This document shows, one piece after another, positions 1 to 43,434 of a stretch of DNA of 43,434 bases. Every line of letters starts with the position of its first letter. Position 1 is the stretch's first letter. The stretch lies in NCBI RefSeq assembly GCF_000425045.1, contig NZ_AULA01000021.1, positions 1-43,434 of the forward strand, given 5' to 3'. A model generated the notes under the pieces. The model did not search any database. It worked only from the letters and a program-made list of their open reading frames with translations, and had not been told where the DNA came from. Both the position numbers and the translations under genes were made by a program. The DNA comes from Acidaminococcus intestini DSM 21505. GTDB lineage: Bacteria > Bacillota > Negativicutes > Acidaminococcales > Acidaminococcaceae.

Positions 1-184
1 CGATAGCAATCCTTTGCCAACGGTAATCCTTGATTCTATCGGTCTTCGCATGACAATTAGGGCATTGGACAACAGCTCGATTCAGTTCCATAATAAATTC
101 AATTTGTTGCTCACTGTGGATGCATTTTTTTATTACGTTACCTTTGACATTCAAGGAATTTGCTATATAATCAAATGTGGACAT
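1..184 (-). CDS. ISL3-family transposase, N-terminal part (cut by window edge)
   Basis: This is the first 61 codons of a transposase reading leftward off the window, starting at ATG 184-182. The visible peptide contains CPNCHAKTDRIKDYRWQRI, the CxxC zinc-binding head and following conserved stretch of the ISL3 N-terminal zinc-finger domain. The DDE catalytic part is not in this fragment. The matching C-terminal end of an ISL3 transposase is at the right edge of the window, in the same orientation. Family assignment is confident; the exact element is not known. Confidence 0.8.
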   Translation of the reverse strand, partial: MSTFDYIANSLNVKGNVIKKCIHSEQQIEFIMELNRAVVQCPNCHAKTDRIKDYRWQRIAI

Positions 185-265
185 AGGCCATCTTCCTTTC
201 ATTTAGGTTTGGCGATTTAATTGTAAGAGTGGATGCCGTCTATGTCCACTTTTTTATGCAAAAAT

Positions 266-294
266 GGGGTGAGGAAAGAATATTTCCTCACCCC
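266..294 (-). terminator. Hairpin at the promoter end of the IS, terminator-like on the minus strand
   Basis: Twelve-base perfect arms (266-277 and 283-294, GGGGTGAGGAAA and its complement) enclose a 5-base loop. Reading toward the transposase the hairpin is followed by ATTTTTG. It could stop transcripts arriving from outside the element, a known self-restraint feature of insertion sequences. Confidence 0.5.
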
Positions 295-312
295 AACATT
301 TATTATAGAACC
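291..312. repeat. ISL3 terminal inverted repeat (left copy)
   Basis: CCCCAACATTTATTATAGAACC is the inverted counterpart of GGTTCTTTGTCAAATTTTGGGG at 43185-43206, with 18 of 22 positions matching. It marks the outer end of the IS on the side where its transposase begins. Confidence 0.65.
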
Positions 313-390
313 TTTTTTTTCATTTCATACTAAAAATAAAAACGTTGAAAGCTTTTCATAGGGGATGAAAAAATGTTCATGGGAAAAGTC

Positions 391-420
391 TTGTCCGAAT
401 CATGAGCTTTTCAGTATAAT
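391..420 (+). promoter_or_regulatory. Sigma-A-type promoter for the AspT-like permease
   Basis: TTGTCC (391-396), 18-bp spacer, TATAAT (415-420). The predicted transcript start lies about 50 bases before the ribosome site GAGGGGG of the permease at 481. The stretch 313-390 shows nothing else recognisable. Confidence 0.55.
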
Positions 421-480
421 ATAAAAAAATTTCGAGAAAAACTCATATTTTATTATTTTTCTCAATCGAGGGGGTACAGT

Positions 481-1899
481 ATGGACTTCAATTTTGTCGC
501 ATTTTTCTTTAATCCCTTGGTCCTCTTATTTTTAACCATGACCTTGGGCAACCTTTTTGGCGAACTGAAGATTGGAAAATTCAAGTTCGGCATTACAGGA
601 ACCTTGTTTGTTGGTCTGGTCATTGGCTATTTCCTGACCCAATATGCAGCGGGCGTTCCTAAAGAAAGCCGCTATTTTGCCTCTGCTATGGCTGTCATGC
701 AGGGAAAGGTCATCCCCGGTCCGCTTATGAATCTTGCCCTTCTTGTCTTTATTGTGGGGACGGGTCTTCTTGCTGCCAGTGATATGAAATATGCCTTGAC
801 GAAATTTGGCAAGCAGTTTGTTATCCTCGCTATCTTCATTCCCTTTGTCGGAGCTGTTGCTTCCTATGGTTCGAGCCAGCTCCTGCAGGATATGAGCCCT
901 TTCCAGATGACCGGGACCTATACGGGCGCCCTGACAAGTTCCACGGGTCTTGCTGCGGCTACGGAGTCGTCTGACAGCGAGGCTAGACGATTGGGCATGG
1001 AATTTGGCAGCCAGCCGGAATCAGCCAGAAAAAAGATCATTGCCATCATCAACAGCGCCCGCGTCCGTGATGCCAAGCTTCGTCATGAATCCGCACCGGC
1101 TCCGCTGACGCTGGAAGGGACCCAGTCCCTTTCCCAAGAAGATGTTGAAGTCTTTGTCACGGAGGCAAAGGCCGGCGTTGGCGTGGGACACTCCATCGGT
1201 TATCCTTTTGGGGTTCTCTTCTTGATCCTTGCCATTAACCTGATTCCGAAGATCTTTGGCCTTGATGTCGAAGACGAAAAGAAACGGTATTTTGCGCAAA
1301 AGGCGCTTGATATCAAGAATGACGCAAGCCTTGTGACGGAAAAACATCAGGAAGTCGCCATGGATTTCATTGGTTTTTCCCTTGCCGCCTTCCTAGGGTA
1401 TGTGGTCGGGTCCATCCGCATCTACATGGGACCTTTGGGCTGGTTCTCCCTCGGCGCGACGGGCGGCGCTATCCTTGTGGCCTTGGCCTTGGGCGCACTG
1501 GGTCAGCTTGGTCCTATCCATTTCCGTATGAACAGCACTGTCCTTGGTAAGATGCGCACGTATTTCCTGTCTGTCTTTCTTGCCGGAACGGGCCTCAACT
1601 ATGGGTTCCGTGTCGTTGATGCTGTAACGGGTGATGGCTATATGGTGGCTATCATTTCCGCCCTGGTTGCCCTCATTTCCATTCTTGCCGGCTTCCTATT
1701 GGGTCATTATGTTTTCCGTATCAATTGGACCCTGCTTTCCGGTGCCATTACGGGCGGCATGACGAGTGCCCCGGGCCTTGGCGCTGCTGTTGATGCCTTG
1801 GAGTGTGATGAACCAGCTGTTTCTTATGGGGCTACGCAGCCTCTTGCTACCTTCATCATGGTCATCTTCTCCATTATCATCCACAAACTTCCGCTGTAA
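481..1899 (+). CDS. AspT/YidE-YbjL family permease
   Basis: A 472-residue integral membrane protein. Two similar membrane halves flank a hydrophilic centre of about 75 residues (roughly 160-235). Each half carries a glycine/threonine-rich signature: GALTSSTGLAAATESS in the first and GAITGGMTSAPGLGAAVDA near the C-terminus. This is the internal duplication of the AspT/YidE family of aspartate:alanine exchangers and relatives. The TrkA-C domains often found in the centre of family members are not evident, so the substrate is uncertain; an amino or organic acid is likely. The start follows GAGGGGG. It has its own promoter and terminator, so it is monocistronic. Confidence 0.75.
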   Translation: MDFNFVAFFFNPLVLLFLTMTLGNLFGELKIGKFKFGITGTLFVGLVIGYFLTQYAAGVPKESRYFASAMAVMQGKVIPGPLMNLALLVFIVGTGLLAASDMKYALTKFGKQFVILAIFIPFVGAVASYGSSQLLQDMSPFQMTGTYTGALTSSTGLAAATESSDSEARRLGMEFGSQPESARKKIIAIINSARVRDAKLRHESAPAPLTLEGTQSLSQEDVEVFVTEAKAGVGVGHSIGYPFGVLFLILAINLIPKIFGLDVEDEKKRYFAQKALDIKNDASLVTEKHQEVAMDFIGFSLAAFLGYVVGSIRIYMGPLGWFSLGATGGAILVALALGALGQLGPIHFRMNSTVLGKMRTYFLSVFLAGTGLNYGFRVVDAVTGDGYMVAIISALVALISILAGFLLGHYVFRINWTLLSGAITGGMTSAPGLGAAVDALECDEPAVSYGATQPLATFIMVIFSIIIHKLPL

Positions 1900-1918
1900 G
1901 AAAATTGCAATCGCAATA

Positions 1919-1970
1919 CCCCTTACCGAATGCACAACGCGCATTTGGTAAGGGGCATTTCTTATTTTTT
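1919..1970 (+). terminator. Intrinsic terminator after the AspT-like permease
   Basis: A 15-bp stem (1919-1933 with 1941-1955, one G-U pair) and 7-base loop are followed by the T-rich run CTTATTTTTT. Confidence 0.85.
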
Positions 1971-1972
1971 AC

Positions 1973-1993
1973 TCGGCGCACAGATCGCGCCGA
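1973..1993. repeat. Short hairpin repeat, copy 1 (solitary)
   Basis: TCGGCGC, 7-base loop ACAGATC, GCGCCGA. The same 7-bp stem and 7-base loop ending ATC occurs at 28735, 28895 and 32672, with compensating stem changes. Here it is not followed by the rest of the type-A repeat. Confidence 0.6.
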
Positions 1994-2089
1994 TCTTTCA
2001 TAGCAGCAGCCCTCTCTTGTTAAATTCCTTATGAATCAGCTTCCTGCACGTAAAAAGCCTTGGATTTGCGTCTAAGTTCAGGGCTTACG

Positions 2090-2337
2090 TTATGGTTTTC
2101 CTCCGTGTTTTGTCCCTCGGGCGGAAAATGCCGTTTCGCCTGACCAAGGCGGGAACCCGAAAGGCGTACGTTGCCTCATCAAAATGAAGCAAGCCTGCCC
2201 TTTCGGTGGGGGATAAGACGGATAGTTTTTGCCTGGCGTTTCCATATGAGCGGTCAGCGAGGAATATCTTTCGATGGTCCAAAACCGCTAATCGCAAGAC
2301 CCCGTCAAAGTGATTCGGCTCACGGACCGTGTTATCG
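2090..2337. repeat. Structured repeat type B, copy 1
   Basis: A non-coding stretch of about 250 bases between the permease terminator and the tcyP-like gene. It shares islands with 33500-33752: TTGCCTCAT, GCCCTTTCGGTGG, ATGAGCG, AGCGAGGAA, GATGGT, AAAACCGCT and the closing GGACCGTGTTATCG. The segments between islands differ in sequence but form palindromes at the same places in both copies. Short open frames exist here but their frames are not shared between copies. From 2338 to 2500 I recognise nothing. Confidence 0.6.
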
Positions 2338-2500
2338 AAAATCTATTCGGCGCCCTGTCCGGAGGACACGGTCAGGCACCGCGCCTTACCGTCCCTTGCT
2401 TGACTGCAGAGCCTTGTCTTAGGCAGTCGTTTTGTAAGGCTTTAGCAGCCCAGTACCACAGCCTGCATTCTGCCTGCCCTTGGACAGCCATCCAACAAAA

Positions 2501-2530
2501 AAGCCCCTGCCATTGCGGCAGAGGCTTTTT
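2501..2530 (-). terminator. Terminator of the tcyP-like gene
   Basis: Stem AAGCCCCTGCC (2501-2511) with GGCAGAGGCTT (2517-2527), with one central mismatch. It is flanked by A- and T-runs, so it can work in both directions; on the minus strand it lies just after the tcyP stop. Confidence 0.7.
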
Positions 2531-2539
2531 GATCCTACC

Positions 2540-3916
2540 TTATTCTTTTTTGAAGGCTTCTTCGTCAAAGGTTCCCATGATCTTATCCACGACAATGGCG
2601 TTTGTCATGGATCCGGATACGTTCAGCATGGTACGGCCCATATCGATGATCGGATCAATGGCAAGGACGGGGGAGATGGAGGAGAAGTAGGCGCCAAGAC
2701 CAGTCCCACTGAGGGAGACGGAAGCGGCCATGGTCGCTGTACCGGGAACACCCGCAATGCCGATGGACCCTAAGGCAATAACCACTATGCTCATGATAAA
2801 TAAGGTCAGGTCAAAAGGAATACCGGATACATTGGCAATGTAGACCACAACCAGGCCGGGGAAGACCCCTGCACAGCCCTGCATTCCTGCCGTTGTCCCA
2901 AAACTTGCTACCGTATTGGCCGTCGTTGTTGAAACGCCAAGACGATGGGTGAGGGTTTCGACCGTAAGGGGCAGGACGCCCATGGAAGAACGGGAAGTAA
3001 AGGCAAGGACAAGGGGACTTTTGGCTTTCTTGAAATAGGTGAGAGGGTTTACCCCAAAAACGGTGAGCAGGAGCGCTTCTGCAGCAAACATAATGGCAAG
3101 GCCCAGATACAGCAGGAGGATGAAAAGGCCCATATCCATGACTGCTTTAAGGCCTCTTGTGGCAAGGGTATTTGCCAGCAGGGCAACCACGCCATAAGGC
3201 ATGAGGCCAATGATAAAATCACAGGCCCATCCCATGATGAGGTGGAGCTCGTCAAAGAGCTTTGTAAAGGCCTCCAGGCTGTTTGTGCCGGTTTTCTTGA
3301 TGAGCTGGGCAATGCCGCCAATGACAACGCCAAAGATGACGACGGCAATGACATTCGTATCGGCCATGGCCTTGACCGGATTCATCGGAATCAGGGCCCG
3401 GAACGTATCGACGACAGGCTTTACGTCACGCATCTTGCTGGCGCCTTCTACAGCGCTTGAGCCGGCACCGAGACCAAAGAGGCTGCCCAGGGACAGTCCA
3501 ACGATGGCCGCAAGGGCTACCATACCGAGGTTTGTGGCAAGCATGGCGCCAACGAGTTTCTTGAGGTTTGTTCCTTCATTCATATGAAGGATGACGTGGA
3601 TGATGGAAGTAAGGACCAAGGGGACAACAAGCATACGGATGAGGTCGATGAACCCGCCGCCGACAAGGGAATACCATTTGGTGGCCTCCTTAATAAAGAC
3701 CACTTTTGTTGGAGCGTCCGGAAATCCGGCGAGGACCTGAATAAAAATCCCTAGGAGGGCACCTGATACGGTGCCAATGGTCACGAGTTTTCCAAAAGAG
3801 GTGCCTTTTTTCTCCAAATGATGGATCATGGCGAGAATCAAAAGAAAAACGAGGAGAAGAAAAACGGTGGTGGGGTGACTGATCATGAGAAATTCCTTGA
3901 AAAAGTGAAGTTCCAT
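2540..3916 (-). CDS. TcyP-like dicarboxylate/amino-acid:cation symporter (probable L-cystine transporter)
   Basis: A 458-residue polytopic membrane protein of the DAACS (SLC1-like) family. The C-terminal half has the family core: the serine-rich re-entrant loop in FTSRSSMGVLPLT, then GVSTTTANTVASFGTTAGMQGCAG, and the NVSGSMTNAIVVDK segment near the end. The STTTANTVASFGTTAGMQGCAG version resembles the L-cystine branch (TcyP/YdjN) more than the glutamate carriers. Cystine as substrate is inferred from that resemblance. The start is preceded by AGAAAGGA on the minus strand. It is monocistronic with its own promoter (3970-3998) and terminator, and convergent to the AspT-like gene. Confidence 0.75.
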   Translation of the reverse strand: MELHFFKEFLMISHPTTVFLLLVFLLILAMIHHLEKKGTSFGKLVTIGTVSGALLGIFIQVLAGFPDAPTKVVFIKEATKWYSLVGGGFIDLIRMLVVPLVLTSIIHVILHMNEGTNLKKLVGAMLATNLGMVALAAIVGLSLGSLFGLGAGSSAVEGASKMRDVKPVVDTFRALIPMNPVKAMADTNVIAVVIFGVVIGGIAQLIKKTGTNSLEAFTKLFDELHLIMGWACDFIIGLMPYGVVALLANTLATRGLKAVMDMGLFILLLYLGLAIMFAAEALLLTVFGVNPLTYFKKAKSPLVLAFTSRSSMGVLPLTVETLTHRLGVSTTTANTVASFGTTAGMQGCAGVFPGLVVVYIANVSGIPFDLTLFIMSIVVIALGSIGIAGVPGTATMAASVSLSGTGLGAYFSSISPVLAIDPIIDMGRTMLNVSGSMTNAIVVDKIMGTFDEEAFKKE

Positions 3917-3941
3917 AATGTACGTCCTTTCTGCATAAAAT

Positions 3942-3956
3942 ATACTGCGTAAGTAT
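3942..3956. promoter_or_regulatory. Inverted repeat in the tcyP-like leader, possible operator
   Basis: ATACT, 5 bases, AGTAT. It lies about 15-30 bases downstream of the minus-strand -10 box of the tcyP-like promoter, a place where a repressor would block it. The cognate regulator is unknown. Confidence 0.35.
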
Positions 3957-3969
3957 GAATTAATTTGAG

Positions 3970-3998
3970 AGTATACCCACAGACAGTGAGTTTGTCAA
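3970..3998 (-). promoter_or_regulatory. Promoter of the tcyP-like gene
   Basis: On the minus strand TTGACA (3998-3993), 17-bp spacer, TATACT (3975-3970), a near-consensus housekeeping promoter. Confidence 0.75.
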
Positions 3999-4115
3999 TA
4001 ATAACTCATCAAAAGATCATCTTACAAAGACTGCAGCAGGGGCAGTCCATAAAAAATAGGATAAGAACGGGAAAAACAGACTTTTTAAAAGAAATGGATT
4101 TTTTTAAAAAAGGGG

Positions 4116-4144
4116 TTGCAAAGGGAAAAGACTCATGTTATACT
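4116..4144 (+). promoter_or_regulatory. Promoter of the DUF3793-flavodoxin pair
   Basis: TTGCAA (4116-4121), 17-bp spacer, TATACT (4139-4144). Operator-like palindromes follow immediately. Confidence 0.7.
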
Positions 4145-4151
4145 ATGCACA

Positions 4152-4167
4152 GTTAGTAAAGACTAAC
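4152..4167. promoter_or_regulatory. Operator 1, GTTAGT-N4-ACTAAC
   Basis: A perfect inverted repeat with 6-base arms, centred about 15 bases downstream of the -10 box, over the expected transcript start. The same core recurs at 4218-4231. It resembles the general form of metal-regulator boxes of the DtxR type (TTAG...CTAA), but the regulator is not established. Confidence 0.5.
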
Positions 4168-4217
4168 CAACAGTTCAACACAGTTCTTTTAACCCTCTTT
4201 TCTTTCATGTGTATTGG

Positions 4218-4231
4218 TTAGTTTGAACTAA
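4218..4231. promoter_or_regulatory. Operator 2, TTAGT-N4-ACTAA
   Basis: TTAGTTTGAACTAA is a perfect palindrome with the same TTAGT-N4-ACTAA core as the site at 4152, in the same leader and about 66 bases downstream. Confidence 0.5.
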
Positions 4232-4311
4232 TTACAACTTATTTTCCGCTGACTTCCGCTTCGTTTTCACTCCCCTGGAACGAAGCGGGACGGGCGGATC
4301 GGGAGGTACGT

Positions 4312-4875
4312 ATGGAGCGCCTTTTGGAGATGGAACTTGTTCGGCAGTGTGCGCCGACATTGGCTGGACTCAAAGCGGCAAGTCTCTTCCGCTTTGTCTT
4401 TCCGCCTTTGGTCAGCCCCTTTGCTTTGATCAGCCGGATTGCCATACGGCTGGCGAAAAGGAACCTTTTCCTCGAAATGCTGAGCTTTGACATGGTAAAG
4501 CGAAGCGGCCTTCTGTTCGTATATCGTCCCTGTCACCTTGACCGCATCATGAAGGAGGATGGGGTGCCGGAATTTTTCAGCTCTTTGGGCTATACCGGTT
4601 CCCACTGGCAGGATCACCTAACCGAGATTTCCTTACGACTCGCAAAGCGGGCTTCCTTCCCCCATGAAATTGGAGTTCTCCTTGATTATCCCCTGGATGA
4701 TGTGAAGGCGTACATGGCTTCTCCCAAGGAAAAAGGCCTCTGCTCGGGCTGTTGGAAAGCTTACACCAACCCCGCCCGGGCACGGCACTTTTTTGAAAAA
4801 TGCCAGAAATGTACCCGTGTTTATTGTGAATGTTATGCCCAAGGCAGCCCGCTGGAACGGCTTCTTGTAGCGTAA
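4312..4875 (+). CDS. DUF3793 family protein
   Basis: A 187-residue cytoplasmic protein. The C-terminal part has the DUF3793 signature: GVLLDYPLDDVKAYM, then CSGCWKAY, then a tail with G-SPLERLL. The family has no proven function, though members are often found next to flavodoxins, as here. This copy has cysteine pairs CSGC (from residue 144) and CQKC plus CEC (from residue 164), which could bind metal. The start follows GGGAGG with good spacing. The flavodoxin gene begins 53 bases downstream under the same promoter and operators, which suggests a metal- or redox-controlled pair. Confidence 0.75.
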   Translation: MERLLEMELVRQCAPTLAGLKAASLFRFVFPPLVSPFALISRIAIRLAKRNLFLEMLSFDMVKRSGLLFVYRPCHLDRIMKEDGVPEFFSSLGYTGSHWQDHLTEISLRLAKRASFPHEIGVLLDYPLDDVKAYMASPKEKGLCSGCWKAYTNPARARHFFEKCQKCTRVYCECYAQGSPLERLLVA

Positions 4876-4928
4876 GTTTCCCATGGGACCATTTTTGATA
4901 CCTCAGAATTTGCGAAAGGACGATTGAC

Positions 4929-5351
4929 ATGAAAAAAACAGCTGTAATTTATTGGAGCGGAACGGGCAATACGGAAGCAATGGCCAACGCTGTTGCCGAA
5001 GGCATGAAAGAAGCGGGTGCTGATGTTTCTGTCATGACAGCCACGGAAGCTGCAAGCCTTGATCCCAGTACCTATGATGGCCTTGCCTTTGGCTGTCCCG
5101 CCATGGGAAGCGAAGTTCTTGAAGAAAGTGAATTCCAGCCGATGTGGGATGATGTCAAAGGAAAACTGTCCGGTAAATCCATCGTTCTTTTTGGCTCTTA
5201 CGGGTGGGGCACCGGTGAATGGATGGACTACTGGAAAGATGATGCTGTCGCAAGCGGAGCTACGCTTGCCGCCGATCCCTTGATCCTCAACGGATCCCCT
5301 GATGATGCTGGCCTAACACAGTGTAAGGAGCTTGGGAAAGTTCTGGCATGA
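4929..5351 (+). CDS. Short-chain flavodoxin
   Basis: A 140-residue FMN-binding electron carrier. The N-terminal phosphate-binding loop is visible in VIYWSGTGNTEAMANAV. The FMN ring loops correspond to the GCPAMGSE and GSYGWGTGEW regions. The length is typical of short-chain clostridial flavodoxins. Flavodoxins usually replace ferredoxin when iron is limiting, which fits the paired TTAGT-N4-ACTAA operators upstream of the two-gene unit. The start is preceded by AAAGGA. A strong terminator follows. Confidence 0.9.
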   Translation: MKKTAVIYWSGTGNTEAMANAVAEGMKEAGADVSVMTATEAASLDPSTYDGLAFGCPAMGSEVLEESEFQPMWDDVKGKLSGKSIVLFGSYGWGTGEWMDYWKDDAVASGATLAADPLILNGSPDDAGLTQCKELGKVLA

Positions 5352-5412
5352 GCCTTTCCCCTAAGCTTGTCATAGATTGATCTCCCCTGTACAGCCTTTT
5401 TAAGGCACCTTA

Positions 5413-5451
5413 AGATCTGGAACGTACCTCTCTTCGTTCCAGGTCTTTTTT
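5413..5451 (+). terminator. Terminator after the flavodoxin gene
   Basis: A 12-bp stem (5413-5424 with 5435-5446, one G-U pair) is followed by TTTTTT. Confidence 0.85.
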
Positions 5452-5597
5452 GTATGCCAAAGACTTTCCATCCTTCTGGTAGATTAAAAATCATATCAAT
5501 AATAATATTACACAAAATGATAAAGATGTGATATAATCCATCTGTTATTGTATCAACATAGAACTCAAAGTTTTTTCAGTAAAAGATTGCTGACTTG

Positions 5598-5626
5598 TTG
5601 ACAAATACATAGTTTAATAGTATGAT
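5598..5626 (+). promoter_or_regulatory. Promoter of the T-box/metNIQ-type operon
   Basis: TTGACA (5598-5603), 17-bp spacer, TATGAT (5621-5626). The stretch between the flavodoxin terminator and this promoter is AT-rich, with another possible -10 (TATAAT near 5533). Confidence 0.75.
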
Positions 5627-5644
5627 ATGCACATATTGTGAAAG

Positions 5645-5880
5645 GCAAGGAACGGAACAAGTACCATAGGAAATGGCCGCTAGAGAGACCTGCACACCGG
5701 TGCAAGCAGGTTCGGATCCAGTTCTTGTGGGAATGCCTCCGCGAGCTGGATGGCTGAAATAAACAGTAAGCTGTCACGGGGCCCGCCCCGTTACCAAGGA
5801 CGTAAGACTGGGACCTTTCCCAGTGAATGAGAGTGGAACCACGAACCGTCGTCTCTTAGGAGGCGGGGGTTTTCTTTTTT
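5645..5880 (+). promoter_or_regulatory. T-box leader, probably cysteine-specific
   Basis: A T-box transcriptional riboswitch. Stem I contains CTAGAGAG and the distal loop CGGTGCAA. The helix CCATAGG/CTTGTGG is followed by the specifier loop GAATGCC and then TCCG. A stem III (CTGGG/CCCAG), the T-box GAGAGTGGAACCACG (5829-5843) and a terminator with a U-run (to 5880) follow. Alignment with the Trp T-box of this window places the specifier at 5734-5736, TGC (Cys). The alternative is ATG (Met) at 5733-5735. The bulge base after UGG is A, which pairs with a U discriminator as in tRNA-Cys but not with A as in tRNA-Met. One caveat is that the base after the specifier is C rather than the usual purine. 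Confidence 0.8.
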
Positions 5881-5992
5881 GGGGAAAAGAGGGAATTTGC
5901 CGTGTTCATCCAAAAGAAAAAAGCAGCGGAACGCTGGGGCGGTTTTGTCTGTCCCCCCACGCCAATCATCATCAGGAAGGAGAGAGGAACCC

Positions 5993-7015
5993 ATGATTGA
6001 ATTCAAGCATCTTAGCAAACGCTTTTCTTCAGCATCAGGCATGATAGATGCCCTTCAGGATGTGAACCTTTCCATTGCAGATGGGGATATCTTTGGTGTC
6101 ATTGGATTCAGCGGCGCCGGAAAATCGACGCTCCTGCGCATGGTGAACCGCTTGGAGGATCCCACAGAGGGGGAAGTTCTCATCAATGGCGTCAATATCT
6201 TGGCGCAAAGCCATGATGAACTGCGGCGCATGAGAAAGAAAATCGGCATGGTTTTCCAGCAGTTCAATCTGTTGGAAAGCCGAACCGTCTATGAAAATGT
6301 CGCCCTGCCCCTGATTCTCAACAAAACTGATGCGGTGCAGATGGAGCGGACCGTAACGACACTGCTCCAGTTTGTGGGTCTTTCTGACAAGAAGGATGCC
6401 TATCCCAGTCAGCTTTCAGGCGGGCAGAAACAGCGTGTGGGTATTGCGAGGGCGCTTTCGACGAACCCATCCATTCTCTTGTGCGATGAAGCGACAAGTG
6501 CCTTGGATCCCGTGGCAACGGAGCAGATCCTGCAGCTCCTAAAACGCATCAATAAGGAGCTGGGCATTACGATCCTTATCGTCACCCACGAGATCGACGT
6601 CATCCAAAAGATCTGCAATCGGGTGGCTGTTATGGAATTAGGGCGCGTCGTGGAGCAGGGATCTGTTCTGGATGTTTTTAGCGATCCCCAGAAAGAAATC
6701 ACGAAACGTTTTGTAAAGACGGTCATCCCCAATGAAGTGCCGCAGTCCGTTCTTGAAAAACTAAAGGCTGAATCAAGGCCCTACCAGCTTCTCCGGGTTC
6801 GCTTCCTAGGGGACGAAGCAGCGGAAAACCTATTTTATCATCTCAATCATGATCTGGGCGTTGAAACCAATATCCTTTTTGCCAATGTCTGTGAACTGCA
6901 GGGGGAGGCATTGGGACTGTTTATCATTGAAGTCATCAACGAACATGATGGCGTCCCAAAAGCCAAGGCATATTTTGATGAGCATGGTCTTAGTTGGAAG
7001 GAGGTTGATGCGTAA
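5993..7015 (+). CDS. metN: MetN-type ABC transporter ATP-binding protein
   Basis: A 340-residue ATPase of the MetNIQ importer class. Walker A is GFSGAGKST, the signature is LSGGQKQRVGIARAL, and Walker B is ILLCDEATSALD. The last 80 or so residues form the C-terminal NIL regulatory domain of MetN proteins. An upstream open frame runs into the T-box terminator; I chose ATG 5993 because it follows AAGGAGAGAGG and begins the conserved MIEFKHLSKRF. It overlaps metI by one base. The family imports methionine and related amino acids, but the Cys-type T-box suggests cysteine or a cysteine-containing substrate here. Confidence 0.9.
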   Translation: MIEFKHLSKRFSSASGMIDALQDVNLSIADGDIFGVIGFSGAGKSTLLRMVNRLEDPTEGEVLINGVNILAQSHDELRRMRKKIGMVFQQFNLLESRTVYENVALPLILNKTDAVQMERTVTTLLQFVGLSDKKDAYPSQLSGGQKQRVGIARALSTNPSILLCDEATSALDPVATEQILQLLKRINKELGITILIVTHEIDVIQKICNRVAVMELGRVVEQGSVLDVFSDPQKEITKRFVKTVIPNEVPQSVLEKLKAESRPYQLLRVRFLGDEAAENLFYHLNHDLGVETNILFANVCELQGEALGLFIIEVINEHDGVPKAKAYFDEHGLSWKEVDA

Positions 7016-7677
7016 TGCCGGAACTTGGCGTTTCCAATGCGCAGCTGATCCTGGCAGCCAAACAGACTGCCTACATGGTTTTTGTATCGCTTGCTGCCGG
7101 CACAGTCCTTGCCATGATCATGGCTTTTGCCCTGGTACTTACAAGAAGCGACAGCATCCTGCCGAACCGTTTCATCTATGGGATCCTCAATACGATCATC
7201 AACACGGTTCGTTCCGTTCCGTTCATCATCCTCATGGTCTTTATCATGCCCCTGACCAAGATGGTTGTTGGAACAAGGATTGGGACAACAGCTGCTTTGG
7301 TGCCTCTTGTCATCTTCATTGCACCTTATCTCACGCGTCTTTTTGAAAACTCCCTGCTTGATGTCGATCGAGGCATCATTGAAGCCGCTCAGGCGATGGG
7401 AGCATCCTATTTTGAAATCATTTGGTATTTTCTCCTGCCGGAAGCAAAAGGATCCCTCATCCTTTCCATTACGACAGGGACAATCGGCCTTTTAGGGGCC
7501 ACGGCCATGGCCGGTGCAATTGGAGCCGGCGGCGTCGGGGATCTGGCCTTGACGTATGGCTATGAACGGATGAATACACCGCTCATGTTTCTAACGGTAG
7601 TCATCCTCATTATCTTTGTGCAGATCATCCAAACCGTGGGCAACCATTTTGCCTTTAAATCAAGAAATCATGAATAG
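7015..7677 (+). CDS. metI: MetI-type ABC transporter permease
   Basis: A 220-residue inner-membrane permease with about five transmembrane segments. The EAA loop that docks the ATPase is clear (EAAQAMGASYFEIIWYFLLP, around residues 122-141), followed by the conserved GAIGAGGVGDLAL segment. Its start codon shares a base with the metN stop codon, so translation is likely coupled. It is the middle gene of the metNIQ-type operon. Confidence 0.92.
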   Translation: MPELGVSNAQLILAAKQTAYMVFVSLAAGTVLAMIMAFALVLTRSDSILPNRFIYGILNTIINTVRSVPFIILMVFIMPLTKMVVGTRIGTTAALVPLVIFIAPYLTRLFENSLLDVDRGIIEAAQAMGASYFEIIWYFLLPEAKGSLILSITTGTIGLLGATAMAGAIGAGGVGDLALTYGYERMNTPLMFLTVVILIIFVQIIQTVGNHFAFKSRNHE

Positions 7678-7689
7678 GGAGGAATCATC

Positions 7690-8529
7690 ATGAATCTTAC
7701 GAAGTGGAAAAAAACGCTGGGTGCAGCCCTTGCCGTCCTTGTCTTTGCCGGTCTGGCCGCAGGCTGCGGCAGCGATAAGAAACAAGCCGCGGATAAGAAG
7801 GAACTGACCTTCAGTAAATCCCAGGGACCGTACAGCGACCTTTTTGAAAAAGGGGTCAAGCCCATCTTGGAGAAAAAAGGCTATAAGATTACGGGCAAGG
7901 ATATGAGTGACCTGCTCCAGGCGGATATCGCCCTCAATGAAGGGGAAGTGGACTTTAATGTCGAGCAGCATACGGCTTATATGGAAAACTTCAATAAGAA
8001 GCAGGGGGGTCATCTTGTTGCCCTGACCCCAATCCCGACGGTGCCGGCTGGAATCTACGCAGGCAGTAAGACAAGCCTTGACCAGGTTGCGGATGGAGAT
8101 ACCATTGCGGTCCCTAATGACGCTTCCAATACGGCCCGTGCCTATGCCCTGCTCCAGAAGGCCGGCTGGATCAAATTGGATCCGAAAAAGGATCTTGCGA
8201 CGGTCACCCAGCAGGATATTGTGGAAAATCCCCATCACCTGAAATTTACGGAAATGAAATCCCTCAATATTCCTTCCGTCCGTACTGATTTTGCCTATAT
8301 TGTCATCACCGGGTCCATCGTCTATAATGCCAAAATCGATCCCAGTACGGCCCTTTTGAAGGAAACCATCCTGCCGCACCTCCTGCTCCAGCTCGTTGTG
8401 AGCGACAAGAACAAAGATGCCCAGTGGGCTAAGGACATTGCTGCAGCCTACAAGTCCCCAGAATTTGCTGAATATATGAAGAAGAACAATACGGGACTGT
8501 GGTTTGACCCGAACAATGAAAAGAAATAA
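7690..8529 (+). CDS. metQ: MetQ-type substrate-binding lipoprotein
   Basis: A 279-residue NlpA/MetQ-family lipoprotein. The signal peptide ends in the lipobox LAAGC, so the mature protein starts at a lipidated cysteine near residue 26. A KKELTFSKSQGPYSDLF strand begins the binding domain, where typical MetQ proteins have a V-x-A-T-x-G-P-H segment. Conserved MetQ-like features include the DLLQADIALNEGEVDFNVEQH and PNDASNTARAYALLQ stretches. It follows metI closely with a GGGAGG ribosome site. The ligand may be cysteine-related rather than methionine, given the leader. Confidence 0.9.
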   Translation: MNLTKWKKTLGAALAVLVFAGLAAGCGSDKKQAADKKELTFSKSQGPYSDLFEKGVKPILEKKGYKITGKDMSDLLQADIALNEGEVDFNVEQHTAYMENFNKKQGGHLVALTPIPTVPAGIYAGSKTSLDQVADGDTIAVPNDASNTARAYALLQKAGWIKLDPKKDLATVTQQDIVENPHHLKFTEMKSLNIPSVRTDFAYIVITGSIVYNAKIDPSTALLKETILPHLLLQLVVSDKNKDAQWAKDIAAAYKSPEFAEYMKKNNTGLWFDPNNEKK

Positions 8530-8542
8530 AGAAAAGATGAAG

Positions 8543-8574
8543 GAGGCTGTTGCGCAGGCAATGGCCTCTTTTTT
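8543..8574 (+). terminator. Terminator after metQ
   Basis: An 11-bp stem, GAGGC-TGTTGC with GCAATG-GCCTC (two wobble pairs), is followed by TTTTTT. It separates the transporter genes from the hydrolase downstream, possibly only partially since no clear promoter is seen before 8593. Confidence 0.75.
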
Positions 8575-8592
8575 AGGGAAAGGAGCCTTCCT

Positions 8593-9780
8593 ATGAATGC
8601 GAACCTAAGCCGGGCCCAACAGGCCTTTAAGGAACTCGTCACCCTGCGACGTGACTTTCATGCCCATCCGGAACTATCTTGGAAAGAAAGGCGGACACAG
8701 CAAAAAATCCTCGAATATCTGGATAAATGGGGGATTCCTGCCGTCGTTTCAACAGGAACCGGGGTGATTGCCACGCTAGAAGGCGCAAGGAACAAGGATG
8801 TCGTCCTTGGCATCAGGGCTGATATTGACGCCCTCCCCCTAACGGAAGCCGCCCATCCGCCTTACGTGTCGCAAAATCAAGGATGCATGCACGCCTGCGG
8901 TCATGATACGCATATTGCCATGCTCCTTGTGACGGCCCGTCTCCTTGCGGAAAAAAAGGATGACCTTCCCCTGACCGTGCGGTTCCTCTTTCAGCCAGCC
9001 GAGGAATATATCGCCGACAGCGGCGCCCTTCATATGAAAGAGGATCCTCTTGTAAAAGCGATTACCCGCATGATTGCCATCCATATCCAAGGCATGCTGC
9101 CCTATGGGATGGCTAATCTTCAGGAAGGACCCATCATGGCGGCGTCCGATACCTTCGATATTTTCATCAAAGGCAGGGGTGGTCATGGGGCCCATCCGGA
9201 AGAAGCCATAGACCCTATAGCGGCTGGTGTTGCCTACTATAATGCTGTCCAGACCTTGGTGAGCAGGGAAACCAAGGCCCTTGATGCTGCCGTCATTGGC
9301 ATTACGTCTTTCCAAAGCGGTGAGACGAGTAATGTCATCCCCGAAACGGCCCGTCTTATGGGAACCTGCCGTACCTTCAGCCCTACTCTTAGGGAACGTT
9401 TCCCTAAGCAGCTGGAACGGCTCGCCCGTGGAATCGGGGAGGCGACACGTACGACCATTGAAGCTTGTTATCATTATGGAACGCCGGTCATGGTGAACGA
9501 TCCGTCTGTCACGCAGACAGGTCTTGCGGCAGCGGCTGCAATCTTTGGGCGGGACAAGGTCATTACGGAAGAACCTCGGATGGGCGGTGAGGATTTTGCC
9601 AAATATGACGCGCCTAAGGCGATGCTTTGCCTAGGTGGTGGGTTTGAGGATGAAAAGAGGCGCAAAGCTCAGCACAACCCTCAGTTTGATATTGATGAAC
9701 GGGCCCTGCCCCTAGGTGTGGCCTATTTTCTGGAGTATGTGGATGAGTATGGCAGAAAGCTTGATGGGACTGCCATCTAG
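8593..9780 (+). CDS. M20D-type amidohydrolase (N-acyl amino acid / aminoacyl hydrolase)
   Basis: A 395-residue zinc amidohydrolase of the M20D group (hippurate hydrolase, N-acetyl-cysteine/DAP deacetylase relatives). Metal-binding motifs are visible: RADIDALPL, MHACGHDTHIAML and PAEE, with GRGGHGAHPEEAIDP in the dimerisation domain and GGEDFAKY near the C-terminus. It cleaves acyl or similar amides from amino acids in the cytoplasm. The position right behind a transporter with a Cys-type T-box suggests it processes an imported sulfur amino-acid derivative, as SndA-type enzymes do in Bacillus. That is inference. The start follows AAAGGAGCC. Confidence 0.85.
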   Translation: MNANLSRAQQAFKELVTLRRDFHAHPELSWKERRTQQKILEYLDKWGIPAVVSTGTGVIATLEGARNKDVVLGIRADIDALPLTEAAHPPYVSQNQGCMHACGHDTHIAMLLVTARLLAEKKDDLPLTVRFLFQPAEEYIADSGALHMKEDPLVKAITRMIAIHIQGMLPYGMANLQEGPIMAASDTFDIFIKGRGGHGAHPEEAIDPIAAGVAYYNAVQTLVSRETKALDAAVIGITSFQSGETSNVIPETARLMGTCRTFSPTLRERFPKQLERLARGIGEATRTTIEACYHYGTPVMVNDPSVTQTGLAAAAAIFGRDKVITEEPRMGGEDFAKYDAPKAMLCLGGGFEDEKRRKAQHNPQFDIDERALPLGVAYFLEYVDEYGRKLDGTAI

Positions 9781-9834
9781 TAGGAGGCGGCCGACTTTCA
9801 TGATATAATAAAAAGAAAAACCAGAGGTGGAATC

Positions 9835-10956
9835 ATGGAAGACCTGAAACTGAAAAACAAGATCGATGCCTATATTGATGCCCATCAAGCGGATTATGTC
9901 AGTCTTCTTTTTGCGATCGCGTCCCTGCCGTCACCGACGGGAAACGAAGCAAAAAAAGCAGCCTTTATCCTCAAGACGTTGAAGGACATGGGGGCAGAGA
10001 CTGCCCATCTCGATGCGGTTGGGAATGTGGTCTATCCCTACCAGCTGGAAAAAGCCAAGGAAAAACCCCTTCTCTACACAGCTCATATGGATACGGTCTT
10101 TGAAGGCGTAGATGAGATTGTGCCTGAAATCGACGGTCATATCATGAAGGCCCCCTCCATCGGCGATAATAGTTCCAATGTGGCGGCCCTCCTTTTTCTC
10201 ATCAGGATGTTCCATGAGCTTAAGCTGCAGGTTCCTGCCATCTTTTGTTTCAACGTTGGGGAGGAAGGCTTGGGCAATCTTCGAGGTGCCCATCATCTGA
10301 TGGAAACCTGGCAGGAGAAGATCCGCGCTTTCATTGCCGTTGATGGAGATAGTGAACGCTTTGTCAATGAAGCCGTCGGCTCCCATCGCTATGCCGTCCA
10401 TGTCGTGACGCCCGGCGGTCATAGCTTTGCCAATTTTGGTGAGAAGAACGCAATTGCAGCAGCAAGTGCCATTATTGAGGAATTCTATGGCCTGCGCGTT
10501 CCCCATACGCCGAAGACAACGTATAACGTGGGTACCATCCAAGGGGGACGCACGGTCAATGCCATTGCGGCGGATGTGGAATTTACCGTCGATATGCGCT
10601 CTGTTTCCATGACGGAACTCCAAAAGTTGGACGCAGCCTTTATGGACATCCTGAAGCGTCATGAGGCAACGGACGTCACTCTTGAAACCCTGCTCCTGGG
10701 CAAGCGCCCCTGTGGTGACGGGCCCCTTCGGGATGAAATCTACGAACGGATCATGCGCATCCGCCGCCGGGAAGGAAAAATGACGAAATGGGCGGCAAGT
10801 TCGACCGATGCCAACATTGCCCTTTCCCGAGGACTGCCGGCCATGGCCTTTGGTGTGGGCCACGAAAAAGGCGTCCATACCTTGGATGAGGAACTGGATC
10901 TATCGAGCCTTGCGCCGGGCCTCAAACAGCTCGCGTCCTTTATCCTTGATATCTAA
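9835..10956 (+). CDS. M20-family peptidase/deacylase
   Basis: A 373-residue zinc hydrolase of the M20 (ArgE/DapE/CPG2-like) group. The first metal ligand is in TAHMDTVFEG. The bridging aspartate is in PSIGDNSSNVAALL, and the catalytic glutamate pair is in NVGEEGLGNLRG. The lid domain contains VTPGGHSFANFG, and SSTDANIALSRGLPAMAFGVG lies near the end. It probably cleaves a peptide or an N-acylated amino acid. It follows the M20D gene by 54 bases; a TATAAT-like box near 9803 may give it its own promoter. The ribosome site is AGAGGTGG. The substrate is unknown. Confidence 0.85.
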   Translation: MEDLKLKNKIDAYIDAHQADYVSLLFAIASLPSPTGNEAKKAAFILKTLKDMGAETAHLDAVGNVVYPYQLEKAKEKPLLYTAHMDTVFEGVDEIVPEIDGHIMKAPSIGDNSSNVAALLFLIRMFHELKLQVPAIFCFNVGEEGLGNLRGAHHLMETWQEKIRAFIAVDGDSERFVNEAVGSHRYAVHVVTPGGHSFANFGEKNAIAAASAIIEEFYGLRVPHTPKTTYNVGTIQGGRTVNAIAADVEFTVDMRSVSMTELQKLDAAFMDILKRHEATDVTLETLLLGKRPCGDGPLRDEIYERIMRIRRREGKMTKWAASSTDANIALSRGLPAMAFGVGHEKGVHTLDEELDLSSLAPGLKQLASFILDI

Positions 10957-11021
10957 ATTGTAACGAATGATACAGGGTGTAACAAGGTGCGCTCCGATTC
11001 TCGTTGTTTTTGCTTTTTTTG

Positions 11022-11050
11022 TTGACAAGAAGGAAAACAGGGCGTATGAT
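11022..11050 (+). promoter_or_regulatory. Promoter of the trp operon
   Basis: TTGACA (11022-11027), 17-bp spacer, TATGAT (11045-11050), a near-consensus promoter just upstream of the Trp T-box. Confidence 0.85.
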
Positions 11051-11069
11051 GACACCATCAATTAAATAA

Positions 11070-11335
11070 CCCTATCAGAAACCAGTGATGTGGAGATAAC
11101 GTCAGAAGATGTGCGCAAAGAGAGTCCGGGACGGTGGAATCCGGATCGTGGCAGTCTGGCAAATGGACCACTGAGGGTGCGTAGAAATCTTCGGAGAGTA
11201 TGGCGCAACGTGCCAGCCGCGTTAAGGCTGAGGAATGTGTTGGCATTCTGCAATGAGGTGCACGGCTTTTGCTGTGCAGCAAGGTGGTACCGCAGGTCTT
11301 TCGCCTGTCCTTGTAAGAGGACAGGCGTTTTTGTT
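11070..11335 (+). promoter_or_regulatory. Tryptophan T-box leader
   Basis: Stem I contains the AAAGAGAG and GGTGGAA landmarks and a specifier loop read as AAA-TGG-A between CTGGC and CCACTGAG, giving specifier TGG (11164-11166). The T-box AAGGTGGTACCGCAG (11281-11295) can form an antiterminator. It competes with the 10-bp terminator stem at 11302-11327, which is followed by TTTTTG. Uncharged tRNA-Trp would switch transcription of trpEGDCFBA on. Confidence 0.93.
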
Positions 11336-11414
11336 TTATCAGGACCTTTTGGGCGGGTATCTGGCGTTTGTCAACCAGATGCCCGCTGTTTTTTATGTGA
11401 AGGAGGAAATCATC

Positions 11415-12878
11415 GTGAAAGAGACAAGTTTGACTGAGGCAAGATGCCTTGCTGAAAGTGGGGGCGCCGTCCCCATCGTCCGGCAGCTTTTGGCGGACAT
11501 GGTGACGCCCCTGGGGCTCATGAGTCTTATCCGAAAGGACCATGACCGCTATTTTCTCCTTGAAAGCCTGGAGGGCATCGATGCTCGGGGCCGCTACTCC
11601 TTTATCGGCTATGACCCGCTGCTGCGCCTGTCGGCCAAGGATTTTGCCGTTACTGTGGAAACCCGTAAGGGCACTCAAAAAAGCGGCAAGGCGCCCCTTG
11701 ACCTCATCCGGAACTATCTGAAGGAATATCAGAATCCGAAGGTCCCTGGCCTGCCGCCTTTTACAGGAGGCTTTGTGGGGTACTTTTCCTACGATTTCAT
11801 TCAGTACTGTGAACCGAGCCTGCGCTTTGATCCGAAAAAAGCCACGGATTTTCCCGATTTTGACCTCCTGCTCTTTGATAAGGTCATCGTCTTTGATGCT
11901 TTTAAACAGACTCTCTTTCTCATTGTAAACGCCAAGGCTGACGCAATCGACGAGACGTACAAGAAGGCCATAAGGGACCTTGATGCCATGGAAGCCCTCG
12001 TGAAAACCCCTGTCCTAGCGCCTCAGGAAGGAACAGCCCACTTGGGACCCATTTCTTCCAATCAGACGCGGGAACTGTACAACGAAAACATCGCCCGCAT
12101 CAAGCACTTCATCCGTGAAGGCGACATTTTCCAAGCCGTTTATTCCCAGTGCTTTTCTGCTTCCTATGATAAGGACCTCTTTTCCTTTTACCGCGTCCTT
12201 AGACGGACCAACCCCTCCCAGTACATGATGCTCATGAAGCTGGGAGATACGGAAATTGCAGGCTCCTCACCGGAAACACTCATCCGTCTTGAAGGGCGCA
12301 CCATTACGAGCATGCCCATTGCAGGGACGCGGCGCCGAGGAAGGACGGAGAAAGAGGACAAGGCGCTGGAAGAGGATCTGACACACGATGCGAAGGAACT
12401 GGCCGAACATAATATGCTCGTTGACCTTGCCCGCAATGATGTGGGGAAGGTGAGTGAATTTGGCAGCGTCAAGGTTCATGACCTGCATCATGTCAAACGT
12501 TTCTCCCATGTCATGCATCTGACAAGCCGTGTGACAGGACGGCTCAAAGAGGGTCTTGACGCCATTGATACGCTCTGTGCGGCCCTTCCGGCAGGGACCT
12601 TATCCGGAGCTCCGAAAATCCGGGCTTGTGAGATCTTGGACGGTCTTGAACCGCGGCGCCGCGGTCCTTATGGCGGCGGTATCGGTTATCTTGATTTTTC
12701 AGGGAATATGGATATCTGCATCACCATCCGGACAGCCGTCAAACGGGGAGATATCGTTTATTTCCAATCGGGCGGCGGTATTGTGGCAGATTCCGTAACG
12801 GAAAATGAATTCCAGGAAACCCTCAACAAATCAGGCGCTGTAAAAGACGCACTTATGAAAACAATGGAGGCAGAATGA
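11415..12878 (+). CDS. trpE: Anthranilate synthase component I
   Basis: A 487-residue chorismate-using subunit that makes anthranilate with TrpG. The N-terminal LLES motif (YFLLESLEGIDARGRYSF) is the tryptophan feedback site. The C-terminal catalytic half has AGTRRRG, LVDLARNDVG, LPAGTLSGAPKIRA and GPYGGGIGYLDFSGNMD. A longer open frame enters the T-box; I chose GTG 11415 because AAGGAGG sits nine bases upstream, after the terminator. Its stop overlaps the trpG start by four bases (ATGA). Confidence 0.95.
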   Translation: MKETSLTEARCLAESGGAVPIVRQLLADMVTPLGLMSLIRKDHDRYFLLESLEGIDARGRYSFIGYDPLLRLSAKDFAVTVETRKGTQKSGKAPLDLIRNYLKEYQNPKVPGLPPFTGGFVGYFSYDFIQYCEPSLRFDPKKATDFPDFDLLLFDKVIVFDAFKQTLFLIVNAKADAIDETYKKAIRDLDAMEALVKTPVLAPQEGTAHLGPISSNQTRELYNENIARIKHFIREGDIFQAVYSQCFSASYDKDLFSFYRVLRRTNPSQYMMLMKLGDTEIAGSSPETLIRLEGRTITSMPIAGTRRRGRTEKEDKALEEDLTHDAKELAEHNMLVDLARNDVGKVSEFGSVKVHDLHHVKRFSHVMHLTSRVTGRLKEGLDAIDTLCAALPAGTLSGAPKIRACEILDGLEPRRRGPYGGGIGYLDFSGNMDICITIRTAVKRGDIVYFQSGGGIVADSVTENEFQETLNKSGAVKDALMKTMEAE

Positions 12879-13459
12879 TGATCCTAATCATAGATAACTA
12901 CGATAGTTTCACGTATAACCTCTACCAAGCGGTAGGAACCCTGACCCCTTCCGTTCAGGTTGTACGGAATGATTCCCTGACTGTTTCCGAGGCAGCTGCT
13001 CTTCAGCCCCAGGCCATCATCCTTTCCCCTGGACCGGGAAAACCAAAAGAGGCCGGCATAACAGAAGCTGTCCTTGAGGAACTGAAAGGACAGGTCCCTA
13101 TCCTAGGGGTCTGCTTGGGTCATCAGGCCATGGGAGAAGTCTTTGGCGGGACCGTGACCCTGGCTCCGCATCTTGTCCACGGAAAGGCGGACGACATCAA
13201 ACTTGACCGCTCCTGTCCGCTTTTTAAGAATCTTCCGCCCGTCATCAAGGGAGCCCGTTATCATTCCCTAATTGTGGAAAGGGATAGCCTTCCACCGGAA
13301 CTCCTAGTCACTGCGGAGACTTACGCTGGAGAAATCATGGGGCTGCGTCATAGGGATTATGAAATCTACGGACTTCAATTTCATCCCGAATCCATCATGA
13401 CGCCCATGGGCGCCAGCATCATCGAAAATTTTCTGCGCCATGTCGGTGCGCTTTCCTAA
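12875..13459 (+). CDS. trpG: Anthranilate synthase component II (glutamine amidotransferase)
   Basis: A 194-residue class I glutamine amidotransferase supplying ammonia to TrpE. It begins MMILIIDNYDSFTYNLYQ. The nucleophile cysteine lies in LGVCLGHQA and the catalytic His-Glu pair in QFHPES. PGPGKP in LSPGPGKP is also conserved. It is a stand-alone subunit, not fused to TrpD. The start at 12875 overlaps the trpE stop; a second ATG at 12878 is equally usable. Confidence 0.95.
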   Translation: MMILIIDNYDSFTYNLYQAVGTLTPSVQVVRNDSLTVSEAAALQPQAIILSPGPGKPKEAGITEAVLEELKGQVPILGVCLGHQAMGEVFGGTVTLAPHLVHGKADDIKLDRSCPLFKNLPPVIKGARYHSLIVERDSLPPELLVTAETYAGEIMGLRHRDYEIYGLQFHPESIMTPMGASIIENFLRHVGALS

Positions 13460-13471
13460 GGAGGTTATATT

Positions 13472-14494
13472 ATGATTAAGGAAGCCATCATTAAATTAGT
13501 GGGAAAAGGGGACCTAACTTACGAAGAGGCCCGTACCGTCATGCTTGAAATCATGGGCGGGAAGACGACGCCAACACAGAACGCCGCGTTTTTGGCAGCT
13601 CTTTCTACAAAGAGCACGAAAGCAGAGACCATTGATGAAATCTCCGGCTGTGCCGAAGCCATGCGAAGCCTGGCAACTCCGGTCCCCCATCCGGGGATGG
13701 AAGTCCTCGAGATTGTTGGAACCGGCGGGGACGGGGCCCATTCCTTCAATATTTCAACGACGTCAGCCATGGTTCTTGCTGCAGGCGGCGTGAAAGTAGC
13801 AAAACACGGCAATCGGGCTGCTTCTTCGCTGTGCGGCACAGCCGATTGCCTTGAGGCCTTGGGTGTCAAGATTGACATGACGGCGGAAAAGGCCCTTTCC
13901 ATGCTGCAAAAGACGAACTTCTGCTTTCTCTTTGCCCAAAAATATCATAGTGCCATGAAATATGTAGGCCCCATCCGTAAGGAACTGGGATTCCGCACGG
14001 TCTTCAATATCCTGGGCCCCCTTACGAACCCGGCAAAGCCGGAAATGTTCCTTCTCGGTGTTTATGATGAATACCTTGTCGAACCGATTGCCAAGGTCCT
14101 TGCAAGTCTTGGCGTAAGACGCGGCATCGTCGCATATGGCAGGGAAAAACTGGATGAAATATCCCCAAATGGCCCGACCGTCATCTGTGAAATCAGGGAT
14201 GGCTATTATCGCTCTTCCCTCATTCGTCCCGAGGATTTTGGCCTTGTGCCCGGCACGAAGAAAGACCTCCTTGGCGGGACGCCGGAAGAAAATGCCCGGG
14301 TTACGCGCGATATCCTTAGCGGCAGGATAGGGGGTACGAAACGCAATGCCGTACTCCTCAATGCCGGCGCAGCCTTCTTTGTGGCTCAAAAAGCAGAATC
14401 CATCAAGGAAGGGATCACCCTTGCAGCCTCCCTGATCAATAGCGGAAAGGCCCTTACGGCCCTTGAAAACATCATCAAGGAAAGTCAGCAGTAA
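13472..14494 (+). CDS. trpD: Anthranilate phosphoribosyltransferase
   Basis: A 340-residue enzyme transferring the phosphoribosyl group of PRPP to anthranilate. The PRPP-binding [17 protein letters not shown] loop, [21 protein letters not shown] and the [35 protein letters not shown] block are all present. The length is normal for the family. It starts 12 bases after trpG with AAGGAGG. Confidence 0.96.
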
Positions 14495-14505
14495 AGGAGA
14501 CCGCC

Positions 14506-15291
14506 ATGATTCTTGATACCCTTGCTGACGCGGCCCGGGAACGGACGAGGGCGCGTCAAAAGAAAATCAGCTTTGCCAAGATGCGTCATCTGGCAGAATC
14601 CCTTCCCCAAAAACGGGCGGGATGCTTTCAAAAGGCACTGCAGGCCCCGGGTCTTCACATCATTGCGGAAGTAAAAAAAGCGTCTCCGTCAAAGGGACTG
14701 ATTGCTCCGTTCTTCCCCTATGAAACCATTGCCGAGACCTACGAAAAAAGCGGCGCTTCTGCTATTTCTGTCCTGACGGAACCGACTCGGTTCTTGGGAA
14801 AGGATGCCTATCTTGAAGCTATCCGACGCCGCGTCAAGGTACCTATTTTGCGCAAGGATTTTACCGTCGATCCCTACATGGTGTATGAGGCACGCTGCCT
14901 TGGTGCGGATGCGGTCCTTCTGATTGCCGCTCTCTTATCGGATAGGGAGCTGTCCGAATACAGACAGATGGCGGAGAGCCTTGGCATGGATGCCCTTGTC
15001 GAAGCCCATGACGAAAGGGAAGTGACGCGGGCTCTTAAGAGCGGGGCTAAAATCCTTGGTGTCAATAACCGGAATCTTAAGGATTTTACTGTCGATGTGG
15101 GAAACAGTCTTCGTCTGCGGCCCCTTGTTCCACCGGAAATCCCTTTCATCGCGGAAAGCGGGATCCATGATGGAGCGGCTGTTAAGCTCCTTGCAGAGCA
15201 TGGTGTCAGCGGTGTTCTCATTGGGGAACTCCTCATGAGGAGTCCTTCCATTGAGGCCAAGATGAAGGAACTTTTGGAGGCGGCATCATGA
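14506..15291 (+). CDS. trpC: Indole-3-glycerol phosphate synthase
   Basis: A 261-residue beta/alpha barrel enzyme converting CdRP to indole-glycerol phosphate. Conserved catalytic stretches are IAEVKKASPSKGLI, VPILRKDFTVDPYMVYEA, GADAVLLIAALL and LGVNNRNLKDFTVD, with AESGIHDGA and GVLIGELLMR near the end. It is not fused to TrpF. The last four bases overlap trpF. Confidence 0.96.
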   Translation: MILDTLADAARERTRARQKKISFAKMRHLAESLPQKRAGCFQKALQAPGLHIIAEVKKASPSKGLIAPFFPYETIAETYEKSGASAISVLTEPTRFLGKDAYLEAIRRRVKVPILRKDFTVDPYMVYEARCLGADAVLLIAALLSDRELSEYRQMAESLGMDALVEAHDEREVTRALKSGAKILGVNNRNLKDFTVDVGNSLRLRPLVPPEIPFIAESGIHDGAAVKLLAEHGVSGVLIGELLMRSPSIEAKMKELLEAAS

Positions 15292-15920
15292 CCGTCATCA
15301 AGATTTGCGGTCTTCGCCGTCTTGAGGATGCCGTCATCTTGAACCGGGAAAAGGTGGACGCGGCTGGGTTTGTCTTTTATCCTCCAAGCCGCCGATTTGT
15401 AAGGCCGGAGCTTGCTGGGAAAATCAAAAAGCTCCTCTACCCGTCGATAAGGACTGTCGGCGTCTTTGTCAAGGAAGACCCTGAAAGGGTAGTCGCCCTT
15501 CATGAAGCGGGCATCATCGATATGGCCCAGCTTCACGGGGATGAATCCCCCGATGACCTTGCTTTCCTCCGCAGCCTGACTGATATGCCCCTTATCAAGG
15601 CCATCCGTGTAAGAAGCCGGGAGAGCCTCCAAAACCTTGACCAATATGATTGTGACTATTTTCTCCTTGATGCCTTTACAAAAGACTACGGGGGAAAGGG
15701 CAAACGCTTCGATTTGTCCCTGCTTGAGGGGATAACGATGCCCAAACCTTTTTTTCTTGCCGGCGGGCTTACGGCAGGCAATGTAGCAGCCCTTATGACA
15801 AGTGTCCACCCTTACGGGGTTGATGTCAGCAGTGCGGTAGAAACGGATGGCATCAAGGATGCTAAAAAGATTCATGCTTTTATCAAAGCAGTCAGAAGAA
15901 AGGATGAAGAAGATGAGTAA
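15288..15920 (+). CDS. trpF: Phosphoribosylanthranilate isomerase
   Basis: A 210-residue barrel enzyme for the Amadori rearrangement of PRA. The catalytic cysteine is in [11 protein letters not shown] near the N-terminus. QLHGDESPD and [15 protein letters not shown] plus [15 protein letters not shown] are family signatures. It overlaps trpC by four bases and trpB by eight, implying translational coupling. The C-terminus is a short charged tail. Confidence 0.95.
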
Positions 15921-17097
15921 TGGAAGATATGGAACCCACGGCGGGCAGTATGTACCGGAAACCCTGATGAATGCTGTCCTGGAACTCCAGAAAGCGTACG
16001 AAACCTATAAGAAAGATCCCCAGTTCATCAAGGAATTGCAGCAGCTCTATCATGACTACGCCAATCGGCCGAGTCTCCTTTACTATGCGGAACGGATGAC
16101 CCAGGACCTTGGCGGCGCCAAGATCTATCTCAAACGGGAAGACCTGAACCATACGGGGGCCCACAAGATCAATAATGCTTTGGGCCAGTGCCTCCTTGCA
16201 AAGAAAATGGGCAAAAAGCGCATCATTGCGGAAACGGGCGCCGGTCAGCACGGCGTGGCAACCGCTACGGTCGCTGCTTTATTGGGCCTTGAATGTGTGG
16301 TCTACATGGGAAAGCTGGATACGGAGCGTCAGGCCCTCAACGTGTATCGCATGAAACTGCTTGGTGCTGATGTCGTTCCCGTTGAAACAGGGACAAAGAG
16401 CCTCAAGGACGCCGTCAACGAAGCCCTGCGAGAGTGGAGTGCTCGCTGCGAAGACACGGCTTACTGCATTGGCTCTGTCATGGGGCCCCATCCCTATCCC
16501 ATGATGGTCCGCGATTTCCAAAAAGTCATTGGCGAGGAAGTGCGCCAGCAGATGCTGGAAAAAGAGGGGCGCCTGCCCGACGTGGCCATGGCCTGCGTAG
16601 GCGGCGGCAGCAATGCCATGGGGCTTTTTTATGATTTTATCCCCGATCCGTCGGTCCAGCTCATCGGGGTGGAGGCGGCTGGACGCGGCATCGATACGGC
16701 TGAAACGGCAGCGACCATTTCCTGCGGCCGGCCAGGTATCTTCCATGGCATGGAATCCTATTTCCTGCAGGATGATGACGGCCAAATTGCACCGGTTTAT
16801 TCCATCTCCGCTGGTCTTGATTATCCGGGCATTGGACCGGAACACGCCCATCTTTACGATACAGGGCGCGCCCAGTATGTTGCTATTACAGACGATGAAG
16901 CGGTTGCTGCCTTTGAATACCTGTCCCGCATGGAGGGCGTCATCCCAGCTATTGAAAGTGCCCATGCCGTGGCCTACGCTATGAAATTGGCACCGACCCT
17001 TCCTAAGGACAAAATCATCGTCATTTGCTTATCGGGCCGCGGAGATAAGGACGTTGCGGCCATTGCCAGATATAAGGGGGTTGATCTCCATGACTAG
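15913..17097 (+). CDS. trpB: Tryptophan synthase beta chain
   Basis: A 394-residue PLP enzyme condensing indole with serine. The PLP lysine is in [18 protein letters not shown]. The GGGSNAMG phosphate-binding loop, [17 protein letters not shown] and the C-terminal CLSGRGDKD are all present. A longer open frame begins at 15847, but the conserved start [18 protein letters not shown] fixes ATG 15913. That start overlaps the trpF stop as ATGAGTAA. It is the classical TrpB1 type that pairs with TrpA. Confidence 0.96.
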
Positions 17098-17863
17098 ACT
17101 AACCGATGCATTCAAGAATAAAAAAGCCTTCATTCCTTTTGTGACCGCCGGTGACCCGGACCTATCCACGACGGAAGCCCTCATTTATGCCATGGAAGAA
17201 GCAGGGGCCAGTGTCATTGAGCTGGGAATCCCTTTCAGTGATCCCGTTGCGGAAGGGCCTGTGATCCAAGAAGCGGATAACCGTGCTCTTGCCGCGGGCT
17301 TCCGCATTGATGCCCTTTTCGATCTGCTTGAAAAGGTACGGGAAAAGACAGAGATCCCCCTTGTATTTTTGACCTATGCCAATCCGATCTTTACCTACGG
17401 ACGTGAGGCTTTCTTTACGCGCTGTGCCAAGGCCAGCATTGACGGCGTCATTGTACCGGACGTCCCCTTTGAGGAAAGGGCAACTCTGCTGCCGTTTGCC
17501 CGGGAAAAGGGGATTGCGCTCATTTCCCTGATTGCGCCAACTTCTCATGAGCGCGTTCAGATGCTTGCCCGTGAAGCAGAAGGCTATATCTACCTCGTTT
17601 CCAGTATGGGAGTTACAGGTGTTCGGGAGAAAATCACGACTGACCTAAAGGAAATTGTTGAAAAGATCCGGGAAGTATCAAACCAGCCTGTTGCTGTTGG
17701 CTTTGGGATTGCTCGCCCCGAACAGGCGGCGCAAATGGCGGACATCAGTGATGGGGCCATCGTGGGGAGCGCCATCGTAAAACTTGTGGCAAAGTACGGC
17801 AAAACGGCCGTCGGACCTGTTCGCGATTATGTCCTTTCCATGGTGGAAGCGGTCAGGGTGTGA
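17090..17863 (+). CDS. trpA: Tryptophan synthase alpha chain
   Basis: A 257-residue barrel subunit releasing indole from indole-glycerol phosphate. The catalytic glutamate is in [18 protein letters not shown]. The second catalytic position (Asp60 in E. coli) is a glutamate here, a variant accepted in the family pattern. [18 protein letters not shown] and [12 protein letters not shown] are conserved loops. The start overlaps the trpB stop (ATGACTAG). It is the last gene of the operon. Confidence 0.95.
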
Positions 17864-17871
17864 GGGGCATG

Positions 17872-17899
17872 GAAGGAGGAAAGCCCCCTCCTTCTTTTT
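17872..17899 (+). terminator. Terminator of the trp operon
   Basis: Stem GAAGGAGG (17872-17879) with CCTCCTTC (17887-17894), then TTTTT. Confidence 0.85.
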
Positions 17900-17945
17900 G
17901 GATTTAAGATAAAATAAGAAAATAGGAAAAAATCTGAAAATAGTC

Positions 17946-17974
17946 TTGCACATTGTATACAAAGATGCTATAAT
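17946..17974 (+). promoter_or_regulatory. Upstream promoter of the OPT leader
   Basis: TTGCAC (17946-17951), 17-bp spacer, TATAAT (17969-17974). A terminator follows within about 60 bases, so this promoter makes a short RNA unless the terminator is read through. Confidence 0.65.
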
Positions 17975-17980
17975 GCATTC

Positions 17981-18033
17981 GTAAGTTAAATTTACCCCTC
18001 ATTTGGCCCTTGTTTTTCAAGGGCTATTTTTTT
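17981..18033 (+). ncRNA. Short terminated leader RNA or sRNA upstream of the OPT gene
   Basis: The predicted RNA is about 53 nt, from a start seven bases after TATAAT to the terminator at 18006-18033. It carries TTTACCCCTC, the same C-rich core found in the loop of the twin sRNAs at 24761 and 25124. It could be a small regulatory RNA or an attenuated leader of the transporter gene. No peptide is evident. Evidence is promoter plus terminator only. Confidence 0.35.
18006..18033 (+). terminator. Attenuator/terminator in the OPT leader
   Basis: Stem GCCCTTG (18006-18012) and CAAGGGC (18018-18024), then TATTTTTTT. It lies between two promoters. Confidence 0.75.
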
Positions 18034-18141
18034 GCGCTTTTGAGGAAAATCAAGAAAAAATGGAGGGAAATCGCTCCCATGAAGCAATGGAGTGGGTGAA
18101 AAAAGTGATTTTCTTTGAATTAAAGAAATTGTGAAAAAATA

Positions 18142-18170
18142 TTGACCTAAAAAATATGAAAAAGTATAAT
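18142..18170 (+). promoter_or_regulatory. Proximal promoter of the OPT transporter gene
   Basis: TTGACC (18142-18147), 17-bp spacer, TATAAT (18165-18170). The untranslated leader to 18351 would be about 170 bases; I see no recognised riboswitch in it. Confidence 0.65.
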
Positions 18171-18351
18171 AACGGTACAACGGAATTTATCATGTCTGTA
18201 AAAAATAGACATTTGTGTTTTGTGGAGAGAAATTCCACGTGGCCTTGTGCCTGGAACGGCTGCCCCTTCCCAGACCCTTTCCCGCGTTTTTTATAATCAT
18301 AGCTGCTTTTTTGTCCTCATGTTCGCTGTTTGGAAAGGAGAAGGAATCCTT

Positions 18352-20244
18352 ATGGAAGATCAATCATTCCACCCTTACATTCCCGCTGACCGCGTTGCTC
18401 CGGAAATGACGGCCGTTTCCGTCTTATTGGGGGCCGTGCTTGCGATTGTCTTTGGCGCGGCTAATGCTTATTTGGGACTTCGTGTAGGCATGACCATCTC
18501 AGCTTCGATTCCGGCCGCTGTACTCAGTATGGGCCTCACTCGGTTCATCCTGAAACGGGATTCCATTTTGGAAAACAATATGGTCCAAACCATTGGCTCA
18601 GCCGGTGAATCGGTTGCAGCTGGTGCCATTTTCACTTTGCCTGCCCTTTTTATGTGGGCTCAGGAAGGCCTCGTTGCTGAGCCTTCCATGCTTGAAATTG
18701 GCCTGATTGCCCTATTTGGCGGTGTCCTCGGAATCTTGTTCATGATTCCCTTGCGCCGCGCCCTGATTGTCAAGGAACATGGCGTCCTTGCCTATCCAGA
18801 AGGCCAGGCCTGTGCGGAAGTCCTCATTGCTGGGGAAGAAGGCGGCACCAAGGCGTCCACCGTTTTTGCCGGCCTTGGGATTGCAGCCTTCTATAAGTTC
18901 ATTGCCGATGGCTTCAAGTGGTTTCCCAGCGAGGTCCATACGGAAGTCCCAGGGTATAAAGGAGCAGGCTTTGGCCTTGATATCCTGCCAGCCCTAGCCG
19001 GTGTGGGGTATATTTGCGGCTTTAAGGTTTCGTCCTACATGTTTGCTGGCGGCGTGCTGGCCTGGTTTGTCATCATGCCGATGATTGCCGTATTTGGCGG
19101 CAGCGCAGTGCTTTTCCCTGCCAAGGTGACCGTGACGGAGCTATTTGCCGAGGGCGGTTCCTTTGCCCTGTGGAGCACCTATATCCGTTATATTGGGGCC
19201 GGTGCGGTCTTAACGGGCGGACTCATTGGGCTTTTGGAATCACTGCCCCTTATCATCCGAACCTTCCACGATGCGTTAGGTGACTTTGGACAGAATGGGG
19301 CATCAACCCTGCGTACGGAACAGGACCTGTCCATGAAGACCTTGATTGGAGGAATTCTCTTCATCATTGCTGCCTTGTGGGCCCTTCCCATGATTCCTCT
19401 CAATGCTTTTGGAGCTCTGCTGGTTGCTGTTTTTGGCTTTTTCTTTGCAACCGTCTCTTCCCGCATGGTCGGGCTGATCGGATCGTCCAACAACCCTGTT
19501 TCCGGAATGGCCATTGCTACCCTCCTGGTTTCCACCTTACTGCTCAAGAATACGGGCAATGACGGTGCCATGGGAATGGTCACGGCCATTTCCATCGGCG
19601 GCATCATCTGTGTCGTGGCTGCCATTGCCGGGGATATTTCCCAAGACCTCAAAACGGGTTTTCTTGTGGGTGCAACGCCTAAGAAGCAGCAGATTGGAGA
19701 AATCCTAGGGGTTATTTGTTCAGCCATTGCCATTGGCAGCATCATGTATCTGTTGAATTCTGCCTGGGGCTATGGTTCTGCTGAGCTGCCCGCTCCGCAG
19801 GCCATGCTCATGAAAATGGTGGTTGAAGGTGTCATGCTGGGGAACCTGCCTTGGAATCTCGTCCTTATCGGTGTATTCCTTTCCCTTGCCATGTGGATCC
19901 TTGGTATCCCTGTTCTGGCAGTGGCCATTGGAGTTTACCTTCCCATCCATCTGTCGGCTCCCATTATGGTGGGCGGGCTGCTGCGCCGGTATATGGAATC
20001 CCGTAACTTTGCTGATGCCGCGGAAAGAACAAATTGTGTTCAGTCCGGCGTACTCTATAGTTCCGGTCTGATTGCCGGGGAAGGCCTGATCGGAATCTTG
20101 CTCGCCATCCTTGCCGTCATGGATTTGGACCTTGATATGTCAAAAACCATCAATCTGGGGAATGTGGGAGGCCTTGTCGTCTTTGCCCTTCTTGTGGCGA
20201 CCATCTACGCAGCTTGCCAGAAGGGCCGGAAATCCCGTCCCTAA
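18352..20244 (+). CDS. OPT-family oligopeptide transporter
   Basis: A 630-residue membrane protein with roughly 14-16 transmembrane segments, of the OPT superfamily, bacterial peptide branch. Recognisable parts are the N-terminal ANAYLGLRVGMTISASIPAA block, TIGSAGESVAAGAIFTLPALF, LAYPEGQACAEVL and the late SSGLIAGEGLIGILLAI segment. It imports peptides, probably with protons or sodium. A longer frame begins at 18220; I chose ATG 18352 because GGAAAGGAGAAGG precedes it and MEDQSFHPYIP starts the family homology. A small PqqD-like gene follows in the same direction. Confidence 0.88.
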   Translation: MEDQSFHPYIPADRVAPEMTAVSVLLGAVLAIVFGAANAYLGLRVGMTISASIPAAVLSMGLTRFILKRDSILENNMVQTIGSAGESVAAGAIFTLPALFMWAQEGLVAEPSMLEIGLIALFGGVLGILFMIPLRRALIVKEHGVLAYPEGQACAEVLIAGEEGGTKASTVFAGLGIAAFYKFIADGFKWFPSEVHTEVPGYKGAGFGLDILPALAGVGYICGFKVSSYMFAGGVLAWFVIMPMIAVFGGSAVLFPAKVTVTELFAEGGSFALWSTYIRYIGAGAVLTGGLIGLLESLPLIIRTFHDALGDFGQNGASTLRTEQDLSMKTLIGGILFIIAALWALPMIPLNAFGALLVAVFGFFFATVSSRMVGLIGSSNNPVSGMAIATLLVSTLLLKNTGNDGAMGMVTAISIGGIICVVAAIAGDISQDLKTGFLVGATPKKQQIGEILGVICSAIAIGSIMYLLNSAWGYGSAELPAPQAMLMKMVVEGVMLGNLPWNLVLIGVFLSLAMWILGIPVLAVAIGVYLPIHLSAPIMVGGLLRRYMESRNFADAAERTNCVQSGVLYSSGLIAGEGLIGILLAILAVMDLDLDMSKTINLGNVGGLVVFALLVATIYAACQKGRKSRP

Positions 20245-20308
20245 TCCTGTCTGTAGGGTGTCAGGCTGCAGATTACAGAAACCAATCCCTTGATTTTGGA
20301 GAAAGCAC

Positions 20309-20653
20309 ATGAAAAAGGAAAAAGAAAACTACTTGGACCGGATTCCTTGCCATACCAGCGGGTATCGATGGACCCGGGATGAAGGGGGCCTTGTTACGAT
20401 TCATGTCGTGCATCGTGGCTTTTTCGCCCGCTTGGCCCAGGATTTTTTTAACCGGCCTTCTGTTAGCCATATTGACCTTGATGCGTTTGGCAGTGCCCTT
20501 TGGCTAAGCATGGATGGGAAAAAGAACGTCGGGGACCTTGCTCAGATGATGGAAAGCCGGTTTGGGAAGCAGGTTTATCCTCTTTATGAGCGCTTGATCG
20601 TTTTTTTGCAGATGTTGGTCCAGCAGCAATTCATTACGTGGAAAAAAATCTGA
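20309..20653 (+). CDS. PqqD-family small protein
   Basis: A 114-residue protein of the PqqD-like (RRE) superfamily. PqqD domains bind peptide substrates for radical-SAM or other modifying enzymes. Supporting features are the IDLDAFGSALWLSMDGKKNVGDL core, where the family has D-x-x-G-x-x-hydrophobic-W-x-x-(I/L)-D-G, and the ERLIVFLQMLVQQQFI end. No radical-SAM enzyme or precursor peptide is visible in the window. It follows the OPT transporter by 64 bases and could be co-transcribed, but a link to peptides is speculation. The start is supported by GGAGA. Confidence 0.75.
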   Translation: MKKEKENYLDRIPCHTSGYRWTRDEGGLVTIHVVHRGFFARLAQDFFNRPSVSHIDLDAFGSALWLSMDGKKNVGDLAQMMESRFGKQVYPLYERLIVFLQMLVQQQFITWKKI

Positions 20654-20999
20654 TTGGCTCTTGCTTCAGTTTGCGTCTGAAGGCTAGAAAAAGACACGGG
20701 GCGCTCCTTAAAAGGCGGCTCCCTGCACTCAAATGGGAAATCTTGTTCTTTTGGGAAAGGCTGCAGGCTTTTCTTTGGCCCTTCCCGCCAGCAGAGCAGC
20801 TGCTTTTTGATAGAAACCGGATATCGCTTTTTCCAGCTGAATCTTTTATGTAGGAATGACCCTCATGGCGTCTTAAAAACAGCCCTTCTATCTTTTGCTG
20901 GATAGGGGATTGGGACGACAGGGGGCCTTTCTTTTGTTATCGGCACACAGTGCCTGACTGCGATGGAAAAACATCAGGTAGATTCTGAATTGTAAATGA
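20654..20999. other. Intergenic stretch with no recognised feature
   Basis: About 350 bases between the PqqD-like gene and the next promoter. A 71-codon open frame on the plus strand has no convincing ribosome site or recognisable homology. I see no clear terminator, tRNA or repeat. Confidence 0.5.
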
Positions 21000-21000
21000 T

Positions 21001-21029
21001 TTGACATTCCGCCCTCATATGACTATGAT
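21001..21029 (+). promoter_or_regulatory. Promoter of the 2-hydroxycarboxylate transporter gene
   Basis: TTGACA (21001-21006), 17-bp spacer, TATGAT (21024-21029), with an AT-rich leader of about 80 bases to the start codon. Confidence 0.75.
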
Positions 21030-21116
21030 AGAAAACGCTCTTGAATTAATCATAATTTAAGGTAAAGTCTATTCAAAATAGACGGAAAGAAGAAATGTAA
21101 AGGAGAATGAGAGTTT

Positions 21117-22424
21117 ATGTCAAATGAGAAAGTCAAGTCATTTCGCCCTTTTGGGCTCACCTGGCCCCTTTGCTTAGGGTTTATTGTTATCATTTTTGCT
21201 GGGGTATGGACTGGATCCTTGACGACAGACCTTGCCGGCGGTTTTGCCTTGACGCTTGCCATGGGTATTGTTTTCAATGAAATCGGGGAACGGATTCCCT
21301 TCTGGAATTCTTACGTAGGGGGCGGGCTTGTCCTGTCGTTCCTGGCATCGGCCTATTTGTTTACCAACCATCTGATTCCCGAACAATATGCGAAATCCGT
21401 TTCCTACTTGATGAATGAATCAGACTTTCTGAGCTTTTTTATCGTCTTTTTGATCTGCGGTTCCATTTTGGGGCTGGAAAAGAAATTGCTCATTAAATCT
21501 TTTGCCGGCTATCTTCCCGCTATCTTCGGCGGCCTTATCGGCGCCGCTTGTTTAGGCATTGTAGGGGGCTTTTTCTTTGGCATCTCTCCATCCATGATTG
21601 TCCTCAACTACGTGCTTCCCATCATGGGCGGCGGCAATGGCGCAGGGGCTGTACCGCTTTCCCAGATCTATGAAAGCGTGACCGGTCATAAGGCTTCTGA
21701 TTATTATGCATTTGCCATTACGGTCCTTACCATTGCCAATATCTTTGCCATCCTTTCGGCTGCCGTATTGGATCAAATCGGCCGCAAACATCCTTCCTGG
21801 ACGGGTGACGGATCAACCTTGATCCGGAAGGGCCTTGATATCGAAGCGGAAAAAAATGATGCCGTACCTTCCATCAAGGAAATCGGCGGGGCTTTCTTTA
21901 TGGCCATCAGCCTGTATGCAGCTGGCACCCTCCTTGGTAAATCCCTTTTGCCAACGGTCTTTGGGGTGGCCATCCATCCTTTTGCTTGGATGATTGTCGT
22001 TGTGACAATCCTGGCCATGCTTGGCTGGGTTCCCCAAGAGACCAAGGCCGCTGCAAAACGCCTGCAGTCTTTCATGAGCTCCTGCCTTGTTCTGACCATC
22101 ATGGTCGGCGTTGGGGCGGATACGGACCTCAACCAATTGATGGCGGCCATTACGCTGAGTAACGTCGTCATTTCTTTCCTTATCGTTGTTGGCGCCATTT
22201 TGGGTTCTGCCATTGTCGGACAGTGGGTTGGTTTTTATCCGATTGATTCAGCCATCACGGCTGGCCTTTGCATGGCAAACCGCGGCGGATCAGGAGACCT
22301 TGCCGTATTGGGGGCCTCCCACCGGATGGGACTGATTGCTTATTCCCAGCTTTCTTCCCGTCTTGGCGGCGGGATTGTCCTCATCTTGGGATCCGTCCTG
22401 TTTGGCTCCATGATTGGAAAATAA
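21117..22424 (+). CDS. 2-hydroxycarboxylate transporter (CitS/MaeP-type citrate or malate symporter)
   Basis: A 435-residue membrane protein of the 2HCT family. Both family re-entrant-loop signatures are present: GGGNGAGAVPLSQIY in the first half and CMANRGGSGDLAVLGAS in the second. Members exchange or co-transport citrate, malate or lactate with sodium or protons, feeding anaerobic organic-acid fermentation. The exact substrate cannot be told from sequence alone. The start is preceded by AAAGGAGAATGAG. It is monocistronic with promoter and terminator. No citrate lyase or malic enzyme genes are nearby. Confidence 0.9.
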   Translation: MSNEKVKSFRPFGLTWPLCLGFIVIIFAGVWTGSLTTDLAGGFALTLAMGIVFNEIGERIPFWNSYVGGGLVLSFLASAYLFTNHLIPEQYAKSVSYLMNESDFLSFFIVFLICGSILGLEKKLLIKSFAGYLPAIFGGLIGAACLGIVGGFFFGISPSMIVLNYVLPIMGGGNGAGAVPLSQIYESVTGHKASDYYAFAITVLTIANIFAILSAAVLDQIGRKHPSWTGDGSTLIRKGLDIEAEKNDAVPSIKEIGGAFFMAISLYAAGTLLGKSLLPTVFGVAIHPFAWMIVVVTILAMLGWVPQETKAAAKRLQSFMSSCLVLTIMVGVGADTDLNQLMAAITLSNVVISFLIVVGAILGSAIVGQWVGFYPIDSAITAGLCMANRGGSGDLAVLGASHRMGLIAYSQLSSRLGGGIVLILGSVLFGSMIGK

Positions 22425-22443
22425 CGGGTTTTGTTGAGCCCTA

Positions 22444-22475
22444 GGCACCTGGCTTTTGCCGGGTGCCTTCTTCAT
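22444..22475 (+). terminator. Terminator after the 2HCT gene
   Basis: Stem GGCACCTGGC (22444-22453), TTTT loop, GCCGGGTGCC (22458-22467), then TTCTTCATTT. Confidence 0.8.
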
Positions 22476-22560
22476 TTCCCGGGCAGTGTCCTTTTTCCTA
22501 GGAAAATGATACAATAGGCAGTATCGACTTGAGTCAATCTATTTTTTGGGAGGCACCGCC

Positions 22561-24198
22561 ATGAAAAAACGCTACTGGGTCATTTTTTGGCTCGCTGCTG
22601 TACTGCTCTTATACTACCTCAATGGAACCTTGCCCCTGACAGACAGTGTGGAAGGAAACTATGCCCTTACGGCCAAGGAAATGGTTGTAAGTGGAGACTT
22701 TTTATCCCCCCAGATTTATGGCAGGTATTGGTTTGATAAACCAGTTTTTGCCTATTGGATGATTGCCTTGGGCTTTAAACTTTTTGGCTTTACGGAATTT
22801 GGGGCTCGTTTTTTCCCTTCTCTTTATGGTCTTTTGGGCCTTTATCTGGTGACTTGGGGCGGCAGGAAACTCTACGGGGAAAAAGTGGGATTCTTCAGTG
22901 GTGTCTTTCTGCTCATGACGCTTCAATTTTTTACCATTTCGAAGTCGGTCCTTACAGATGGCATGCTCTTCCTATTTTTGAATGGAGCCCTTCTTTTTTA
23001 CTACTTGGGCTATAGCACGCCGCAGAAAAAGTATTACTACGGGATGTATGTCTGCGCAGCCCTAGCCACCCTCACCAAGGGCCCTATCGGTTTTTTGCTT
23101 CCTGGCCTGATTTTCCTGCTCTTTCTTATCTGGCGCCGGGATTTTGCCTCACTTAAATCGGCAAAACTGGGAAGCGGCATCCTTTTGTTTCTTCTTGTAG
23201 GGGCCCCTTGGTATGTGGCCATGGCCATAAAGCATCCAGACTTTCTTTCTGGGTTCATTGGTACGCAGAATTTCCTGCGAGCTACGGTATCGGAGCATCC
23301 TCGGGATAACGTCATTTGGTATTATACGGCAGTGAATCTGTTGAATGCATATGCTTGGATTGGCCTGCTGCCAGGGGCGCTGAAGGCCTATTTGTGGAAG
23401 GATCACCATCTTGTCCGGCCTTCTGCGCGGGAAGGCTACCTGCTGCTCTGGATTGGGACAATCTTTATTTTCTTCCAGTGCATGGCAACGAAATACATTA
23501 CCTATACCTATCCCATCTTGATGCCGCTCAGTATTTTTACGGCCTCTTATTTTGTCGAAAAAGGAGAAGCCCTCTCCCTTAAAGGCGTCCTTGGGGGGAA
23601 CCTCCTTTTTTATGGAGCCTTGGCGGCAGCTGCCTACCATCTGCCGAAACTGGCACCGGGGCTGCTTTCCCATCCAAAGGATATCTTTTACTTTGTCAGC
23701 ATCTTCTTAGGCTGCTTTTTGGTCCTTTCCATCCACCGCTTCCGAGGTAAATCTGTACGGGAAGTGATGACCATGACCATTCTTTTGACTTATCTTTTCT
23801 TCTTCTGCATTACCAAGATGCTGGCCCTGCCGCTTATGAGCGGAGTGACCGGAAAATGGGTGGGACTTTATATCAATACCATGATTCCCGAAAATGTGCC
23901 TATTTACGTACGGGGCGGCGGATATCCAACGTCGACATGGTTCTATACGGATCGGACCCTGACCATGCTTGTTCCAGATGAGCAGACGGAAGCCTTTGCT
24001 CCCAAGGATTACAGCTGGTCGGCCAAGAATATCATGCCATGGACCACGTACAGCAAGGTCCAGAATGTACCTGAAGCGGTCGTGCTCGTTGACACGAATA
24101 CACGGAAAATCAAGACGAAACTCGAAGAAGATTGGCCCGGTGCATGGGAAAAAATCAAGTTCTATGGCCAATGGACCATGATGATCAAACATCGCTAG
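22561..24198 (+). CDS. ArnT/PMT-type membrane glycosyltransferase (GT39/GT83 superfamily)
   Basis: A 545-residue protein with about 12 transmembrane segments. The first periplasmic loop has the acidic catalytic-type motif in LTDSVEGNYALTAKEM, followed by YWFDKPVFAYWM, matching the K-P-P-x-x-Y-W pattern of the family. YLTKGPIGFLLPG-like sequence (TLTKGPIGFLLPG) is also typical. Such enzymes move sugars from polyprenyl phosphate onto lipid A, proteins or other envelope acceptors outside the inner membrane. Acceptor and sugar are unknown. An upstream TTG frame extension is rejected in favour of ATG 22561 behind GGGAGG. It is followed at 12 bases by an unknown gene. Confidence 0.85.
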   Translation: MKKRYWVIFWLAAVLLLYYLNGTLPLTDSVEGNYALTAKEMVVSGDFLSPQIYGRYWFDKPVFAYWMIALGFKLFGFTEFGARFFPSLYGLLGLYLVTWGGRKLYGEKVGFFSGVFLLMTLQFFTISKSVLTDGMLFLFLNGALLFYYLGYSTPQKKYYYGMYVCAALATLTKGPIGFLLPGLIFLLFLIWRRDFASLKSAKLGSGILLFLLVGAPWYVAMAIKHPDFLSGFIGTQNFLRATVSEHPRDNVIWYYTAVNLLNAYAWIGLLPGALKAYLWKDHHLVRPSAREGYLLLWIGTIFIFFQCMATKYITYTYPILMPLSIFTASYFVEKGEALSLKGVLGGNLLFYGALAAAAYHLPKLAPGLLSHPKDIFYFVSIFLGCFLVLSIHRFRGKSVREVMTMTILLTYLFFFCITKMLALPLMSGVTGKWVGLYINTMIPENVPIYVRGGGYPTSTWFYTDRTLTMLVPDEQTEAFAPKDYSWSAKNIMPWTTYSKVQNVPEAVVLVDTNTRKIKTKLEEDWPGAWEKIKFYGQWTMMIKHR

Positions 24199-24209
24199 GA
24201 GGAAATTCC

Positions 24210-24698
24210 ATGGAAGAAAATGACATCAAATCCTATCTTGACAGTCATGAAACCATTCAGTTCCAAGTGACGCGGGAAGAATTGGATGATCCAAAGAAGA
24301 GTGCCCGCTATTTTGCCCTGTTGGATTACTTTGGAGCCCATCCACAGGAAGCTGGGAAATTCTGCAGCCGTCTCCTTTTGGTCTTTCATCCAAGCTGCGG
24401 TACAGACTTATGGGAAAATGAAGCCGCCGCAGCCTTCGTCAAACGGCTTACTGCCTATCCCTATCTTTTCTTTCTTGCCGAAAAGGAAGGGGAGACCTTG
24501 AAGTTCCTGACGGCGCTTAGCTGCCGTAAGGGGGGGCTTGTCGGCGATAATCTTTCCCTTGATAAGGACCTTTTCAATGAACTTCTTCAAAAACAAATGA
24601 AGGGCATCCTTGTCATGAGCCAGGCGGCCCATTTTAGCCCGGAAAATGCCAAGAGCATCATGGACAGCGTCTTCACCTATTTCGGTATGGATAATTAG
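24210..24698 (+). CDS. Conserved-looking hypothetical protein, 162 aa
   Basis: I do not recognise this protein. It is soluble, acidic overall, with no signal peptide or membrane segment. It reads as a mixed alpha/beta domain with a hydrophobic core (FCSRLLLVFHPSC, TAYPYLFFLAEKEG). The start at 24210 follows AGGAGG, 12 bases after the glycosyltransferase stop, so the two are probably co-transcribed. No independent promoter is obvious. Its function may relate to envelope glycosylation only by association. Confidence 0.7.
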   Translation: MEENDIKSYLDSHETIQFQVTREELDDPKKSARYFALLDYFGAHPQEAGKFCSRLLLVFHPSCGTDLWENEAAAAFVKRLTAYPYLFFLAEKEGETLKFLTALSCRKGGLVGDNLSLDKDLFNELLQKQMKGILVMSQAAHFSPENAKSIMDSVFTYFGMDN

Positions 24699-24748
24699 CT
24701 GTCACAAACTGTTCAAATCTGCGCCCTTTCTTTGACAAGAATTTGGGC

Positions 24749-24754
24749 TATACT
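24749..24754 (+). promoter_or_regulatory. -10 element of sRNA copy 1
   Basis: TATACT about seven bases before the predicted RNA start. The properly spaced -35 position (near 24726-24731) is poor. A TTGACA at 24732-24737 is only 11 bases away and so is unlikely to act as a -35. The promoter may need an activator. Confidence 0.45.
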
Positions 24755-24760
24755 TCTTCT

Positions 24761-24865
24761 TGTAGCAGGGATCACCCCTCCTTGCTGCAATCTTCCCCAT
24801 CAAATCATCATAAACAACTTCCTTTCTGGAAAAGGCCTCCGCCGGAATCGGCAGGGGCCTTTTTC
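24761..24865 (+). ncRNA. Twin small RNA, copy 1
   Basis: A predicted small RNA of about 105 nt. Its 5' hairpin has 10-bp arms (24762-24771 with 24779-24788) and a loop of TCACCCC. A single-stranded part with TCTTCCCC and CTTCCTTTC follows, then an intrinsic terminator (24831-24865). From ACCCCTCC to CCTTTC, 53 bases are identical to copy 2 at 25124. The C-rich loop and linker are complementary to Shine-Dalgarno sequences, as in LhrC, csRNA and RsaE-type sRNAs. No start codon lies in the conserved part. Confidence 0.65.
24831..24865 (+). terminator. Terminator of sRNA copy 1
   Basis: AAAGGCCTC and GGGGCCTTT form the outer stem, GCCG and CGGC the inner one, then TTTT. The stem sequence is unrelated to that of copy 2. 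Confidence 0.75.
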
Positions 24866-25089
24866 CGCAGGAGATTTTCTTCCTCTGCGTCCCATATCTT
24901 AGACCGAAATGAATCGAGGAAAACTTCTCTTTTCCCTATTGCTTAATAAAATAAATTATCGTGATAAATTAAATTCAGGAAAGAATGTGAATAATAGGGA
25001 ATGATCTTATTTCATATTGATTTCATAAGGATTTATGTCATCCCTTTTGACTTGCGAGTCAAATTCACAAATAGTTCATTCTTTCTTTA

Positions 25090-25118
25090 TTGCTTTTTAA
25101 GAAAGAATCTTATATACT
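25090..25118 (+). promoter_or_regulatory. Promoter of sRNA copy 2
   Basis: TTGCTT (25090-25095), 17-bp spacer, TATACT (25113-25118). It is unlike the promoter region of copy 1 although the RNA bodies are nearly identical. Confidence 0.6.
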
Positions 25119-25123
25119 GGGCA

Positions 25124-25227
25124 TGTAGCAAGGATTACCCCTCCTTGCTGCAATCTTCCCCATCAAATCATCATAAACAACTTCCTTTCAAGAAAAGGCA
25201 CCCGTTTCCCCGACGGGTGCTTTTTCT
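25124..25227 (+). ncRNA. Twin small RNA, copy 2
   Basis: A predicted small RNA of about 104 nt, paralogous to copy 1. The 5' hairpin arms are GTAGCAAGGA (25125-25134) and TCCTTGCTGC (25142-25151), with a TTACCCC loop. The linker with TCTTCCCC and CTTCCTTTC is identical to copy 1. The terminator stem GCACCCGT/ACGGGTGC is different. Differences from copy 1 in the 5' arm (A to G) keep pairing through G-U. It ends just before a truncated autotransporter gene. Confidence 0.65.
25198..25227 (+). terminator. Terminator of sRNA copy 2
   Basis: Stem GCACCCGT (25198-25205) with ACGGGTGC (25213-25220), then TTTTTCTT. Confidence 0.8.
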
Positions 25228-25263
25228 TGTGTCAGGAAGCTTTTTTTATTTTTCGGCAACGGC

Positions 25264-26460
25264 GTGACCTGGCGCATGACGGGTCCTTCGCCCGTCACAA
25301 CACTCACAGGGAAGGGCGACGTCTACTTTGAAAACGGCGGTGACGCCCTGTGCATCGGCACGTTGGGGAATGATTCCCGGACTTTCTACATGGACCTTGA
25401 CGGCGATGACGGCGTGAGCAGCGACATGCTCTATATCGGCGAAGAACCGGAAGCAGAGCAGAACCTCGTCGTCAAGAACCTTGCTGCGCTCGACAAGCAG
25501 GTGGAAGATGGCGAAGCCGTCCGCTTTGCTACCGCTAGAAATGGCAGAAATGCTTTCCGAGACGGCAAGACCGTGAGCTACACGACAAACGGCATCTACC
25601 GCGACGCCTTCAAAGTCGACTGCCGCGACGTGGCGGACGATCCCCAAGCGACTGACGAATACAACAAGGCCTACAACGGCGACACGTCGGATGGCATCCG
25701 GAAACCGACGACAGCGGACGTGGCTTCGATGTATCTTAGTGGCGAGAATTCGCAGAACGTGTATCTCGTCAAATCCATCGACAGCATCAACGACGGCGCG
25801 AAAACGCCGGCTAAATCCGATGAAATCGTTCTGCGCTACGTGGCGGATCTTGATACCTTCACCAAGCGTTCGGGCAATACGACATACTTCACGCCCGGCG
25901 CGGACCAGGGCGGTTGGATCCGCTTCGGGTACCGCAATCTCGGGGTCGACGGCATTGGCAAAGTAAACGGCAACACGTACGAACTGGGTTACACAAAGGT
26001 CCTGGACGACAAGGAGAACTACAAGCATCGCTTCAGCCTCTCTGGTGCCTGCGGCAAGGAAAGCGGAAGCTGGGAAGGTCTTGGCGGCTATGACTTTACG
26101 GACTCCCAGGGCATCCATGTGTCGGCGGACCATGATTGGAGCCTCATTGGCCGCGTCGGCTTTGACCTTGTAGATGAAATGGATAAGGAAAAGAACACCA
26201 AGCTATACCTGAAAGCAAGTCTTCTCCGCGAATTTATCGACGGTTATGATGTTGTGGCAGAAAGCCTCGCCCAAGGTGGGACTGTGGCTGGCACCTACCG
26301 TACGGCGGGCAGCCGCCGCGGGACTTGGGGGGTCATCGGTCTTGGTTACAGCACGGTCATTGGAAAGAACCAGACCTTCTATGTCGATGCCGAACGGTAT
26401 GTGGGCAACGACTTTAGCCGGACCTACGATATCCGTGCTGGAATTAACTGGAAATTCTAA
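25264..26460 (+). pseudogene. Autotransporter, 5'-truncated (end of passenger plus beta-barrel)
   Basis: About 398 codons of the C-terminal part of a type V autotransporter. The first 200 or so residues resemble a pertactin-like passenger end (TLTGKGDVYFENGGDAL). The rest is a 12-strand-type outer-membrane barrel (WIRFGYRNLG through YDIRAGINWKF) ending in phenylalanine, the usual assembly signal. There is no signal peptide, no ATG and no ribosome site: the frame opens right after sRNA copy 2, and the only start nearby is a GTG in mid-domain. I read it as a remnant, probably unexpressed. A terminator follows. Confidence 0.7.
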
Positions 26461-26464
26461 AAGT

Positions 26465-26498
26465 AAAAAGGCGGAGCGCAGGGGCGTTCCGCCTTTTT
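26465..26498 (+). terminator. Terminator after the autotransporter remnant
   Basis: AAAAAGGCGGA (26465-26475) with TCCGCCTTTTT (26488-26498), a perfect 11-bp stem with built-in T-run. Confidence 0.85.
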
Positions 26499-26561
26499 GC
26501 TTTTTCCAAAGGAGGGAAGAGGGGAAGCTCTTTTTTTGTAAAAAATATTTCAAAAAAGGGG

Positions 26562-26589
26562 TTGCATTTTATTTTATCTTTGCTATAAT
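26562..26589 (+). promoter_or_regulatory. Promoter of tRNA-Gln
   Basis: TTGCAT (26562-26567), 16-bp spacer, TATAAT (26584-26589). Confidence 0.75.
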
Positions 26590-26602
26590 AATGACTGTTC
26601 CT

Positions 26603-26676
26603 TCCGGGATGGTGTAATGGTAGCACAGGAGATTCTGGATCTTCTTGTCTGGGTTCGAGTCCTAGTCCCGGAGCCA
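26603..26676 (+). tRNA. tRNA-Gln (anticodon CTG)
   Basis: A 74-base cloverleaf including encoded CCA. The acceptor TCCGGGA/TCCCGGA is perfect and the discriminator is G. The anticodon stem GGAGA/TCTTC encloses loop TTCTGGA, giving CTG. The T-arm is GGGTTCGAGTCC. Confidence 0.95.
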
Positions 26677-26686
26677 TATGGAAGCT

Positions 26687-26714
26687 AAGCTGTCACTTTA
26701 GTGGCAGCTTTTTT
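26687..26714 (+). terminator. Terminator after tRNA-Gln
   Basis: AAGCTGTCAC, TTTA loop, GTGGCAGCTT, then a T-run. Confidence 0.85.
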
Positions 26715-26730
26715 GTTACAAAAATCATAC

Positions 26731-26759
26731 TTGACAGGAACCCTACCATCCAATATGAT
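26731..26759 (+). promoter_or_regulatory. Promoter of the MarR-reductase pair
   Basis: TTGACA (26731-26736), 17-bp spacer, TATGAT (26754-26759), overlapping a palindrome. Confidence 0.75.
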
Positions 26760-26768
26760 GTATATACA
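26759..26768. promoter_or_regulatory. Palindrome TGTATATACA, possible MarR operator
   Basis: A perfect 10-base palindrome overlapping the last base of the -10 box and the expected transcript start. It is a fitting place for self-repression by the MarR protein encoded 20 bases downstream. Confidence 0.4.
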
Positions 26769-26788
26769 ACAAATGAAAGGAGGTTCCC

Positions 26789-27196
26789 ATGGAAATCTGT
26801 CATTGCTGGCGCCTTAAACGGGCGGCTCACCATTTAAATGAATTCTATGACAAAGCCCTTGCGCCGTCGGGCGTCACCATCAGTCAGTATGGGATGCTCC
26901 GGGAAATCAACCAGCATGGAGGCTGCAGCGTCATGGATCTAGCCGGATATCTGGATCTGGAACGGTCCACGCTGACGCGCAGCTTAAAACCCCTCATGCA
27001 AAAAGGATTTGTTTCGGACTGCCGGGAATGTCACATGAGAAACTGCCGGCTTGTCCTGACAGCTGAAGGTCACAAGGCCTTTGAAGAGGCCCATCTGCTT
27101 TGGCAAAAAGCCCAGGCTGCTTATGAAGCGGCCTTGGGAACAGAGGGTGTAAGAACCCTGGAAACGCTGCTTTCCGCGATCCAGCAGGCAACCTGA
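26789..27196 (+). CDS. MarR-family transcriptional regulator, cysteine-rich
   Basis: A 135-residue winged-helix regulator. The recognition part is SVMDLAGYLDLERSTLTRSLKPLMQKGFV, followed by the wing and LVLTAEGHKAFEEA, standard for MarR. The wing, usually D-x-R-D-x-R, here reads DCRECHMRNC and supplies cysteines 78, 81 and 86. Further cysteines are at 4, 6 and 46. This suggests a thiol- or metal-sensing switch. It starts after AAAGGAGG and shares a transcript with a flavin disulfide reductase 21 bases downstream, its probable target. Confidence 0.85.
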   Translation: MEICHCWRLKRAAHHLNEFYDKALAPSGVTISQYGMLREINQHGGCSVMDLAGYLDLERSTLTRSLKPLMQKGFVSDCRECHMRNCRLVLTAEGHKAFEEAHLLWQKAQAAYEAALGTEGVRTLETLLSAIQQAT

Positions 27197-27217
27197 TTTT
27201 GTGATAAGGAGAAAACC

Positions 27218-28726
27218 ATGAAAAAATATGATGTTATCCTCATTGGAACGGGCGCGGCCAATATCATCGCCGACGCGGCGCAGCTGGCCGGAAAGAAAGT
27301 GGCCCTTATTGAACGCGGTGCCTATGGTGGGACCTGCCTGAACAGGGGCTGCATTCCGACGAAGATCCTTGTGAGTGCGGCAAATGCTGTTCTTTCCATC
27401 AAAGAGGCCGCCCGCATTGGCGTCAAGGCAGAACAAGTAACGCTTGATTGGAAAACCGTTTCTCGCCGCCTGCAGGCTAAACTTTCCGAGAGCCCGGAAA
27501 TCAAGACGTATTATGAAGCCTTTCCCAATGTGGATACCTTTGACGGAACGGCTTCCTTTACGGGGAAAAAGACCCTTTCCATTGCTATGAATGACGGTAC
27601 GACGGAAGAACTGGAAGGGAAGATGATCGTTATCGGAACCGGGGGCAGGACCAATATTCCTAAGTTTCCTGGCTTTGAAGACGTAGGGTATATTACGTCC
27701 GAATCCTTCTTTACAGACGCCTTCCCTCAAAGGCCTTACAAGAGCCTGATCATTCTTGGCGGTGGTCCCATTGGCTGTGAATTTGCCCATATCTTTGACG
27801 CTGCAGGAACGGACGTGACCATCGTTCAGCATAATGTGCGCCTGCTTCCTAAAGAAGATGCCGATGTATCGACTTTTCTCCTGAAACAGTTCCAAAACCG
27901 CGGTCTTCATGTGGCCCTTAACAAGGAAACCCTTTCCGCCCGCATCGAAAATGGGGAAAAGGTTGTTGTCCTTGAAGACCGTGGAACTGGTGAGAAAACG
28001 GAAGTACGGGGAGAGGAAATCCTTGTCGCCCCGGGCATCCGTCCTATGACGGACCTGCTCCATCTGGAAAACACGGACGTCACGGTTGATAAACGGGGCT
28101 ATATTGAAACCAATGAATTTCTCGAAACCGCGGCAGAAGGCATTTGGGCCATTGGCGACGTGAACGGGCGGGCCCCTTTCCGTCATAAGGCCAACTACGA
28201 AGCCGAAATCCTTGCGGACAATCTTTTTGGCACGGCGGCACCTGCTCATTGGCGCTGGGCTGAATATGGCGTTGTACCTGCCGTGACCTATACCTATCCA
28301 GAAGCGGCCCATGTGGGCCTGACAGCGGATGCGGCCCAAAAATTGGGATACCGTACAAAAGTGGCCGTGAATCACTTTTCTCACTCGGCGAAAGGATACG
28401 CCCTCGGGTATGAAGAGGGGGCTGATGACGATGGGTTCATTAAATTGGTCCTTGATGCTGATACGGGAAAAATCCTAGGGGCCCATATCATTGGCCCAGA
28501 AGCTTCCATCCTGATCCAGCCTTTCATTGATCTTATGAACAGCGGTACTCATGTCATTGCGCCGCTTCATCCGGAAATTGCGTCAGAAACGGTGAAACAT
28601 CTGCGTGCCATGCCCCTTACAAGGATCCTTGACCCGCATAATGTCAGGACCCTCAATGAGACCATGACCCCTCATCCTTCCCTTAGTGAAGTGACCATGT
28701 GGACGCGGTATTATGTGATGCCTTAA
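27218..28726 (+). CDS. FAD-dependent pyridine nucleotide-disulfide oxidoreductase
   Basis: A 502-residue class I flavin disulfide reductase. FAD is bound by the N-terminal IGTGAANIIADAAQLAGKKVALIE fold. The redox disulfide is in GGTCLNRGCIPTK (around residues 38-50). The NAD(P)H domain starts ILGGGPIGCEFAHIF, IWAIGDVNG is the second FAD motif, and the C-terminal dimerisation domain carries the HPE motif in LHPEIASETV. This fits the dihydrolipoamide dehydrogenase/mercuric/mycothione reductase group. With no lipoyl complex genes nearby, a low-molecular thiol or metal-related substrate is more likely. It is co-transcribed with the MarR regulator. Confidence 0.88.
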   Translation: MKKYDVILIGTGAANIIADAAQLAGKKVALIERGAYGGTCLNRGCIPTKILVSAANAVLSIKEAARIGVKAEQVTLDWKTVSRRLQAKLSESPEIKTYYEAFPNVDTFDGTASFTGKKTLSIAMNDGTTEELEGKMIVIGTGGRTNIPKFPGFEDVGYITSESFFTDAFPQRPYKSLIILGGGPIGCEFAHIFDAAGTDVTIVQHNVRLLPKEDADVSTFLLKQFQNRGLHVALNKETLSARIENGEKVVVLEDRGTGEKTEVRGEEILVAPGIRPMTDLLHLENTDVTVDKRGYIETNEFLETAAEGIWAIGDVNGRAPFRHKANYEAEILADNLFGTAAPAHWRWAEYGVVPAVTYTYPEAAHVGLTADAAQKLGYRTKVAVNHFSHSAKGYALGYEEGADDDGFIKLVLDADTGKILGAHIIGPEASILIQPFIDLMNSGTHVIAPLHPEIASETVKHLRAMPLTRILDPHNVRTLNETMTPHPSLSEVTMWTRYYVMP

Positions 28727-28734
28727 GTATTTGA

Positions 28735-28816
28735 TCGGCGCAATAATCGTGCCGATTCGATGAAGTTACGTGTCATCATTGGCTTTAAAAAGATATATCT
28801 GATGCTAATGATGGCA
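28735..28816. repeat. Type-A repeat head, partial unit
   Basis: Hairpin 1 (28735-28755, TCGGCGC/GTGCCGA, 7-base loop ending ATC) is followed by TTCGATGAAGTTACGTG. Hairpin 2 then pairs TGTCATCATT with AATGATGGCA (28771-28780, 28807-28816). It is the same architecture as the heads of the two full copies but lacks their 400-base body. Confidence 0.6.
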
Positions 28817-28894
28817 TGTCCCGTCGCAAGAAGATACGTACCATAATCTCATTTCTAAGACGCCCGAAATATGCCTTCGTCGATCCCTTTTGAG

Positions 28895-29340
28895 TCAGCC
28901 CAAAAATCGGGCTGATTTGATGAAGTGTGTGAGGCCACTTTTTAAAAAGGTTTTGTGGAAACAATGGCCTCATGGCCTATCGTACGATGGACCGTCCCAC
29001 GTTTGGGGGTAGCTTACGCCTGGGCGCTTCCTTTCCTAACCATGTGTCGTCACTTCCAGCACCCAGCTTATCAAAACGGAAGCTTTTTGCAATCTTCAGT
29101 CCATATGGACCCATCTACTTTGTCGCCCGCGCACCCAACCTCCTCAACGTACTGGCCTCTGGCCGCAAGGAAACTCACGCGTCGCCAATTTATTTTTGGT
29201 GGCGCCGCTTCGGAGAACCTCCACGCAACAGCTCCCGCGACGCTGCGCTAGCGGATTGCTGGCGACTCAGATCCACCGTCGTCGCTGAGGCCGGGGTCTC
29301 CTCGCAATTGGGCCCATCCGAGCCAAATTTACAAAAAAGC
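28895..29340. repeat. Type-A structured repeat, copy 1
   Basis: Hairpin 1 at 28895-28915 (TCAGCCC/GGGCTGA) and hairpin 2 at 28930-28972 (TGAGGCCA/TGGCCTCA) are followed by a body of about 370 bases. The body aligns with 32750-33118. Over the best 170 bases I count about nine substitutions and one indel. Open frames of 139 and 98 codons cross it, but they are not kept in the other copy because of indels. I regard it as non-coding. Confidence 0.7.
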
Positions 29341-29497
29341 AAATGGAAGGTAATAAACGAAGGGAAAAGGAGGGGAATGGGGCTGATTTAAAGGTGCTGT
29401 GAGTTTATGAGTGGTGAGTTGTGAGAAAAACCACGAAGGTGCGGGACCAAACAGACTCTCTTCTTTTTCCCTTTTCCCCGCCAGCTGGTGATTTTCC

Positions 29498-29526
29498 TTG
29501 ACAATCAGGGAAAAAGCGCCTATACT
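29498..29526 (+). promoter_or_regulatory. Promoter of tRNA-Glu
   Basis: TTGACA (29498-29503), 17-bp spacer, TATACT (29521-29526). The 29341-29497 stretch before it shows nothing recognisable. Confidence 0.85.
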
Positions 29527-29555
29527 TACAAGGTACTAACAGTTTTGCTAGTCAT

Positions 29556-29630
29556 GGCGCCATGGTCAAGCGGCTAAGACGTTGCCCTCTCAAGGCAAAA
29601 TCACGAGTTCGATTCTCGTTGGCGCTACCA
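29556..29630 (+). tRNA. tRNA-Glu (anticodon CTC)
   Basis: A 75-base cloverleaf including encoded CCA. The acceptor GGCGCCA/TGGCGCT opens with a G-U pair. The anticodon stem TTGCC/GGCAA encloses loop CTCTCAA, giving CTC. The T-arm is CGAGTTCGATTCTCG. Confidence 0.93.
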
Positions 29631-29662
29631 ATTTGGAACAAGGCAGCTTCTGCTGCAGTTGA

Positions 29663-29689
29663 GACGCTCCTTGGGAGCGTCTTTTTTTT
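29663..29689 (+). terminator. Terminator after tRNA-Glu
   Basis: GACGCTCC, TTG, GGAGCGTC, then eight T. It ends only 19 bases before the start of the next gene. Confidence 0.9.
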
Positions 29690-29707
29690 GTCTTGGAAAG
29701 GAGGGGC

Positions 29708-30694
29708 ATGATGCGGGAAAAAGGGTTGGGACGGGTTTATGCAGTCCTTTTCATCCTGCTTTGGCTGATTTTTTTGGGTAGCCTTTTGACGGGCCTGATT
29801 CCTGTCAACGTCCAGCATCTTCTTATGGGCACACTCACGGACGAGGAAAAGACGGTCCTTACCGTCATTCGCCTGCCACGCTTTTGTTATGGGGCTCTCA
29901 TTGGATCGGCCCTGGCAGCAAGCGGAGCCGCGCTTCAGGGAGTTTTTGGCAACCCTCTTGCAGACCCTGGACTTTTAGGTATTTCGAGCGGTGCTTCCCT
30001 GGGTGCTGTGCTTGTCCTTATCCTGAACCTAGCTGTCCTGTCACCGCTCATGGTCCCGTTGGGGGCTTTTATGGGTGCAGCCTTGATCTCTTTTTTTGTT
30101 GCCCTCTTGGGGCGCCGCTCCTTTAAGGCTTCCGTCACGTATCTTCTTTTGGGCGGCGTGGCAGTGAGCTTTTTTTGTGCGGCCCTTGTGTCAGGACTCC
30201 TTAGCTTTGCACCAGCGCCCATCATGCAGCAGTACTTCTTCTGGACCTTAGGGAGCCTCGGTACGGCTTCCCTCAAGGCATGGCCTCTTGCGGGGCTGAT
30301 TCTTGTCCTTTTGCCCGGCGTCTTTATTTGGGGGCGGCCTCTGAATCTCTTATCTCTTGGTGGGGAGCAGGCAGCTGCCCTGGGACTTAATGTTGCGTTT
30401 TGGCGTAAGCTCATCCTTTTCTGGACGGCCCTTTTGACCAGCCTTGCTGTTTGTCTTGGCGGCAATATCGGTTTTGTTGGGCTCATCGTTCCCCATATGG
30501 GACGTTTTTTGAGCGGGGCCGACCACCATCGTCTCCTGCCTTTTGCCGCCCTGATTGGGGCTGTATTCCTCACGCTCTGTGACCTTATGGGGCGATGGAT
30601 CCTTCCCGGCAGCGAGATCCGGACAGGAATCATAACTGCCCTTTTGGGCTCGCCCTATTTTCTCTATCTGCTTCATCAGAAGAAAGGGGCCTGA
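29708..30694 (+). CDS. FecCD-type ABC transporter permease, orphan
   Basis: A 328-residue permease of the BtuC/FhuB/FecCD class (cobalamin, heme, siderophore import), with about nine or ten transmembrane segments. Signatures are GAALQGVFGNPLADPGLLGISSGA and the late GFVGLIVPHMGRFL-GADHHRLLPFAAL. No binding protein or ATPase gene is adjacent, so partners must be encoded elsewhere. The only visible promoter is that of tRNA-Glu, with a strong terminator in between. ATG 29708 follows AAAGGAGGGG; ATG 29711 is also possible. Confidence 0.85.
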   Translation: MMREKGLGRVYAVLFILLWLIFLGSLLTGLIPVNVQHLLMGTLTDEEKTVLTVIRLPRFCYGALIGSALAASGAALQGVFGNPLADPGLLGISSGASLGAVLVLILNLAVLSPLMVPLGAFMGAALISFFVALLGRRSFKASVTYLLLGGVAVSFFCAALVSGLLSFAPAPIMQQYFFWTLGSLGTASLKAWPLAGLILVLLPGVFIWGRPLNLLSLGGEQAAALGLNVAFWRKLILFWTALLTSLAVCLGGNIGFVGLIVPHMGRFLSGADHHRLLPFAALIGAVFLTLCDLMGRWILPGSEIRTGIITALLGSPYFLYLLHQKKGA

Positions 30695-30783
30695 TCCTTC
30701 TTTTTCTCTATGCCAAGTGCGGTGCCTGTGCTACAATAAAGAAAACTGGTTCTTACAGGATGATCCTTTTTCTGGAGGTTGAT

Positions 30784-31965
30784 ATGATGGAACGTTCAGT
30801 TTGGAAAAATCGTCTGGCATCCGCTGTCTTAGCAGGTGTCATGGGGCTTGGTCTTTCCTTTACAGCCCTTCCCATGCCTAGGGCCCATGCCGATGTGTTA
30901 GGTGCCATCCTTGCTGGGGTACAGGGCGTCGCGATTTATGGACAGGTTGATAAGGCCCTTAATTACTACAATAACACGGAAGAGGGACGGCAGAAACTTT
31001 TCTCGTCGTACAAGGAAAAATATGGCGTCAATTACGATGGTTATTTAAATGGTCAGCTTACGGACATGATGGGGCAGCTGACCAGCGCCATTGGGGCTGT
31101 AGATCCTACTATTCATCAAAAACCTTATCTTTATTTCATCAATAATGATAAATCTTTCAATGCGTTCTGCAGTATGGGCCATGTCATGAGCGTCAATACA
31201 GGGCTTTATTCCATGACGAGCAATCCTGATGAAATTGCCGTTGTCCTGCTTCATGAAATGGGGCATGGACAGAAGAACCATGTGGTCTCAAGTACGCGCA
31301 AAAAGATGCAGGTGGCCGTGGCAGCCGGCGTCGTAAGCGGCGCTGCGGGAAGCGGGATGGCGGATCTGGCCCTTAATATCCTTGTGAACCAGATTGATAA
31401 TGTTCAGATTGGCAAAAGTGATGAATGGGAAGCTGATAACCTGGCACTGACCTATTTGCTTAACTCCAATTATAACCCGGGTGCGTCAGCCGCCATGTGG
31501 CAGCGAGTCATGGACCGGTCAAAGACGTATAAATCCAGTTTTGTTGGTGAAATCTTCTCGCCATCTGATCATCCGACCCATCAGCAGCGCCGCGATAATT
31601 ATGCCAAGCGCCTGACTGATCTGTCCGGCGGCAACGTGACCATCGATGCGGATAAGGGCATGGTCAAAGTAGGGGGAAAGGATTTTGTCGCGCCTCATGC
31701 CTATGGCGATATGTCCGCAAAGGAACGCTCCTATTTTGTCATGGGCAACCTCGCCGCTGCTTTCCTGCATAAACAAAACCTTAAGGACGCTTCTTCTCAA
31801 GGCAGTACCGTATATTTGGGCAATCAGCCCATCATGGTCTCCGTAAATGGCGATCCAAGCGCGGCTGAACTTGCTCAGAAACTCAATGCAATCAAGAGCA
31901 GCAAGGAGAGCAAAGTCGCGTCTCGGGAGCTTAAGCTGCAGAAAAAAGCAGCCCCTAAAAAATAA
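30784..31965 (+). CDS. M48-family secreted zinc metallopeptidase
   Basis: A 393-residue protein with an N-terminal signal peptide (NRLASAVLAGVMGLGLSF, cleavage after AHA near residue 37). The zinc site HEMGH is at about residues 158-162. The third ligand is the glutamate of DEWEADNLALTYL. DHPTHQQRRDNYAK also fits the M48C (LoiP/BepA-like) class of envelope peptidases, which degrade misfolded outer-membrane proteins. The C-terminal 100 residues are less conserved. The start follows TGGAGG; a second ATG at 30787 is equally possible. It is monocistronic. Confidence 0.85.
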   Translation: MMERSVWKNRLASAVLAGVMGLGLSFTALPMPRAHADVLGAILAGVQGVAIYGQVDKALNYYNNTEEGRQKLFSSYKEKYGVNYDGYLNGQLTDMMGQLTSAIGAVDPTIHQKPYLYFINNDKSFNAFCSMGHVMSVNTGLYSMTSNPDEIAVVLLHEMGHGQKNHVVSSTRKKMQVAVAAGVVSGAAGSGMADLALNILVNQIDNVQIGKSDEWEADNLALTYLLNSNYNPGASAAMWQRVMDRSKTYKSSFVGEIFSPSDHPTHQQRRDNYAKRLTDLSGGNVTIDADKGMVKVGGKDFVAPHAYGDMSAKERSYFVMGNLAAAFLHKQNLKDASSQGSTVYLGNQPIMVSVNGDPSAAELAQKLNAIKSSKESKVASRELKLQKKAAPKK

Positions 31966-31977
31966 AAGACGGTGAAA

Positions 31978-32006
31978 GGCCCTGTGCTTACGCGCAGGGC
32001 CTTTTT
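31978..32006 (+). terminator. Terminator after the M48 gene
   Basis: GGCCCTGTGC, TTAC, GCGCAGGGCC, then TTTTT. Confidence 0.88.
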
Positions 32007-32113
32007 AGATGGCAGAATTGACGGAAGGGGAAGCTTATGCTAATATAAATGCGTGCACTTGCAAATAAATGCAGTGCTTCAAGAAACAGTCATCCAATTA
32101 AGGAGGGATATGA

Positions 32114-32671
32114 ATGAGAAAAGAATTTGCTGTTAAACCCATTGCGCTTCCCCAGCCCGTCTTTATCATCGGAACCTATGACAAGGACGGGACGCCCAAT
32201 GCGATGAACGCAGCTTGGGGCTGCCATAACGAAATGGACCAAATGATGTTTGCCCTCGCAAAAGGGCATAAGACGGTTAAGAATCTTTTGGAGACGAAAG
32301 CCTTTACTGTCAGCATGGGAACAGTGGAGCAGCTTGCTGCCTGTGACTATGTGGGCCTTGTAAGCGGCAGCAAGGAACCGCGGAAAGTGGAAAAGGCCGG
32401 CTTTCACGCGAAAAAAGCCCTTCACGTCAACGCCCCGTACTTTGAGGAACTGCCCATGACGCTTGAGTGCGAAGTCCTTTCCTATAACGAAGAAACGGAA
32501 ATCCTTACAGGGCGGATTGTTGGCATTAGTGCTGATGAAAGCATCCTGACCGGGGAAAACATCGATCCAAAGAAACTGCGTCCTCTTGTCTTTGATATGG
32601 CTAACATGAAGTACCTTGTCGCCGAAGAGACGGTGGGAAATGCGTTTAGTGAGGGGAAGAAGTTATTTTAG
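32114..32671 (+). CDS. Flavin reductase-like (FMN-binding split barrel) protein
   Basis: A 185-residue protein of the flavin reductase family. It opens with FAVKPIALPQPVFIIGTYDKDGTPNAMNAAWG, the typical FMN-binding strand pair, and has KTVKNLLETKAFTVSM and the C-terminal DP-KLRPLVFDM segment. Members reduce or bind FMN; several anaerobe versions serve in nitro- or oxygen-detoxification, but the role here is unknown. The start follows AAGGAGG. A type-A repeat begins within one base of its stop codon, so no independent terminator is seen. Confidence 0.85.
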   Translation: MRKEFAVKPIALPQPVFIIGTYDKDGTPNAMNAAWGCHNEMDQMMFALAKGHKTVKNLLETKAFTVSMGTVEQLAACDYVGLVSGSKEPRKVEKAGFHAKKALHVNAPYFEELPMTLECEVLSYNEETEILTGRIVGISADESILTGENIDPKKLRPLVFDMANMKYLVAEETVGNAFSEGKKLF

Positions 32672-33118
32672 TCAGCGCACAAATCGCGCTGATTTGATGG
32701 AGTTACGTGCTCCCATTGCCTTATAAAAATCTATGGTAACAATGGGACCATGACTTATCGTACGATGGACCGTCTCACGTTTGGGGATCGCTTACGCCTG
32801 GGCGCTTCCTTTCCTAACCATGTGTCATCACTTCCAGCGCCCAGCTTATGAAAGCGGAAGCTTTTTGCAATCTTCGGCCCATATGGGCCCATCTACTTTG
32901 CCGCCCGCGCCCCAACCTCCTCAACGTACCGGCCTCTGGCCGCAAGGAAACTCACGCGTCGCCGATTTGTTTTTGGCGGCGCCGCTTCGGAGAATCTTTG
33001 CGCAACAGCCCCCCCGCGTCGCTGCGCTAGCAGATTGCTGGCGTCTCAGGTTTGCCGTCGCCGGTGGAATCGGAGGCTCTTTGCAATTGGACCCATCTGA
33101 ACTGAATTTGCAAAAAGC
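32672..33118. repeat. Type-A structured repeat, copy 2
   Basis: Hairpin 1 (32672-32692, TCAGCGC/GCGCTGA) and hairpin 2 (32711-32747, TCCCATTG/CAATGGGA) are followed by a body that aligns with copy 1 to about 33118. It starts directly behind the flavin reductase-like gene. Open frames across it differ from those in copy 1. Confidence 0.7.
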
Positions 33119-33424
33119 AAGTTGTACGACGTCGTCGTCAGCCTGCAGCTTTTTTCCTAGCATCTGAACCAATCTGAGCCCCATTCGAATCATGTAAATA
33201 GAAGAAAGACCAGAACGCCGGCACCAAACTGCCCCTTTTCATCCACCCCCCACCAAGCCTGCTTGGTGGATACCCCCGCCTTGGTAAGCTGGAACGGCAT
33301 TCGCCGTCTCTAAGGCAAAAGATCAAATCAGTTAGTGCTGATAAGAAGAAAATACTTTTTGATTCCATGTTGCGAAAAATTTTAAGACCAAATAACAAAG
33401 AAAATTTTGTTGGACTAGCGAAGA
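33119..33424. other. Intergenic stretch between the type-A and type-B repeats
   Basis: There is no gene I can support. A perfect hairpin at 33251-33270 (CCACCAAGC, CT, GCTTGGTGG) stands out. Minus-strand frames of about 86 codons lack ribosome sites and recognisable motifs. Confidence 0.5.
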
Positions 33425-33480
33425 AGCCTCAATCCGAAAACGCGCTTTGATTCGGTTTGAGGCTCTCTTTATATTCTTTT
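33425..33480 (+). terminator. Terminator-like hairpin before the type-B repeat
   Basis: AGCCTCAATCCGAA with TTCGGTTTGAGGCT (one mismatch), then a T-rich run CTCTTTATATTCTTTTT. No gene directly upstream needs it, so its role is unclear. Confidence 0.5.
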
Positions 33481-33499
33481 TCTTTAGGTACAATGCTGG

Positions 33500-33752
33500 A
33501 TGCATCGTACCGTCCTTCATGCGGTCTTTTGCCTTAGAACTCGACTCGTAGAGTCGATCCGCCTCGCCAGGACGGGGGACCGAAAACCGCATATTGCCTC
33601 ATTATAATGAGGCAGGCGTGCCCTTTCGGTGGTGGATGAGGAGCGCAGCGACGTTTCTTTATGAGCGCTAGCGAGGAACATCACATGATGGTCTAAAACC
33701 GCTGCAGATGGAGCAAATTTGCTCCATTGTCGGTTGCGGGACCGTGTTATCG
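33500..33752. repeat. Structured repeat type B, copy 2
   Basis: Aligns in islands with 2090-2337. Palindromes specific to this copy are GACTC-GTA-GAGTC, CCTCATTATAATGAGG and the 20-base ATGGAGCAAATTTGCTCCAT. Each sits where copy 1 has a different but also palindromic sequence. It ends GGACCGTGTTATCG, directly before the remnant of a YjiH-type gene. Confidence 0.6.
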
Positions 33753-33755
33753 TGT

Positions 33756-34407
33756 GATTTAATCCGTGCCGGCCCATCATTGCAACGGGTTTTTCGACCG
33801 TGTCCATGACCTTCCTCCTCGTTGTGGCCCGCATCTGGCCCCTTTCGGCCATTCCTGACACGTACTTTACGAGCGAAAAGGCCACTGTTCCTAAAGAAGA
33901 GGGAAGCCGCCTCGAGCGGGCTTGGAAGCTCGGCCTTGAAACGGCTGCGGCCCAGCCCCCTGTTTTGAAACTCTGCACGGATAACCTCATGAGCGGTCTC
34001 AAGATGGCCTTTGGCGTCATTCCTTCCATTACGTCCATTGGGCTCTTGGGCCTCTTCCTTGCGGAATTTACACCCATCTTTGATTATTTCGGCTATCTCT
34101 TCGTTCCTTTCTTCAAACTCTTCGGTGTGTCCCAAGCGGTCCTTGCCGGTAAGGCAGCGGCCTTGAGCCTTCCGGAAATGTTCCTGCCGGCCATTCTCAT
34201 CAAGGGGTCGGGGACCATGCTTTTGAAGTTCGTCATCGCTGTGGTCAGCATTTCCGCAATCCTTTTTTCTCAGCCAGCATCCCCTGCATCATGGGGACGG
34301 ATATTCCGCTCAAGATGCGGGACATTGTCATCATCTGGTTCGAACGGGTGGTCTTTTCCATCATCATCACGATCTCCATTGCCATGTTCTTGGGGCTGCC
34401 TGATTAA
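33756..34407 (+). pseudogene. YjiH-family (nucleoside-recognition/GATE domain) membrane protein remnant
   Basis: The C-terminal part of a membrane protein. IIATGFSTVSMTFLLVVARI, AFGVIPSITSIGLLGLFLAE and LFGVSQAVLAGKAAALSLPEMFLP resemble YjiH/YjiG GATE-domain proteins. The N-terminal part, probably more than half of the usual length, is missing and replaced by repeat B. A run of six T at 34263-34268 carries a frameshift. After it, the true continuation SASIPCIMGTDIPLKMRDIV through FLGLPD is in another frame and ends at 34407. It is not functional as it stands. Confidence 0.75.
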
Positions 34408-34424
34408 TAGTGTACGCTAATTAA

Positions 34425-34468
34425 AAGTCCTATCCTTTTCTGCTATCGGGAGGGGTGGGACTTCTTTT
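34425..34468 (+). terminator. Terminator after the YjiH remnant
   Basis: AAGTCCTATCC pairs with GGGGTGGGACTT through an 11-bp stem containing G-U pairs, followed by CTTTTTG. Confidence 0.65.
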
Positions 34469-34529
34469 TGAGTAAAAACAAGGCTGTATGCACCTTGCCG
34501 CCTCTTTTCCGGATTTCTGAAAAAGAGGG

Positions 34530-34558
34530 TTGAATATGCGTCATAATGGTGATATAGT
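34530..34558 (+). promoter_or_regulatory. Promoter of the PEP synthase gene
   Basis: TTGAAT (34530-34535), 17-bp spacer, TATAGT (34553-34558). It continues as GTATAC; the near-palindromic TAGTGTATACTA over the -10 box could be an operator, for example for the CcpN-like repressor encoded downstream. It does not match the published Bacillus CcpN consensus well. Confidence 0.6.
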
Positions 34559-34609
34559 GTATACTAAATTGAGACAATGTTTTCAAGTTTTGCTGAAAAG
34601 GAGCCCAAC

Positions 34610-37000
34610 ATGGATAAATCAAATGCTTATTTGCTGTGGTTTGAACAACTGGAAAGAAAAGACGTCGACATTGTCGGCGGCAAATCCTCTTCTCTTGGGG
34701 AAATGACGTCCAAGACCGATGTTCCTGTGCCGTATGGCTTTGCTACGACGGCCCATGCTTATCGGTATTTCATTGACCAGACGGGCCTGCGCGAAAAGAT
34801 GCGCAGCATCCTTGCGGAACTGACGGATGTGGAAAATAGTGAACTTCTCTCCTCGGTCTGCGTGCGCCTGCGCGGAGCCATCATGGAACAGGAAATGCCC
34901 CAGGATCTTCAGGATGCCATCCGCAGAGCCTATGAAGAGCTGGCTCACAAGATGAATGAAGATGAACCCTATGTAGCCGTTCGTTCCAGTGCCACGGCTG
35001 AAGACCTGCCTGACGCCAGCTTTGCCGGCCAGCAGGATACGTATCTTAATGTCCATGGTGCCGATCAGGTCATCCGCAAGGTCAAGGAATGTTACGCTTC
35101 CTGCTTTACGGACCGCGCTGTCTACTATCGGGAAAAACAGGGTTATGACCATCTGTCCCTTGCTCTTTCTGCAGTTGTCCAGATGATGGTCTTTTCCAAA
35201 GCCGCCGGCGTTATGTTCACGGTAAATGTGGCTAACGGTGATGACAAGAACATCATGATCGAAGGGGCCTACGGCCTTGGTGAATATGTGGTTGGCGGCA
35301 TTGTAACGCCGGACAGCTACGTCGTTTCCAAAGACGAAATGAAGCTCATTTCAGTATCGGTCAATGAACAGGATAAGATGCTCATCCGCAAGCCCGGCGG
35401 CGATACCATGGAAGTGCCTGTTCCTGAAGCAGACCGCAGGAAACAGACCCTGACAAACGCACAGATCCTGGAACTTGCAGGATACGCCAAAAAGATTGAA
35501 GCCCATTATGGCTGTTATATGGATATGGAATGGGGCATTGATGAAAGGGATGGCAAGATCTGGATTCTTCAGGCTCGTCCGGAAACTGTTTGGTCCCGCC
35601 GCAACAAGGAAAAGAAGAACGAAGAAGAACAGACGGCCGGATCCATGGAAGGGGCCAAGGTTCTTTTGAAGGGCCTTCCCGCAAGCCCGGGTCAGGGCTA
35701 TGGCAAAGCCCATGTCATCCGCGACCCGAAGGATATTGACGAATTCAAGGATGGAGAAATCCTCGTTACGGAAATGACGGCTCCGGACTGGGTGCCTGCC
35801 ATGAAAAAGGCACAGGCCATTGTCACGGACAGTGGCGGCATGACCTGCCATGCTTCCATTGTCAGCCGCGAACTGGGTATCCCCTGCATCGTTGGCACCA
35901 AATCCCGCGGTGAAGCGGCTACGGAAGTCCTCAAAGGCGGCGAAGAAATCACGGTCGATGCGTCAAACGGCGTTGTTTTTGCAGGCAACCTTCAGGTAAA
36001 GAAGGCGGAAGCTGCCGCCGCGCCGGCGCAAGCTGCTGCTGTTGTGGAAACCTTCCCTGTAACGGGAACCAAGATCTACATGAATTTGGGTGATCCGTCC
36101 CTTGCCGATAAATACGCCAGCCTGCCCTGCGACGGCATTGGCCTCATGCGTGAGGAATTCATCTGGACGACCTATATCCATGAACATCCGCTTTATCTTC
36201 TGAAGACGGGTCATCCGGAAAAGGTTGTCGAAGCCCTTGCCGAAGGGTTCCGCAAGGTGGCTCAGGCCATGGCTCCGCGCCCTGTTACCCTGCGCTTCAG
36301 CGATTTCAAGTCCAGCGAATACCGCGACCTTAAGGGTGGGGAAGAATTTGAACCCCATGAACCGAGTGCCCTCCTTGGCTGGAGAGGGGCTTCCCGTTAC
36401 TACGATCCGAAATACATGGCTGCTTTTCGTCTGGAAGTCCAGGCGGTCCGCAAGGTTCGTGAAGAATACGGCCTCAAGAACCTCAACGTCATGATTCCTT
36501 TCTGCCGCACCGTGGACGAATGTGCCAAGGTCGTATCCATCATGGAAGAAGAAGGACTCCATCGCGGACCGGACTTCAAGGTCTGGCTCATGGCGGAAAT
36601 CCCGGCAAATATCATCCTTGCCGACAAATTTAATCAATATGTCGACGGCTATTCCATCGGTTCCAACGACCTTACGATGCTGACGTTGGGCTGTGACCGT
36701 GACAACGATGTCATTTCCCACCTTTTTGATGAACGCAATCTGGCTGTACGCCGCGCGGTACGCCACCTTATCGAAGTGGCCCACCGGGATGGCAAGACGG
36801 TCTCCCTCTGTGGGCAGGCTGCCAGCGTCTATCCGGAATTTGCCGAATTCCTTGTGGAAAGCGGCATTGATAGTATGTCTGTCAACCCTGACGCTGTGAA
36901 ATTCACGAAAAAGATGGTGGCCCAGGTCGAGCAGCGGATCATCCTTGATAAACTGACGGGCCGCGGTCGCAATAAGAACGACGAAGAACTGGCTTGGTAA
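34610..37000 (+). CDS. ppsA: Phosphoenolpyruvate synthase
   Basis: A 796-residue enzyme making PEP from pyruvate and ATP for gluconeogenesis. The N-terminal ATP-grasp domain contains AVRSSATAEDLPDASFAGQQDTYLNV. The phosphohistidine domain has GGMTCHASIVSRELGIPCIVGT, catalytic histidine at residue 414, with a threonine two residues before it as the likely regulatory site. The C-terminal barrel ends with the catalytic cysteine in SLCGQAAS. The TCHA-SRELG form marks PEP synthase rather than pyruvate phosphate dikinase. It starts at ATG 34610 behind AAAAGGAG. The regulator ppsR lies two genes downstream. Confidence 0.92.
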   Translation: MDKSNAYLLWFEQLERKDVDIVGGKSSSLGEMTSKTDVPVPYGFATTAHAYRYFIDQTGLREKMRSILAELTDVENSELLSSVCVRLRGAIMEQEMPQDLQDAIRRAYEELAHKMNEDEPYVAVRSSATAEDLPDASFAGQQDTYLNVHGADQVIRKVKECYASCFTDRAVYYREKQGYDHLSLALSAVVQMMVFSKAAGVMFTVNVANGDDKNIMIEGAYGLGEYVVGGIVTPDSYVVSKDEMKLISVSVNEQDKMLIRKPGGDTMEVPVPEADRRKQTLTNAQILELAGYAKKIEAHYGCYMDMEWGIDERDGKIWILQARPETVWSRRNKEKKNEEEQTAGSMEGAKVLLKGLPASPGQGYGKAHVIRDPKDIDEFKDGEILVTEMTAPDWVPAMKKAQAIVTDSGGMTCHASIVSRELGIPCIVGTKSRGEAATEVLKGGEEITVDASNGVVFAGNLQVKKAEAAAAPAQAAAVVETFPVTGTKIYMNLGDPSLADKYASLPCDGIGLMREEFIWTTYIHEHPLYLLKTGHPEKVVEALAEGFRKVAQAMAPRPVTLRFSDFKSSEYRDLKGGEEFEPHEPSALLGWRGASRYYDPKYMAAFRLEVQAVRKVREEYGLKNLNVMIPFCRTVDECAKVVSIMEEEGLHRGPDFKVWLMAEIPANIILADKFNQYVDGYSIGSNDLTMLTLGCDRDNDVISHLFDERNLAVRRAVRHLIEVAHRDGKTVSLCGQAASVYPEFAEFLVESGIDSMSVNPDAVKFTKKMVAQVEQRIILDKLTGRGRNKNDEELAW

Positions 37001-37008
37001 TAGTCCCT

Positions 37009-37049
37009 GCAGGAAAGGCTGCTGCCGTGCGGCAGCAGCCTTTTCCTGC
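37009..37049 (+). terminator. Terminator after ppsA
   Basis: A long stem GCAGGAAA-GGCTGCTGCC with GGCAGCAGCC-TTTTCCTGC, GTGC loop, one bulged T. Confidence 0.75.
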
Positions 37050-37130
37050 AAGAGGGAAGAATGCAGGGAAATGTTCTTGACGGATGCACGAAAATTAGGT
37101 ACGCTTTTTTCGTAATGTGGAAGAAAGGGG

Positions 37131-37793
37131 GTGAATCCCATTCCACTAAGTGATAGACAGAAAAAAATTGCCGAGATTGTTCGCCGGAGCGGCCCCATTA
37201 CGGGAACGGAAATTGCCGGAGAACTAGGTCTTACGCGGGCCGCCCTGCGCAGTGACCTTGCCATCCTCACCATGGGCGGGATTCTTGATGCCCGGCCTCG
37301 CGTTGGCTATTTCTACACGGGGAAAAGCACCTTGGGTATGCTGGTGGAGGAATTGTCTTCCATTACAATCGAGGATATCATGAGTGTCCCCATTGTCGTC
37401 AGTGCCAGCAAAAGTGCCTATGATGCTGTTGTCACCATGTTTTTGGAAGATGTAGGAACCCTCTTTGTTGTGGATGGAAAGGGATGCCTTTTTGGGGTCA
37501 TTTCCCGTAAGGATCTTCTCAAGGCGTCGCTCAGCCAAGGCGCGGACCTACATAATCTGCCCCTTGCAATGGTCATGACGGGGCTATCCAAGATTGTCCT
37601 TTCTAAGCCCCATGAACCAGCTGCTGCGGCGGCTAGACGTCTTATCGAAAGGGAAGTGGACTGCTTGCCCGTAGTTCTTCCTTTTGACGAAAAAAAGGGC
37701 AAATGGAAACTCGTCGGACGCGTCTCCAAGACCAATATGACGAGACTTCTGGCAGAACTTGCCGAAGGAAAGGGAGGGACCTATCATAGCTAA
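37131..37793 (+). CDS. ccpN: CcpN-like transcriptional repressor (HTH plus two CBS domains)
   Basis: A 220-residue regulator. The N-terminal helix-turn-helix (GPITGTEIAGELGLTRAALRSDLAILTM) is followed by ARPRVGYFYTGK, near identical to Bacillus CcpN. A CBS pair follows (MSVPIVVSASKSAYDAVVTMFLEDVGTLFVVD and LPVVLPFDEKKGKWKLVGRVSKTNMTRLL). CcpN represses gluconeogenic genes and senses nucleotides. The start is uncertain. GTG 37131 aligns with Bacillus CcpN, but the Shine-Dalgarno AAAGGGGGTG overlaps that codon. ATT 37140 lies at ideal distance, nine bases on. It overlaps ppsR by eight bases, and the paired PEP synthase gene is directly upstream. Confidence 0.88.
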   Translation: MNPIPLSDRQKKIAEIVRRSGPITGTEIAGELGLTRAALRSDLAILTMGGILDARPRVGYFYTGKSTLGMLVEELSSITIEDIMSVPIVVSASKSAYDAVVTMFLEDVGTLFVVDGKGCLFGVISRKDLLKASLSQGADLHNLPLAMVMTGLSKIVLSKPHEPAAAAARRLIEREVDCLPVVLPFDEKKGKWKLVGRVSKTNMTRLLAELAEGKGGTYHS

Positions 37794-38607
37794 TCAACCC
37801 ATCATCTATGCCATTTCCGACTCCATTGGGGAGACCAGTGAATCGGTTGTCCGTGCTACAACAAGCCAGTTTGTGCAGGAAAAGTTTGATATCATCCGTG
37901 TGCCCTATGTCAACAGCATTGAACAGATTGATAAGATTGTCCAAGAAGCAAAGGAATCCAATGCGGTTATCTGCTATACCATCGTATCTCCGGAAATCAG
38001 GGCCGAAGTCGCCCGCAAGACCCAGGAACTGAATGTGACTGCCGTTGATATCTTGGGGCCGGTCCTGACGGCCATTGAAAAGACCAGCGGGCTTACACCA
38101 AAAAATCAGCCTGGCCTCATCCATGCCTTGGATCATGAATATTTCAAACGCGTTGCCGCCGTGGAATTTGCCATCAAGTATGATGACGGGAAAAATCCTT
38201 GGGGCCTTACGAAAGCGGACCTTGTCATCATTGGGGTATCCCGTACTTCGAAGACGCCCCTTTCCATGTATCTTGCCAATAAGCAGCTCAAAGTGGCCAA
38301 CGTTCCCCTTGTGCCGGAGATTCCGCCGCCTGAGGAACTTTTCAAGGTCCCGAATAACCGCATCATTGGTCTTCTCATCGATCCACACAAGCTCAATGAG
38401 ATCCGTATTGCCCGTCTTAAGGCGATGGGGCTTGGGGATACAGCAAACTATGCGGACCTGCGTCGTATTGAAGAGGAACTCGATTATGCGCGAGCCATTA
38501 TGCAGCGGCTCCACTGTATGATCATCAATGTTTCGAATCGGGCCATTGAAGAAACGGCAAGTCTCATTTTGGAGTATCTGCGCAAAAACTTTGATTTTGA
38601 ATATTAA
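37786..38607 (+). CDS. ppsR: PEP synthase/PPDK regulatory protein (kinase and pyrophosphorylase)
   Basis: A 273-residue DUF299-family protein that inactivates PEP synthase by ADP-dependent phosphorylation and reactivates it with phosphate. Signatures are IIYAISDSIGETSESVVRA at the start and the P-loop-like GVSRTSKTPLSMYLANK. The start appears to be ATA 37786. AAAGGGAGGG is seven bases upstream, it gives the family-typical M-A-N-Q-P-I-I-Y start, and ATAGCTAA overlaps the ccpN stop by eight bases exactly as the trpF-trpB and trpB-trpA junctions do. The only other option, TTG 37759, has no ribosome site. Confidence 0.9.
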   Translation: MANQPIIYAISDSIGETSESVVRATTSQFVQEKFDIIRVPYVNSIEQIDKIVQEAKESNAVICYTIVSPEIRAEVARKTQELNVTAVDILGPVLTAIEKTSGLTPKNQPGLIHALDHEYFKRVAAVEFAIKYDDGKNPWGLTKADLVIIGVSRTSKTPLSMYLANKQLKVANVPLVPEIPPPEELFKVPNNRIIGLLIDPHKLNEIRIARLKAMGLGDTANYADLRRIEEELDYARAIMQRLHCMIINVSNRAIEETASLILEYLRKNFDFEY

Positions 38608-38609
38608 AA

Positions 38610-38645
38610 AACTGGGGAAAAGCGTTCAGGCTTTTCCCCGGTTTT
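38610..38645. terminator. Bidirectional terminator between ppsR and lptA
   Basis: AACTGGGGAAAAGC with GCTTTTCCCCGGTT, loop GTTCAG, with T-runs on one side and A-runs on the other. It serves both convergent genes. Confidence 0.85.
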
Positions 38646-38650
38646 TCGAT

Positions 38651-39136
38651 TTACTGTACGATTTTCTTCGTCTTAACATTATAGGTAAGCGTGTCCTTTT
38701 CAACGCGATCCCCGGTCTTATGATTTACGTAGACCGCATCTCCCGTAAAGGTGGCAAGTTTCGTCTCCCAGTCAAAACGCCCCTGCTGGGCCCGGATGTC
38801 CGCATCTCCTTCTTCAAAGATGACGGGGCCTTCTACCTCGGCCGAATGATCACTATGCCGGACGATGGTGGATGTTCCCCGAAAGGTAATGTCTCCATCG
38901 ACGAGGCTGATGTTTCCCCAAGCCCGTACTTCGTTGGTAAGGAGCGAAACTTCAGCTCGGTCAGCCGTAATGGTGCGGTTCCCTGTTTTTACGGCGACAT
39001 GGCCGGAAAGACGGTAAGTCAGCGTATCAGGATCAAATTCCTGATGATCATACGTAATTTCTGGTGCTGCTGACGCCAAAGGAGCAGAAAGAAAAGTCAT
39101 AAGAAGACAACAGCATAAGAAAATTTTTTTCAGCAT
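38651..39136 (-). CDS. lptA: LptA/OstA-like LPS transport protein
   Basis: A 161-residue periplasmic protein with signal peptide MLKKIFLCCCLLMTFLSAPL, cleaved after ASA. The mature part shows the repeated beta-strand pattern of the OstA domain: ITYDHQEFDPDTLTYRLSGHVAVKTGN, ADRAEVSLLTNEVRAWGNI and DADIRAQQGRFDWETKLATFTGDAVYV. It would form part of the bridge carrying LPS to the outer membrane, so the cell is diderm. A longer frame starts at 39208; I chose ATG 39136 for its signal peptide and GAGGAGG site. The lptB and lptC genes are not adjacent. A -10-like box (TATAAT, minus strand, 39217-39212) lies upstream. Confidence 0.85.
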   Translation of the reverse strand: MLKKIFLCCCLLMTFLSAPLASAAPEITYDHQEFDPDTLTYRLSGHVAVKTGNRTITADRAEVSLLTNEVRAWGNISLVDGDITFRGTSTIVRHSDHSAEVEGPVIFEEGDADIRAQQGRFDWETKLATFTGDAVYVNHKTGDRVEKDTLTYNVKTKKIVQ

Positions 39137-39372
39137 CGGCGACGCCTCCTCAAGAAAAAGTCCAGCAGAAAAATGGCTTTTCCACGATTCTTCCATAAAA
39201 AATAACACTTAATTATACGCTATCTTGAAGAAAATTTCATTACAAAAAAGGGAATTCGTCACTTGTGTAGAATAAGATAAATAGCGAAGGAAAATTGAGG
39301 GAAGGCGTCTGCGGAGGTTTTCCCTTATTTTTATGATAGACAAGGGACTTTTTTAGGAAAGGCGGTGACGGT

Positions 39373-41190
39373 ATGGGAGATCTCAAGGAAAAATATGAGA
39401 GCTTCAAGGAACAGGTCCGTCAGGCCGCTGATATTGTGAGCGTTGTTTCCGAAACGGTGGACCTCAAGAAAAAAGGCCGCCGTTTCTGGGGATGCTGCCC
39501 TTTCCACTCGGAAAAAACGCCTTCTTTTACCGTGAATCCAGAAAAGGGCTTTTTTCACTGCTTTGGCTGCGGCGCCGGCGGTGATGTCTTCACCTTCGTC
39601 ATGAAGCGGGACCACGTTTCCTTTGTTGAGGCGGAACGGATCCTAGCCAATAAGTACGGAATTCCCATTCCGGAACCTGAAAAGACGGCTGAGGAAATCC
39701 GTCGGGAGCAGGAGGAAAAAGAAATCGTCGGGACCAATGAGCTGGCAGCCCGGTTCTTCCATGCGTGCCTGACAAAGACTCAATACGGAAAGGAAGGATT
39801 GACATATCTTGCCAGCCGCGGCATTGGTATGGATATTGTCGAGTCCTTTGAGTTGGGGCTTGCTCCACCGGATGCCCAGACCTTTCATAAGGCCCTTGAA
39901 AAGAGAGGAATCCCTGAAAAGACGCTCCTTAAGGCCGGGCTTATAGGCCAGTCCGATTCCGGTCGGATCTATGACAAATTCCGTGAGCGAATCATGATCC
40001 CCATCAAGAACCCTCGGGGGAAAGTCGTTGGCTTTACGGGCCGCATCCTGCGCAAGGAGGCTTCGCCGGCCAAATACATGAATACACCGGAGACAAGCTG
40101 GTTCCATAAAGGACGCCTGCTCTTTGGGATGGACCGGGCGCTTCCGAGCATCAGGAAGCGGCGCCAGGCACTCATTGTCGAAGGCCATATGGATGCCATC
40201 AGTCTCCATGCGGCAGGTATCACTTGGGCTGTGGCGTCCATGGGAACGGCCTTCACGGAATATCAGGCGAAGCTTCTAAAGCGCGTCACACCGGAAGTCA
40301 TCTTCTGCTTTGACAGCGATAACGCCGGACGCAATGCAGCCATGCGGTCCATTCCCATTGCCCTTGCCGTGGGCCTTGAATGCCGCGTCATGCACGTTAC
40401 AGACGGCAAGGACCCCGATGAATTCATCCGCAAGGACGGGCAGGAAGCCTTCCTTTCCCTCTTGGACCAGGCCAAGGGCGGCATTGATTACGAAGTCGAC
40501 ACGGTGCTCTCCCGAAGCGATGTAACGACTCTTTCAGGAAAGGTGGGGGCCGTTTCGGAAATCCTGCCCTTTTTCAAGGACTGCCGCTCTGATGTGGAAG
40601 TGGGTGAACGTATCCGCGATCTTTCAAGGCGCCTTGTCCTTGATGAGGGTGAAATCCGGAGTGAGTACCAAAAGCTTGTCCGCCCCAATGGGAGCGGACG
40701 CCCCTTCAATCCCGAATGGCTGCTGCAAAAGAAGGTTGCAATCAAAAGCCCGACCCAACAGGCTGAGCGGGGCGTGCTCTATGCACTTCTCATGGGCTTG
40801 GAAATCGATCCTGATCAGGCAGGTTTTGCTCATACGGATGCGTTTTCAACCGCTGCAAGACGGGCCATCTTTACCTCTTATTGTGCTCGCAAGGGAGCCG
40901 GCACTTTTCATGATGGACGGGACCTTTTTGAGGATGTAAATGAAGAAGGAGCCGCGGAACTATCGACCATCCTTGCTTCGTCAATCCCTCAAGAAACGCT
41001 CCCAGAAGTGCTCCGGGACTGTCTTTTCCGGCTGCAGACAGCAACGCTTGAAAAAGAATATGAACGGCACAGTGAACTGGCCCAGCGCTATGAAAAAGAA
41101 GGTAATGAAAAATTTTTAGAGGAATTACAGGAATGCCGACGAATAAGAATGGAGATACGAAATTTAAGAAGTGCGGTACCCACCCGGTGA
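39373..41190 (+). CDS. dnaG: DNA primase
   Basis: A 605-residue replicative primase. The CHC2 zinc finger is CCPFHSEKTPSF...FHCFGCG (residues about 38-65). The RNA-polymerase domain begins TYLASRGIGMDIVESFELG and contains YDKFRERIMIPIKNPRGKVVGFTGR. The Toprim motifs are ALIVEGHMDAISLHAAG and FCFDSDNAGRNAA. The C-terminal helicase-binding part is poorly conserved, as usual. The start follows AAAGGCGG. It precedes rpoD, the common macromolecular-synthesis arrangement, with 42 bases between them. Confidence 0.95.
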   Translation: MGDLKEKYESFKEQVRQAADIVSVVSETVDLKKKGRRFWGCCPFHSEKTPSFTVNPEKGFFHCFGCGAGGDVFTFVMKRDHVSFVEAERILANKYGIPIPEPEKTAEEIRREQEEKEIVGTNELAARFFHACLTKTQYGKEGLTYLASRGIGMDIVESFELGLAPPDAQTFHKALEKRGIPEKTLLKAGLIGQSDSGRIYDKFRERIMIPIKNPRGKVVGFTGRILRKEASPAKYMNTPETSWFHKGRLLFGMDRALPSIRKRRQALIVEGHMDAISLHAAGITWAVASMGTAFTEYQAKLLKRVTPEVIFCFDSDNAGRNAAMRSIPIALAVGLECRVMHVTDGKDPDEFIRKDGQEAFLSLLDQAKGGIDYEVDTVLSRSDVTTLSGKVGAVSEILPFFKDCRSDVEVGERIRDLSRRLVLDEGEIRSEYQKLVRPNGSGRPFNPEWLLQKKVAIKSPTQQAERGVLYALLMGLEIDPDQAGFAHTDAFSTAARRAIFTSYCARKGAGTFHDGRDLFEDVNEEGAAELSTILASSIPQETLPEVLRDCLFRLQTATLEKEYERHSELAQRYEKEGNEKFLEELQECRRIRMEIRNLRSAVPTR

Positions 41191-41232
41191 CCGCAGTACT
41201 TTTGATGATGAGGGGAAGGAGGGAACGTTCAA

Positions 41233-42981
41233 ATGACTGATCAAAAAATAAAGGAGCTGGAAACTAAAAAGGTGAAGGAAACCAAAGAAACCGAAAAGAA
41301 ACCGGCTGCAAAGAAGAAGACGGCGGCTAAATCGTCCGCTAAATCAGCCACGGCTAAAACAAAGACCAGTGGTAAGAAAGCTGCTCCCAAGAAAGATGCA
41401 GCGCCGCAAAAGACCACCGCTGAGTGGATTACTGAATTCGAAGCCTTGGCAAAAAAGAATTCAGGCGTTCTCACTTATAAGGAAATCCAGGATCGCATGC
41501 AGAATACAGATTCCATTTCCGTTGATGAAATGGATGAAATTTATTCAAAACTGGCAGAAAAGAATATCGAAGTTGTTGATGACCATGCCGAAGAGGAAGA
41601 ACCGGAAAACATGGACGATGAGGAACTGACCATTGAAGAGTCGGAACTGTCCAACCTGTCTGTCCCAGAAGGGGTCATCGTCGATGATCCTGTCCGTATG
41701 TATCTTAAGGAAATCGGCCGCGTGCCCCTGCTTTCAGGAAATGATGAAATCAAGCTGGCTAAACGGACCGATAAAGGCAATCAGGCCGCCGTCATTTTGG
41801 ACGGTCAGTCCCCGGAAGTTGAACGGGAACCTGTCAATAAGCGCCTGAGCGCGGCGAAGCTCCTCGATACGATCGAGCAATACCTCAAGGAAGAGGAAAT
41901 TTGGTGTGACAGCAGGACTGTATCCATCGTCTATCGCTTTATCCTAGCGGAAACGCAGGATAATCCAAGCCTTGATGAAGCAGCTATTGAAGCCTACAGC
42001 CCGGCCTTTACCGTAGATGAACGCAAGCGCCTGCAGCGGCTGCTTCTTGAAAAAGGGTATCATCTGACCCGTTCGCCCAAGACTGGCAGCGGAGATGAGG
42101 AAGTGGACGACAAGTCTTATCTGCCTGAGCTCTATGATCTGTTTGCCGCTGTTTCTGAAAAAGTTGAAACAAAACCGGACGAATCACTGAGCATCCGTCT
42201 TGAAGAGGACCGTAAGCGTTTTAACCGTGTCCTGCATCGGGCCGCTATGTGCGGTGAAAAAGCGAAGAAGGCCCTTTCGGAAGCCAACCTGCGGCTTGTT
42301 GTCTCCATTGCCAAACGGTATGTAGGCCGTGGCATGCTTTTCCTTGATTTGATCCAAGAGGGCAACCTGGGCCTCATTAAGGCTGTTGAAAAATTTGACT
42401 ATAATAAGGGATTCAAGTTCAGTACCTATGCTACTTGGTGGATCCGTCAGGCCATTACCCGTGCCATCGCTGACCAGGCCCGTACAATTCGTATTCCTGT
42501 ACATATGGTTGAAACCATCAATAAACTGGTTCGCGTTTCCCGCCAGCTCCTGCAGGAACTGGGCCGTGAACCGACTCCGGAAGAAATCGCCCAGGAAATG
42601 GATGTGCCTGTTGAACGGGTCCGGGAAATCCAGAAGATCGCCCAGGAACCGGTTTCCCTTGAAACGCCGATTGGCGAAGAAGAAGATTCCCATCTGGGAG
42701 ACTTTATTGAGGATCAAGAAGCTCCCTCACCAGCAGAAGCCGCTTCCTATACATTGCTTCAGGAACAGCTGGGAAAAGTCCTTCAGGAGCATTTGAGCCC
42801 CCGCGAACGGCGTGTCCTCGAATTGCGCTTTGGTCTTCTCGATGGACGTACGCGTACCCTCGAAGAAGTCGGTCAGTACTTTGGTGTGACCCGTGAACGG
42901 ATTCGTCAGATCGAAGCCAAGGCCCTGCGCAAGCTGAGAAGTCCGAAACGGAGCAAACCCCTCAAGGAATTCCTCGAGTAA
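41233..42981 (+). CDS. rpoD: Primary sigma factor RpoD (sigma-70/A)
   Basis: A 582-residue housekeeping sigma factor. The first 60 residues are Lys/Ala-rich ([17 protein letters not shown] and similar). Region 1.2 is [18 protein letters not shown] (about 150). Regions 2-3 run from [28 protein letters not shown] (from about 350). Region 4 contains [17 protein letters not shown] and [18 protein letters not shown]. Between 1.2 and 2 there is an insertion of roughly 170 residues, much longer than in Bacillus SigA and in the position of the proteobacterial non-conserved region. The ribosome site is GGGGAAGGAGGGA. Confidence 0.95.
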
Positions 42982-42987
42982 GAAACG

Positions 42988-43017
42988 TTGACAGCGCATC
43001 TTTTTCTGGGGTATAAT
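42988..43017 (+). promoter_or_regulatory. Promoter of the CAT tRNA
   Basis: TTGACA (42988-42993), 18-bp spacer, TATAAT (43012-43017), seven bases after the rpoD stop. Confidence 0.85.
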
Positions 43018-43026
43018 TCCTACATT

Positions 43027-43101
43027 GGGCCTATAGCTCAGCGGTAGAGCCCCCGGCTCATAACCGGTTGGTCCTAGGTTCGAATCCTAGTGGGCCCACC
43101 A
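43027..43101 (+). tRNA. tRNA with CAT anticodon, probably Ile2 (lysidine type), otherwise Met
   Basis: A 75-base cloverleaf including encoded CCA. The acceptor is GGGCCTA/TGGGCCC. The anticodon stem CCCGG/CCGGT encloses loop CTCATAA, giving CAT. The acceptor pairs C4-G69 and C5-G68, and the CTCATAACCGGTTGGTC region resembles bacterial tRNA-Ile2, which TilS modifies to read AUA. Elongator Met is the alternative. The D-arm lacks the features of initiator tRNA. Confidence 0.8.
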
Positions 43102-43114
43102 ACTGTATAACTTG

Positions 43115-43151
43115 CAAGCCTCCTGTCCATGGACAGGAGGCTTGATCTTTT
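43115..43151 (+). terminator. Terminator after the CAT tRNA
   Basis: CAAGCCTCCTGTCC with GGACAGGAGGCTTG, a perfect 14-bp stem, then ATCTTTT. Confidence 0.85.
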
Positions 43152-43184
43152 AGGGAGCAAAAGAACGGCGTTCCCGTTTTTTCG

Positions 43185-43206
43185 GGTTCTTTGTCAAATT
43201 TTGGGG
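43185..43206. repeat. ISL3 terminal inverted repeat (right copy)
   Basis: GGTTCTTTGTCAAATTTTGGGG resembles the known ISL3-family end GG(C/T)TCTTTGTCAA and pairs with 291-312. Confidence 0.75.
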
Positions 43207-43217
43207 TGCTAAAGTGT

Positions 43218-43434
43218 CTATGCACTCCTGGAGAGGACATGCACTGAATACAGTGCGTGTCCTTTTTCGTTGCGTGTGTTAATGTACAAGATCCTATTAC
43301 GAAAGCGCTCAAAATTGCGCAGACCAAATGAGACACGTTTTAACACCTTGATTTTATTGTTGCAGCCTTCAGTAAAGCCGTTGGAGTAAGGATATATAAG
43401 GGCGCTCCTAATTTCTTCGTACCAATAGGTAAAG
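43218..43434 (-). CDS. ISL3-family transposase, C-terminal part (cut by window edge)
   Basis: The last 71 residues and stop codon of an ISL3 transposase. SNGFTEGCNNKIKVLKRVSF and FGLRNFERFRNRIL are the conserved C-terminal signature; they include the glutamate of the DDE triad (TEGCNNKIK). The reading frame is intact to the stop at 43218. The N-terminal part is outside the window on this side. Confidence 0.85.
   Translation of the reverse strand, partial: FTYWYEEIRSALIYPYSNGFTEGCNNKIKVLKRVSFGLRNFERFRNRILYINTRNEKGHALYSVHVLSRSA
43235..43267 (+). terminator. Plus-strand terminator inside the IS end
   Basis: GGACATGCACTG, AATA, CAGTGCGTGTCC, then TTTTT. It would stop plus-strand transcripts entering the IS antisense to the transposase. 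It overlaps the last transposase codons. Confidence 0.6.

Follow-up and report, generated by a model that had tools for sequence, protein, structure and literature searches.

A probable response regulator-activated, multicopy small RNA family with C-rich sites in the Acidaminococcaceae

In the window analyzed here (the whole stretch of 43,434 nt from contig NZ_AULA01000021.1 of Acidaminococcus intestini DSM 21505), two neighboring loci appear to be paralogous genes of one small RNA family of the Acidaminococcaceae, each of which would give an RNA of ~105 nt. We consider it probable that this family consists of multicopy, C-rich antisense RNAs whose transcription is activated by a response regulator. 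At the level of sequence, its members have a conserved promoter, a covarying hairpin, an open linker, a terminator with a C-rich loop and a variable number of copies. On this basis it is a new RNA family of an already known design, for which we infer the function.

Results

Two related copies in the window

The window contains a direct repeat of 81 nt with 93% identity, and a 53-nt core, ACCCCTCC...CCTTTC, is identical at 24774–24826 and 25137–25189. The original prediction of twin units about 360 bases apart that share an identical 53-base core was exact when the letters were checked, the spacing being 363 nt. An 81-nt query was matched over most of its length at just two places in the genome. 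In the folds of both copies, an 11-bp hairpin at the 5' end is followed by an open linker and a terminator (Table 1); the energies were -41.0 (copy 1) and -44.7 kcal/mol (copy 2), with z scores of -4.8 and -10.9, respectively, and none of 200 shuffles of either copy was as low as the native fold. The folds also recovered the 5' hairpin with an ACCCC-containing loop that had been proposed for both copies. It had further been proposed that differences in the 5' arm preserve pairing, and the one difference found indeed turns an A-U pair into a G.U pair.

Table 1. Elements of the two RNA genes, numbered from the first letter of the window
Element	Position	Strand	Evidence
Operator of copy 1, comprising four half-sites at intervals of 11 bp (GTCACA 24701, TTCA 24712, GCCCTT 24723, GACA 24734)	24701–24737	+	Match to the family promoter pattern (2 mismatches); position profile from 33 distinct promoters; letters
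TATACT (-10 box) of copy 1, no -35 box at normal spacing	24749–24754	+	Letters; promoter alignment
Copy 1 5' hairpin, 11 bp, loop UCACCCC	24761–24789	+	Fold; covariation over 33 sequences
Copy 1 unpaired linker, C-rich site and complement of SD and AUG	24790–24827	+	Fold mostly unpaired; most conserved stretch of the alignment
Intrinsic terminator of copy 1 (loop GAAU, no CCCC)	24828–24865	+	Folds; loop survey
Copy 2 distal operator TTCACA-N5-TTCA, 1 bp farther from the -10 box than in the family	25064–25078	+	Promoter profile; letters
TTGCTT-17-TATACT core promoter of copy 2, in which the proximal half-sites (GCCC, GTCA) are not recognizable	25090–25118	+	Family matrix score <9
Copy 2 5' hairpin, 11 bp, loop UUACCCC	25124–25152	+	Fold; covariation
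Copy 2 unpaired linker, letters equal to copy 1	25153–25188	+	Repeat comparison; fold
Copy 2 intrinsic terminator, loop UCCCC (third C-rich site)	25189–25229	+	Fold; loop survey

Distribution and copy number

A DNA search with copy 2 found the RNA in all 9 Acidaminococcus genomes, in 31 of 59 Acidaminococcaceae genomes and in 12 of 18 genera. The case that had been named as refuting the original prediction, i.e., a recent duplication with no conservation in related genomes, therefore does not apply. A covariance model was built from 33 sequences. In the order, it matched 33 of 63 genomes at E ≤ 0.01, all of them Acidaminococcaceae (those in G016 and G032 were weak), and 42 places across 31 genomes had an E value of 1.2e-9 or better. 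In the class, 32 of 380 genomes were matched at E ≤ 0.001 by a search that is filtered more strictly above 40 genomes and loses weak matches there; these were the same 31 Acidaminococcaceae genomes and G246 (28.9 bits, no promoter). Nothing convincing was found outside the Acidaminococcaceae among the 380 Negativicutes genomes searched with this model. The weak matches in G246 and G032 and the second ones in G003, G018 and G029 came without the promoter and were taken as chance.

A looser linker pattern matched 28 stretches in a collection of named genomes, the titles of which included Acidaminococcus (fermentans, massiliensis, provencensis and uncultured), Phascolarctobacterium (including P. 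faecium) and other Acidaminococcaceae. The pattern was also present in two MAGs labeled Acholeplasmataceae, which we took as mislabeled. As an exact 25-nt pattern, the window's own core had 0 matches in this collection.

A covariance search in relatives and copy-number variation had been suggested as checks, and both turned out as anticipated, with matches across the family and one to four copies in each of the nine Acidaminococcus genomes. Four tandem copies were found in G007 and two unlinked ones in A. provencensis, and G005 had three copies by the model and a fourth detected through its promoter. The four tandem copies of G005 (L118, about 9400–10300, minus strand) show graded divergence, with linkers 3 and 4 changed and their C-rich pieces kept. 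More generally, the diverged extra copies in G005, G007 and G020 keep the C-rich pieces of the linker while the remaining linker drifts. The two extra copies in G020 are near-identical and located on short contigs; thus, they may be one place assembled twice. A remnant was observed in G016 (L292, from position 101), in which the promoter and the 5' hairpin are intact and a deletion extends from the linker into the terminator.

Among the 33 aligned copies, the closest relative of each window copy was its sibling (95.5% over hairpin and linker). Thus, the pair looks most simply like a recent duplication of an old gene. Tandem copies and the second, unlinked copy in A. provencensis might also be read as signs of a dispersed repeat or mobile element that has no RNA function, and 6 of 20 fetched 20-kb loci contained none of the nine neighbor proteins searched. 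However, the other 14 loci had common neighbors, the promoter is conserved and the stem covaries, the genome has only 2 copies, and no matches were found in viral (exact pattern), phage and plasmid collections, so that we regard such an element as extremely unlikely.

Conserved parts of the RNA

In the 33-sequence alignment of the first hairpin, 90.8% of cells could pair, compared with 83.2% in shuffles. Two-sided changes occurred at 8 of 10 pairs (5.0 in shuffles; 6 of 500 shuffles reached 8), and 30 cells had a two-sided change, compared with 8.8 in shuffles and 1–7 when partners were slid. Further pair types numbered 15 in this alignment, which is not above the 14.8 seen in shuffles. RNAalifold predicted only 7 pairs of the first hairpin and no terminator from the same alignment, in which the terminator stem is variable in length and misaligned.

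The most conserved part of the RNA is the linker, whose columns TCATCATAAA are invariant in 33 rows that were collected through that core. Part of this conservation comes by selection, because the copies, the alignment and the promoters were all gathered through the conserved core. The linker consensus, CAUCAUAAACARCUUYCC, is unpaired in the folds, and its reverse complement reads as a Shine-Dalgarno (SD) sequence, a spacer and AUG. An open reading frame spans the linker in each of the two window copies. We rejected a coding reading of the linker, since single-base insertions and deletions in relatives break this frame and argue against it.

The terminator stem varies freely, in contrast to its loop. 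Of the 31 distinct core-bearing copies, 30 have CCCC in this loop, and window copy 1 is the one without it. Thus, the original prediction that the terminator stems are unrelated was right for the stems and overlooked the family-wide loop, which copy 2 (downstream) retains and copy 1 (upstream) has lost. Similarly, the C-rich 5' loop stressed in that prediction is present in both window copies, but it is the less conserved site: CCC was found there in 20 of the 31 core-bearing copies and was missing in 11. In seven diverged copies beyond the 31, inspected by eye, the terminator loop had CCCC in three, CCC in two and neither in two. With the linker counted as well, there are three C-rich sites in copy 2 and two in copy 1. 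There is good support for the view that the RNA itself carries the function, as promoter, hairpin, linker and terminator loop are kept in 12 of 18 genera.

Neighboring genes

In Acidaminococcus, the RNA is usually found 3' of two genes, one ArnT-like and the other a small conserved ORF. In the window, the former (22546–24198, plus strand) encodes an ArnT-like glycosyltransferase (Pfam PMT_2) that is near the RNA in several genera; against the NCBIfam model for lipid IV(A) aminoarabinosyltransferase, this protein scored far below the cut-off. The latter (24210–24698, plus strand) encodes a 162-aa protein beside the RNA, which is conserved in Acidaminococcus, has more distant counterparts in some other genera and had no Pfam or NCBIfam match. 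Other genera have parts of a set near the RNA (Lgt, c5, YafY and ArnT, together with a kinase and a regulator in P. faecium). Elsewhere in the window, a T-box leader at 5639–5859 (plus strand) was barely at the Rfam gathering score (94 versus 93 bits).

An ORF for an autotransporter beta-domain is located at 25264–26460 (plus strand); it starts with GTG, neither a passenger nor a signal part could be seen, and it looks like a gene remnant. It lies on the same strand as the RNA and begins 34 bp past the terminator stem of copy 2, as might be expected if the RNA acted in cis on the gene that follows, as a leader or an attenuator. We find this very unlikely, given that the terminator is complete and strong and that the downstream gene is not constant, its kind and strand varying between relatives.

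Promoter and operator

We aligned 33 distinct promoters on the -10 box, and none had to be dropped for want of TATACT. The profile contained conserved blocks at -48 (TTCACA), -37 (TTCA), -26 (GCCCTT) and -15 (GTCA), i.e., direct half-sites repeated every 11 bp. A -35 box resembling TTGACA was absent at the usual spacing. The resulting family consensus is TTCACA-N5-TTCA ... GCCCTT ... GTCA-N11-TATACT. Direct half-sites that are one helical turn apart and replace the -35 box are the signature of response regulators of the OmpR/PhoB family, and this arrangement is what the 33 promoters have.

When the nine Acidaminococcus genomes were searched with the 37-nt four-block pattern (up to 3 mismatches), all 12 matches lay at copies of this RNA, and a reversed control pattern had 0 matches in these genomes. 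The 12 represent 12 of 17 copies in the genus, so that not all copies keep the operator at this threshold. In 464,824 bases of neighboring loci, 33 places had a weight matrix score above 9, all of them before RNA copies (some seen via two loci), and three shuffles had no such place. Two training promoters scored below 9 with their own matrix, namely that of copy 2 in the window and that of the second copy in A. provencensis. It should be noted that the matrix was built from these same promoters and thus shows specificity, not independent discovery.

In the window, both copies have TATACT and a common distal TTCACA-N5-TTCA element (12 of 15 letters equal; 0 of 10000 letter shuffles as good), and the promoter regions are thus not unrelated, contrary to the original prediction. 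In the remainder they do differ (19 of 54 letters equal when aligned on the -10 box). It had also been suggested that different promoters make the siblings respond to different conditions. The proximal parts differ indeed, and copy 2 has a -35-like box; however, since the distal operator is common to both copies, this suggestion is supported in part only. Copy 1 has the full operator and lacks a CCCC terminator loop, whereas copy 2 has three C-rich sites and a reworked promoter. Thus, it seems that the input and the output of the siblings are both diverging.

Candidate regulators

In P. faecium, an OmpR-type regulator is encoded within about 5 kb of the RNA, together with a histidine kinase and an ArnT-like protein. 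The best matches to this regulator had 40–42% identity in the nine Acidaminococcus genomes and 37–38% in the RNA-bearing G020, G021 and G025, and because of this low identity we rejected it as the general activator.

We then considered the distribution of regulators with the PF00486 domain. There were 66 places in 17 genomes, 64 of which were taken and 62 placed in a tree; L220 and L233 had no usable ORF, and the ArnT-side gene of P. faecium and a weak G050 match were not taken. A WalR/MtrA-like group (a label from NCBIfam, with matches below the equivalog cut-offs) was the sole group present in all 9 RNA-bearing genomes of the tree, and it was also present in 7 of 8 genomes without the RNA. 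The gene distribution is thus only suggestive of this group as the activator. The activator might instead be a PhoB-like regulator responding to phosphate starvation, with everything else in our preferred reading unchanged. A PhoB-like orthologue occurred in 7 of the 9 RNA-bearing genomes in the tree, the other two hold different regulators that look PhoB-like by eye, and the TTGTCA-N11-TATAxT geometry is reportedly that of E. coli phoA. However, only the WalR/MtrA-like group reaches 9 of 9, and we put the PhoB-like regulator forward tentatively, as possible rather than probable.

Target searches and Hfq

We searched for targets with the 18-nt linker complement, allowing wobble pairs (up to 3 mismatches, among the matches listed), and with an exact 11-mer, inspected 20 hand-picked stretches and the other non-RNA 11-mer matches, and calculated duplex energies for 188 initiation regions near the RNA; these searches by linker complement and duplex energy found no conserved target. 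The exact 11-nt complement of the best-conserved part of the linker occurred 16 times outside RNA genes in the genus, and its reversed control also occurred 16 times. Linker duplex energies over the 188 regions had a mean of -12.8, compared with -12.1 (sd 0.7) for 20 shuffled linkers, i.e., no difference. Short C-rich seeds of the LhrC type are invisible to such searches, so that this result is an absence of evidence.

The start region of clpB contained the exact 11-mer across the start codon in G000 (L254), G005 and G007 and lacked it in the other six Acidaminococcus genomes; outside the genus, the clpB start could be placed in 7 of 21 loci, and none of the 7 had the 11-mer. We regard clpB as a weak candidate target. 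Several 11-mer matches in initiation regions resemble amino-acid or dicarboxylate transporters (named by eye), which is a lead only. Against the linker, the initiation regions of a permease-like protein (start near 29711) and a small secreted-looking protein (start near 30784), both on the plus strand and named by eye, ranked first and ninth of the 188 regions. Of the 59 family genomes, 55 encode Hfq; G000 and every one of the 31 RNA-bearing genomes are among these.

Discussion

Proposed mechanism

We propose that a response regulator of the OmpR/PhoB family would bind the 11-bp-spaced half-sites and recruit polymerase in place of a -35 box. The RNA would then pair, via its C-rich sites in the 5' loop, linker and terminator loop and via the SD/AUG-complementary linker, with the initiation regions of trans-encoded mRNAs. 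Such pairing could block ribosome binding, possibly with the participation of Hfq.

Alternatively, the RNA might act mainly by binding a protein, as a sponge for Hfq or another RNA-binding protein, and not by pairing with mRNAs. Consistent with this, the strongest conservation lies in the A-rich unstructured linker, no conserved target was found, and in the nine Acidaminococcus genomes the promoter pattern was confined to the RNA genes, as it is in dedicated sponge circuits such as GacA-Rsm. On the other hand, the surveyed loops contained no GGA, which argues against a CsrA-type decoy, the conserved parts are the complements of SD and AUG, and the C-rich pieces are kept in diverged copies. A sponge is therefore improbable in our opinion, and an antisense RNA is the reading that we prefer.

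In the nine genomes of the genus, the four-half-site operator (up to 3 mismatches) was found only before these RNA genes. This is the basis for a further idea, which we consider rather doubtful, that a two-component system of these Firmicutes with an outer membrane uses the RNA array as its main direct output and that copy gain, linker drift and operator loss (e.g., in the species of the window) retune the circuit. If true, this would be a wiring like that of GacA-Rsm made with an antisense RNA like LhrC or the csRNAs.

An RNA found across the family with a precisely spaced promoter offers a handle on post-transcriptional regulation in common gut bacteria, and natural arrays of one to four copies at differing stages of divergence provide a ready test of specialization among sibling small RNAs.

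Comparison with known small RNAs

In the region of the twin copies, no Rfam family was detected at its gathering score. Relaxed thresholds gave 25 matches, all under the cut-offs of their families. RsaE was absent among them, and the best LhrC (RF00616) match had 25.1 bits (E 0.18) versus a gathering score of 110; it covered 25059–25158, began in the promoter and was out of register. Our literature search, which covered open-licence papers, found no description of such a small RNA pair, or of any small RNA of this type, in Negativicutes.

Negativicutes, which have an outer membrane, are relatives of Gram-positive bacteria, and the host of this RNA thus differs from that of LhrC in its bacterial class and its envelope. 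As described in PMC4132741, LhrC1-5 of Listeria monocytogenes are multicopy small RNAs whose transcription requires a response regulator acting upstream of the promoter. The family described here is likewise multicopy, with C-rich sites and a promoter predicted to depend on a response regulator. With regard to the dependence of LhrC on LisR, the feature seen in the present family is the direct-repeat operator. All C-rich sites expected by analogy with LhrC were found in copy 2, and copy 1 lacks the one in the terminator loop. The RNA differs from LhrC in its four 11-bp-spaced half-sites, in its SD- and AUG-complementary linker and in the 5' C-rich loop, which is missing in part of the family.

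Unpaired C-rich sites are also found in the RsaE-type small RNAs of Staphylococcus, which carry UCCC motifs and are expected to pair with SD sequences; the C-rich unpaired sites of the present RNA would be expected to do the same. Such pairing of RsaE-type RNAs is also cited in PMC4132741.

The csRNAs of streptococci, which belong to the CiaRH regulon, occur in several copies and have two stem-loops with a linker between them that is unpaired and complementary to both SD and AUG, according to PMC3091779. The same paper describes their promoters as containing a direct repeat with an 11-bp period that ends ten bases before the -10 box. An unpaired linker between two stem-loops that is complementary to SD and AUG was found in our RNA as well. 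However, its operator has the four half-sites TTCAC/TTCA/GCCC/GTCA instead of TTTAAG-N5-TTTAAG, and a CiaR box of the latter form ten bases before the -10 box is not present in the consensus of the 33 promoters.

The likeness to LhrC and the csRNAs that had been noted in the original prediction holds and is closer than stated there, extending to three C-rich sites, the presence of several copies, a promoter with 11-bp repeats and the complement of SD and AUG. A multicopy, C-rich design of the response regulator type would thus be seen outside Listeria and streptococci. On the tests made, the RNA of the Acidaminococcaceae appears to resemble LhrC and the csRNAs most and to be a member of neither family.
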